46,244 nt of DNA, from NCBI GenBank assembly GCA_014190575.1, contig BJGQ01000017.1, positions 1 to 46,244 of the forward strand, in the 5' to 3' direction. Source of the DNA: Bacteroidota bacterium. Its GTDB lineage: Bacteria > Bacteroidota > Bacteroidia > Chitinophagales > UBA10324. The first letter of the stretch is position 1, and each line of letters opens with the position of its first letter. The notes beneath the pieces were generated by a model that saw nothing but the letters and a program-made list of their open reading frames with translations, was not told the origin of the DNA and searched no databases. The position numbers were made by a program, and so were the translations under genes. Shown piece after piece: positions 1-46,244 of the stretch.

Positions 1-437
1 TTATACTTGATTGATAATTTAGGTCGTAAATAATTATCGGGTAGTTTATTCAATCCAAATTGTCTCTGTATTCTTAAACGCAATTCGGAAGATATTTTCT
101 TGTTGAATTTATGCTGGCCTGAAACATCGAAATAAACTCGGTGTTGTGAAGCATTTGGTTTAATGTCATATCTGTAAAAAGCAGATACTGCTAAATTTTT
201 GGCAACACTATAATCTAAACCTGTTTCCAATAGAAGTGAACCAAATTGTGGTGGAGATAAAACTGAACGCAATTGCGGACAAAAATTCAAATCGATTTTT
301 TTTGAAACTTTGTATTTTAAATCCAATCCAATCCAAGTGCCACTACCGGTAGTTTCCTGAGCTACTGTCTTTTGGGTATAAAAACAACAACAACTGCAAA
401 TAATTAACAGGCAATAATGAATAACACTTTTAGTCAT
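1..437 (-). CDS. DUF2490-type outer membrane beta-barrel protein, C-terminus cut by window edge
   Basis: The gene reads leftwards from an ATG at 435-437 and runs off the window without a stop, so about 145 residues are visible. It opens with a hydrophobic signal peptide ending near TVAQ. Alternating amphipathic beta-strands rich in aromatic and charged residues follow (for example GTWIGLDLKYKVSKKIDL and HRVYFDVSGQHKFNKKI). This pattern fits the DUF2490 family of small outer membrane barrels, whose function is unknown. It lies 29 bp downstream of the DUF4956 gene on the same strand, so it is probably the last visible gene of the polyphosphate-polymerase cluster. The family assignment is from pattern recognition and is moderately sure; the envelope location is more certain. 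Confidence 0.65.
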   Translation of the reverse strand, partial: MTKSVIHYCLLIICSCCCFYTQKTVAQETTGSGTWIGLDLKYKVSKKIDLNFCPQLRSVLSPPQFGSLLLETGLDYSVAKNLAVSAFYRYDIKPNASQHRVYFDVSGQHKFNKKISSELRLRIQRQFGLNKLPDNYLRPKLSIKY

Positions 438-466
438 TCGTAATTAACGGAACTGTTGAAAAAAAA

Positions 467-1114
467 TTAATTGCGATTTTTTGGATCAACATTATAATAA
501 ATAGTTAACCGTGTAGTATCGGTTTGAAAGTCAATATTTTTTATTTCAGCGCGATGAATTTTTAAACCTGTTCTATCTCGTAAATCCTGTAAAAGATTCT
601 GGTAATTTTCGGGTTTAATATTTTCAATTTTTTCATAAAGTATCACTTTATAACTTTCATTTCGCATGAGCCACATGTGTTCCATAGCATATATCAATCC
701 CACAATTACCCCATTGGCAAAAAGAATTTCAGAAACACTAACTTTTTTTGTGCTGAGTGAATTGACTAAGGCCACTGCGATAATCAGAAACAGGTAAACC
801 ATTTCTTTAATGGGAATATCTTCAGTTCTATATCGAAGTATAGAAAACACAGCAAAAAGTCCGAACGAAACTCCGAATTCCATTTTCACATTGTTCATGA
901 TGTACAGAACCATGAAAATGATACTGTTAAAAATGAAGTAGGTAAACAAGTAATCTTTATTTCTATATAGTGGATAATAAATAACCCGGACTATGATGAA
1001 AGTTATTAAAAAATTAAATCCATACCGGATTACTAAATCAAAAAAATCAGCGGCATCAAAAATTTTATAATCTTTTAAGTCAAAAACTGCGTTAAGCAAC
1101 CAATTCATGTTCAA
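467..1114 (-). CDS. DUF4956 domain-containing membrane protein
   Basis: This 215-residue protein has four hydrophobic segments between about residues 28 and 145, then a soluble C-terminal tail. The family core is the stretch around FGLFAVFSILRYRTEDIPIKEM, which I recognise as DUF4956. Its members commonly sit beside VTC-domain polyphosphate polymerases. Here the start overlaps the 3' end of the VTC gene by 23 bp (17 bp if the second ATG, at 1108, is used), which implies translational coupling. The role is unknown. A membrane partner of the polymerase, perhaps for export or localisation of the polymer, is inference from the constant pairing. Confidence 0.85.
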   Translation of the reverse strand: MNMNWLLNAVFDLKDYKIFDAADFFDLVIRYGFNFLITFIIVRVIYYPLYRNKDYLFTYFIFNSIIFMVLYIMNNVKMEFGVSFGLFAVFSILRYRTEDIPIKEMVYLFLIIAVALVNSLSTKKVSVSEILFANGVIVGLIYAMEHMWLMRNESYKVILYEKIENIKPENYQNLLQDLRDRTGLKIHRAEIKNIDFQTDTTRLTIYYNVDPKNRN

Positions 1115-1880
1115 TTTTATTTAAAGTGAGTAATTTAGATTTAAAATTATTTCTTTTCAATTCTTTATTTAATAATAATTCGCCCAAAATATATTTACTG
1201 ATTGATGTTGCATAAATTTTTTCTTCTTTAAGCTTTCTCCGTATTGGAGAAATGCCGGAATGAACATCTTGTTTAACTTCAACAATTACGAGATTGGGTA
1301 ATTCTATTTTGTGAGTACTTCCGTTTCTGTAAAAGGCCAGGTCTATATCAATTGTAGCTCTTTCCATTGTTTGAATGTTTACCAATGTCATTCGGAAAAA
1401 ATCATTTCGTTGAATAGGAAATAATAATTTAGGATTTAAACTTGGGGCAATTTGTTTAATAAGTTGTTCTTGCTGATCGTTAATATTCTCAGAAATTCCT
1501 TCGGTACTAATTCTCGACTTTTCAGTTTTATCCTTATTGTTCTTCTTTTTCACTTCAAAAAAAGAAACATTGCTATCTACATATGAGCGACATCTGATTT
1601 TTAAGCGGTTAGCTTTTTTATTATGATGAGTTAGATAAAAATTATAATCAGGTGTATCAAAATATAAATTGTTATAGCGGTTTAATCTAACACCTTTTAC
1701 TTCCAGAATCCGATAGTCATTTTTTATTAAAGCAAGAATTTCTATTAACCGATCAATGTGAATCATGTACTTGGTATCAAACCTGTTTAATAACTCAACA
1801 TTCTCCATTTCAGAAAGAGAAATTGGTTTCATCGCGTTGAGCGAATCCGTAATTTTATCTTTAATATTCTGATCGAGCAT
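1092..1880 (-). CDS. VTC domain-containing polyphosphate polymerase-like protein
   Basis: This 262-residue soluble protein matches the VTC (triphosphate tunnel metalloenzyme) fold, which in yeast Vtc4 makes polyphosphate from ATP. The basic and acidic tunnel residues are present in order: R33 and K37 (NRFDTKYMI), K94, R96 and R98 (LKIRCRSY), E109 with K111 (FFEVKKK), and E201 with K203 (VIVEVKQD). It has no membrane segment of its own and overlaps the downstream DUF4956 gene, its usual partner. It follows the small lipoprotein gene by two bases. Polyphosphate synthesis is the family expectation; the actual product in bacteria of this type is not shown by sequence. Confidence 0.85.
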   Translation of the reverse strand: MLDQNIKDKITDSLNAMKPISLSEMENVELLNRFDTKYMIHIDRLIEILALIKNDYRILEVKGVRLNRYNNLYFDTPDYNFYLTHHNKKANRLKIRCRSYVDSNVSFFEVKKKNNKDKTEKSRISTEGISENINDQQEQLIKQIAPSLNPKLLFPIQRNDFFRMTLVNIQTMERATIDIDLAFYRNGSTHKIELPNLVIVEVKQDVHSGISPIRRKLKEEKIYATSISKYILGELLLNKELKRNNFKSKLLTLNKIEHELVA

Positions 1881-1882
1881 AT

Positions 1883-2296
1883 TTATTGTATTACTTCAAT
1901 TCGAATATCTCCTGCATCAATGGTTTGTTTGTTTTCTGTAATTTCCACTTCTTTCTTAATCACTTTTTTTCCACCATCACAATCTGCTCCAAGCAAACAA
2001 TCTGAATACGCAAACAAGGTGTACTTTCCTTTCTTTAAATACGGAAATTCAAATGTTCCATCGTAGCTGCTTTCTATCTTATCTCCAAAATATTCATTGT
2101 CGCCATAAATTATATAAACACTCACTTTACCTGAATAAAAGGAATCAATTGGAGTAAATACATTGTATTCGGCAACAAATATTTTTCCCTTTATCGTTGA
2201 AGTTCCCCCTTGACCTTCTTGTTTAGTACAGGAACTGAAAGCAATTATGCTAAAAAAGGAAATCAGAATACTGAAAGTAATTTTATAAATTTTCAT
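1883..2296 (-). CDS. small lipoprotein with a transthyretin-like/carboxypeptidase-regulatory fold
   Basis: I place the start at the ATG at 2294-2296, giving a hydrophobic leader ending in the lipobox FSSC. A GTG two codons upstream is possible but adds nothing. The mature part is about 115 residues of beta-sandwich: GKIFVAEYNVF, then GDNEYFGDKIESSYDGTFEFPYL and GKYTLFAYSDC. This is the usual look of carboxypeptidase-regulatory or transthyretin-like domains in Bacteroidota surface proteins. It contains a cysteine-rich stretch (SDCLLGADCDGG). It lies between the lamin-tail and VTC genes with gaps of 11 and 2 bp, so it is a member of that operon. The specific function is unknown. Confidence 0.75.
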   Translation of the reverse strand: MKIYKITFSILISFFSIIAFSSCTKQEGQGGTSTIKGKIFVAEYNVFTPIDSFYSGKVSVYIIYGDNEYFGDKIESSYDGTFEFPYLKKGKYTLFAYSDCLLGADCDGGKKVIKKEVEITENKQTIDAGDIRIEVIQ

Positions 2297-2307
2297 AACC
2301 ACCCATT

Positions 2308-3603
2308 TTATTTTTCTGTAGCAAATTTCAAGGTTTTTGAATTTAATCCTTCAGTTAGATTTAGCAAATAAAATCCTGCCGGAATATTATTGGTATTTAA
2401 ATAAGTAGTTCCGTTATAAATCGGTGCTTCATATGTTTTTCTGCCATAAATATCAATCAATGAAAGGGTAGAGTTTATTGAATTATTCAATCCACTAACA
2501 TTAACAATAACTTCATTTGTAACAAGATTTGAAAGAAGATTAAAATTGAAATCAGAATTGTTCAGATTATTCACTCCAGCATTGCATCCTGGTGCATATG
2601 GCCATCCCGGTGATCCTTCAGGACATCCAGCAAACCAATTCGCAGCATCATTCATTTTTCCATGTTCATCAAGTAATTCAAGGGTATATCCCCCGCTATC
2701 TGGAGTTTCAGGCCAAGGTAATTTGTTATCATAAAGCACCGAAAACTGCAGTTTTCCATCAGGACCAAATAATCTAATGGTTTCTCCCTTGCTTCTAAAT
2801 CCAAAAGGGAATGGACCATTAAAATTTGAAACATTCGGATGGCGTGTAATAAATTTAGTTACATCCTGAACAACTTCACGGTAACCATTTGCAGGAAGTG
2901 TGATTCCTGCCGGAAAGAAAAATATATTTGAATCTTTACTGTCCTTCATGCTGTATCCATTCAAACTTATATTGGAAGAGGTGGTGTTGTGCAATTCTAA
3001 CCAGTCACCTGCATCAAAACTTGGATTACTGTTATAATTTATTTCACTGAAATCTATATCAGGATTACAGGGTGTGTAAGCAGCTCCGGGAGAACCAAAC
3101 ATGCAGCCATCAAACCAGTTTGCTCCATCATTCTGATTGCCGTTGTAATCGTTCAACTCAAGAGTTCTTCCATACCCATCAGCACCGCGTGGCCACAATG
3201 CAGAATCAGAATAACTAACGCTTGTAACAAATGCACTACTCGCATTCAGTAATTGAACATTATCACCACTGTTTCCGAAATCTACATTAGAAGGGCCAAC
3301 TTTATTTGTAACAGAAGGATGAATGGAATTGAATTTTATTAAATCCTGAACCACCACAAGATAGGCTGATGCATTGAGCTGGGTTCCTGACGGAATATCG
3401 TAAGTAATATTAAGTGCATTTTTTATTTTCCATCCGCTTATATCAACCATTGCAGTTGATTTATTAAATAGTTCAACCCAGTTACCTGAATTAGTGGTTG
3501 AGTCAGAGTTGTAATTAATTTCTGTAATAATTATTTGAGCATTTGATCTGTTTGAATGAAAAAGAATAAATGCAGAAAGGACAATTGAAAAAATTAAACG
3601 CAT
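2308..3603 (-). CDS. lamin tail domain protein with T9SS C-terminal sorting domain
   Basis: The 431-residue secreted protein begins with a signal peptide (about residues 1-22, ending SNAQ). It has two tandem lamin tail (LTD) domains, about 23-150 and 180-320. Each begins with an (T/S)EINYNS motif, followed by G(N/D)WVELFN or GDWLELHN and a region ending W(F)(D/A)GC. The last 80 or so residues form a type IX secretion sorting domain, with IDIYGRKTYE, IPAGFYLLNL and a final basic strand. It is the first gene of the leftward VTC cluster. Bacterial LTD proteins are extracellular and often accompany CotH kinases, VTC and DUF4956; no CotH gene is visible here. The substrate is unknown. Confidence 0.88.
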   Translation of the reverse strand: MRLIFSIVLSAFILFHSNRSNAQIIITEINYNSDSTTNSGNWVELFNKSTAMVDISGWKIKNALNITYDIPSGTQLNASAYLVVVQDLIKFNSIHPSVTNKVGPSNVDFGNSGDNVQLLNASSAFVTSVSYSDSALWPRGADGYGRTLELNDYNGNQNDGANWFDGCMFGSPGAAYTPCNPDIDFSEINYNSNPSFDAGDWLELHNTTSSNISLNGYSMKDSKDSNIFFFPAGITLPANGYREVVQDVTKFITRHPNVSNFNGPFPFGFRSKGETIRLFGPDGKLQFSVLYDNKLPWPETPDSGGYTLELLDEHGKMNDAANWFAGCPEGSPGWPYAPGCNAGVNNLNNSDFNFNLLSNLVTNEVIVNVSGLNNSINSTLSLIDIYGRKTYEAPIYNGTTYLNTNNIPAGFYLLNLTEGLNSKTLKFATEK

Positions 3604-3672
3604 TGAAAGTTATTTTAGGGTTGTCAAAAATAGAAATCCATTTCACCTTTGAAACTAAATTATTTAATTCAC

Positions 3673-3703
3673 TTTGCCACCCTTATTTCCCTGACTATCT
3701 TCG
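3673..3703 (+). promoter_or_regulatory. Bacteroidota primary-sigma promoter of the aconitase gene
   Basis: TTTG at 3673-3676 and TATCTTCG at 3696-3703 are separated by exactly 19 bp. This matches the Bacteroidota TTTG-N19-TAnnTTTG consensus with one mismatch. Transcription would begin about 15 bp before the ATG, leaving a very short leader. Confidence 0.65.
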
Positions 3704-3724
3704 CGCCAGAAAAAAATAAATTCC

Positions 3725-5989
3725 ATGGCATACGATATTGAAATGATAAAGAAGGTGTACGAACTGTTCCCTTCACGAATTGAAGCAGCCCGCAAATTAG
3801 TTGGCAAGCCACTTACGCTCACCGAAAAAATTTTATATGCGCATTTGTGGGAAGGTATAGCGACACACATTCATCAGCGCGGAAAATCGTATGTTGATTT
3901 TGCACCTGATCGTGTAGCCATGCAAGATGCAACTGCGCAAATGGCATTACTTCAATTCATGCAAGCTGGTCGCCCTACTGTTGCAGTTCCATCAACGGTT
4001 CATTGCGATCATTTAATACAGGCTGAAACAGGAGCCACTCAGGATTTAGCAAAAGCAAAATCGCAGAACAAAGAAGTGTATGATTTTTTAGCATCCGTTT
4101 CTGATAAATATGGAATTGGCTTTTGGAAACCTGGAGCCGGAATTATTCACCAGGTTGTTTTAGAAAATTATGCTTTCCCAGGAGGCCTCATGATTGGAAC
4201 TGATTCACATACCGTTAATGCAGGCGGTTTAGGAATGGTTGCCATTGGAGTTGGCGGTGCTGATGCGTGTGATGTGATGGCAGGTTTAGCTTGGGAATTA
4301 AAATTTCCGAAACTTATTGGAGTAAAATTGACAGGTAAACTCAGCGGATGGACTTCGGCTAAGGATGTGATTTTAAAAGTTGCCGGAATTCTTACAGTGA
4401 AAGGCGGCACCGGAGCAATAGTTGAATACTTTGGTGATGGTGCTGAAAGTATTTCATGCACAGGCAAAGGAACCATTTGCAACATGGGTGCAGAGATTGG
4501 TGCAACCACTTCGGTTTTTGGTTACGATAAAAAAATGGCTGATTACCTGAATGGAACCGGTCGCGAAATGATTGCGAAACTGGCTGATAATATTTCAGAA
4601 CATTTAACCGGCGATGCTGAAGTTTATTCTTCACCTGAAAAATATTTTGATCAGGTTATTGAAATTAATTTAAGTGAATTGGAACCGCATATCAATGGAC
4701 CGTTTACTCCTGATTTAGCTTTTCCGATTTCAAAATTTGCAGCAGCAGTAAAAGAAAACAACTGGCCTGCGCAATTGGAAGTTGGATTAATTGGAAGTTG
4801 CACAAACTCTTCGTACGAAGATATTTCCCGGAGTGCATCAGTTGCACAACAAGCAGTTGAAATGGGATTGAATGCAAAATCTGAATTCACAATTACACCC
4901 GGTTCTGAATTGGTTCGGTTCACAATTGAGCGCGACGGATACTTAGAAACATTCGGAAAAATGGGCGGTGTAGTTTTAGCAAATGCATGTGGACCTTGTA
5001 TTGGTCAATGGGCTCGTCATACTTCTAATCCAACTAAGAAAAATTCAATCATCACATCGTTCAATAGAAATTTTGCAAAACGAAATGATGGAAATCCAAA
5101 TACACACGCATTCGTTGCATCTCCTGAAATTGTAACTGCTCTTGCAATTGCAGGTGATTTAACTTTTAATCCGCTCACTGATTATTTAACTAATAGTAAA
5201 GGAGAAAAAATAAAACTGGCAGAACCGAAAGGAATTGAAATGCCATTGAAAGGTTTTGCTGTTGAAGACGCAGGATACCAAGCGCCTGCTGAAGATGGAA
5301 GTTCAGTGGAAGTAAAAGTAAATCCGGCTTCAGATCGTTTGCAATTGTTAGATGCTTTCAGAGCGTGGGAAGGAACTGATTTGCACAATTTGAAATTGCT
5401 GATTAAAGCAAAAGGAAAATGTACTACCGATCATATTTCAATGGCAGGTCCTTGGTTAAAGTATCGCGGACACTTAGATAATATTTCGAACAACATGTTA
5501 ATCGGTGCATTGAATTTCTTCAATGAAAAAACTAACTCTGTAAAGAATCAACTGACAGGAGTTTATGATGAAGTTCCGAAAGTTCAGCGCGCATATAAAG
5601 CCGCAGGAATCGGTAGCATTGTTGTCGGTGATGAAAATTATGGCGAAGGAAGTTCACGAGAACACGCAGCAATGGAACCGCGGTTCTTAGGTGTGCGCGC
5701 AGTGTTGGTGAAATCATTCGCGCGCATTCACGAAACCAATTTAAAGAAACAGGGAATGCTTGGTTTAACCTTTGCAAATCCTGACGACTACAATAAAATT
5801 TTGGAAGACGATAACATTGATATCATAGGATTAAAATCTTTTACTCCTGGAGTTCCATTAACTCTTGTGTTGAATCATGCTAATGGAAGCAAGGATGAAA
5901 TAACTGTGAACCATACTTACAATGCACAACAAATTGAATGGTTTAAAGCTGGCGGTGCTTTAAACATTATTAGAATGGCTCAGGTGTAA
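3725..5989 (+). CDS. acn: aconitate hydratase
   Basis: The 754-residue enzyme interconverts citrate and isocitrate in the TCA cycle. Its length and order match the mitochondrial-type aconitases found in Bacteroidota. Three 4Fe-4S ligand cysteines are visible: C359 in [10 protein letters not shown], and C422 and C425 in ACGPCIGQW. The substrate-binding motif [11 protein letters not shown] lies near residue 160. The swivel domain carries [19 protein letters not shown] near residue 640, the usual active-site serine/arginine segment. The ATG follows a short leader from a well-formed promoter. The gene stands alone: the preceding cluster is divergent and the next gene is convergent, separated by a strong bidirectional terminator. 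Confidence 0.97.
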
Positions 5990-6015
5990 AGTTGTTTTTG
6001 TTAGTTGATCGAAAT

Positions 6016-6048
6016 AAAAATGCCCTTCAAATATTGAAGGGCATTTTT
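6016..6048. terminator. bidirectional rho-independent terminator
   Basis: A perfect 15-bp inverted repeat (6016-6030 and 6034-6048) has a 3-nt loop. Its GC-rich centre, tgccctt/aagggca, is flanked by A5 and T5 tracts. It lies between the convergent aconitase and cupredoxin genes and can terminate both. Confidence 0.92.
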
Positions 6049-6070
6049 CATTTACCATTCTTAATTAAAA

Positions 6071-6664
6071 CTATTCTTTCACAACCCTTACCACTTTCAC
6101 CACATCCATTTCATTGAGAATGGCAATGAAATAAATTCCGTTGTAAAGATTTGAAAGGTCTAGTGTGGTAATACTCCCGCTTGACAATTCTGTTTTCAAG
6201 GCTGTTTGTCCAAGAATATTTTTTACTTCAGCAACATGTGATTTACAACTAGGAGGTAAATTGATTTTTAAAAAGTTATGAACTGAAGTTGGATAAATAG
6301 AAATTTCTGAAACAGGCTGCATTGGGTTTATTCCATTTGGAAAATCAGTTGCAACTATTTGTCCGGTGAATACATGTTGAGCACAATGAAAGTTATAGGT
6401 ACCTGCAACCATAATTACATAAAAATGAACAGGACTAACTCCGTGGTATTGAAATGTATCAGCTCCACTTGGAACAGAAGTAGATTCAAGAGGATGAAAA
6501 CTGAAATCACCGGTCCAAGTTATTGTATCGCCAACAACAACATTCACTAAATTGGGAACATAATTCATTCCGAAACTTTGACCAAAATTTATAATATGAT
6601 TGGTGGCAAATGCTCCGAAACTTAAAAGAACGAAGGAGAAGAGAAGAGTAATTTTTGATTTCAT
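6071..6664 (-). CDS. secreted cupredoxin (plastocyanin-like) protein with T9SS sorting domain
   Basis: The 197-residue protein has a signal peptide (about 1-20, AFA), a blue-copper domain (about 22-110) and a C-terminal T9SS sorting domain (from ISIYPT, about residue 125). Likely copper ligands are H57 (FSFHPLES), C94 and H97 (YNFHCAQH). The methionine that normally caps the copper is absent: Thr100 or Gln102 occupies the region. Such proteins carry single electrons or bind copper at the cell surface. It is monocistronic and convergent with aconitase. Cupredoxin identity is firm; the redox partner is unknown. Confidence 0.85.
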   Translation of the reverse strand: MKSKITLLFSFVLLSFGAFATNHIINFGQSFGMNYVPNLVNVVVGDTITWTGDFSFHPLESTSVPSGADTFQYHGVSPVHFYVIMVAGTYNFHCAQHVFTGQIVATDFPNGINPMQPVSEISIYPTSVHNFLKINLPPSCKSHVAEVKNILGQTALKTELSSGSITTLDLSNLYNGIYFIAILNEMDVVKVVRVVKE

Positions 6665-6805
6665 GACAAAAGGATTTATGGCTTGTAATTTTAATGTTCA
6701 TTTATACGCAAATTCCGTTCCGAGAGTTCACCCTACCAACATCCGAAATTAAATTGTACAATCTTTGTTCATTTAATTTGCAAGAAACTAATATTGAAAT
6801 TTAGA

Positions 6806-8428
6806 ATGAAAGTCACAGGTCAATTAGTTGACATCCACAATCGCGAAATATTTCCTGCGCAAATTATTGTGGAAGGAGAAAAGATAATATCCATCACAAG
6901 AGTTGAAACAGCAAACTCAGAATTTATTTTACCAGGATTTATTGATGCGCACATTCATATTGAAAGCAGCATGCTCATTCCATCAGAATTTGCACGACTA
7001 GCAGTAATTCATGGAACAATTGCAACAGTCAGTGACCCGCATGAGATAGCAAATGTGATGGGAGTTGAGGGCGTGGAATACATGATTGACAATGGAAATA
7101 AAGTTCCGTTTTGGTTCAACTTTGGTGTACCGTCGTGTGTGCCTGCAACTGATTTTGAAACTGCCGGTGCAAAGTTGGATTCTACTGCAGTAGAAAAATT
7201 ATTGCAACGAGACGATTTAAAGTACCTGACTGAAATGATGAATTGGCCGGGTGTTTTGTTTGATGATTTAGAAGTGAAAAGAAAAATTGGTGCCGCACAA
7301 AAACATAATAAACCTGTTGATGGTCATGCCCCGGGATTAACTGGAGAAGAAGCTATGAAATATATCTCCTCAGGAATTTCCACCGACCACGAATGTATTA
7401 CTTACGAAGAAGGAAAATTCAAAGCCGAACATGGAATGAAAATTCTGATTCGCGAAGGTAGTGCTGCTAAAAATTTTGCAGCATTGATTCCGCTGATCAA
7501 AGAATTCCCCGAATTGATTATGTTTTGTTCAGATGATAAACATCCGAATGATTTAGTTGTAAGCCACATTAACGAATTGGTGAGTAATGCAATAAAGAAT
7601 GGATATGATTTTTTTGATGTGCTGCGTGCTTCATGTTTGAATGCTCACACACATTACAATCTCAATCATGGATTATTGCGCGAAGGAGACAGCGCAGATT
7701 TTATTTTAGTGAATGACTTGAAAGATTTTAAAGTGAAACAAACTTTCATTCGCGGAAAGCTGGTTGCTCAAAACGGAAAGAGTTTCATTGAAAGTATTCC
7801 TGAAAAAATAATGAATAATTTTAATTGCACTGAAAAACAACCGGATGATTTTAAATTAAAATCAAATGGACAAATGAATATCAGGGTAATTGAAGCGCTC
7901 GATGGTCAGTTAATTACCAATGAAATTATAGAACATGCGAAAATTATAAATGGATTTATTTTGAGCGATGTGGAACATGATATTTTAAAATTTACTGTTG
8001 TGAATCGTTACAATGTTGCTCCTCCGTCAATTGCATTTATTAAAAACTTCGGATTGAAACAGGGAGCTATTGCAAGTTGTATTGGTCACGATTCCCACAA
8101 CATTATTTGTGTGGGAGTGGATGATGAATCCATTTGTCGTGCTGTGAATCTTATCATTAAAGAGAAAGGTGGTTTATCAGCTACTGATAATATGAACGAT
8201 AAAGTTTTACCACTTCCCGTTGCCGGCATAATGTCCAATGCAGATGCTTATTATGTTGCAAAAAACTATTCTTCAATTGATGCATTCGCCAAAAAACTCG
8301 GAACAACTCTGAATGCACCGTTTATGACTCTCTCATTCATGGCGTTACTCGTAATTCCTGATTTGAAGCTGAGCGATAAGGGTTTGTTCAGCGGTAAGAA
8401 ATTTGAGTTTGTTTCTGTGGGGTGTTAA
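6806..8428 (+). CDS. ade: adenine deaminase
   Basis: The enzyme converts adenine to hypoxanthine and ammonia in purine salvage. I use the ATG at 6806 (540 residues). A TTG four codons upstream is possible but less likely. The amidohydrolase metal site is visible as [14 protein letters not shown] near residue 50, with [22 protein letters not shown] and [11 protein letters not shown] following. The C-terminal adenine-deaminase domain is complete ([23 protein letters not shown]). Length is normal for the family. It is a single gene followed by a nearly empty 390-bp stretch. Confidence 0.96.
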
Positions 8429-8821
8429 TTTAAATAATTAGTAAATACTGGTAACTAATCTGAAATGAAATTCAAGATGAGGCAGTAATCATTTCTCCAT
8501 TACAAAGAGATTTATATGTTGGATATGACAATGCATTTTGTTGACTTGACATTTTTCATAGTCATTTTTCAAATCTAAAACTCTCAAATTTATAAGAGAG
8601 AAAAACCCTTTTAATTGCAGTTTTTGAAGGCCAAACTCATTTGCTTCAGGTTTTTTTGGGTGTCGAATAGTGCGTAACTTCCCAAAACAATTACTTAAAA
8701 TGTGCATTTGAATTAAATATATTTTTTATGCAAAATCTAATAGATTTTGGATTTTAAAGTATTAAAAAAAAGTTCCACTTCATTTAAGAAATGGAACTTC
8801 AAAAAAATTTTTAAAATATAG
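8429..8821. other. intergenic stretch with no convincing gene
   Basis: Nearly 400 bp of AT-rich sequence between ade and the next gene. A 72-codon minus-strand frame (8489-8707) has no recognisable motif or signal and is probably chance. A 9-bp-arm palindrome, centred on 8740 with arms 8731-8739 and 8741-8749, has the core AAAATCTA-A-TAGATTTT. It could be an operator or merely AT-rich symmetry. The right edge holds the terminator of the neighbouring minus-strand lipoprotein gene. Confidence 0.5.
8762..8800 (-). terminator. rho-independent terminator of the 8822-9241 lipoprotein gene
   Basis: The arms aagttcca (8770-8777) and tggaactt (8792-8799) form an 8-bp stem with a further ttc/gaa pairing inside. 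On the minus strand the hairpin is followed directly by a run of seven T, just beyond the lipoprotein stop codon. An A-tract on the other side could let it work weakly in the other direction. Confidence 0.75.
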
Positions 8822-9241
8822 TTATTTAGGTTTGAACTGAATACTCTGATCGGTAAAATAAATAATTATTGTAGAATCTAAAACCGGAGGACTATAATCA
8901 TAAGTGCCTGTTTTAAAAAATACAGAAGAGGTGTCATTATTTAGTATCTCCAACCGGCCATGTTCAGGGCAAGTATATTGAAAATCTCCGGTAAAACCAT
9001 AAAAATCAAAGTTACCTGAACCATATTGATCTTTTGCCTTTCCTGGATTATTAAAAGTAAATGAGCCGCCATCAATTGAATCTGGCCAATCAACCCAGTA
9101 ACCGTTTGAATCTTTTACCGCTAATATTGTGTAAGGTTGGCCCTCGTTAGCAAGAATGAGTCGTCGCGAATTAATTTTAGCCTTCGGTCCGCACGAAGCA
9201 AAAAGAGTTACTGCAATTAACAGGTAAAAAAGTTTTTTTAT
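8822..9241 (-). CDS. small lipoprotein with apparent ATA start codon
   Basis: A 139-codon frame has no ATG, GTG or TTG upstream of its signal peptide. Reading ATA (9239-9241) as the start gives a textbook lipoprotein leader, MKKLFYLLIAVTLFASC, with the lipobox cysteine at 17. The next upstream in-frame stop is only six codons before it. The mature domain (about 120 residues) is rich in aromatic and acidic residues, for example ILAVKDSNGYWVDWPDS and DFQYTCPEHGRLEIL, and matches no family I know. It ends at a TAA followed by a well-formed terminator. Codon use looks like that of neighbouring genes, so the frame is real. Start loss by mutation, a sequencing error or genuine ATA initiation are all possible. 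Confidence 0.65.
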   Translation of the reverse strand: MKKLFYLLIAVTLFASCGPKAKINSRRLILANEGQPYTILAVKDSNGYWVDWPDSIDGGSFTFNNPGKAKDQYGSGNFDFYGFTGDFQYTCPEHGRLEILNNDTSSVFFKTGTYDYSPPVLDSTIIIYFTDQSIQFKPK

Positions 9242-9373
9242 ATATAATGTTTTTTGGGTTTAATTAGCGACAAGTATAACTACTTTTTTGTTTTAATATA
9301 ATTTCTTCTTTAGAAAAAAATAAATCAATGTCACTAAATAGATTGGTCGAGTAGTTGTTTATCTAGCTGTCAA

Positions 9374-9952
9374 CTACTTTTTTACCCGATCCGGATTTTC
9401 AGTTATAAAATCCTTCCAACCGGAATAACTTTTTCCTTTGCTGACTGGTTTTCCTTTTTGAAAATGATGACATAAAGCCACAGCCATTGCATCTGTAGCA
9501 TCAAAAAATTCAGGCTGTTCTTTTATAGCGAGTATTCCACCAATCATTGCAGCTACTTGTTCCTTGCTTGCGTTTCCGTTTCCGGTAATACTCTGTTTTA
9601 TTTTTTTAGGTGAATATTCAAACACCGGAATTTCATTCATGATGGCAACAGTAATTGCGACGCCTTGTGCACGGCCTAACTTGAGCATGCTCTGCACATT
9701 CTTACCGAAGAAGGGGGCTTCAATGGCAAGTTCGTCGGGTTGATATTCGCGAATGGTTTGTTGCAGGCGGGTATAAATTGTTTGCAGTTTACGATAAGGG
9801 TCGCTTATGCTTTTCAAATTCATTACATCCATTACTACGAGTTTATAATTATCGCCCTGCACATCCAGTAAACTGAAACCAAGAATATTTGTGCCCGGGT
9901 CAACGCCGAGAATTAATGTGTGTGGTAATGATGAAACTATTTTCTTTAACAT
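9374..9952 (-). CDS. ruvC: crossover junction endodeoxyribonuclease RuvC
   Basis: RuvC resolves Holliday junctions with RuvAB. I start it at the ATG at 9950-9952 (192 residues). The longer open frame upstream overlaps the divergent gene and is not homologous in character. The four catalytic acids are visible: D18 (LGVDPGT), E78 (AIEAPFFG), D151 and D154 (FFDATDAMAVALCHH). Length is slightly above the E. coli enzyme, with a basic C-terminal tail. It is transcribed alone on the minus strand, 41 bp from the start of the divergent flippase-like gene. Confidence is high. Confidence 0.96.
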   Translation of the reverse strand: MLKKIVSSLPHTLILGVDPGTNILGFSLLDVQGDNYKLVVMDVMNLKSISDPYRKLQTIYTRLQQTIREYQPDELAIEAPFFGKNVQSMLKLGRAQGVAITVAIMNEIPVFEYSPKKIKQSITGNGNASKEQVAAMIGGILAIKEQPEFFDATDAMAVALCHHFQKGKPVSKGKSYSGWKDFITENPDRVKK

Positions 9953-9993
9953 GATTTGAGCGTGGCTAAATGTATATTTTTGCACGCGCCACA

Positions 9994-10983
9994 ATGGAAA
10001 ATAATACTGACACACCGAAAGAAAAACTGTATTCACTTTATTGGTGGAAGTGGCTGGTGTTTGCACTCGCAGCTTTCGGATTGCATTATCAGTTGTTTCA
10101 GAATAAAAATTTATGGAGTGCATGGAGCCAGTATAAAAACAATGTATCGCCCGATGCAAAATTGCTCACCATCATTGTTTTTATTTTAATGTTTATTAAC
10201 TGGAGTGTGGAAGCAATTCGTTGGAATTCGTTACTACGCAAAGTTGAATATGTATCGTTCATTGATGCTCTAAAAGCAACCTTCAGTGGTATCACTTTCG
10301 CACTATTTACCCCGAACAGAGTAGGAGAATATGCGGGCCGAGTTTTATTTATCAATACAGTTTCGCGTTGGAGAATTTTAATTGTAACCACCATTGGAAT
10401 TTATGCGCAACTGCTGAGCACTATTTTTTTCGGCACCTTGGGTTTAGCCTATGTAATGCTTGTGAGCGGGGTTTTAAGCTCAACATTTTATGTGGAGTGG
10501 ACGGTGATAATTTTGCTAATCATATCGGCGATTCTTTTATTCATTCTTTATTTCAATATCAGTTTAATAGAAAATTTATTAGAACGATTTTCGTTTTTGA
10601 GTAAAGCCAAACTATACTTGAAAGTGTTACTGCATTATTCATCAAAAGAATTATTCAATGTGTTATCGTTATCAATGTTGCGATACATGGTTTTCACCTT
10701 GCAATATTTATTGTTGTTGAAAATATTTAACATACAAATTCCGTTGATGGAAGGCATCGCGTTAATAGCAACTATTTTTTTAGTTCAAACAATTATTCCA
10801 TCCATTGCTATTGCCGAAGTAGGAATTAGAGGTAATGTGGCATTGTTTTTTCTAACACCATATAGCGGTAATCAGTTAGGAATAGTAAGTGCAGCGTGGG
10901 GCTTGTGGTTAATCAACTTAGTAATACCGGCAGTAATTGGAATGATTTTAATTTTAATCAGTAGAGGCATAAAACGAAAATGA
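9994..10983 (+). CDS. lysylphosphatidylglycerol synthase TM-domain (UPF0104) family membrane protein
   Basis: This integral membrane protein of 329 residues has about eight hydrophobic segments. The start is taken as the ATG at 9994 (MENNTDTPKE); an in-frame start eight codons upstream lies in the putative promoter. The signature GITFALFTPNRVGEYAGR near residue 100 is typical of the PF03706 family, which includes the flippase part of MprF and many stand-alone proteins. The family is linked to lipid or lipid-linked sugar translocation, but the substrate cannot be told here. No lysyl-transferase domain is present. The stop overlaps the ATG of the DUF3108 gene by 4 bp, so the two are translationally coupled. 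Confidence 0.85.
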   Translation: MENNTDTPKEKLYSLYWWKWLVFALAAFGLHYQLFQNKNLWSAWSQYKNNVSPDAKLLTIIVFILMFINWSVEAIRWNSLLRKVEYVSFIDALKATFSGITFALFTPNRVGEYAGRVLFINTVSRWRILIVTTIGIYAQLLSTIFFGTLGLAYVMLVSGVLSSTFYVEWTVIILLIISAILLFILYFNISLIENLLERFSFLSKAKLYLKVLLHYSSKELFNVLSLSMLRYMVFTLQYLLLLKIFNIQIPLMEGIALIATIFLVQTIIPSIAIAEVGIRGNVALFFLTPYSGNQLGIVSAAWGLWLINLVIPAVIGMILILISRGIKRK

Positions 10984-11771
10984 AAAGATTAATTGGTTTA
11001 AGTATCGCAGTGTTTATTCTAAGTTCGTTTGTGCAGAATGAAAGTTTACCAAATGATTGTCATGTAACCAACACCTCATTTCAGCCAGGTGAAAAACTCG
11101 TTTATAAAATTGCCTTCAAGTGGGGAGCCATTTGGTTAAGTGCGGGCGAAGCAACTTTCTCATTGGAGAATTCAACCTACAACAACAAACCATGCCTGCA
11201 TGCAATTGGTTACGGTTCTACTTATCGTTCGTACGATTGGTTTTTTAAAGTTCGTGATAAGTACGAAACTTATTTCGACAGTGAAGCCATGTTGCCATAT
11301 AAATTTGTGCGCGATGTAAGTGAGGGCGGATATAATTTTTACAACAATGTAACCTTCAACCACAAAGCCGGAAAAGCAACGAGTACAAACGGAACTTTTG
11401 ATATTCCGGAATGCAGCCAGGATGTTTTATCAGCAGTGTACTACATGCGTTGCATTGATATAAATAAATACAAAGTGAATGACACCATTCCGATTAAAGT
11501 TTTTCTGGATGATAAAAATTATCCATTGTATGTACGATACATTGGGAAGGAAGAATTAAACACAAAAGCAGGAAAATTTAAATGCATTGTTATAAAACCA
11601 TTACTGATTTCAGGAACAATATTTAAAGGTGGAGAAGAAATGAAAGTATATGTAACCGATGATGCGAATAAAATTCCGGTCCGCATTTCATCACCAATAT
11701 TGATTGGAGAAATTATGTGCGAGTTGGTAGGTTATGCGGGATTAAGAAATCCAATGACTTCGAAGTTGTAA
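10980..11771 (+). CDS. DUF3108 domain-containing secreted protein
   Basis: The 263-residue protein has a signal peptide (about 1-18) and then a beta-rich DUF3108 domain. It begins GEKLVYKIAFKWGAIWLSAG and includes GYGSTYRSYDWFFKVRDKYETYFD and KFVRDVSEGGY. No lipobox is present, so it is probably periplasmic or outer-membrane associated. The start codon overlaps the stop of the upstream membrane protein in an ATGA, a sign of coupled function. The gene is convergent with the DUF5777 gene, with a gap of only 4 bp. The family has no established biochemical role. Confidence 0.88.
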   Translation: MKRLIGLSIAVFILSSFVQNESLPNDCHVTNTSFQPGEKLVYKIAFKWGAIWLSAGEATFSLENSTYNNKPCLHAIGYGSTYRSYDWFFKVRDKYETYFDSEAMLPYKFVRDVSEGGYNFYNNVTFNHKAGKATSTNGTFDIPECSQDVLSAVYYMRCIDINKYKVNDTIPIKVFLDDKNYPLYVRYIGKEELNTKAGKFKCIVIKPLLISGTIFKGGEEMKVYVTDDANKIPVRISSPILIGEIMCELVGYAGLRNPMTSKL

Positions 11772-11775
11772 TTAC

Positions 11776-12678
11776 TCAAGGAGCTTTTTGAATTCGTTTT
11801 ATTTTTGAATCAAGTGTAAAAACCCTTGAAAGGTTAAACCCGAATTCAACATTTCCTTTTAACCATTGTCCTGTTGTTTCAGTAACAAATGCGCGTTCGG
11901 TCATTCCAGGGGCATTTGTAAAATGCAATTGAAAAACATGTCCGCCAGTTTCAATATCAAATCCAATTGATAATGGTCGTGTTGCCGTGACCGGCAAATC
12001 TCCGGAACGGAAATAATAATAATCGAAATTCAATGCAAGACGCTTTGTTAATTTTATTCTTCCACCGATTTCTGCAGCATATAAATCACTTTTATCGTGC
12101 GTGCTGTCCACTAAATTCCGATGAATTAAAATAGGACCTGCCTGTAAAGTAATTCGTTCTTTAAATTTTCTACCAATTATCACTTGATGATAATAATTCA
12201 AGCGGGATGAAAAATAATTTACACGGTCAGGATAATCCCACTTGGTTCCTATAACCGACATGCCGGCAATGTATTCAACTGTAACAGGCATTCGCTTCAA
12301 ACCTTTTGTTTGCCACAGCAAACGATACTTAACAAACGCATCAGCTTCTTTTCTGAAAGTGCTGCGACCAATTCCAATCATTAATCTGTTTGTTAATCCA
12401 TAATCTAAACCAATGCGCATGGATGCTTTGTCAAATCCCCAAGCTTCGTAACGACCATCGCTGAACATTCCAAAGCGATGCATAATTCTGAAATCAAGAA
12501 CTCCACCACCTACATGTTCCATTGAATGACTCATTAATACCCGTGTTGATTTAAACGAGTTAGTGATTCGTTCAACCTCAGGTTTGGCTTCCGAATCGAG
12601 TAATGATAATAAATCCTGAGACTTCGTAATCCCTGAAGAAAATAATAAAAACGATAGGAGTATTAATTTTCTAATCAT
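11776..12678 (-). CDS. DUF5777 family beta-barrel protein
   Basis: The 300-residue protein has a signal peptide ending near TKSQ. A porin-like series of amphipathic beta-strands follows, including EHVGGGVLDFRIMHRFG and YGLTNRLMIGIGRSTF. I recognise this as DUF5777, a Bacteroidota barrel family commonly adjacent to YceI and cytochrome genes. It is the last gene of the leftward redox cluster, 12 bp after the YceI gene. The function is unknown. The context suggests an outer membrane partner of the periplasmic YceI and haem proteins. Confidence 0.82.
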   Translation of the reverse strand: MIRKLILLSFLLFSSGITKSQDLLSLLDSEAKPEVERITNSFKSTRVLMSHSMEHVGGGVLDFRIMHRFGMFSDGRYEAWGFDKASMRIGLDYGLTNRLMIGIGRSTFRKEADAFVKYRLLWQTKGLKRMPVTVEYIAGMSVIGTKWDYPDRVNYFSSRLNYYHQVIIGRKFKERITLQAGPILIHRNLVDSTHDKSDLYAAEIGGRIKLTKRLALNFDYYYFRSGDLPVTATRPLSIGFDIETGGHVFQLHFTNAPGMTERAFVTETTGQWLKGNVEFGFNLSRVFTLDSKIKRIQKAP

Positions 12679-12690
12679 AAAATATACTTC

Positions 12691-13251
12691 TTATCCTTCG
12701 TAAGGTTTGTAATTAGAATTCACATCAATTTTAACACTGTTGTTAATCTTATTTTTTACGACTGATGGAATTTCAATGTTGTAATCAGAAATTAAAATAT
12801 TGAATGTTGAATTAGCGCTTATTGCACCAGTTTTAATTATAATTTTCCCTTTTGATGTTACATCTTTAGTAACACCATGAATGGTTAGTTTTCCAGTAAC
12901 AGTTACCGGGTATTCTCGGTCTTCAGTCCATTTCACATCAGCGAAATTGGTAATGGTTCCTTTGAAATTTGCTTTCGGAAATTTATCAGACTCCACATAA
13001 TTTTCGTTGAAGTGTTCTTGTAAAAGCGCTTTTTCAAATTCAAAAGCCTTCATTAAAACAGCGAACTCCATAGCACCTGTACTTATATCAAGCATGCTTA
13101 CCGCCTGATTATTTATTCCCTGAATTTTCTCTAATGGCGCATCAGATAAAAATGTAATGTTGGCTTCACGAGTGAAGTACTTGGTTGGCGTTGCTTTAAA
13201 CCCAAATGCAAAAATGCTTGTGGTTAAAATGGTTGCGATTAATGTTTTCAT
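12691..13251 (-). CDS. YceI family protein (first of two in cluster)
   Basis: The 186-residue protein has an N-terminal signal peptide (about 1-19) and the YceI lipocalin-like beta-barrel. YceI barrels bind long isoprenoid or fatty-amide ligands. Visible family features are ANITFLSDAPLEKIQG, MEFAVLMKAFEFEKALLQEH, NENYVESDKFPKANFKG and GKLTIHGVTKDV. It is related to the second YceI at 18864-19430, with the same motif order. It sits between the OB-fold gene (15 bp upstream) and DUF5777 (12 bp downstream). A periplasmic role tied to quinone or lipid handling is family-based inference. Confidence 0.92.
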   Translation of the reverse strand: MKTLIATILTTSIFAFGFKATPTKYFTREANITFLSDAPLEKIQGINNQAVSMLDISTGAMEFAVLMKAFEFEKALLQEHFNENYVESDKFPKANFKGTITNFADVKWTEDREYPVTVTGKLTIHGVTKDVTSKGKIIIKTGAISANSTFNILISDYNIEIPSVVKNKINNSVKIDVNSNYKPYEG

Positions 13252-13266
13252 AATGTTTGATTTCTT

Positions 13267-13692
13267 TTATTGTTTGATTTCGGGTTGCACTATTACACAC
13301 CGAGTTAACACTACATCCATTAACATGCCAGTACATATCCCTTTGATTGTAATGTTGCTGTCTTTCTCAACCTTCTGCACAGTTTCATCCGTTTTTTGCA
13401 AACTGCAACTCACACCGAACATTCCGTTTCCACCATCCAATAAAATAATAATTCCACTGGTGTCTTTTTTTATTTCAGCTACTTTTCCAGTTACCTGAAT
13501 TACCTGCATTCTATAAAGTGAATCCGAATGCATTTCGTTATCAGAATATGCATTGTATAAATCAACGGCTGAAATACTTACATCAGCTGTTAAATCCGCT
13601 GTTTTTGCATTTGTTCTGAAGTATTGATATAATCCATATCCAACTGCTGCTACAATTAATAGGAGAATAATAATTATAATTTTCTTTTTCAC
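13267..13692 (-). CDS. OB-fold (tRNA_anti-like) membrane-anchored protein
   Basis: The 141-residue protein begins at GTG (13690-13692) with KKKIIIIILLLIVAAVGYGL, a single N-terminal membrane anchor. The rest is an OB-fold of the tRNA_anti-like type: ISAVDLYNAYSDNE, VIQVTGKVAEI, GIIILLDGGNGMFGVSCSL and ITIKGICTGMLMDVVLTRC. Many Bacteroidota have such anchored OB-fold proteins of unknown function, and RNA binding is not implied. It lies 11 bp after the monohaem lipoprotein gene and 15 bp before YceI, inside the redox cluster. Confidence 0.82.
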   Translation of the reverse strand: MKKKIIIIILLLIVAAVGYGLYQYFRTNAKTADLTADVSISAVDLYNAYSDNEMHSDSLYRMQVIQVTGKVAEIKKDTSGIIILLDGGNGMFGVSCSLQKTDETVQKVEKDSNITIKGICTGMLMDVVLTRCVIVQPEIKQ

Positions 13693-13703
13693 TGAATGAA
13701 TAA

Positions 13704-14105
13704 TTAATTGTTAGGTGCGCCTGCATGAATCCATGCATTCAAATTAGCTATGTCACAATCCGAAAGTTTTGCTGCTCCCAATGGCATTGCATTATAACCT
13801 GCACTATGATTTATTGTTCCCATTAAAGTTCCGTTTTGCTGAGCGGCAAGCACATTTGAATAACCTTCAAGGCTTACACCGCCTGAATTTACTGCGGTAC
13901 TATGACAGGCATTGCAATTTGTTTGAATTATAGTAGAAACTTTTCCTGAATAAGTTGCCTTAGAAGTATCACAGCTAATTCCACTATCAATTGGTTTTGG
14001 ATATAATTCCTGATTCACATCATAATAACAAGATGAAAATAAAGATGAAAAGCTTAGTATAGATAAACTTATTAAGGAAAAATATTTTAGTGTTTTACAA
14101 ATCAT
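13704..14105 (-). CDS. monohaem c-type cytochrome lipoprotein
   Basis: This 133-residue protein has a lipobox cysteine at 26 (SLFSSC). It contains a single canonical haem c motif, CNACH (C64, C67, H68), with a likely axial methionine at M107 (YNAMPLG). It resembles the second half of the neighbouring 238-residue cytochrome: both have TYSG(K/T), a CN(A/G)CH motif, SGG(V/I), a MP(L/K)G motif and a C-terminal APNN. They are probably paralogues by duplication. It would carry electrons at the periplasmic face. There are 153 bp between it and the diheme gene, so it may have its own promoter. Confidence 0.88.
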   Translation of the reverse strand: MICKTLKYFSLISLSILSFSSLFSSCYYDVNQELYPKPIDSGISCDTSKATYSGKVSTIIQTNCNACHSTAVNSGGVSLEGYSNVLAAQQNGTLMGTINHSAGYNAMPLGAAKLSDCDIANLNAWIHAGAPNN

Positions 14106-14258
14106 GTTTAATACTGTTTCTGATTTTTAGTATGATTAATTTTTTCAGGGTGCTTAAATTTTTATCTCTTCAAAATTAATTCCGGTTGTATCAAATAATG
14201 CTAATGTAAATCATTAACTCTACAATGCAAAAACTACAACATTAGTTCGATGAAAAAA

Positions 14259-14975
14259 TTAATTATTTGGTGCCCATGCAATTTTCCAGATTCTGATTTC
14301 ATCAATCATGCAATTTGGAATCGGCTGACTTCCTTTTGGCATAAGAGGAACTCCATTAGCAGTAACAGAATTTGTTAAACTATCGCTGAGTGCCAATGAA
14401 CTTACTTTAGAATATAAATCCAAACGAATGCCGCCACTCTGCACATTTGAATTGTGGCATCCGTTACAATAGGTCTGCATCATTGGAGCAATTGTTCCGC
14501 TGTAAGTAACATTGGTAGTATCGCATAAAGCATCGCAGTGATTGTTATGGCAACCTTGTTGAATCCATAATTCAAGTAAAGCAATTTGATCAGTTGTTAA
14601 ACTTGCACTTCCGGGAGGCATTTCGCCATCTAAAATTGAGTTCATAATATTCCCGCTTGTCGGCTGGAAAGCATGAATTCCATGCGACATTATTGTTAAG
14701 TAAGAGGTTAATGTATAACCATCTTTATGTGAGGTTGCATTATGACAATTGGATTGCGCACAATTGGAAACGAAAATCGGTAATATCTGTGAATCAAAAT
14801 ATACTGAATCAGGGTCGCATGGAATTCCAACAACCGGTGGAGGATTATGTGATGTATCAATTGATGAGGTATCAATCAAATGATCATTTGTTACAAGGAA
14901 TGGATAATGCTTGCATGAAAAAATTCCCGCAAATAGTAAGCAAAAAACAAAAACCGAAATCAACTTAACTTTCAT
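14259..14975 (-). CDS. diheme c-type cytochrome lipoprotein
   Basis: The 238-residue lipoprotein (lipobox C21, AGIFSC) contains two cytochrome c-like repeats. The first has an unusual spaced haem site, C72-AQSN-C77-H78 (CX4CH), with a putative Met ligand at M119 (EMPPG). The second has a normal CNGCH (C170, C173, H174) with M212 (LMPKG). A further HC-rich patch (GCHNNHCDALC) links the repeats. This CX4CH form recurs in Bacteroidota cytochrome lipoproteins, where haem attachment has mostly not been tested. The gene lies 91 bp downstream of the LytTR regulator on the same strand. Confidence 0.86.
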   Translation of the reverse strand: MKVKLISVFVFCLLFAGIFSCKHYPFLVTNDHLIDTSSIDTSHNPPPVVGIPCDPDSVYFDSQILPIFVSNCAQSNCHNATSHKDGYTLTSYLTIMSHGIHAFQPTSGNIMNSILDGEMPPGSASLTTDQIALLELWIQQGCHNNHCDALCDTTNVTYSGTIAPMMQTYCNGCHNSNVQSGGIRLDLYSKVSSLALSDSLTNSVTANGVPLMPKGSQPIPNCMIDEIRIWKIAWAPNN

Positions 14976-15066
14976 CTGTTTTTTATTAGAATGTAAATGT
15001 GGTGGTTTGATTAAATTAAATAAAACATAAAATGATGAATGAGAAAAGGTTTATGTTGAGCAAGGA

Positions 15067-15846
15067 TTAATCGGATATTTTAAATGTGTCTGACATTCCA
15101 ATTAACCATTCTTTAAAATAGGGCGAGCGTTCAGTGCTTACAATGGTTTCGAAGGATGGAACCGGCTTTAAAATTATTTTCACTCTCGCTTTTGAATAGG
15201 CAATCATTTTTTCAATTGCTTTAAAATTCACAATTACCTGCCGGTTAATTCTGAAATAATTTTTTGGATCAATCATGTGATCAAGCTGATCCAAAGTATA
15301 ATCAATCGGATATCGCTGACTATCGAATGTATATAGATAGGTATATTTTTCTTCAGTATAGAAATAAGCAATGTTTTCAATATCAACCGTTTTTATTACA
15401 TCGGCATATCGAACCACAATTCTTTTTTGATATTCTTTTGTAACCAGATTTTTTAATAATAGCGCATAATCGAGATTGTCTTTTTTCGATTGCAATGAAT
15501 GGAATTTCTGCAAGCTATTTTCAAGACCTTCTTTTTTTATTGGTTTCAATAAATAATCAATACTGTTTACCTTAAAAGCATCAATTGCATATTGATTAAA
15601 AGCTGTAGTGAAAATTATAGGAGCTTTTATTTTAATCTCATGAAAAATATTGAAACTACTGCCATCAGCCAATTCAATATCCATAAATATTAAATCAGGT
15701 AAATTGTTTTCAGCAAACCATTTTACAGAATCTTTAACCGATTCCAAATGCATAACCAATTCAGCATCCGGTTCAACCTGTTTAATTAATTTAAACAAGC
15801 GCTGTGCAGCTGGTTTTTCATCTTCTATAATTACAATTTTAGTCAT
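15067..15846 (-). CDS. LytTR-family response regulator
   Basis: The 259-residue protein has a receiver domain with acidic pocket E8-D9, phosphoacceptor D56 (LIFMDIEL) and K101 (DYLLKPIKK). A LytTR DNA-binding domain (about 130-250) includes ENIAYFYTEEKYTYLYT and YFRINRQVIVNFKAIEKM. It is the partner of the histidine kinase encoded 87 bp upstream on the same strand. LytTR proteins bind paired short direct repeats upstream of targets. A plausible target is the adjacent cytochrome/YceI operon, but no clear binding repeat was identified by eye. Confidence 0.95.
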   Translation of the reverse strand: MTKIVIIEDEKPAAQRLFKLIKQVEPDAELVMHLESVKDSVKWFAENNLPDLIFMDIELADGSSFNIFHEIKIKAPIIFTTAFNQYAIDAFKVNSIDYLLKPIKKEGLENSLQKFHSLQSKKDNLDYALLLKNLVTKEYQKRIVVRYADVIKTVDIENIAYFYTEEKYTYLYTFDSQRYPIDYTLDQLDHMIDPKNYFRINRQVIVNFKAIEKMIAYSKARVKIILKPVPSFETIVSTERSPYFKEWLIGMSDTFKISD

Positions 15847-15933
15847 ATTGCAATAAGTTAATTCCTGAATTTTAATCGTTTAGCAAATTTATTCTGCGCC
15901 AAAGTAAATTATACTGATACATATCATTTCCAA

Positions 15934-18867
15934 TTATTTTTTATCGGCAAGTTTAAACTTAACAATGAAATGAGTTTCGGTTTTTTCCACTTCAATGGCA
16001 GGCAATCCTAACATCTGCATTCGCCGTGTAATGTTTTGTAATCCGGTACCTGTTGATGGGTCCTTGTTTAATTTAGGTTGTAGATTATTTTTTACTATGA
16101 AGAATTCATTTTCAAAGTACAATTCAATTATGAGTGGATTGGTGGTTGTAAGCGAATTATGTTTAATAGCATTTTCCACTAATATCTGTAAAGCAAGAGG
16201 GGGAATTAATAGTGATTGCGCCTGCACTTTTGAAACGCCGATGTTAATTTTTAAGGCAGATTCAAATCGCTGTTGTTGTAAATAAATATAGTCGTTAATA
16301 ATCTCTAATTCTTCTTCCAGTTTTATTAAATCTTTTTCGCGATGCACTAATATCTGTCTGAAAAAATCAGTTAGTTTTTCAATATATTCAATGGCTTTTG
16401 TTTTATCGTCGTCAATAATATTTGCGAGAGTATTAAAACTGTTAAAAAGAAAATGCGGATTCACTTGATTTTTTAAAGTTTCAAATTGAGAAGCCAGTTT
16501 TTCTTTTTCTAAACGCTGAACAAGGTTTACGCGTTGATCTCTTATTTTCAGAAATATCCATGTCAATGCAACCAATGCAATTATACTGAAAGTAATAAAC
16601 CACCATTGGCGATAAATAGGAAGAAGAATGGCGAATGAATAATTTATTTCATTGCTGTGTGAAAAATCGTTCGTTCGTGAACATCGAAGTCTGAATGTAT
16701 ATCGACCCGGTTTCATATCCGGAAATGCTGCGGTTCTATCGCGTGTGTTTATCCACTCACGATTTAATCCTTCCATTTTGTATTGAAAATTTACTTCGGA
16801 AGGATTACTGAACCAGATTCCCTGATAAGAAAACGCAAGATGGTTTTTGTTCCCAGAAATACTTGCATAACTACTTAAGTCAATCGGATCAAGAAAAGCT
16901 GTTGCCCGTTCAAAAGTCAAGAACGGAGTTTTTCTGAATTTATCTAATGTGGTATTTATTTTAATGAACTGGTTTCGGGTACCAATCCAAATTACACCAT
17001 CTGGCGATAATGAAGCTGTATTCAAATCTGCATCTACGGTTTCAATTCCTTCAGCTTCCTGAAACCAATTAAACGATTCGGAGTCAAGGTTAAAAATTGC
17101 AATTCCTTCAATGCAAACGATTATAATATTTCCAATGTTATCAGCACAAAGCCCGGTAATGTGCATACTGGGCAATCCATTTGACAAATCGTATCTGTAA
17201 AATTTTTCAATTTTCTTTTCATCTGCCTTGTATCTGTATAATCCGTTATCGGTTGAGGCGAACCACAATCCACCATTAATATCCTGTGTGATTGAAAAAA
17301 AAGTTTTTGCTTTTACACTGTCTTTTTCTCCGAACTGATGGAACCCATCTTTATCCATCATGCTTATTCCTTTTCCATCTTGCGCAAACCATACTCGGTT
17401 ATTTCTATCAAGCAAAACCTGATAAATAAAATTGTTATTCAATCCGTTTGTTGAATTGAAGTAATTTATTTTTATACCGCAATTAAGTTGCAATGCATCG
17501 TCTCCTAATTCAATATTTACAGCGCCAGATAATGTGGCTAACCAAAGGCTGCTCCGCTTCCCTGTAATTGATAATACACTTTGTTTGGTCAAATCTTTAT
17601 TATCACTAATGTGTATTGATACACCACTTTCAGCATCCAGTCGAAAGCAACCCTGATCAAAAGTGCCAATCCATATAAATCCAAAAGCATCCTGAAAAAT
17701 GGTAAGTATTTTATAAGGCGATTTTAAATTTGAAATTGAAAATGACTTTGATAGTTCAGTGCCGTCGGAAATAAAAGTGACACGATGCAATCCATTATCA
17801 TCAGAATACCACAGCCTTTTTTTATTATCAATTAAAGTAGCATGAATGTTTGAAATGGGGTTGTTATTTACTGTTTTTAAAAATTCAATTCTTTCACCGG
17901 GAGATTGTAATAAATGGTCTTTGCAAGCGATCCAGATGTTTCCTTCATCATCACGAAACAAGCATTGTACTGATGAATATTTAAAACCAGCAGCGTTCAA
18001 AAAATTTCTTGTACGCTTCTCACCTGAAAATTCATAGTCAATCAATCCGCTTTCATTTGTTCCGATCCAAACTTCGCGATCCAAAAGCAACATGGCATCA
18101 ATTGCACCTTTATTCCAGTTTTTAAATTCATCCGGTATTTCAATTTTATTACTGTCAGGATATAATTTTCCAATTCCATAGTTGTCGGTTCCAAACCATA
18201 AAAATCCATTCTTATCCCATATCAATCGCTTAATAATATTATCACTTAATCCTTCCTTCGTTGTATAATTTTTTACTTGTTTTTTTTCGTTCTTAAATGT
18301 GCATTGTGATATACCTACATCAGTTCCGGTCCATATCCTTCCCTTATTGTCTGCAACAATGCAATACACATAATTGTCAGTAAGTCCATCATCTTTATTA
18401 ATATTATAAAAGTGTTTTCCATTCCACACATACACGCCTTCGCCATAAGTTGAAAACCATATTTTGCCATCATTGTCTTCGGTAATTCCGGTGATAGCTT
18501 CCTTCGGCATTCCTTCCTCAATATCAAATGATTTAAGAGTGTCATTTTCAAAAAGCAGAATTGAACCTTTTTTTAATCCAACCCAAATTTTTCCATTCTT
18601 ATCGCAATGAAGCGAGGTAACATAAATTTCACCAATATTTTTTTTTGTTGGAATGATTTTAAAAGATGATCCATCATAATTGTATAAACCTTTGTTGGTA
18701 CCAAGCCACATTAATTTTTGCTGATCCTGGATTATCACCTGCACTTTTATATCGAGAACTGTTTTATCTATTTCAACTGGTCGCACATATGGGAATTGTG
18801 CCTTCAATTGTGAAGGGAAAAAACTGAATAATAAAATAATCAGATAATATTTAAATAATATTTTCAT
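15934..18867 (-). CDS. Reg_prop/Y_Y_Y sensor histidine kinase (LytS-like)
   Basis: The 977-residue kinase has a signal sequence (about 1-23) and a two-part periplasmic beta-propeller of Reg_prop repeats, about 30-640, with recurring IW(F/I)GT and G(R/K)IW motifs. A Y_Y_Y domain follows (about 665-740; VNFQYKMEGLNREWINTRD), then one membrane helix near 750-770. The cytoplasmic His_kinase module has phosphoacceptor H805 in NPHFLFNSFNTLANII and an ATP-binding N-box VENAIKHN near 900. No receiver or AraC domain is fused, so it acts through the LytTR regulator next door. Its start overlaps the stop of the upstream YceI gene in ATGA. Confidence 0.95.
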   Translation of the reverse strand: MKILFKYYLIILLFSFFPSQLKAQFPYVRPVEIDKTVLDIKVQVIIQDQQKLMWLGTNKGLYNYDGSSFKIIPTKKNIGEIYVTSLHCDKNGKIWVGLKKGSILLFENDTLKSFDIEEGMPKEAITGITEDNDGKIWFSTYGEGVYVWNGKHFYNINKDDGLTDNYVYCIVADNKGRIWTGTDVGISQCTFKNEKKQVKNYTTKEGLSDNIIKRLIWDKNGFLWFGTDNYGIGKLYPDSNKIEIPDEFKNWNKGAIDAMLLLDREVWIGTNESGLIDYEFSGEKRTRNFLNAAGFKYSSVQCLFRDDEGNIWIACKDHLLQSPGERIEFLKTVNNNPISNIHATLIDNKKRLWYSDDNGLHRVTFISDGTELSKSFSISNLKSPYKILTIFQDAFGFIWIGTFDQGCFRLDAESGVSIHISDNKDLTKQSVLSITGKRSSLWLATLSGAVNIELGDDALQLNCGIKINYFNSTNGLNNNFIYQVLLDRNNRVWFAQDGKGISMMDKDGFHQFGEKDSVKAKTFFSITQDINGGLWFASTDNGLYRYKADEKKIEKFYRYDLSNGLPSMHITGLCADNIGNIIIVCIEGIAIFNLDSESFNWFQEAEGIETVDADLNTASLSPDGVIWIGTRNQFIKINTTLDKFRKTPFLTFERATAFLDPIDLSSYASISGNKNHLAFSYQGIWFSNPSEVNFQYKMEGLNREWINTRDRTAAFPDMKPGRYTFRLRCSRTNDFSHSNEINYSFAILLPIYRQWWFITFSIIALVALTWIFLKIRDQRVNLVQRLEKEKLASQFETLKNQVNPHFLFNSFNTLANIIDDDKTKAIEYIEKLTDFFRQILVHREKDLIKLEEELEIINDYIYLQQQRFESALKINIGVSKVQAQSLLIPPLALQILVENAIKHNSLTTTNPLIIELYFENEFFIVKNNLQPKLNKDPSTGTGLQNITRRMQMLGLPAIEVEKTETHFIVKFKLADKK

Positions 18868-19430
18868 TCGGTTTTTTGGTGCATTGTAGCTTGAACATGA
18901 ATTTTTATTTCCGGTGAAATTTTATCAAAAACAATTTTTGGAATAGTAATGTCATGGTCGGCTAAAAAAACAGTGAAATCACTATTCACCTTTATCAAAT
19001 TGTTTTCAATTATCAATTCACATTTTATAATTCTCTCTTGTTCTACACCATGAATATTTAAAATTCCCTTAGCACGAATAATGTATGTACCTGATTTATT
19101 GAATATTATTTTCTCTATGATTTTACCAGTAAAAAGTGATCGCGGGTTTTTTTCACTCTCCACATAACTTTCATTAAAATGTTCGCGCTGCAATAAACTA
19201 TTAAACCCTTCAAATGAATTATTGGCTACATAAAATGCAAATTCCTGTGTAGTTGTATCCAACAATCCGTTTAATTTTTCTGATTTGGCGGTTACAGTTT
19301 CAAACGATGCTTCGGAAACAAAGGTGATTGTGCCCTCAGTAATTTTATAAATGGAACCTGAATTACTATATGCGAATAGCATTAGCGAACTGCTAATAAA
19401 AAATAAAAGAGCAAGTAATATTTTATTCAC
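18864..19430 (-). CDS. YceI family protein (second of two), leading the sensor operon
   Basis: The 188-residue protein starts at GTG (19428-19430), MNKILLALLFFISSSLMLFA, a signal peptide. A YceI barrel follows: GTITFVSEASFETVTAKSEK, EFAFYVANNSFEGFNSLLQ, EHFNESYVESEKNPRSLFTG and GILNIHGVEQERI. It is diverged from the other YceI in the cluster but keeps the motif order. The 4-bp overlap with the sensor kinase gene indicates coupled translation and raises the idea that its ligand state feeds the sensor. That link is inference. Confidence 0.9.
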   Translation of the reverse strand: MNKILLALLFFISSSLMLFAYSNSGSIYKITEGTITFVSEASFETVTAKSEKLNGLLDTTTQEFAFYVANNSFEGFNSLLQREHFNESYVESEKNPRSLFTGKIIEKIIFNKSGTYIIRAKGILNIHGVEQERIIKCELIIENNLIKVNSDFTVFLADHDITIPKIVFDKISPEIKIHVQATMHQKTE

Positions 19431-19520
19431 CCGCTAAAAATATGTTTCTAATCATAAATAGCGCCATCCATTCTTATTAAAGGTTATTATCTAGTGAATA
19501 ACTTTAAAATGAAATTATAT

Positions 19521-19550
19521 TTTGATTTCGAATTTGATAATTTACTTTTG
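19521..19550 (+). promoter_or_regulatory. Bacteroidota promoter of the thiamine operon
   Basis: TTTG (19521-19524) and TACTTTTG (19543-19550, an exact TAnnTTTG match) are 18 bp apart. The expected transcription start near 19556 falls just at the 5' edge of the TPP riboswitch. Confidence 0.7.
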
Positions 19551-19555
19551 ATTCA

Positions 19556-19640
19556 ACTTTAGGGGTGTTTCGAACGAATTCGGAACTGAGAACATACTCT
19601 AAAACCTGATACGGGTAATGCCGGCGTAGGGAAAAGTTGA
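19556..19640 (+). ncRNA. TPP riboswitch (THI element)
   Basis: The conserved core of the thiamine-pyrophosphate aptamer is present in order: aggggtg at 19561, ctgagaacatactct at 19586-19600 and acctgatacgggtaatgccg at 19604-19623, followed by gcgtaggga. It lies between the operon promoter and thiS. Downstream, 19669-19683 can pair with 19690-19699, which covers the AGGG ribosome binding site of thiS. This suggests control at translation initiation. The aptamer is certain from sequence; the switching mechanism is inference. Confidence 0.95.
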
Positions 19641-19704
19641 TGAAAGAAATTATTTCTTTTATTAAAATCCTTAAAGCAGCATTATCATAAATGCTTAGGG
19701 AAAA

Positions 19705-19908
19705 ATGAAATTAACTGTTAACGATAAACCAATAGAATTGCAAGCCGGAAATTCGCTCCGTGACTTGTTGCAACAACTTTCGTTGGATACAAAACGCGGA
19801 ATTGCAGTAGCGGTAAATGCCGAGGTCATTGCCGGAGAAGAATGGGGTAAAAAACAATTAAACGAAAGCGATAAAATCATTGTGATTCGTGCGGCTCAGG
19901 GTGGATAA
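19705..19908 (+). CDS. thiS: sulfur carrier protein ThiS
   Basis: ThiS is the 67-residue ubiquitin-fold carrier whose C-terminal thiocarboxylate gives sulfur to the thiazole ring of thiamine. The required C-terminal Gly-Gly is present (IIVIRAAQGG), together with family features MKLTVNDKPIEL and RGIAVAVNAEVI. The ATG is preceded by AGGGAAAA, which may be masked by a hairpin of the riboswitch expression platform. It leads the thiamine operon; ThiF would adenylate it and ThiG would use it. Confidence 0.95.
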   Translation: MKLTVNDKPIELQAGNSLRDLLQQLSLDTKRGIAVAVNAEVIAGEEWGKKQLNESDKIIVIRAAQGG

Positions 19909-19922
19909 AGTCAATTTGTTAA

Positions 19923-21830
<1,908 letters not shown>

Positions 21831-21886
21831 TTTAATTGAAATAAGTCAGAATAAAATTCAAGATGATATAATTAATTTAAAAAAGT

Positions 21887-22531
21887 ATGAATCAAACAAT
21901 TATTGTAATGAGTGATACTAAGGATTTAGATGACGAACATCAAATCGTAAACGAGTTATTTGAAAATGGATTGGAAATATTTCACATTCGTAAACCAAAA
22001 TATTCAACGCAAGAAATGCGTAGATATATTGAAAAAATTAATAAAAAATACCATAATAGAATAGTTATTCATTCACATCACGAATTGTGTGTTTCAATAA
22101 AATTGAAAGGGATTCATTTAACAGAAAGGCATCGCAGAAAAAATTTTTTTCGACCTTGGTTTTTGATGCAATGGATTAAATTTAAAAGGCCTGATGCAAT
22201 TATTACCGCCTCATACCACTCCCCAAATAGTTTATTAAAACATAACCCCGGATATAATTATATTTTCTTGAGTCCCATTTTTGATAGCATTTCAAAAATA
22301 GGTTACAAGAATACTTTTAATGATGATTCGCTTGAAGTGGCATTGAAGAAAACAAATTTCAATGTCATTGCTTTGGGAGGTGTAGACTATTCCAAGTTGG
22401 AAATGGTAAAAAAATTTGGATTTAAGGGATGTGCATTGGTTGGCAGTATTTGGCATACACAAAACCCTGTTTCAGAATTCATAAAAATATTTGACAAATG
22501 GAATCTGTTAGAAAATTCTGTTTCAGTATAG
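21887..22531 (+). CDS. diverged ThiE/TenI-like thiamine phosphate synthase family protein
   Basis: The 214-residue TIM-barrel protein keeps the ThiE/TenI scaffold: EIFHIRKPKYS, GIHLTERHRR, SPIFDSISKIGY and FNVIALGGVDYSKL. It lacks several ThiE catalytic features. The usual ND pair is HSHHE here and the HLGxxD motif is HLTERH. It therefore may not make thiamine phosphate, and a TenI-like (thiazole tautomerase) role is possible. A second, more canonical ThiE follows two genes later. Its end overlaps the thiD start by 34 bp, so it is firmly within the operon. Exact activity is uncertain. Confidence 0.75.
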   Translation: MNQTIIVMSDTKDLDDEHQIVNELFENGLEIFHIRKPKYSTQEMRRYIEKINKKYHNRIVIHSHHELCVSIKLKGIHLTERHRRKNFFRPWFLMQWIKFKRPDAIITASYHSPNSLLKHNPGYNYIFLSPIFDSISKIGYKNTFNDDSLEVALKKTNFNVIALGGVDYSKLEMVKKFGFKGCALVGSIWHTQNPVSEFIKIFDKWNLLENSVSV

Positions 22532-23271
22532 CCGGATTTGATTCCACAGGTGGTGCCGGTATTTTAGCCGACATTAAAACTATGGAGCAAACTGGTGTAA
22601 GTGGCCTTGGTATTTGCACTGCTATAACTTATCAGAATGAAAAGCGAATTGAAAAAATTGATTGGCTTTCAACCGAACAAATCATTCACCAGCTAAAAGT
22701 TTTGTTTGAAACTTATAATCCGTCAGTAGCTAAAATCGGAATTGTTCGTGATGCTGAAATGCTTGGTTCTATTATTAGCTTTTTGGTTTCAAAGAATAAA
22801 AAAATCTCCATTATTTGGGATCCGATTATTAAAAGTACAAGCGGGTTCGATTTTCATTCAGTTAAAGTTGACTGGCTTTCTTCTTTAAAAAATATTTTTC
22901 TCATCACTCCGAATATTTCAGAGGTAAAAATGCTGACTGGAATTTTTGACGATGGAAAAGCAGCTCTGTATCTATCAAAGCATTGCAATGTTTTATTAAA
23001 AGGTGGTCATTCGTTAACCGACCGAAGCGATGATTTGCTTTTTATAAATGAAAATGTTACGACAATTAAGGGCGAAAAATTTCAACACACCAAGCACGGA
23101 ACAGGATGTGTTTTATCTTCTTCAATTGCTGCAAATCTCACATTGGGGAAAAGTTTAACTGAATCATGTCTTTTGGCGAAAGAATATGTAACGCAATATA
23201 TTTTAAGCGATGATGGATTGCTTGGTTGGCATCACACTTTCAAAAATAAAATACATGAACACCAAGCTTGA
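22498..23271 (+). CDS. thiD: hydroxymethylpyrimidine/phosphomethylpyrimidine kinase ThiD
   Basis: ThiD phosphorylates HMP and HMP phosphate to the pyrophosphate used by ThiE. The 257-residue protein has the ribokinase-like motifs: AGFDSTGGAGILADIKTME at the N-terminus, the family threonine-rich CTAITYQN, and the active-site HGTGCVLSS near residue 200. Length is normal. It begins inside the upstream ThiE-like gene (34-bp overlap), and the downstream ThiE starts within its last 17 bp, a tightly packed operon. Confidence 0.95.
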   Translation: MESVRKFCFSIAGFDSTGGAGILADIKTMEQTGVSGLGICTAITYQNEKRIEKIDWLSTEQIIHQLKVLFETYNPSVAKIGIVRDAEMLGSIISFLVSKNKKISIIWDPIIKSTSGFDFHSVKVDWLSSLKNIFLITPNISEVKMLTGIFDDGKAALYLSKHCNVLLKGGHSLTDRSDDLLFINENVTTIKGEKFQHTKHGTGCVLSSSIAANLTLGKSLTESCLLAKEYVTQYILSDDGLLGWHHTFKNKIHEHQA

Positions 23272-23908
23272 GCGAATACAATTCATAACTTCTTCAACTG
23301 AAACTTTAAGTCATGTTGATTTTGCACGAAAAGCTTGCGAGGCAGGAGTAAAATGGATTCAATACCGAAACAAAAATGCCTCTTCAAAAACAATGTGGGA
23401 AGAAGCATTGAAGATAAAAACAGTATGCAAAGAATTTAAAGCAAAGCTCATTATTAACGACAATCCAAATCTTGCATTTGAAGCCGGAGCTGATGGAGTT
23501 CACTTGGGGAAAGAAGATGTTTCAATAGAGGAAGCGCGAAATCTCATTGGAGATAAATTTATTATTGGTGCAAGTTGCAATAACATTGATGATATAATTC
23601 GGGCACAATACGAAGGTGCAAATTATGTGGGGCTTGGTCCGTATCAATTCACAAAAACAAAATCAAACCTGAATTCGATACTCGATAAAAGCGGCTTTGA
23701 AGAAGTAATGAACGATTACGCAAAAAATAAATTAACTATTCCGGTTTATGCTATCGGCGGAGTGAATGCCGATGATGTGGACTTTTTTTTGTCAATTGGA
23801 ATTTATGGAGCCGCTGTATCATCTGCCCTTATTAATTCAGATAACATGAGTAATGCATTTCAAAAATTTAATTCACAATTTTTTCAAGGAAAAAGAATAA
23901 ACATTTAA
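23255..23908 (+). CDS. thiE: thiamine phosphate synthase ThiE
   Basis: ThiE joins HMP pyrophosphate and thiazole phosphate to thiamine phosphate. I take the ATG at 23255 (217 residues), where similarity begins (KLERIQFITS), rather than an upstream ATG within thiD. Key motifs are present: QYRNKN, LIINDNPNLAFEAGADGVHL with GKED, GASCNN, GLGPYQFTKTK and VYAIGGVNADD. It overlaps thiD by 17 bp. It is closer to canonical ThiE than the paralogue at 21887 and is the likely functional enzyme. Confidence 0.93.
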   Translation: MNTKLERIQFITSSTETLSHVDFARKACEAGVKWIQYRNKNASSKTMWEEALKIKTVCKEFKAKLIINDNPNLAFEAGADGVHLGKEDVSIEEARNLIGDKFIIGASCNNIDDIIRAQYEGANYVGLGPYQFTKTKSNLNSILDKSGFEEVMNDYAKNKLTIPVYAIGGVNADDVDFFLSIGIYGAAVSSALINSDNMSNAFQKFNSQFFQGKRINI

Positions 23909-23923
23909 AAATAAAAACAGAAA

Positions 23924-24766
23924 ATGATCATCAGAAAAATTTTAATTATTACCTCCGTTACGGTGTTATTCAATTCATGTGTAAGTACAAAAAAATACAA
24001 AGCACAGATTTCAAAATATGATTCACTGAAAAGCGATTACACTGTCGTTGAAGATCAGTTGAAAACTTGCCTTACAGAAAAAGATGCTTCAAAAAAAAAT
24101 CTACAAAATCTGGAAGAACAAATAGCTGACCTGAAAGCAACGCGCAATGTTATGATCAATCAGCTGACTGATTTATCTGTAATATCTAAACAACAGGCAG
24201 AAAGCATTCAAAAATCACTGGAGAACATTGGCTCGAAAGACAATTACATTCAAACATTACAAAATCAAATGGCGCACAAAGACTCAATGAACATGGCGCT
24301 TGTTCTGAATTTGAAAGGAGCACTTGGCGATGTGAGCGATACCGATGTTCAGGTTAAAGTGGAAGGAAGTGCAGTGCTCATCAACCTTTCTGATAAAATG
24401 TTATTCAAGAGTGGCAGCTATGAAATATCGCCACAGGCAAAAATTATTTTAAGCAAAGTGGCGAAAGTGATTAATGCGCAACCGGGCATTCAATTTATGG
24501 TGGAGGGCAACACAGATAACAAGCCAATCAAAACTACTTTCATAAAAGACAATTGGGATTTAAGTGTACTGCGTGCTTCTTCAGTTGCGCGCATTTTGCA
24601 AACTGAATATGCGGTTGATCCCACAAGAATTATTGCTGCCGGTAGAAGTGAATATCATTCAATCAGTTCAAATGATACAGAAGAAGGTCGCTCAGTTAAT
24701 CGTCGCACAAGCATTATTATTCTTCCGCAACTCGATCAGTTTTTCAAACTACTTGAACCAAAATAA
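23924..24766 (+). CDS. OmpA-family lipoprotein inserted in the thiamine operon
   Basis: The 280-residue lipoprotein has the lipobox LFNSC (C19). A helical region of about 90 residues, likely coiled coil (QLKTCLTEKDASKKNLQNLE), comes next. The C-terminal OmpA domain, about 155-270, includes LLFKSGSYEISPQAK, NTDNKPI, NWDLSVLRASSVARIL and NRRTSIIIL. Such proteins tether the outer membrane to peptidoglycan. It lies on the same strand between thiE (15-bp gap) and thiG (12-bp gap), with no visible promoter or terminator, so it is expected to be cotranscribed. No known link between OmpA lipoproteins and thiamine synthesis is apparent. Confidence 0.93.
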   Translation: MIIRKILIITSVTVLFNSCVSTKKYKAQISKYDSLKSDYTVVEDQLKTCLTEKDASKKNLQNLEEQIADLKATRNVMINQLTDLSVISKQQAESIQKSLENIGSKDNYIQTLQNQMAHKDSMNMALVLNLKGALGDVSDTDVQVKVEGSAVLINLSDKMLFKSGSYEISPQAKIILSKVAKVINAQPGIQFMVEGNTDNKPIKTTFIKDNWDLSVLRASSVARILQTEYAVDPTRIIAAGRSEYHSISSNDTEEGRSVNRRTSIIILPQLDQFFKLLEPK

Positions 24767-24778
24767 ATTTTTATAGAA

Positions 24779-25555
24779 ATGAAAAATTTAATCATTGCTG
24801 AAAAAGAATTTTCGTCGCGCCTGTTTCTCGGCACAGGAAAATTTGGTTCGAATGAACTGATGAAAAATTCTGTTATCGCAAGCGGAACCGAAATGGTAAC
24901 TGTAGCTTTAAAGCGCGTGGATGTTTGGAAAGAAGATGATGACTTATTGTTAAATCTTCAACTGCCAACTATTAATTTATTACCAAACACAAGTGGTGTG
25001 CGCACTGCAAAAGAAGCAGTGCTCGCTGCTCAAATGGCTCGCGAAGCATTGCAGACAAATTGGTTGAAATTGGAAATTCATCCTGATCCACGATACTTAT
25101 TACCCGACCCGATTGAAACATTAAAAGCAACTGAAGAATTAGTTAAACTTGGATTCATTGTTCTTCCATATATAAATGCTGACCCTGTTCTCTGTAAAAA
25201 ATTAGAAGATGTTGGAACAGCAGCAGTAATGCCACTCGGTTCTCCAATCGGTTCAAACAACGGTTTGCAAACACGAGCCATGCTCGAAATAATTATTGAA
25301 CAAAGTAATGTGCCTGTAATTGTCGATGCTGGTATTGGTGCTCCATCGCACGCAGCATTTGCAATGGAACTCGGTGCCGATGCGGTGCTGGTGAATACCG
25401 CCATTGCCATTGCAGGAAACCCAATTGCGATGGCCGAAGCATTTAAACTCGCAGTGATTGCTGGGAGAATGGCTTTTGAAAATAAAATGGCAACACCAAT
25501 AAAAATTGCAATGGCAAGTAGTCCGTTTGATTTATCGTTGTTAGATATAAATTGA
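24779..25555 (+). CDS. thiG: thiazole synthase ThiG
   Basis: ThiG condenses deoxyxylulose phosphate, dehydroglycine and ThiS thiocarboxylate into the thiazole. The 258-residue barrel shows [16 protein letters not shown] near the start, the imine-forming lysine segment [31 protein letters not shown] and [20 protein letters not shown]. It is followed by thiH one base later, and the pair normally form a complex (ThiGH). Length and motif order are normal. Confidence 0.97.
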
Positions 25556-25556
25556 A

Positions 25557-26678
25557 ATGATAAAACATTCATTCGCTGAAATTTTCAATAAGTATAATTG
25601 GGAAGAAGTATGTAACCGAATTTACAATTCAACTGATGAAGATGTAATTCGTGTATTAAATAGAAATGGAAAATTATCTCCTGAAGATTTTATGGTACTC
25701 ATTTCTCCGGCGGCAAAAGAACATTTGCCGGAAATGATTAATAAAAGTTTTGCATTAACACGCAAACGATTTGGCAACACGATGCAGATGTATATTCCAA
25801 TGTACCTGAGCAACGAATGCAACAATGTATGTACTTATTGCGGTTTCAGTTTCGGAAATAAATTGCCGCGCATAACACTCTCTGATGATGAAATATTAAA
25901 TGAAGTAGCTGTAATAAAAGCAATGGGCTACGAACATATATTATTGGTAACCGGCGAAGACAATCAGAAAGTGGGAGTTGATTACATCGCGCATGCCGTT
26001 GAAATAATTCGGCCGCACTTCGCGCACATTTCATTGGAAGTTCAGCCAATGGAAAAAGAGGAGTATGAAAAATTAATTCCATTTGGGTTGAATACAGTTT
26101 TGGTTTATCAGGAAACTTATCACGAAAAGAATTATAAAACATATCACCCAAAAGGGAAGAAATCAAATTTTAATTTTCGTTTAGAAACTGCTGACCGGTT
26201 GGGTGAAGCTGGAATTCATAAAATCGGTTTAGGTGTGTTGCTCGGGTTGGAAGAATGGAGAGCGGATTCTTTTTTCACTGCGCTTCATCTTCATTATCTG
26301 AATAAAACTTATTGGCAAACCAAGTATTCTGTTTCATTTCCAAGACTTCGACCTGCTGAAGGAGATTTTGAACCCAAGCATCCGATGAGTGAAAAAGATT
26401 TATTGCAACTGATTTGTGCTTTTCGGATTTTTGATGAGAATGTTGAACTTTCACTCTCCACTCGTGAGTCTCCAACTTTCAGAGATAAAATTTTTGAACT
26501 TGGAATCACAAGCATTAGCGCCGGTTCTAAAACTGACCCCGGTGGATATGCTGGAAACAAACATGCGCTTGAACAATTTCACATCAGCGACGAACGAACT
26601 CCGGCTGAAGTTGCTGAAGTAATTCGCGCAAGAGGTTTTGAAGTGGTGTGGAAAGATTGGGATGCGGTGATGCAATAG
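25557..26678 (+). CDS. thiH: 2-iminoacetate synthase ThiH
   Basis: ThiH is the radical SAM tyrosine lyase that makes dehydroglycine for ThiG in organisms that do not use the oxygen-dependent ThiO. The 373-residue protein has the SAM-cluster motif CNNVCTYCGF near residue 90, LVTGEDNQKVGVDYI and the terminal region SAGSKTDPGGYAG. The ATG lies one base after the thiG stop, supporting coupled expression. Using ThiH rather than ThiO suggests thiazole synthesis can run without oxygen. Confidence 0.97.
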   Translation: MIKHSFAEIFNKYNWEEVCNRIYNSTDEDVIRVLNRNGKLSPEDFMVLISPAAKEHLPEMINKSFALTRKRFGNTMQMYIPMYLSNECNNVCTYCGFSFGNKLPRITLSDDEILNEVAVIKAMGYEHILLVTGEDNQKVGVDYIAHAVEIIRPHFAHISLEVQPMEKEEYEKLIPFGLNTVLVYQETYHEKNYKTYHPKGKKSNFNFRLETADRLGEAGIHKIGLGVLLGLEEWRADSFFTALHLHYLNKTYWQTKYSVSFPRLRPAEGDFEPKHPMSEKDLLQLICAFRIFDENVELSLSTRESPTFRDKIFELGITSISAGSKTDPGGYAGNKHALEQFHISDERTPAEVAEVIRARGFEVVWKDWDAVMQ

Positions 26679-26773
26679 AAAAGGGAAAAAAATAGTTCAT
26701 GTTGAAACACTTGAGATGGTGAAACCAACTACTAATAAGCTTTAATAAATCAACTAATAACTTTTTCCAAGCA

Positions 26774-27919
26774 ATGATGTTCGATTCAAATTACCTTACA
26801 CAAGATGAGCGCAATAGATACAGTCGACACATTCTCTTGGATGAAATGGGAGAAAAAGGTCAATTGAAATTGAAGCAAGCATCTGTACTTGTGGTTGGCG
26901 CAGGAGGATTAGGAGTTCCTGTTTTGCAATATTTAGTAGCTGCGGGAGTTGGTAAAATTGGAATTGTAGATGATGATGTGGTGGAAGAAAGTAATTTGCA
27001 ACGACAGGTTTTATACAACACTGCACACATCGGGAAAAAGAAAGCTGATGTTGCTGCCAAGAGTTTATTTCTGCTTAATCCGAATATTCAATATCAATCT
27101 TTCATTGATAAAATTCATTCGGATAACGCATTTGAAATTATTAGTGATTACAACATCATTGTTGATGGTACCGATAATTTTCCAACAAGGTACTTACTGA
27201 ATGATTTGTGTGTGAAGATGGATAAGACATTGATATCAGGTGCAATTTTTAAATTCGAAGGTCAAGTAGGTGTCTTTAATCATTTGATGAACGATGGAAA
27301 AAGAAGCGGCACATATCGCTGCTTGTTTCCGCAAGCGCCATCCGCAGATGATTCACCTGATTGTGCAACTATTGGTGTTATTGGAGTTGTGCCTGGATTA
27401 ATTGGAATGATGCAGGCGGCTGAAGTGGTAAAATTGATTACCGGAGTAGGAAGATTATTGGTGAATGAATTATTGCTTGTTGACCTGAAAGAAAATTCGT
27501 ATCGCAATCTCTATTTTCATCGCGATGAAAAAGCTGCTGCAAAAATTAAAAATGAACCACTCAGTTCGTCGCAGGATTATATAAATTTCTGTTCAAGCAA
27601 TGAGGTGGTGAGTTATGACATTGCAGAAATTTTGCCTAATGAATTAAAACGAAGAATAAAAGCGAAAGAAGATTTTCAATTGATAGATGTACGGGAACCA
27701 AGTGAACACGAACTCATAAACATTGGTGGAGAGTTGATGCCGATGAATGATATTTTCTTTCACACTCATAAAATCAATAAACAAAAACCGGTTATACTTT
27801 ATTGCAAAGTTGGTGAGCGTAGCGAGTGGGTAATTCGGCAGTTGCAGGATAGATACGGATTTAGTAATTTATATAATCTCAAAGGTGGAATGCGTGCATT
27901 TTTAGCGGATGGAAATTAA
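26774..27919 (+). CDS. thiF: ThiF/MoeB-type sulfur carrier adenylyltransferase with C-terminal rhodanese domain
   Basis: The 381-residue E1-like enzyme adenylates the C-terminus of ThiS. The nucleotide site VVGAGGLGVPVLQYLVAAGV, the acidic IVDDDVVEESNLQRQ and VDGTDNFPTRYLLND are clear. A C-terminal rhodanese domain starts near residue 295, with cysteine at LYCKVGERSEW, able to supply sulfane sulfur. A second Met one codon later is an equally good start. It lies 95 bp after thiH and is taken as the end of the thiamine operon. A MoeB role in molybdopterin synthesis cannot be excluded by sequence, but the context supports ThiF. Confidence 0.92.
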   Translation: MMFDSNYLTQDERNRYSRHILLDEMGEKGQLKLKQASVLVVGAGGLGVPVLQYLVAAGVGKIGIVDDDVVEESNLQRQVLYNTAHIGKKKADVAAKSLFLLNPNIQYQSFIDKIHSDNAFEIISDYNIIVDGTDNFPTRYLLNDLCVKMDKTLISGAIFKFEGQVGVFNHLMNDGKRSGTYRCLFPQAPSADDSPDCATIGVIGVVPGLIGMMQAAEVVKLITGVGRLLVNELLLVDLKENSYRNLYFHRDEKAAAKIKNEPLSSSQDYINFCSSNEVVSYDIAEILPNELKRRIKAKEDFQLIDVREPSEHELINIGGELMPMNDIFFHTHKINKQKPVILYCKVGERSEWVIRQLQDRYGFSNLYNLKGGMRAFLADGN

Positions 27920-28041
27920 GAAGGTGTTATTTTTTTAGTCTTTAATTGTTTCTTGAATAAGTTGTAGAACAAATATTCACCTCACAAAATCAAGCATTCA
28001 CCTGCACCTATTTGCCCGATGATAAAATGATTGCCTTAGTT

Positions 28042-28072
28042 ATTGTTCATCTCATTTGCTTTCATATTTTCG
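28042..28072 (+). promoter_or_regulatory. Bacteroidota promoter of the secreted protease gene
   Basis: TTG (28043-28045) and TATTTTCG (28065-28072) are 19 bp apart. The second element matches TAnnTTTG at all but one base. The predicted start lies about 15 bp before the ATG at 28095. Confidence 0.6.
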
Positions 28073-28094
28073 ACACCCCAAACAAAACAATTAA

Positions 28095-30791
28095 ATGAAA
28101 AAAATTCTCTCACTTCTTTTTGCTTTAGCCTCTGTTTCTGTTTTAACAACTTCTGCTCAAACTTTTGGCGGTGAACCCGAAAGTTTTTCTAAGAATTTTC
28201 TTTCACAAAATATTCCAACCACAACCATGGCCGGAGTAAATGTTGATGCGTTATTACAACAAGATATGTTAAACACAGGGAAGGATGTTCCTTACCGTTT
28301 TGGATTTAATCATTTTGTAAACATCAGTGCAGATAATAATGGTTTGTGGCAAACATTACCAACTGGTGATAAAATCTGGAGATTGAAAATTGTTTGCCCT
28401 GATGCTTTATCAATTAATATTTCATTCAGCAATTTCAATATTCCACAAGGAGCAAAATTGTTTTTATATACTCCAGATAAATCTTTTGTATTAGGAGCTT
28501 ATACCTCTCAGAACATTACTCCTGATTATTTTTTTGGTACAGATTTGATTCAAGGTTCCGAAGTAATTCTCGAGTATGATGAACCTGCTTTTCCTGCTTT
28601 TCATGGGCAGCTGGAAATTTACCGAATCACTCATGGATATAGAGATGCATTTAATTTTGCGAAGTCATATGGGCAATCAGGCAGTTGTCAAACTAATATA
28701 AATTGTCCGGCTGGAGCAAACTGGCAGGTTACAAAAAAATCTGTGGTTTGTATTGTTGATGGCGGTGAAATTTGCACAGGTGCAATGATTGCTGATGTTC
28801 CTCATTCAGGAACGCCATATTTTTTAACAGCTAACCACTGCATAACTGGTGCTACTGTTTCTACTTGGGTATTTCGTTTTAATTGGGAAGCTTCAGGTTG
28901 CACAAATCAAAACGGGCCGACTAATCAAACTGTAAACGGATCAACTTTAAAAGCCAATAAAACATCTTCTGATTTTGCCTTGCTTCAATTAAATAATATT
29001 CCCCCTCAAAATTATGGAGCCTATTATGCAGGTTGGAATCGCCAGAATGTTGCAGACTTATCAAGCATTGGTATTCATCATCCAAGTGGTGATATAAAGA
29101 AAATTTCTTTTGACAACAACCCTTGTACTTCTACATCATGGGGAGGCACCCCTGCCAATTCTCATTGGCAAGTTGATTGGGATGGCGGTCAATGCACAGA
29201 GCCGGGATCTAGTGGTTCGCCATTATTCAATCAGGATCATCAGATTATTGGCCAACTACATGGTGGAGCTTCAGCATGTGGAAGCGCTGATATGACGGAT
29301 GAATATGGAAAATTCTGGATGAGTTGGGATTTAGGAACCACCAACGCTACTCAATTAAAACACTGGCTCGATCCTCAAAACACAGGAAACTTAACTGATG
29401 ATGGTTATGATCCGTGGGCTCCTGTTGATACCATAAATCTTGCACTTCAAAATTTCAATACTACCGGTGCAAGTGTTTGCCTGGGAGACACAGTTGTTCC
29501 TGCATTCACAGTTAAAAATACAGGCGCAAACACCATCACTTCATTTAATATTCAATATCATTTAGATGGTGCTGCTAATCAAAACTTTGTTTGGAACGGA
29601 TCACTTGTTCACAACGCAATAACAACAATTACACTTCCTTCATTTGTACCAGCAACAGGAAATCATAATTACTGGGTTCATGTTTCTTCTGTTAATGGAA
29701 CTGGTGCTGATCAGGAAGCTATTGACGACACATTGCAAACTTCATTCTCTGTTATTTCGGGAATGCATTTGAATATAACCCTAACAACTGATAACAATGG
29801 TTCACAAACCTCTATTGATATTAAAAATTCTTCAGGCGTTATAGTTAATTCATGGATGGGCTTTTCAAGTAACTTAATTTATAATTTAAACGCTTGCTTA
29901 GACTCTGGTTGTTACACAATTACTTTTCATGATGCCGGTGGAGATGGAATTTGCTGCACAAATGGAAATGGTCATTTTACTTCCCAAGATGAGCAAGGAA
30001 ATTTGATTTTTGATGGAGGGACTTTTACATCCACTGTTTCAAAACAATTTTGCTTAGGAGTTGCGGCCACAGCTGCATTTACAATTATTGATAATTCAAT
30101 CTGTCTTGGCAAACCAATTAGTACCACTAACACTTCAGTTAACAGTTATACCTATCATTGGAGTTTAACAGGACCCGCAACACAAACAAGCACCAACCAA
30201 ACATTTAGTTATACCCCTAGCCAAGTTGGAACTTATACACTTACTTTAATTGCAGATAACGGTGGTTCATTTGATACTACCCAACAAACTATAACTGTAT
30301 TCCCGCAGCAGTCATTGAGTGTAAACAGTTCTCAGGCATCGTCAGCTACTGCAACTGATGCCAGCATCAATCTGATTGTAACAAATGGTACTCAACCTTA
30401 TGTTTATCATTGGTCTAATAACGCAACTTCTGAAGACTTAAATAATATCGGAGTTGGTACTTATTCAGTAACAGTTACAGATGCCAATGGGTGCACCAAA
30501 ACTACTTCTGTTATAATCACAGCCTTTAGCGGCATTTCAGATTTGTATTTTGCATCAATAAAGATTTTTCCAAACCCTGCAAACAATGAACTGGAAATAG
30601 ATTTAGGAGGAATAAAATTGAAAAGTATTAATCTGTATGATGAAACAGGAAGAAAAACTTTAGCTTCTTTCACTGAAAAAGAATACAATATTTATTTTGA
30701 TTTAAAAAATGTTTCAGCCGGCGTTTATTTCTTACAGGGAGAAAATGAAGTTGGAACTTTCACCCGCAAAATAATTGTACTGCACCCATAG
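28095..30791 (+). CDS. secreted trypsin-like serine protease with PKD/SprB-type repeats and T9SS sorting domain
   Basis: The 898-residue exoprotein has a signal peptide (1-21) and a propeptide-like region. The trypsin-fold (S1, lysyl-endopeptidase-like) domain carries the triad H248 (FLTANHC), D293 (SSDFALLQL) and S373 (PGSSGSPLF). Several C-terminal beta domains follow: a CARDB-like or extracellular sandwich (about 455-555), a PKD-like domain (about 660-740), an SprB-type repeat (TQPYVYHWSNNATSEDL) and a T9SS sorting domain (KIFPNPANNELEIDL). It acts outside the cell in protein breakdown. It is monocistronic, with its own promoter and terminator. Cleavage specificity is unproven. Confidence 0.92.
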   Translation: MKKILSLLFALASVSVLTTSAQTFGGEPESFSKNFLSQNIPTTTMAGVNVDALLQQDMLNTGKDVPYRFGFNHFVNISADNNGLWQTLPTGDKIWRLKIVCPDALSINISFSNFNIPQGAKLFLYTPDKSFVLGAYTSQNITPDYFFGTDLIQGSEVILEYDEPAFPAFHGQLEIYRITHGYRDAFNFAKSYGQSGSCQTNINCPAGANWQVTKKSVVCIVDGGEICTGAMIADVPHSGTPYFLTANHCITGATVSTWVFRFNWEASGCTNQNGPTNQTVNGSTLKANKTSSDFALLQLNNIPPQNYGAYYAGWNRQNVADLSSIGIHHPSGDIKKISFDNNPCTSTSWGGTPANSHWQVDWDGGQCTEPGSSGSPLFNQDHQIIGQLHGGASACGSADMTDEYGKFWMSWDLGTTNATQLKHWLDPQNTGNLTDDGYDPWAPVDTINLALQNFNTTGASVCLGDTVVPAFTVKNTGANTITSFNIQYHLDGAANQNFVWNGSLVHNAITTITLPSFVPATGNHNYWVHVSSVNGTGADQEAIDDTLQTSFSVISGMHLNITLTTDNNGSQTSIDIKNSSGVIVNSWMGFSSNLIYNLNACLDSGCYTITFHDAGGDGICCTNGNGHFTSQDEQGNLIFDGGTFTSTVSKQFCLGVAATAAFTIIDNSICLGKPISTTNTSVNSYTYHWSLTGPATQTSTNQTFSYTPSQVGTYTLTLIADNGGSFDTTQQTITVFPQQSLSVNSSQASSATATDASINLIVTNGTQPYVYHWSNNATSEDLNNIGVGTYSVTVTDANGCTKTTSVIITAFSGISDLYFASIKIFPNPANNELEIDLGGIKLKSINLYDETGRKTLASFTEKEYNIYFDLKNVSAGVYFLQGENEVGTFTRKIIVLHP

Positions 30792-30808
30792 GCAGTTTTA
30801 ACTTTTAC

Positions 30809-30854
30809 AACGGAGAATATTGCGTGAAAAGATTTTCACAAAGTATTCTCCGTT
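30809..30854 (+). terminator. rho-independent terminator of the protease gene
   Basis: An 11-bp outer stem (30809-30819 with 30844-30854, acggagaata/tattctccgt) encloses an inner 7-bp stem (gtgaaaa/ttttcac). It is followed by a T-rich run and sits 18 bp after the protease stop, before the M32 gene. Confidence 0.88.
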
Positions 30855-30900
30855 TTTTATTTCATTCGTTTACTAATAATAATTATAAATCATAAAAACT

Positions 30901-32394
30901 GTGAGCGCAAAAGAACTTTATCAGCAATATGTAACTGCAATGAGAAAGATTGCCGATATAAAATATTCAATCGCATTGCTTGGATGGGATCAGGAATGTT
31001 ACCAGCCGAAGAATGGAGCAGAGTTTCGTGCCCAGCAGATTGGAACCCTGAGCGGAATTGCACACGATTTGTTTGTGGATGATAAGCTTGGCGAAATTTT
31101 ATCGCAGCTACGACATGCTGAATTGAGTGAAATGCAGAAGCGAAATGTGGAAGAAACTTTTAAAGATTACACTCGTGAAAAAAAATATCCGACTTCGTTT
31201 GTTGAGAAGATTGCCCAAGTAACATCACAAACATATCAGGCATGGTTGAAGGCGCGTGAGCAAAATGATTTTAAGGTTTACAGCCCGATGCTGGAAACAA
31301 TGATTGATATGAAGCGGGAAGAAGCCGAAATTCTCGGTTACGAAACCCATCCGTACAATGCATTGCTCGATTTGTATGAACCCGGAGCAAAGACTGATGA
31401 GCTTGATGTGTTGTTCAAAGAGGTTCGCTCTAACTTAGTGGATTTTGTAAAAGAAATTGCCGCAAAGCCACAAGTGCGCACCGATTTTCTGAAACGCAAT
31501 TTTCCATACCAGCCGCAATGGGATTTCGGAATTGATATGCTGAAGCAGATGGGTTATGATTTTGATGCCGGTCGGCAAGATGTATCGCCTCATCCGTTCA
31601 CCACGAACTTCAGTATGCAGGATGTTCGTGTTACTACGCGGGTAAATGAAAATGATTTCAGCACCATGCTGTGGAGTTGCATTCACGAGGGCGGACATGC
31701 ATTGTACGAGCAGGGATTACTGGTGGAGAATTATGGACTTCCATTGGGAGAAGCAGTGTCGCTCGGCATACATGAATCGCAATCGCGCTTGTGGGAGAAC
31801 CTTGTTGGAAGAGGGTACAGTTACTGGAAAAATAATTTTCCGAAACTGAAAAATGTGTTTGCGGATTCGCTGAAAAATGTGAGCGATAAAGATTTTTATA
31901 AAGCCATTAATAAAGTTGAGCCATCATTTATTCGTGTGGAAGCCGATGAACTCACTTATCATTTTCACATAATGGTGCGGTTTGAAATTGAAAAAGGATT
32001 GATGGATAAAAGCATTCAGGTGAAAGACCTTTCAGAAATCTGGAACGAGCGCTACAAAGAATATTTGAATGTGGATGTGCAAAGTGATAATAAGGGAGTG
32101 CTGCAGGATATACACTGGAGCCACGGAAGCATTGGTTATTTCCCCACTTACTCACTCGGTAGTTTTTATGCCGTGCAGTTTTTTAATCAGGCCGCTAAAG
32201 AAATTGCGGGATTGAACGAGCAGATTGAAAAAGGTGAACTGTTACAGTTAAGAGAATGGCTGCGCGAGAAAATACATGTGCATGGTCGCCGTTACACTGC
32301 GCGGGAATTGTGCGTGCGCATTACAGGCGAGCCGCTGAACTTCAAACATTTTATGAATTACGCAAGGAAAAAGTATGAGGGGATTTATAGCTGA
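30901..32394 (+). CDS. M32 family metallocarboxypeptidase
   Basis: The 497-residue zinc carboxypeptidase (Taq type) removes C-terminal residues from peptides in the cytoplasm. The start is GTG at 30901. The zinc site is IHEGGHALYE (H262, E263, H266) with E292 in HESQSRLWEN. The M32 markers HPFT (H231) and IRVEADELTYHFH (near 350) are present, and length is normal. It is convergent with lgt, the 3' ends overlapping by 10 bp, so read-through transcription of each may affect the other. Confidence 0.95.
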   Translation: MSAKELYQQYVTAMRKIADIKYSIALLGWDQECYQPKNGAEFRAQQIGTLSGIAHDLFVDDKLGEILSQLRHAELSEMQKRNVEETFKDYTREKKYPTSFVEKIAQVTSQTYQAWLKAREQNDFKVYSPMLETMIDMKREEAEILGYETHPYNALLDLYEPGAKTDELDVLFKEVRSNLVDFVKEIAAKPQVRTDFLKRNFPYQPQWDFGIDMLKQMGYDFDAGRQDVSPHPFTTNFSMQDVRVTTRVNENDFSTMLWSCIHEGGHALYEQGLLVENYGLPLGEAVSLGIHESQSRLWENLVGRGYSYWKNNFPKLKNVFADSLKNVSDKDFYKAINKVEPSFIRVEADELTYHFHIMVRFEIEKGLMDKSIQVKDLSEIWNERYKEYLNVDVQSDNKGVLQDIHWSHGSIGYFPTYSLGSFYAVQFFNQAAKEIAGLNEQIEKGELLQLREWLREKIHVHGRRYTARELCVRITGEPLNFKHFMNYARKKYEGIYS

Positions 32395-33548
32395 TTTTTC
32401 TTCCTTCTGTTAGTTGTCCAGAAAATTCCGGCAATACCGGTCAGTACCATTAGCACCGCAATAATTTCGGCCTGAGTAGGAGAGATGCCAAAAAAATGAT
32501 ACTGCGAGTTCACACGAATCTGCTCAATCGAAAACCGTTCGATGCCATTTAATATTAAGTAGATGCTGAACAGCAAACCGGCGGTGGTAATGCGCTTGCG
32601 CAAAAACCAAAGCACCCCGAAAATAAATAAACACATGAGCACTTCGTAAAATGGAGTTGGGAAAACAGCAACCGGTAATTCATAACAATGGCGGCCAATG
32701 CAATTCGGAATTTCAACCCCTTCGTTAATTACATTGTGCGGAAACTTGTAAGCCCACATCCAGTCGGGCAAAAAAGAAAGAGCTGCTGGTTTTGGTGCGG
32801 TGTTATTAATTCCCCAATCGCCATCGCCGGCAAGCTGGCAACCAATGCGCCCAACCGCATAGCCGAGTATTAGTGTTGGGGCCATTGCATCAGCCATATG
32901 AATAACCGGAATTTTATTTTTAATGCAGTAATAAATAATGGCTGCGGCCGCAAGTATTAATCCGCCATACCAGGTTAATCCGCTGAACGATATCATTGCT
33001 TCAATCGGATGCTCCATAAAGAACGACGGGTTTTCTAAGTTGTCGAAAATCTTTGCGCCAATCAACCCGAAAATGGCCGCATAAATAACAATCTCACTCA
33101 CCAATTGACTTGGATATAATTGTATGCTCTCAGTTTTCGGTTCAGATAATTGTTGTTTTTTCTTCTCATAATACTTGGAGTAGGCAAAAAATGCAGCAAT
33201 GGCAATTCCGCCAATCCAGCTTCCCTGCATGGAGAAAACAAATGCCTGCGGGTTGGCAGTGAAAATGGAGAGATTGAAAAAGATTCCTATCACTTTAAAT
33301 CCAATGAGAAAACCCATTAGGCCATTCAGTACCAATTCAAATGGTGTGGCAGGTGTTCCAACAATAGTGCTTCTGATAATGGGTTGCAGCAATCCTTGTT
33401 TTTCTTTTCGCGCCAGTTCTTTGAACAAGATATATGCAGCGGATAAAAAAGCCAGCGCCATCATTAACCCGAACATTTGAAAAATATAGAGGAACGATAA
33501 ATCAATTCCCGTTAAACTTTTTACTAAATCACCAAGCGTAGGATACAT
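32385..33548 (-). CDS. lgt: prolipoprotein diacylglyceryl transferase
   Basis: Lgt attaches diacylglycerol to the lipobox cysteine of prolipoproteins in the inner membrane. The 387-residue protein has about eight membrane segments and an extra loop (residues about 215-265). The family signature reads GRIGCQLAGDGDWG, where most Lgt have GRIGN at the same site. Other markers, such as GLTWYGGLILAA and ISPTQAEIIAVLM, are normal. The abundance of lipoproteins in this window explains the need for it. Overlap with the M32 gene is convergent. The variant signature looks typical of the Bacteroidota type, but this is from memory. Confidence 0.9.
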   Translation of the reverse strand: MYPTLGDLVKSLTGIDLSFLYIFQMFGLMMALAFLSAAYILFKELARKEKQGLLQPIIRSTIVGTPATPFELVLNGLMGFLIGFKVIGIFFNLSIFTANPQAFVFSMQGSWIGGIAIAAFFAYSKYYEKKKQQLSEPKTESIQLYPSQLVSEIVIYAAIFGLIGAKIFDNLENPSFFMEHPIEAMISFSGLTWYGGLILAAAAIIYYCIKNKIPVIHMADAMAPTLILGYAVGRIGCQLAGDGDWGINNTAPKPAALSFLPDWMWAYKFPHNVINEGVEIPNCIGRHCYELPVAVFPTPFYEVLMCLFIFGVLWFLRKRITTAGLLFSIYLILNGIERFSIEQIRVNSQYHFFGISPTQAEIIAVLMVLTGIAGIFWTTNRRKKNQL

Positions 33549-33579
33549 TTATTTAAAATGAAAAATGAAAAATTAATAA

Positions 33580-34953
33580 TTAAAAATGGTTTGTCAGTTC
33601 GGTATTGGTAGTGCTCACTTTATCACCCGAAATTATTTCTCCTATCACATAATCATCTTCAGCTGAAATAAGTTTAACGGAAAAAATATTATTTATTAAC
33701 GAAGAGTGATAAGGAACCTTAACCTTTATGTAATTATCGCTGAAACCTTCGAGCAGTCCATTGTGTTCATCTGATTCAAACAATACAATTCGTGTTGTGC
33801 CAATATGTTCAGCATAAAAATGATTTCGTTTTTTTTCAGAAAGTTGGCGAAGAATTTTATTCCGTTCCTGACGAATGCGCATTGGAATTTTTTCGGTCAT
33901 CAAAGCCGCTTCAGTATTCGCCCGTTCAGAGTAAGTGAACACATGCAGGTACGAAACATCAAGCGACAAAAGAAAATCAACAGTTTCGTTAAACAGTTCG
34001 TCTGTTTCACCGGGGAAACCAACAATCACATCCACACCAATGCATGCATGAGGCATCACACTTTTTATTTTTTCAACCCGACTCACATAAGTATCGCGCA
34101 GATAACGGCGCTTCATGTTTTTTAAAACCTCATCAGAACCTGATTGTAAGGGAATATGAAAATGAGGCATGAAACTTTTTGATTTCGAAACAAAATCAAT
34201 CATTTCATCTTTTAATAAATTGGGTTCAATGGACGAAATTCTGAACCGGTCAATGTCAGTTTCAGCATCTAATGCTTGAATGAGTTCAAAGAAATTTTCG
34301 TTTCGTGAATTGTCGGCTGCATTAATTCCGAAATCGCCAATGTTTACTCCGGTCAGCACAATTTCTTTTACCCCAGCTTTTTCCAGTTCTTTCGCTTGAA
34401 TAACAACATTGGCTGTTGAATCGCTACGGCTTTTTCCACGGGCCAATGGAATGGTGCAATAGGTACAGGAATAATCGCAACCATCCTGCACTTTCAGAAA
34501 GGCACGGGTTCTTTCGCCCAACGAGTAACTGCTTTTAAAAAAATTTACTTCGCTTATATCGCAACTGAAGAAAACGGCTTTTTCGCCATGTACCTTTTCT
34601 TCAGGTAATTGTTCAAAATATTTTGCAAGATTAAACTTGTCGTTAGTACCAACTACCAGGTCAACTCCTTCAATAGAGGCAATTTCTTCAGGTTTTAGTT
34701 GAGCGTAACAACCAACCACTACAATTTTTGCATCGGGAGAATTACGGAGGGCACGCTTAACTATAGTTCGTGTTTCCTTATCAGCATTTTCAGTAACCGA
34801 ACAGGTGTTTATTAAATAAATATTGGCGGCGTCATCAAACTTCACTTTGTTGTACCCTTCTTTTTCAAGATTACGGGCAATGGTTGAGGTTTCTGCAAAG
34901 TTGAGTTTGCAGCCAAGGGTGTGATAAGCAATGGTTTTACTTTTTTCAGTCAC
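33580..34953 (-). CDS. mtaB: tRNA t6A37 methylthiotransferase MtaB
   Basis: MtaB is a radical SAM methylthiotransferase that converts t6A37 to ms2t6A37 in tRNAs reading ANN codons. The 457-residue protein starts at GTG (34951-34953). It shows the N-terminal MTTase domain (YHTLGCKLNFAE, INTCSVTENAD, VVGCYAQLKPEE), the radical SAM motif CDYSCTYCTIP, and a TRAM-like C-terminus. Family length agrees. The closely related MiaB or RimO assignments are less likely because of the MtaB-type sequence around the first cysteines. It is alone, 31 bp upstream of lgt on the same strand, and possibly cotranscribed. Confidence 0.93.
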   Translation of the reverse strand: MTEKSKTIAYHTLGCKLNFAETSTIARNLEKEGYNKVKFDDAANIYLINTCSVTENADKETRTIVKRALRNSPDAKIVVVGCYAQLKPEEIASIEGVDLVVGTNDKFNLAKYFEQLPEEKVHGEKAVFFSCDISEVNFFKSSYSLGERTRAFLKVQDGCDYSCTYCTIPLARGKSRSDSTANVVIQAKELEKAGVKEIVLTGVNIGDFGINAADNSRNENFFELIQALDAETDIDRFRISSIEPNLLKDEMIDFVSKSKSFMPHFHIPLQSGSDEVLKNMKRRYLRDTYVSRVEKIKSVMPHACIGVDVIVGFPGETDELFNETVDFLLSLDVSYLHVFTYSERANTEAALMTEKIPMRIRQERNKILRQLSEKKRNHFYAEHIGTTRIVLFESDEHNGLLEGFSDNYIKVKVPYHSSLINNIFSVKLISAEDDYVIGEIISGDKVSTTNTELTNHF

Positions 34954-34981
34954 GCGGGCAAAAGTAATCGAAGTGCGCTAA

Positions 34982-35105
34982 TTGACTTCTTCAGAAAATG
35001 GTAGGCGGTTTAAAGGAAGAGTCTTCGACAAGCTCAGACTGACAGTATTAAAAAGTGTCAATGTCACACTGAGCTTGTCGAAGTGTTTTTTTCCGAAGAA
35101 GTCAA
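34982..35105. repeat. nested inverted repeat (REP/MITE-like element)
   Basis: The outer arms ttgacttcttc (34982-34992) and gaagaagtcaa (35095-35105) match perfectly. The inner arms at 35023-35044 and 35062-35083 pair at 20 of 22 positions, with a perfect 15-bp cttcgacaagctcag core. The element occupies the gap between the divergent mtaB and the lipoprotein/sugar-transferase operon. A similar 'cttcgacaagctcag' palindrome is one I recognise as widely scattered in Bacteroidota genomes. A 103-codon frame across it is an artefact. Confidence 0.82.
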
Positions 35106-35222
35106 ATCTGTTTTTACTGTTCAATTACAATTGCATTCTTATTTTGCGCCCCCTTAAAATAAATTTTTCAGTTCACACAATAATTTTCACTAACCAAAGT
35201 TACAGTGCAATTAATCCCTCAT

Positions 35223-36086
35223 TTGAAAACACCATTTACCCTGCTTTTAATTATTATTTATTCTTGCGTAAGTATGTTTCTGCCTTCGTGTAATATTATT
35301 AACCCTTCTGAAAAAATACCTGCTTATATTCAAATTGATTCTCCGGCTTTTCAAATTAAAAACAGCACACAAGGAACCAGTTCTCAAAAAATTACAGATT
35401 CTTGGGTATATGTAAATTATAATCTGCAGGGAGTTTATGAAATGCCGAAAAAGTTTCCGGTGTTGGAGACAGGCACGCAGGAAATAATTGTAGCTGCCGG
35501 TGTAATTCAAAATGGAGTTGCAGGAACAAGAATCGCTTATCCTTTTTTTAACCCTGACACATTTGTTGTAAACCTGCAATCGAAAGAAACTTACCATTTT
35601 AAACCAACTTTTACCTATAAGGATAGTGTCGACTTTTTATTAAATGAAGATTTTGAATCAGGAAATAAATTCGTAAAATTAGGTGGCGATACCACATTAA
35701 TTCGGTTGAATGATTTTAATGTTTTTGAAGGAACTTGGTGTGGCTTAATAAAATTAGATTCAGTTTCAGTAGGAGCTGAGTGTAATTCAACAGATACATA
35801 TCCGTTTAATAATAATGGCTCCCAGGTTTATATTGAATTGAATTATAAGTGTAATCAAAAATTTGAAATCGGAGTCCTTGCTAATACCAATGGAAGTTCC
35901 ATCAAATTTTACAACTGGAACATTACTCCAAAAGATAACTGGAGTAAAATATATTTAAATCTCACAGAAGTTTTGCAATCGATAATTCCTGATAACTATG
36001 GTGTATTAATCAGGGTTGAAAAGGACTCTTCGGTTACAACAAGTAATGTTTATATTGATAACTTAAAACTAATTACATTTCTTTGA
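35223..36086 (+). CDS. hypothetical lipoprotein upstream of sugar transferase
   Basis: I start this at TTG 35223, giving KTPFTLLLIIIYSCVSMFLPSC, a lipoprotein leader ending in a lipobox cysteine. A GTG six codons upstream gives a poorer leader. The mature region (about 265 residues) has a beta-rich N-terminal part (SWVYVNYNLQGVYEMPKKF, IAYPFFNPDTFVVNL). The C-terminal part resembles a carbohydrate-binding or jelly-roll fold (VYIELNYKCNQKFEIGVLA; SNVYIDNLKL). No named family is recognised. It overlaps the polyprenyl glycosylphosphotransferase gene by 4 bp, so the products probably act in one process. A cell-surface location is likely. Confidence 0.8.
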   Translation: MKTPFTLLLIIIYSCVSMFLPSCNIINPSEKIPAYIQIDSPAFQIKNSTQGTSSQKITDSWVYVNYNLQGVYEMPKKFPVLETGTQEIIVAAGVIQNGVAGTRIAYPFFNPDTFVVNLQSKETYHFKPTFTYKDSVDFLLNEDFESGNKFVKLGGDTTLIRLNDFNVFEGTWCGLIKLDSVSVGAECNSTDTYPFNNNGSQVYIELNYKCNQKFEIGVLANTNGSSIKFYNWNITPKDNWSKIYLNLTEVLQSIIPDNYGVLIRVEKDSSVTTSNVYIDNLKLITFL

Positions 36087-37501
36087 AACCTTACATCCGC
36101 GCCGGAATTTTAAGATATGTGTTCGCTGATATTTTCAGCACACTCATCGGCTGGATGTTGTTCTTTCTTTTCCGAAAAATTTATATCGAACATTTCTCAT
36201 GGAGCGATGTGGATGAATTAGTTGCCGACCAGAAATTTTTTCTCGGCATCATCATCATTCCGATTTGCTGGGTATTATTATTCTGGATGCTTGGTTTTTA
36301 CACTAACATTTATCGCAAGTCGCGCATCAACGAACTCGCAAAAACTTTTTTAGTGATTGGCTTCGGTGTCATCATTTTATTTTTCACGGTAATGATTGAC
36401 GACCGCATTGTGAATTACCGCGACTACTATATTGCTGTCGGTTTTCTTTTGCTGTCGCAATTTTTATTAACCGGAATATTTCGCTCCATCATTCTTAATA
36501 ATGCAAAGCGACAATTGCACAATAGAAAAGTCGGATTCAATACTTTAATTATTGGTGGAAACATAAGAGCGATTGAAATATTTAAAGAAATAACCAAGGA
36601 CAATTCGCAGGGCTACAATGTGGTTGGCTTCGTGGACACAAACGGAAACTCGACGAACGGACTCGCAGACCATTTAACTTGTCTAGGGAAATTAAATCAA
36701 CTGCAACAATTGATTGCCGAACATCAGGTGGAAGAAGTGATTATTGCCATTGAAACTTCGGAGCATCCGCGATTGAACAGCATCATTAATTTATTAGTGA
36801 ACCGGAATGTGATTATCAAATTGATTCCCGACACTTACGATATTCTCAGTGGATCTGTAAAAATGAATCAGTTGTTAGGTGCTGCGTTTATAGAAATTTA
36901 TCCGGAACTAATGGCGCAGTGGCAATATAATTTCAAGCGAATGGAAGATATTTTCGTTTCAATTATTGTAATGATTTTATTGTCGCCGGTTTATTTGTTC
37001 TGCATGTTGCGTGTGAAGTTTTCTTCGCCGGGAAAAATATTTTATCGTCAGCAACGAATCGGATTGCACGGAAAGCCATTCACGATTTATAAATTCCGTT
37101 CGATGTATGAAGATGCAGAGAAAGACGGTCCCGCATTATCGCGACACGATGATGAACGGATTACCCCATTCGGAAAAGTGATGCGCAAGTGGCGGCTCGA
37201 TGAGTTGCCGCAATTTTACAATGTGCTGAAAGGCGAAATGAGTTTGATTGGTCCACGACCGGAGCGGCAATTTTATATTGACCAGTTGGTGCAGTCCACT
37301 TCCGATTATGTAAATATTCAGCGCGCAAAACCCGGCATCACTTCTTATGGCATGGTGAAATTCGGTTATGCTTCTTCTCTCGATGAAATGGTACACAGAA
37401 TGAAATTCGATTTGTTGTATATTGAAAACATGTCACTCATGCTCGATTTCAAAATCATGATTTACACTGTAAAAACTATCTGGCAGGGAAAAGGAAAATA
37501 G
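36083..37501 (+). CDS. polyprenyl glycosylphosphotransferase (undecaprenyl-phosphate sugar transferase)
   Basis: The 472-residue membrane enzyme transfers a sugar phosphate to undecaprenyl phosphate, the first step of exopolysaccharide or O-antigen units. It has four N-terminal membrane segments, a CoA-binding-like domain (about 150-260; NTLIIGGNIRAIEIFKE) and a C-terminal bacterial sugar transferase domain. That domain shows KFRSMYEDAEKDG, KWRLDELPQFYNVLKGEMSL and GPRPER. The start is TTG at 36083, in TTGA overlapping the lipoprotein stop. No other glycan genes are adjacent, so the sugar and polymer are unknown. Confidence 0.93.
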   Translation: MKPYIRAGILRYVFADIFSTLIGWMLFFLFRKIYIEHFSWSDVDELVADQKFFLGIIIIPICWVLLFWMLGFYTNIYRKSRINELAKTFLVIGFGVIILFFTVMIDDRIVNYRDYYIAVGFLLLSQFLLTGIFRSIILNNAKRQLHNRKVGFNTLIIGGNIRAIEIFKEITKDNSQGYNVVGFVDTNGNSTNGLADHLTCLGKLNQLQQLIAEHQVEEVIIAIETSEHPRLNSIINLLVNRNVIIKLIPDTYDILSGSVKMNQLLGAAFIEIYPELMAQWQYNFKRMEDIFVSIIVMILLSPVYLFCMLRVKFSSPGKIFYRQQRIGLHGKPFTIYKFRSMYEDAEKDGPALSRHDDERITPFGKVMRKWRLDELPQFYNVLKGEMSLIGPRPERQFYIDQLVQSTSDYVNIQRAKPGITSYGMVKFGYASSLDEMVHRMKFDLLYIENMSLMLDFKIMIYTVKTIWQGKGK

Positions 37502-37549
37502 TTTTGAAATGATTATTATTTATTTGCAATCACGATATAATATTGCCGC

Positions 37550-37681
37550 ATGAAAAAATGGTTTGCTGCAAATAAGCAATCAATTATTTTTTGGTTTAAA
37601 CGGGTAGGTGTAATCGGATTTTTATTTTTTCTGATTAAAGGGTTGATATGGATTGCACTCGGATATGTGATATTTAAGTGA
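37550..37681 (+). CDS. 43-residue membrane microprotein
   Basis: A short frame encodes MKKWFAANKQSIIFWFKR, then a single hydrophobic helix of about 25 residues (VGVIGFLFFLIKGLIWIALG) and a short tail ending VIFK. The basic N-terminus predicts that it stays inside. A TAnnTTTG-like sequence (taatattg, 37538-37545) lies just upstream. It follows the sugar transferase by 48 bp and is convergent with the LD-carboxypeptidase with a 12-bp gap. Such microproteins are common in Bacteroidota but have no assigned role. Its coding status rests on composition and position only. Confidence 0.65.
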   Translation: MKKWFAANKQSIIFWFKRVGVIGFLFFLIKGLIWIALGYVIFK

Positions 37682-37693
37682 TTGAAAAAAATT

Positions 37694-38608
37694 TCAAAGC
37701 ATTTTCAATTCTGAAATTTCTTCGTTTACATCCAGTAAATACTCTCCACCCAAAATCAATGCGCGGTTATCGTTTTCATGACCCGCAGGAAAACCAAAGC
37801 AAACAGGGTATTCATAATCTCTCACTGCTTCCATAATAATTTCTTCAGCAGTTTTTCCAAATGGTTTTGCATCATCAAGATTTTTCATTTTAGTTAAATG
37901 ACCTACCACAAGCCCTGCAAGATTTTCCAACTTTCCACTTCGCTTCATCCATTGTAACATGCGGTCGAAGTGATAGAGATATTCATCTACATCTTCGATA
38001 AATAAAATTTTATCGTCTGTGTCAATATCAGAATCAGTTCCTGAAAGATTCTGTAGCAGCGAAAGATTTCCGCCGCATAAAATTCCTTCTTCCTTCCCGA
38101 ACTTATTCAGCGGATGAGAATTGAATTTGTAAGAAACATTTTCTCCAAAAAGTAAATCGCGTAAGCTCTCTAATGAATCTTCTGTATTTTCTTTAAAACT
38201 CAGCGGCATGGTTGAATGAACCGAAGCGATATTATATACACTTAATAGATGCGAATGAAGAACAGTTATATCGCTGTAGCCACAAATCCATTTTGGTTTT
38301 TTAGAAAATTTTCTGAAATCAATATCATCGATGAAGCGAACAGTTCCGTAACCACCGCGAGCACATATAATTGCTTTCACCGAATCGTCATCTAATTGAG
38401 TTTGAAAATCTGCAAGTCGCTCTTCATCAGTTCCCGCAAATTGAAATGCTTCTTTTCCGATTGTGCTTCCCAAAACTACTTCTAATCCCCAACCTTTTAT
38501 TGTATCAATTGCAAAATGAATTTCTTCCTGCGAAATTTTTCTTGCTGTTGCAACTAAGGCAACTTTGTCACTTGATTTTAATTTTTGGGGCGTAATACTT
38601 TTTTCCAT
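37694..38608 (-). CDS. ldcA: LD-carboxypeptidase (S66 family)
   Basis: The 304-residue cytoplasmic enzyme removes the terminal D-alanine from tetrapeptides during murein recycling. The S66 markers are the conserved CARGGYGTVRFIDDID, the nucleophilic serine in CGYSDITVLHS, the glutamate region LFIEDVDEYLYHFDRML and the histidine in CFGFPAGHENDN. The order and length fit the Ser-Glu-His catalytic triad family. It stands alone on the minus strand, divergent from the T9SS protein gene. Confidence 0.93.
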   Translation of the reverse strand: MEKSITPQKLKSSDKVALVATARKISQEEIHFAIDTIKGWGLEVVLGSTIGKEAFQFAGTDEERLADFQTQLDDDSVKAIICARGGYGTVRFIDDIDFRKFSKKPKWICGYSDITVLHSHLLSVYNIASVHSTMPLSFKENTEDSLESLRDLLFGENVSYKFNSHPLNKFGKEEGILCGGNLSLLQNLSGTDSDIDTDDKILFIEDVDEYLYHFDRMLQWMKRSGKLENLAGLVVGHLTKMKNLDDAKPFGKTAEEIIMEAVRDYEYPVCFGFPAGHENDNRALILGGEYLLDVNEEISELKML

Positions 38609-38673
38609 CAGGGCGAAATATAAAGTGCAACTTGGTGCATCCGTGTTATTTTTATTTCACAAAAAAAACCTTC

Positions 38674-39417
38674 ATGAATAATTTTTACAAAACACTTTCA
38701 ATTTTTGCTTTATCTGTTCTGATAAGTTTGAATTCAAAAGCGCAATGCACTTATATAATTCCTGCCGATGTGCATGTCATTTCAAATGATACAAGTATTA
38801 ATAATTCATTTATTCCAACGGACAAATTTTTAATTTGCCCTACAGTCACACTAACTGTTTATGGAAACTCTACGGCCAATAATAAATTTTATCTCGAAAG
38901 TGGGGCAACAATAATTTTCAGCGATTCAATGGGAGCAACACCTTATGGCATGTTTAAAATTTATCTGAAGAGCGGTGCCGCACTTCATTACAATGCAAGT
39001 TCCAATGTTTCATTTCCGTTTCTTGATACTTTAGTGTGGGAGCCCGGAGCGATTTTAATTGATACCGGAAGTTTGTTTTACGACACAACGATTTGCAATC
39101 CATTGGTGTTTGATTATTCATTAATCGGTGGAACTCCATGTGGAACTTTATTTTCCAATAATATTTCAGAACAAAATTCATATAATATTTTTCCGAATCC
39201 ATTTATTGATCATTTGAATATGAGTTTTCAAAATTCAGTAGTTAAAAATTCTGAAATGATTATTTATAATTTTTTAGGAGAGGAATTGGAACATTTTTAT
39301 TTGAATAATGCAATCACTTCCGAAATAAATATGAAAAATACTTGGAGCGGAATTGCGATTCTCGAAATCAGAAATAAGAATGGGGAAATTCATTTTGAAA
39401 AAATTATCCGACAATAA
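38674..39417 (+). CDS. secreted protein of unknown function with T9SS sorting domain
   Basis: I start at ATG 38674 (247 residues), which opens a proper signal peptide (MNNFYKTLSIFALSVLISL, ending near SKAQ). The upstream in-frame codons lie in the promoter. The middle part is a compact repetitive beta region (LTVYGNSTANNKFYLESGAT, GMFKIYLKSGAALHY), suggesting a short beta-helix. The last 80 residues are a type IX sorting domain (NIFPNPFIDHLNMSF through ending EKIIRQ). No specific activity is evident. It lies 65 bp from the divergent LD-carboxypeptidase. Confidence 0.85.
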   Translation: MNNFYKTLSIFALSVLISLNSKAQCTYIIPADVHVISNDTSINNSFIPTDKFLICPTVTLTVYGNSTANNKFYLESGATIIFSDSMGATPYGMFKIYLKSGAALHYNASSNVSFPFLDTLVWEPGAILIDTGSLFYDTTICNPLVFDYSLIGGTPCGTLFSNNISEQNSYNIFPNPFIDHLNMSFQNSVVKNSEMIIYNFLGEELEHFYLNNAITSEINMKNTWSGIAILEIRNKNGEIHFEKIIRQ

Positions 39418-39436
39418 ATTTTTCACTCATTTTTCC

Positions 39437-39706
39437 ATGCAAAACACAGAGCCGAAATCTCATCTGCAGCAAATTCATACAACTTACATTAATATCGTTT
39501 GCTTTTTCCTGATGTTGTTCTTTGGATTTATTGGTGGGTGGCTACCGATGTATAGTTACTGGAAAAATATTTCGTGGGAATTAGCAAATACATCCTTTAT
39601 TACCGGTTGTGTTTTGTCAAGTGTTCAGCTTGCTGATAAAAAATGGCTGATTCCATCGGCCGGATTTGTTTTGATTTCAATATCCTTTATTGGATTTTTA
39701 CACTGA
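39437..39706 (+). CDS. N-terminal half of a split multi-pass membrane protein
   Basis: Starting at ATG 39437 (MQNTEPKSH), this 89-residue frame has hydrophobic segments at about 17-38, 50-64 and 68-88. It stops abruptly at TGA (39704-39706) right after SFIGFLH. The neighbouring frame at 39643-39993 continues with TLIPCDTPEK and two or three more membrane segments. The two are probably halves of one protein interrupted by a -1 shift near 39693-39703. No family is recognised. It follows the T9SS gene by 19 bp. Confidence 0.6.
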   Translation: MQNTEPKSHLQQIHTTYINIVCFFLMLFFGFIGGWLPMYSYWKNISWELANTSFITGCVLSSVQLADKKWLIPSAGFVLISISFIGFLH

Positions 39707-39993
39707 TTCCATGTGATACTCCCGAAAAAATTCAGGAGGTCGCCAAGAATGTAATCCTCATAATTCCTTCCATGATAATGATAAGTTCTTATCGCCCGTT
39801 TCCGGTTTGGGTTCGGCTATTCGGCTTCTGTGCCTGCATTCCATACATCCTGATTTTAGTTCTTGCAAAATCAGAAATAGAACAAGGGTACTTTCAGTTG
39901 TTGCTTGGATTAGGATATTTTCTGATTGAAGTTACAGCTGTATCATGGGGAATTTATTTTCTTAAAATCCTCAATGCGGATCGAAAAAAATAA
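39643..39993 (+). CDS. C-terminal half of a split multi-pass membrane protein
   Basis: This frame is open from an ATG at 39643 that lies inside the upstream gene; its true translated start is uncertain. The convincing part begins near 39714 and contains SMIMISSYRPFPVWVRLFGF with a following hydrophobic stretch and LLLGLGYFLIEVTAVSWGI. These would be two or three membrane segments, with a basic tail ending NADRKK. Its composition continues naturally from the preceding frame, which suggests a frameshifted gene rather than two proteins. Confidence 0.5.
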   Translation: MADSIGRICFDFNILYWIFTLIPCDTPEKIQEVAKNVILIIPSMIMISSYRPFPVWVRLFGFCACIPYILILVLAKSEIEQGYFQLLLGLGYFLIEVTAVSWGIYFLKILNADRKK

Positions 39994-40091
39994 TTTCCAC
40001 ATAACTGAGTAACTGTAATATGTATTTTACAATCTGCAATCGTTAATCCACGATTATATTTATCGGCGAAACAATAGAGTGATTTTATTTG

Positions 40092-42146
40092 ATGGAGAAT
40101 AAGTGGAAACGATATACTGTTACAGCTGCCCTGCCTTATGCAAATGGTGGAATTCACCTTGGACATTTAGCTGGTGCCTACCTTCCTGCTGATACTTATG
40201 CGCGGTACCGTCGCTTGAAGGGTGATGATGTATTATATATCTGCGGAAGCGATGAACATGGAGTGCCAATTACACTTGGTGCTCGTAAGGAAGGGATTAC
40301 ACCGCAGCAGTTTGTTGATAAGTATCACTCGTTGATGAAAAATTCTTTTGCGGAGTTTGGAATTTCATTCGATATCTATTCAAGAACTTCAAATAAAATT
40401 CATCACGAAACCGCGCAACAATTTTTTTTGGATTTATATAACAAGGGAGTTTTTACTGAAGAAACATCGCAGCAGTTGTATGATGAACAGGAAAAAATGT
40501 TTCTGGCAGACAGGTACATCATGGGCACTTGTCCGGTTTGCGGAAATGAAAAAGCGTATGGCGACCAATGCGAAAAATGCGGAAGTAGTTTATCACCAAA
40601 AGATTTAAAGAATCCTGTATCAGTTTTAAGTGGCAATGTTCCGGTCATGAAGGAAACAAAACACTGGTACCTGCCACTACAAAATTATGAGCCGTGGTTG
40701 CGCGAATGGATTTTAGACAATCATAAAGACGATTGGAAAACCAATGTGTATGGTCAGTGTAAAAGCTGGCTCGATGGAGGATTACAACCACGCGCAATGA
40801 CCCGCGACTTGGATTGGGGAGTTAAAGTTCCATTGCCAGGTTCAGAACACAAAGTTTTGTATGTATGGTTCGATGCGCCTATTGGTTACATAAGTGCAAC
40901 AAAGGAATTGAAACCAAACGATTGGGAAAAATATTGGAAAGACAAAGACACACGATTGTTACACTTCATCGGGAAAGACAATATAGTTTTTCATTGCATC
41001 ATATTTCCAACCATACTTCATTCGCATGGCGAATACATTGTTCCCGATAATGTTCCGGCAAATGAGTTTTTGAATTTAGAAGGAGAAAAACTTTCTACCT
41101 CGCGCAACTGGGCAGTATGGCTCCACGATTACTTAAAAGATTTTCCTGGCATGCAGGACACGCTTCGGTATGTATTAACTTCCATTGCACCTGAAACAAA
41201 GGACAGTGATTTTACCTGGAAAGATTTTCAGGACAGACACAATAATGAACTAGTTGCTATTCTCGGAAATTTCGTGAATCGAACAATGGTGCTCACCCAT
41301 AAATTTTATAACGGAAAAATTCCAGTATACGGAAATTTAACTGAGAGCGACCGTGAATTAATTGCATCAATAAAAGTAGCTCAACAAAATATTTGTGACT
41401 CGCTGGAAAAATTTCGTTTCCGTGAGGCGCTTCAGGAATTAATGAATCTTGCTCGAGCAGGAAATAAATATTTAACAGATAACGAACCCTGGAAAATTGT
41501 AAAGTCAAACGAAGAACGATGTGCCACAGTGATGTATCTCTCAATTGAAATTACAGCTTATCTCGCCCAACTTATGCAGCCATTTCTGCCGGTAGCAGCT
41601 GAGAAAACACTGAGCATGTTAAATCTTCCGAAGAAAAACTGGAGTGCTGAATTGAAAGGACAATTGATTCATCCCGGTCATCAATTAAATGAAGCAGGAT
41701 TAATGTTCAGAAAAATTGAGGATGAAGAAATAACAGCCCAGGTTGAAAAATTAAAAGCCAATCAAAAACAAGTTGTATTGCAAACTGAACCCAAAAATCC
41801 TGAATCTGAAATAGCTAACTCAGTAATTAATTATGATGATTTTGCTAAACTTGAGTTGAGAGTAGGAACGGTAACTGCTGCCGAGAAAGTTAAGAAAGCT
41901 GATAAATTGTTGCAGTTGACAATTGACATGGGAAATGAAGTTCGTACCATTGTTTCTGGAATAGCTGAACATTATACTCCAGAGCAGATGATTGGAAAAC
42001 AAGTAAGCGTTGTTGCCAACCTTGCGCCGAGAAAAATAAAGGGCATTGAATCAAAAGGAATGATTTTGATGGCAGAAGATGCCGATGGAAAATTAAAAAT
42101 CGTTTCGCCTGCAGAAACGGTAAATTCCGGAAGCAAAATATCCTGA
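40092..42146 (+). CDS. metG: methionyl-tRNA synthetase
   Basis: MetG charges tRNA-Met. The 684-residue protein has the class I signature in [16 protein letters not shown] (HLGH), the zinc-knuckle cysteines [17 protein letters not shown], the KMSKS-like loop [10 protein letters not shown], and the tight-binding [11 protein letters not shown]. The last 110 residues are a dimerising tRNA-binding (EMAP-II/Trbp111) domain ([20 protein letters not shown]). The start is ATG 40092; a TTG one codon upstream is also in frame. It is followed 7 bp later by murB, so the two are cotranscribed. Confidence 0.97.
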
Positions 42147-42153
42147 TTACAAT

Positions 42154-43170
42154 ATGCTGATTTCAGAAAACATTTCGCTTCTTCCTTTTAACACTTTTCA
42201 TATTGATGTCAAAGCAAAATATTTTGCTGATGTAAAAAATGAAAATGATTTCAGCGAATTATTGCAAGAAGAAAAATTCCGCTCGCAACAAAAATTAATT
42301 CTCGGAGGTGGCAGCAATATTCTTTTCACAAAAAACTTTGATGGCATTGTTGTGAAAAATTCTTTCACTGGAATTTCTATAGTGAAGGAAGATGAAAATT
42401 ATGTGTGGGTAAAAGCAGCGGCAGGAGAAGTGTGGCATCAGTTTGTGTTGTGGTGCATTGAAAAAAATCTCGCAGGACTTGAAAATCTCTCGCTCATTCC
42501 GGGGCAGGTTGGAGCAGCACCCATGCAAAATATAGGAGCGTATGGGGTAGAGATAAAAGATGTGTTTGATGAATTGGAAGCAGTTGAAATTGTGACTGGC
42601 GAAAAGGTGAATTTCAAAAATGCTGAATGTGAATTCGGTTATCGCGAAAGTGTTTTCAAAAACAAATTCAAAAATCAATTCCTGATTTCTGCTGTAACAT
42701 TTCGTTTAAATAAAATTCCAAAATTCAATGTCAACTACGGTGATATTAAAATGACATTGGATGAAATGCGTGTGAACGAACTCACCATAAAAGCAGTGAG
42801 TGATGCAGTTATAAAAATCCGCACTTCGAAATTACCTGACCCAAAAGTTTTAGGTAATGCAGGAAGTTTTTTCAAAAATCCGGTAATCACAAAAGAGGAG
42901 TTTGATATTTTCATTTCGAAAAATCCATTGGCTAATAACTATCCGCAAAAAGACGGAACGGTAAAAGTTCCTGCTGGTTGGCTGATTGAGCAATGTGGTT
43001 GGAAAGGAAAAATTGTTGGCCACACCGGCTCTCACAAATCACAGGCATTGGTATTAGTTAATTATGGTGGCGCAACCGGAAACGAAGTGTATCAACTCGC
43101 ACTCGATATTCAGAAATCAGTTCACGATAAATTCGGAATTACTATTCAGCCGGAAGTTAATCTGGTTTGA
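42154..43170 (+). CDS. murB: UDP-N-acetylenolpyruvoylglucosamine reductase MurB
   Basis: MurB reduces UDP-GlcNAc-enolpyruvate to UDP-MurNAc using FAD and NADPH in peptidoglycan synthesis. The 338-residue protein shows the FAD motif LILGGGSNILF, LENLSLIPGQVGAAPMQNIG, the tyrosine-loop region CEFGYRESVFK, the catalytic serine in GNAGSFFKNPVI and the terminal IQPEVNLV glutamate. Length and layout fit the type I enzyme. It lies 7 bp downstream of metG. Confidence 0.96.
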   Translation: MLISENISLLPFNTFHIDVKAKYFADVKNENDFSELLQEEKFRSQQKLILGGGSNILFTKNFDGIVVKNSFTGISIVKEDENYVWVKAAAGEVWHQFVLWCIEKNLAGLENLSLIPGQVGAAPMQNIGAYGVEIKDVFDELEAVEIVTGEKVNFKNAECEFGYRESVFKNKFKNQFLISAVTFRLNKIPKFNVNYGDIKMTLDEMRVNELTIKAVSDAVIKIRTSKLPDPKVLGNAGSFFKNPVITKEEFDIFISKNPLANNYPQKDGTVKVPAGWLIEQCGWKGKIVGHTGSHKSQALVLVNYGGATGNEVYQLALDIQKSVHDKFGITIQPEVNLV

Positions 43171-43197
43171 TTTTCCCTAAAAAATAATTTTTGCACT

Positions 43198-43221
43198 GTA
43201 ACTTTTTCGTCCTTCTGCATT
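43198..43221 (+). promoter_or_regulatory. shared upstream element of the TonB receptor gene (copy 1)
   Basis: The 24-bp sequence beginning gtaactttttcgtcc lies 19 bp before the receptor ATG. It is repeated with one mismatch upstream of the head-GIN gene at 45640-45663. It contains a TCCTTCTG box resembling the -7 TAnnTTTG element. Length and identity exceed a bare promoter, so a shared operator is possible. Confidence 0.5.
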
Positions 43222-43239
43222 CTCTTATAAATTTTATTT

Positions 43240-45597
43240 ATGATGAAGAGATTGTTGCTCGTTTCGGTTTTTGTTTGTGCGATTAATTTTTCTCAGGCAC
43301 AAAACCTCACACAGGTTATTCGCGGAACGGTGATTGATAAAAATGTAAAGAATGAATTGATAGGTGCCACTGTTACACTTCCATCCACTTCACCCATGCT
43401 TGGTACAGTAACAGATGTAAACGGAAATTTCAGAATTGATAATGTACTTGCCGGAACTTATACCATTCGTGTTTCATACATCGGTTACAAACCACTGGAT
43501 ATTCCGAATGTGCAGGTGAACACAGGTAAAGAAACAGTACTGACAATAGAGCTGGAAGAAAATATTATTCAGGGAAATGAAATAATTGTAACAGCCGACA
43601 AACGAAAAGATCAACCACTGAATGAACTTTCAACTGTGAGCGCCCGCACTTTTTCGGTGGAAGAAACCCAACGATATGCGGCGGCAGTAAACGACCCCGG
43701 AAGAATGGTTACCTCATTTGCCGGAGTGGTTTCAACCGATGATGGAAATAATAAAATTTCCATTCGAGGCAATTCACCCAACGGTTTGTTGTGGCGAATG
43801 GAAGGAATTGATATTCCGAATCCGAATCATTTTTCAGGTGTAGGAACATCGGGCGGCGGCATTTCAATTCTCAGTGCGCAGTTGCTTTCCAATTCTGATT
43901 TCATCAGTGGCGCATTTGCGGCAGAGTATGGCAATGCGCTCTCCGGAGTTTTCGATTTGAAATTGCGAAAGGGAAACAATGAGAAAAATGAATTCACTGC
44001 GCAGGCAAGTGTGCTCGGATTGAGTTTCGCGGCTGAAGGTCCGTTCAAAAAAAATTATGGTGGTTCATATCTCGTGAATTACCGATACTCAACGCTTGGA
44101 ATATTAAGCAAATTGGGTGTGCTGGATATTGGTGGTGTTACCACTTTTCAGGATTTATCATTCAATGTTTTTCTTCCAACAAAAAAAGCCGGATACTTCA
44201 GCTTGTTTGGAATTGGTGGATTGAGTGCACAGAATTTTAAAGCGATTGCTGACACTGCTGAATGGGAACATTTTTATGATCGACTCGGCAGCACATTTTT
44301 TTCCAACACAGGTGTAACAGGTTTTACTCACTCTTATATTTTTAATTCGAAAGCATACTTGCGCACTTCAGTTTCAATATCAGGAGAAGGAAAAGGATAC
44401 AATGAAAATTATACTGATGATGAACTGAATCTTGTTAAAACCGATGATGAATCATTTCAAATCATTAAGCAGTCTGCATCATCAGTTCTCAATTATAAAT
44501 TCAATTCGAAACTTTTGTTGCGAACCGGATTCTCGCAAACACGAAGCAGTTTTAAATTGAAGAGCGAGCGGAGTGCGGTTCCCGGTGATGAATTAATTAC
44601 AGAAGTTGATGGAAGCGGCGAAGCTTATGACTCGCAGATTTTTGCGCAGGTGAAGTACAGCATCAGCAATAAATTTTCAGTGAATGCCGGATTACACGCA
44701 ATGTATCTATGGTTGAACAATAAAAATTCCATTGAGCCACGCGCTTCATTGAAATATGATATTGGCGAAAAGCAAAGCTTCAGTATCGGATATGGTTTAC
44801 ATAGTCAGCAACAACCAATCGGTTTATACTTTGCTCAGGCGATTGATGCAAATGGAAAAAAATTTTATCCAAACCGTGATTTGAATTTTACAAAAGCGCA
44901 CCACTTGGTTTTATCTTACAATTACTTGCTTGGTCAGAATCTCAGAATCAAAACAGAATTTTATTATCAGTGGTTATTTGATGTACCTGTCAGTAATGAT
45001 TCATCTACTTCATTCTCCATGTTGAATCAGGCCGAAGGATTTATTTCTGAAAAGCTAATCAATAACGGAACAGGAACTAACCGAGGAATGGAATTCACAC
45101 TCGAAAAATTTTTATCCAATCGTTTTTATTACTTGCTATCATTTTCATTGTATGAATCGAAATACAAAGGTTCGGATGGCATTGAACGCAACACCCGCTA
45201 CAATGGAAATATGGCCGGAAGTTTTACAGCAGGGAAAGAATTTATGTTGTCAAAAAAACCGGAGGCAACCATTCTTGGCTTCAATACAAAAATTCTTTAT
45301 TCAGGTGGTTATCGTTTTACTCCCATTGATTTGGAAGCATCCATTGCTTCCGGACGAACCATTGAAACTGAGAACAGTGCTTTCAGTAAACAAAATCCTG
45401 CCTATTTCAGAATCGATGCGGCCATAAGTTTAAAGCGCAACAAGCCGAATCATACCACCATTTTATCACTTGATGTTCAGAATGCCACTAACCGGAAAAA
45501 TGTTTTTGGTCAGTATTTCGAACCGCAGAAACAGTCAATAGTCACTTATTACCAAACGAGCATTATTCCTGTTTTGAGTTATAAAGTGGAATTTTAA
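43240..45597 (+). CDS. TonB-dependent receptor with carboxypeptidase-regulatory-like domain
   Basis: This 785-residue outer membrane protein has a signal peptide (about 1-20, SQAQ) and a CarboxypepD_reg-like domain (about 24-110; GTVIDKNVKNELIGATVTL, GNFRIDNVLAGTYTIRVSY). A plug domain follows (about 150-260; KISIRGNSPNGLLWRMEGID) and then a 22-strand type barrel ending ISLKRNKPNHTTILSLDVQN and SYKVEF. No partner SusD follows, so it is not a glycan-utilisation pair. The substrate is unknown. A second ATG one codon downstream is equivalent. It shares an upstream element with the next gene. Confidence 0.93.
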   Translation: MMKRLLLVSVFVCAINFSQAQNLTQVIRGTVIDKNVKNELIGATVTLPSTSPMLGTVTDVNGNFRIDNVLAGTYTIRVSYIGYKPLDIPNVQVNTGKETVLTIELEENIIQGNEIIVTADKRKDQPLNELSTVSARTFSVEETQRYAAAVNDPGRMVTSFAGVVSTDDGNNKISIRGNSPNGLLWRMEGIDIPNPNHFSGVGTSGGGISILSAQLLSNSDFISGAFAAEYGNALSGVFDLKLRKGNNEKNEFTAQASVLGLSFAAEGPFKKNYGGSYLVNYRYSTLGILSKLGVLDIGGVTTFQDLSFNVFLPTKKAGYFSLFGIGGLSAQNFKAIADTAEWEHFYDRLGSTFFSNTGVTGFTHSYIFNSKAYLRTSVSISGEGKGYNENYTDDELNLVKTDDESFQIIKQSASSVLNYKFNSKLLLRTGFSQTRSSFKLKSERSAVPGDELITEVDGSGEAYDSQIFAQVKYSISNKFSVNAGLHAMYLWLNNKNSIEPRASLKYDIGEKQSFSIGYGLHSQQQPIGLYFAQAIDANGKKFYPNRDLNFTKAHHLVLSYNYLLGQNLRIKTEFYYQWLFDVPVSNDSSTSFSMLNQAEGFISEKLINNGTGTNRGMEFTLEKFLSNRFYYLLSFSLYESKYKGSDGIERNTRYNGNMAGSFTAGKEFMLSKKPEATILGFNTKILYSGGYRFTPIDLEASIASGRTIETENSAFSKQNPAYFRIDAAISLKRNKPNHTTILSLDVQNATNRKNVFGQYFEPQKQSIVTYYQTSIIPVLSYKVEF

Positions 45598-45639
45598 TTT
45601 CTAAAACGAACTGTGAAAAAAATATTTTTTCGTTCTGCC

Positions 45640-45663
45640 GTAACTTTTTCGTCCTTTTGCATT
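45640..45663 (+). promoter_or_regulatory. shared upstream element of the head-GIN gene (copy 2)
   Basis: This nearly exact copy (23 of 24 bases) of the element at 43198-43221 contains TCCTTTTG (45652-45659), preceded by TTCG 19 bp earlier. The -33/-7 spacing is therefore correct for a Bacteroidota promoter. It lies 22 bp before the ATG at 45686. Confidence 0.55.
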
Positions 45664-45685
45664 TATAGTATAAACAACTTTTAAA

Positions 45686-46244
45686 ATGAAACGGATAAAT
45701 TCTATTTACTCTCTCCTGATTTTAGTCATTGTTACTACTTCCTGTCGCCGCGAAAATTTTCCATGCATAAAGGGAAAAGGCAGTGTGCAAACACAAACCC
45801 GCGATGTGAGTGGCTATTCGAGAATTGAATTTCAAACAGAAGGAACAGTTTACATTTCGGTGGATACTTTCTACTCATTGAAAATTGAAGCGCAACAAAA
45901 TATTATTGATGATATGCAAACTGAACTGAATGGTAATTCGCTGAAAATTTATAACAAACATTGTCTGAAAAATCACGAGCCGATAAAAATTTATATCACT
46001 ACTCCTTCATTAGATGGAATTGATTTAAGTGGTTCAGGAAATTTGATTGTGTCGTCAAAAATTGAAGCAACGGATTTTGATTTAAATGTGAGCGGCTCAG
46101 GTGATATTGAATTGCAGGATAGTTTAATCAGCAATTCTGTTACAACAACTATCAGCGGTTCAGGCAGCATGAAAATGATTGCGGTTTGTAATTCACTCAC
46201 CGGAAAAATAAGTGGTTCAGGAAATATCACTGTTACAGGCGCAA
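45686..46244 (+). CDS. head-GIN (DUF2807) lipoprotein, cut by window edge
   Basis: The first 186 codons of a lipoprotein (leader ending VTTSC, cysteine 20) are visible; the stop is beyond the window. The DUF2807 beta-helix appears as repeated short strands: GIDLSGSGNLIVSS, FDLNVSGSGDIEL, TTTISGSGSMKM and GKISGSGNITV, each carrying the SGSG turn. Such proteins are exposed or periplasmic adhesin-like helices of unknown role, often encoded with two-component or anti-sigma genes. It follows the TonB receptor by 88 bp under a copy of the same upstream element. Confidence 0.85.
   Translation, partial: MKRINSIYSLLILVIVTTSCRRENFPCIKGKGSVQTQTRDVSGYSRIEFQTEGTVYISVDTFYSLKIEAQQNIIDDMQTELNGNSLKIYNKHCLKNHEPIKIYITTPSLDGIDLSGSGNLIVSSKIEATDFDLNVSGSGDIELQDSLISNSVTTTISGSGSMKMIAVCNSLTGKISGSGNITVTGA

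Follow-up and report, generated by a model that had tools for sequence, protein, structure and literature searches.

A YceI-containing sensor cassette and a haem c–DUF5777 effector module as a candidate ligand-responsive redox system of the Bacteroidota envelope

What could bring together, in one run of genes, two YceI-fold proteins, a propeller sensor kinase with a LytTR response regulator, two haem c lipoproteins, an OB-fold protein and a predicted outer-membrane barrel? According to the ORF list and the Pfam scan, all eight consecutive leftward genes of the original prediction are present, with the families named for them, on the minus strand at positions 11776-19430 of the window, by which we mean the whole analyzed stretch of 46,244 nucleotides. 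They fall into two parts, a sensor cassette and an effector module.

The cassette consists of YceI_A (18864..19430, minus strand; GTG start; Pfam YceI, 29.6 bits), the sensor kinase (15934..18867, minus strand; propellers, Y_Y_Y and a LytS-type His_kinase domain, matched by Pfam Reg_prop, Y_Y_Y and His_kinase), and the response regulator (15067..15846, minus strand; Pfam Response_reg and LytTR, six-sequence alignment). The kinase and YceI_A genes share 4 nt, and 87 nt separate the kinase from the regulator. After a further 91 nt, the effector module starts with cyt2 (14259..14975, minus strand), a lipoprotein with two haem-c domains (CX4CH, CXXCH; PSCyt1, 28.7 bits), followed after 153 nt by cyt1 (13704..14105, minus strand), a lipoprotein with lipobox Cys26 and a single haem-c domain, the latter recognized by its conserved haem motif. 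The remaining genes encode OB, a membrane-anchored OB-fold protein of the tRNA_anti-like type with conserved cysteines (13267..13692, minus strand; PF12869, 87 bits), the second YceI protein, YceI_B (12691..13251, minus strand; Pfam YceI, 64.5 bits), and DUF5777, a predicted outer-membrane beta-barrel (11776..12678, minus strand; PF19089, 292 bits over the full model); by their coordinates, the gaps between cyt1, OB, YceI_B and DUF5777 are 11-15 nt each.

No minus-strand terminator-like sites were found in the intergenic gaps of the eight-gene run, a promoter scan gave 36 matches against 39.9 in shuffles, that is, no excess, and PADLOC on the locus yielded one weak match only, to the regulator. 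A TPP riboswitch (65.1 bits) lies at 19551-19649 on the plus strand, before thiamine genes divergent from YceI_A, and this stretch is strongly conserved across five aligned loci of the genus.

To see how far the cassette is conserved, a YceI_A profile derived from the six first-found cassettes was run over 298 genomes of the order, giving 46 matches of at least 184 bits; all matches outside the six-locus build set, chosen by the YceI_A score alone, form 40 test loci. YceI_A, the kinase and the LytTR regulator stand in this order and on the same strand in 39 of the 40 test loci, L127 with its missing kinase being the exception, and the full cassette is present in 43 of 46 loci with the build set included. 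The frames of YceI_A and the kinase overlap in 30 of the 43 kinase-bearing loci, with starts assigned by script. YceI_A, presumably periplasmic, clusters with the YceI proteins of the five other first-found cassettes (support 93/99) and separates from YceI_B of the window, the identity between the two being 34%. Outside the order, only G137 (180 bits) and G205 (167 bits) passed 1e-48 in the phylum sample, with no labelled kinase at their loci (L083 and L090). The regulator family was rejected as a marker of the cassette, since relatives scoring 265-315 bits are also present where an A-type YceI match is lacking, for example in genomes G443, G613 and G627. Two variants of the locus were seen in passing: in L061, L062 and L127, YceI_A adjoins the regulator with no kinase gene between them, and in L130, L154 and L158 the gene after the cassette regulator is very large (1764-1815 aa in the DNA fetched).

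The kinase has PDB relatives for its propeller part (4a2l, 3v9f) and its kinase part (6swj), an NPHFLFN H-box invariant in four of four aligned sequences, and a transmembrane helix seen by eye. It had been described as a hybrid sensor; this description does not hold, as a LytS-type kinase forms the end of the protein and the regulator is encoded separately, and the kinase is considered non-hybrid because Pfam matched no receiver or AraC domain in its 977 residues.

The effector module is widely conserved across the phylum, far above chance neighbourhood. DUF5777 is present in all 16 genomes of the searched family, in 251 of 298 genomes of the order sample and in 153 of 395 genomes of the phylum sample, and was found in none of the 14 control genomes. 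Its surroundings were compared in 61 loci, comprising the window, a second copy from its own genome and 59 of the 60 fetched loci (L110, its DUF5777 having no label, was left out of the 62); the loci were not drawn at random, 40 of them being mostly best-scoring ones picked for spread. On the same strand and within seven genes of DUF5777, a cytochrome of the main cluster is found in 46 of the 61 loci, YceI in 42, and OB in at least 17, the last count being a lower bound because ORFs of the fetched DNA came from a simple script (e.g., OB of L062 was missed at first). Of 46 clustered YceI genes in these loci, 34 sit immediately before DUF5777. The second DUF5777 locus of the same genome (L003:7949-9580, contig C7) has two one-haem lipoproteins directly before DUF5777 and neither YceI, nor OB, nor a sensor beside it, so that a cytochrome plus the DUF5777 barrel looks like the minimal core of the module. 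In G523 (C1:1307151-1308746), two DUF5777 matches lie in one open frame of 599 aa, perhaps a fused double barrel.

The residues expected to hold haem are nearly invariant. In cyt1, the haem motif (Cys64, Cys67, His68) and lipobox Cys26 are kept in 88 of 88 aligned relatives, and Met107 of the Met-Pro pair and Trp125 in 87 of 88 each; its matches to cytochrome families fall below the Pfam cut-offs. The order CX4CH, then CX2CH is seen in 51 of 60 cyt2 proteins, and the Met-Pro motifs M119/P120 and M212/P213 are kept in 50-53 of 54 aligned sequences. The module cytochromes combine a haem-attachment motif with a distal Met, as c-type cytochromes do; a PDB search with cyt2 found no relative. CX4CH in the first cyt2 domain is a non-canonical haem motif.

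Conserved residues also mark the other effector proteins. Cys96, Cys120 and Cys132 of OB are present in 50, 52 and 44 of 56 aligned relatives, respectively; its AlphaFold2 model has low confidence (pLDDT 50.5). The PDB relative of YceI_B is 5ixg. In DUF5777, His67, Lys117, Gln123, His247 and Arg285 are among the residues invariant in 35 aligned sequences, and two histidines, 67 and 247, are thus found in every aligned barrel. The Pfam entry calls DUF5777 a membrane-bound barrel; a PDB profile search found no relative of solved structure, and our own AlphaFold2 model of the barrel, made from two sequences, has a pLDDT of 30.

Genes near DUF5777 are diverse, and many are of redox type. The Pfam scan of representative neighbours identified a Rieske protein, a thiol peroxidase (AhpC/TSA), a cupredoxin, a molybdenum oxidoreductase, an Fe-S/NrfD protein, a multihaem cytochrome, a Reeler protein with a haem motif, Lipoprotein_15 repeats and, in one case, a DOMON match below the cut-off. 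The DUF5777–YceI pair at L091:5620-9950 is close to a molybdenum oxidoreductase with a dimerisation domain and to a haem protein. An ECF sigma cluster (L080 member scanned) lies near DUF5777 in L080, L086, L087, L090, L096, L106 and L115, and six of these seven loci also hold a protein of 436-538 aa, the scanned member of which has no Pfam match; the sigma factor is perhaps an alternative regulator of the same core in other lineages. Since other lineages have a different regulator near DUF5777, the effector core seems to be kept while its regulator varies.

Are the cassette and the module connected? In 21 of the 40 test loci (27 of 46 with the build set), at least one effector gene is found no more than three genes away from the cassette, downstream, upstream or divergent relative to it. 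The other 19 cassettes have no effector gene at this distance; among them, L122 and L149 are cut off by the end of the contig immediately behind the regulator, L133 and L151 carry the module a few genes further on, and in L128, L130 and L154 the same contig holds it at a distance of about 14-18 kb. DUF5777 occurs in 45 of 45 genomes with the cassette, against 251 of 298 overall, a comparison that ignores kinship and has a high background. The sensor cassette and the effector module are two conserved parts and not chance neighbours, and the original claim that the genes form one system is supported by the conserved neighbourhoods and by an operator-like repeat shared between cassette-linked and distant modules, through which the sensor and the cytochromes appear to be linked.

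This repeat is a 12-bp word present twice, with a spacing of 21 bp, at the same position of the regulator–cyt2 gap in five of five loci of the genus. In the window, the proposed operator (two 12-bp direct repeats with 21-bp spacing; 15034..15066, minus strand; assigned by genus conservation) starts at the base adjoining the regulator stop codon, about 91 bp ahead of cyt2. LytTR regulators are reported to bind two repeats of 9-11 nt with 11-13 nt between them (PMC4847170), and the 21-bp period fits this reported form of LytTR sites. Of the two gaps in which a regulator site had been predicted, 14976-15066 agrees with the position of the repeat, which would make it a candidate site; the genus alignment has no conserved repeat in the other, 14106-14258, and the prediction is not supported there.

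The 21-bp spacing also emerges when no motif is assumed. For every spacing from 12 to 39, we determined the best 12-bp self-match upstream of the modules. In linked regions (n = 26), the mean self-match is 10.52 at 21 bp, compared to 8.02-8.96 at the 27 other spacings; for unlinked modules of cassette genomes (n = 13; L170 and L180 were dropped from the 15 fetched, their upstream DNA being unusable), it is 10.27 at 21 bp, with the next best value, 9.77, at 32 bp; and the controls (n = 45) have a mean of 8.82 at 21 bp and no peak.

An EM search trained on the 21 linked regions outside the genus of the window recovered the half-site TCCCGGTTCAG. Its total was 429.5 at gap 21, compared to 223.6-304.9 at gaps 18-20 and 22-24 and to 202.5-217.0 on four shuffles, the numbers of random starts being uneven (120 at gap 21, 30 per other gap, 20 per shuffle). 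The resulting matrix scores at least 15 in 17 of the 21 training regions, L061, L062, L150 and L153 being below. Applied to held-out modules away from the cassette in cassette genomes, it reaches 15 before six of 16 independent modules, the other ten scoring lower; the raw count was eight of 18, reduced because the region of L178 is a repeat of that of L133, used in training, and L161 and L162 are 97% alike, and two of the six (L161 and L164) share one genus (g261). When the gap is set to any other value between 14 and 30, no more than one held-out module reaches the threshold. None of the 44 control modules reaches 15, the highest score being 6.3; 12 of the controls come from the same order and five from the same family, and they are cassette-less in the sense that the matches listed include none of A type at 184 bits for their genomes, with L083 and L090 holding YceI proteins of 180 and 167 bits and no labelled kinase. 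L071, which scored 16.5, had been included as a control and was removed because a kinase and a regulator are encoded in its genome, at the edge of a contig.

Ahead of YceI_A itself, sites scoring at least 17 were found in 10 of 46 loci, against one of 46 at any of eight other gaps, which suggests self-regulation of the cassette in a part of the group. This would not extend to the window, where the region upstream of YceI_A has no site (score −5.8).

Within the window, the proposed operator is supported mainly by conservation in the genus, since the outside-genus matrix gives it 10.7 and scores higher, 16.7, at its best place elsewhere in the 46 kb. The same matrix selects the same place, with low scores, in three of the four genus regions scored (the window, L069, L120); L066 was missed because a long gene call had pushed the start of the region too far upstream. 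A pattern of the genus sites finds the window site, with one mismatch, as the best place in its own genome; a second match, with three mismatches, is inside a cysN-like gene and was set aside. A separate half-site matrix was built from the genus sites, and its scores at those sites are circular.

Taken as a whole, the locus is best explained, in our opinion, as a ligand-responsive envelope redox system, in which a YceI co-sensor cassette induces an outer-membrane electron relay, and we place slightly more belief than doubt in this reading. YceI_A, made together with the kinase from overlapping genes, would bind, on the periplasmic side, a hydrophobic ligand that is probably an isoprenoid or a quinone, and act as a detachable co-sensor of the propeller kinase. 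The kinase would then phosphorylate the LytTR regulator, which would bind the two direct repeats 21 bp apart and turn on the effector module; in some relatives, the cassette would be under the same control. The effector proteins, that is, the haem c lipoproteins with predicted His/Met ligation, anchored OB, YceI_B and the barrel, may relay electrons at the outer membrane, where a lipid-soluble redox partner would be carried by YceI_B; the ultimate source or sink of the electrons may vary by lineage. Here we infer that the cytochromes reside at the outer membrane, what the ligand is and in which direction electrons flow. A general electron relay is favoured over one fixed enzyme because of the diversity of redox neighbours. 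The Cytochrom_C_asm genes of the genome speak for this reading; ResB, not found in the genome, speaks against it. More tentatively, and with doubt outweighing belief, we suggest a class of bacterial sensor in which a detachable YceI lipocalin serves the propeller kinase as its sensory subunit, reports on the periplasmic isoprenoid or quinone pool and directly induces an outer-membrane electron relay, this ligand being shared with the second YceI found there.

A quinone or lipid as the ligand and electron transfer at the envelope, as originally proposed, would agree with what is known of the protein families, and the ligand assignment has precedents. According to PMC9113575, YceI proteins are termed a bacterial lipocalin family, and structures with isoprenoid or ubiquinone-8 ligands have been reported for them. 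The same source describes BcnA–LcoA of Burkholderia, which resembles our locus in that a YceI protein is genetically tied to an envelope haem electron carrier: BcnA (YceI) and LcoA (cytochrome b561) limit lipid peroxidation, are genetically linked, and their mutants have more lipid peroxidation (PMC9113575). A special case of the redox system would be an antioxidant counterpart of BcnA–LcoA, in which an isoprenoid bound to YceI quenches lipid peroxyl radicals of the outer membrane, the haem-c lipoproteins recycle the isoprenoid, and the sensor detects oxidised lipid or quinone. The structure matched by YceI_B, 5ixg, is listed as BcnB in PMC9113575, and a peroxidase-type cluster (its one scanned member being AhpC/TSA) is found near DUF5777 in seven loci. 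However, neither the eight proteins nor the two scanned from the flanks matched b561, the locus having c-type lipoproteins instead and, additionally, OB, DUF5777 and a two-component system to which a further YceI belongs; moreover, the Rieske, molybdenum oxidoreductase, Fe-S/NrfD and multihaem partners point to general electron traffic, not to detoxification alone. We regard the antioxidant role as unlikely, if worth keeping in mind.

The frequent adjacency of YceI and DUF5777 could also be expected of a system for uptake or modification of a hydrophobic substrate, with DUF5777 as a porin, YceI proteins as carriers, cytochromes taking electrons from the oxidation, and the sensor detecting the substrate; indeed, a barrel, a lipid-carrier-type protein and a regulator are the layout of a substrate-induced uptake locus. 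Yet neither the clustered neighbours nor the examined modules include a constant catabolic enzyme or transporter, and we consider this explanation improbable.

Another function, maturation or storage of cytochromes by the module with OB acting as a haem chaperone of the CcmE type, would agree with the OB family match, the N-terminal hydrophobic anchor and the conserved cysteines, but seems very improbable: sequence searches with OB against Pfam, NCBIfam and the PDB revealed no CcmE, the one in the PDB giving chance-level matches only, OB is labelled in only 17 of the 61 loci (a lower bound), and the cytochrome assembly genes (Cytochrom_C_asm) of the genome lie away from the locus. That unrelated genes are consecutive by chance is hardly credible, given that 39 of 40 cassettes are intact, module order is kept across families and the 21-bp repeat also precedes modules distant from the cassette, even though 19 of 40 cassettes have no effector gene nearby and the repeat is missing at one module copy of G546 (L179) and at both modules of G629 and of G655.

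For the redox system that we prefer, each part resembles something known. The kinase and the regulator are similar to LytS/LytTR systems such as BtsS/BtsR and YpdA/YpdB in having a PF06580 kinase with the NPHFLFN H-box and an adjacent receiver–LytTR regulator, but the input of our sensor is a propeller region with a separate YceI partner; conserved motifs of LytTR regulators upstream of their targets are described in PMC5552118. A propeller region with Y_Y_Y is shared with the Bacteroides-type hybrid two-component systems (4a2l, 3v9f), whereas the kinase of the locus has no fused receiver or AraC domain and works, presumably, through the separate LytTR regulator. A parallel to the proposed co-sensor is provided by the co-component systems VtrA/VtrC and ToxR/ToxS, with a periplasmic lipocalin-type ligand binder whose gene often overlaps that of the membrane sensor; in VtrA/VtrC, where the genes overlap, the lipocalin-type subunit detects bile acid on behalf of the membrane regulator (PMC9214523). 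Here, the partner is a histidine kinase and not a ToxR-like membrane transcription factor, and YceI is a different barrel family with its gene upstream.

Among effector proteins, a YceI-like domain joined to haem c is known from Cbp2D of Cellvibrio (YceI-like X158 and c-type cytochrome X183), for which electron delivery outside the cell has been proposed; according to PMC12542752, Cbp2D is one large polysaccharide-binding protein, while our locus is a separate, regulated gene set. No multihaem cytochrome threading the barrel was found, the window cytochromes and nearly all their relatives having one or two haem sites. Porin–cytochrome conduits of the MtrAB type combine an outer-membrane barrel with haem c partners, as the locus may do; by comparison, the lipoproteins of the locus hold one or two haems and its barrel fold is a prediction.

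The protein kinds are all known, and their arrangement appears to be undescribed. In the open-licence literature, we found no described function of DUF5777, a name absent from every paper covered; a search for YceI combined with LytTR or histidine kinase had no YceI among the matches listed; and searches for YceI with cytochrome, Rieske, beta-barrel, lipocalin or Bacteroidota did not reveal this gene set in the titles and abstract starts of the matches listed.

YceI proteins are widespread and their role is debated, and, to our knowledge, the input of many propeller kinases is unknown. The locus joins YceI, DUF5777 and a propeller kinase in one regulated unit with a proposed operator, from which testable claims follow, namely, that YceI may be a sensor subunit and that DUF5777 may take part in a redox relay, and the defined promoter could serve as a reporter for finding the ligand.
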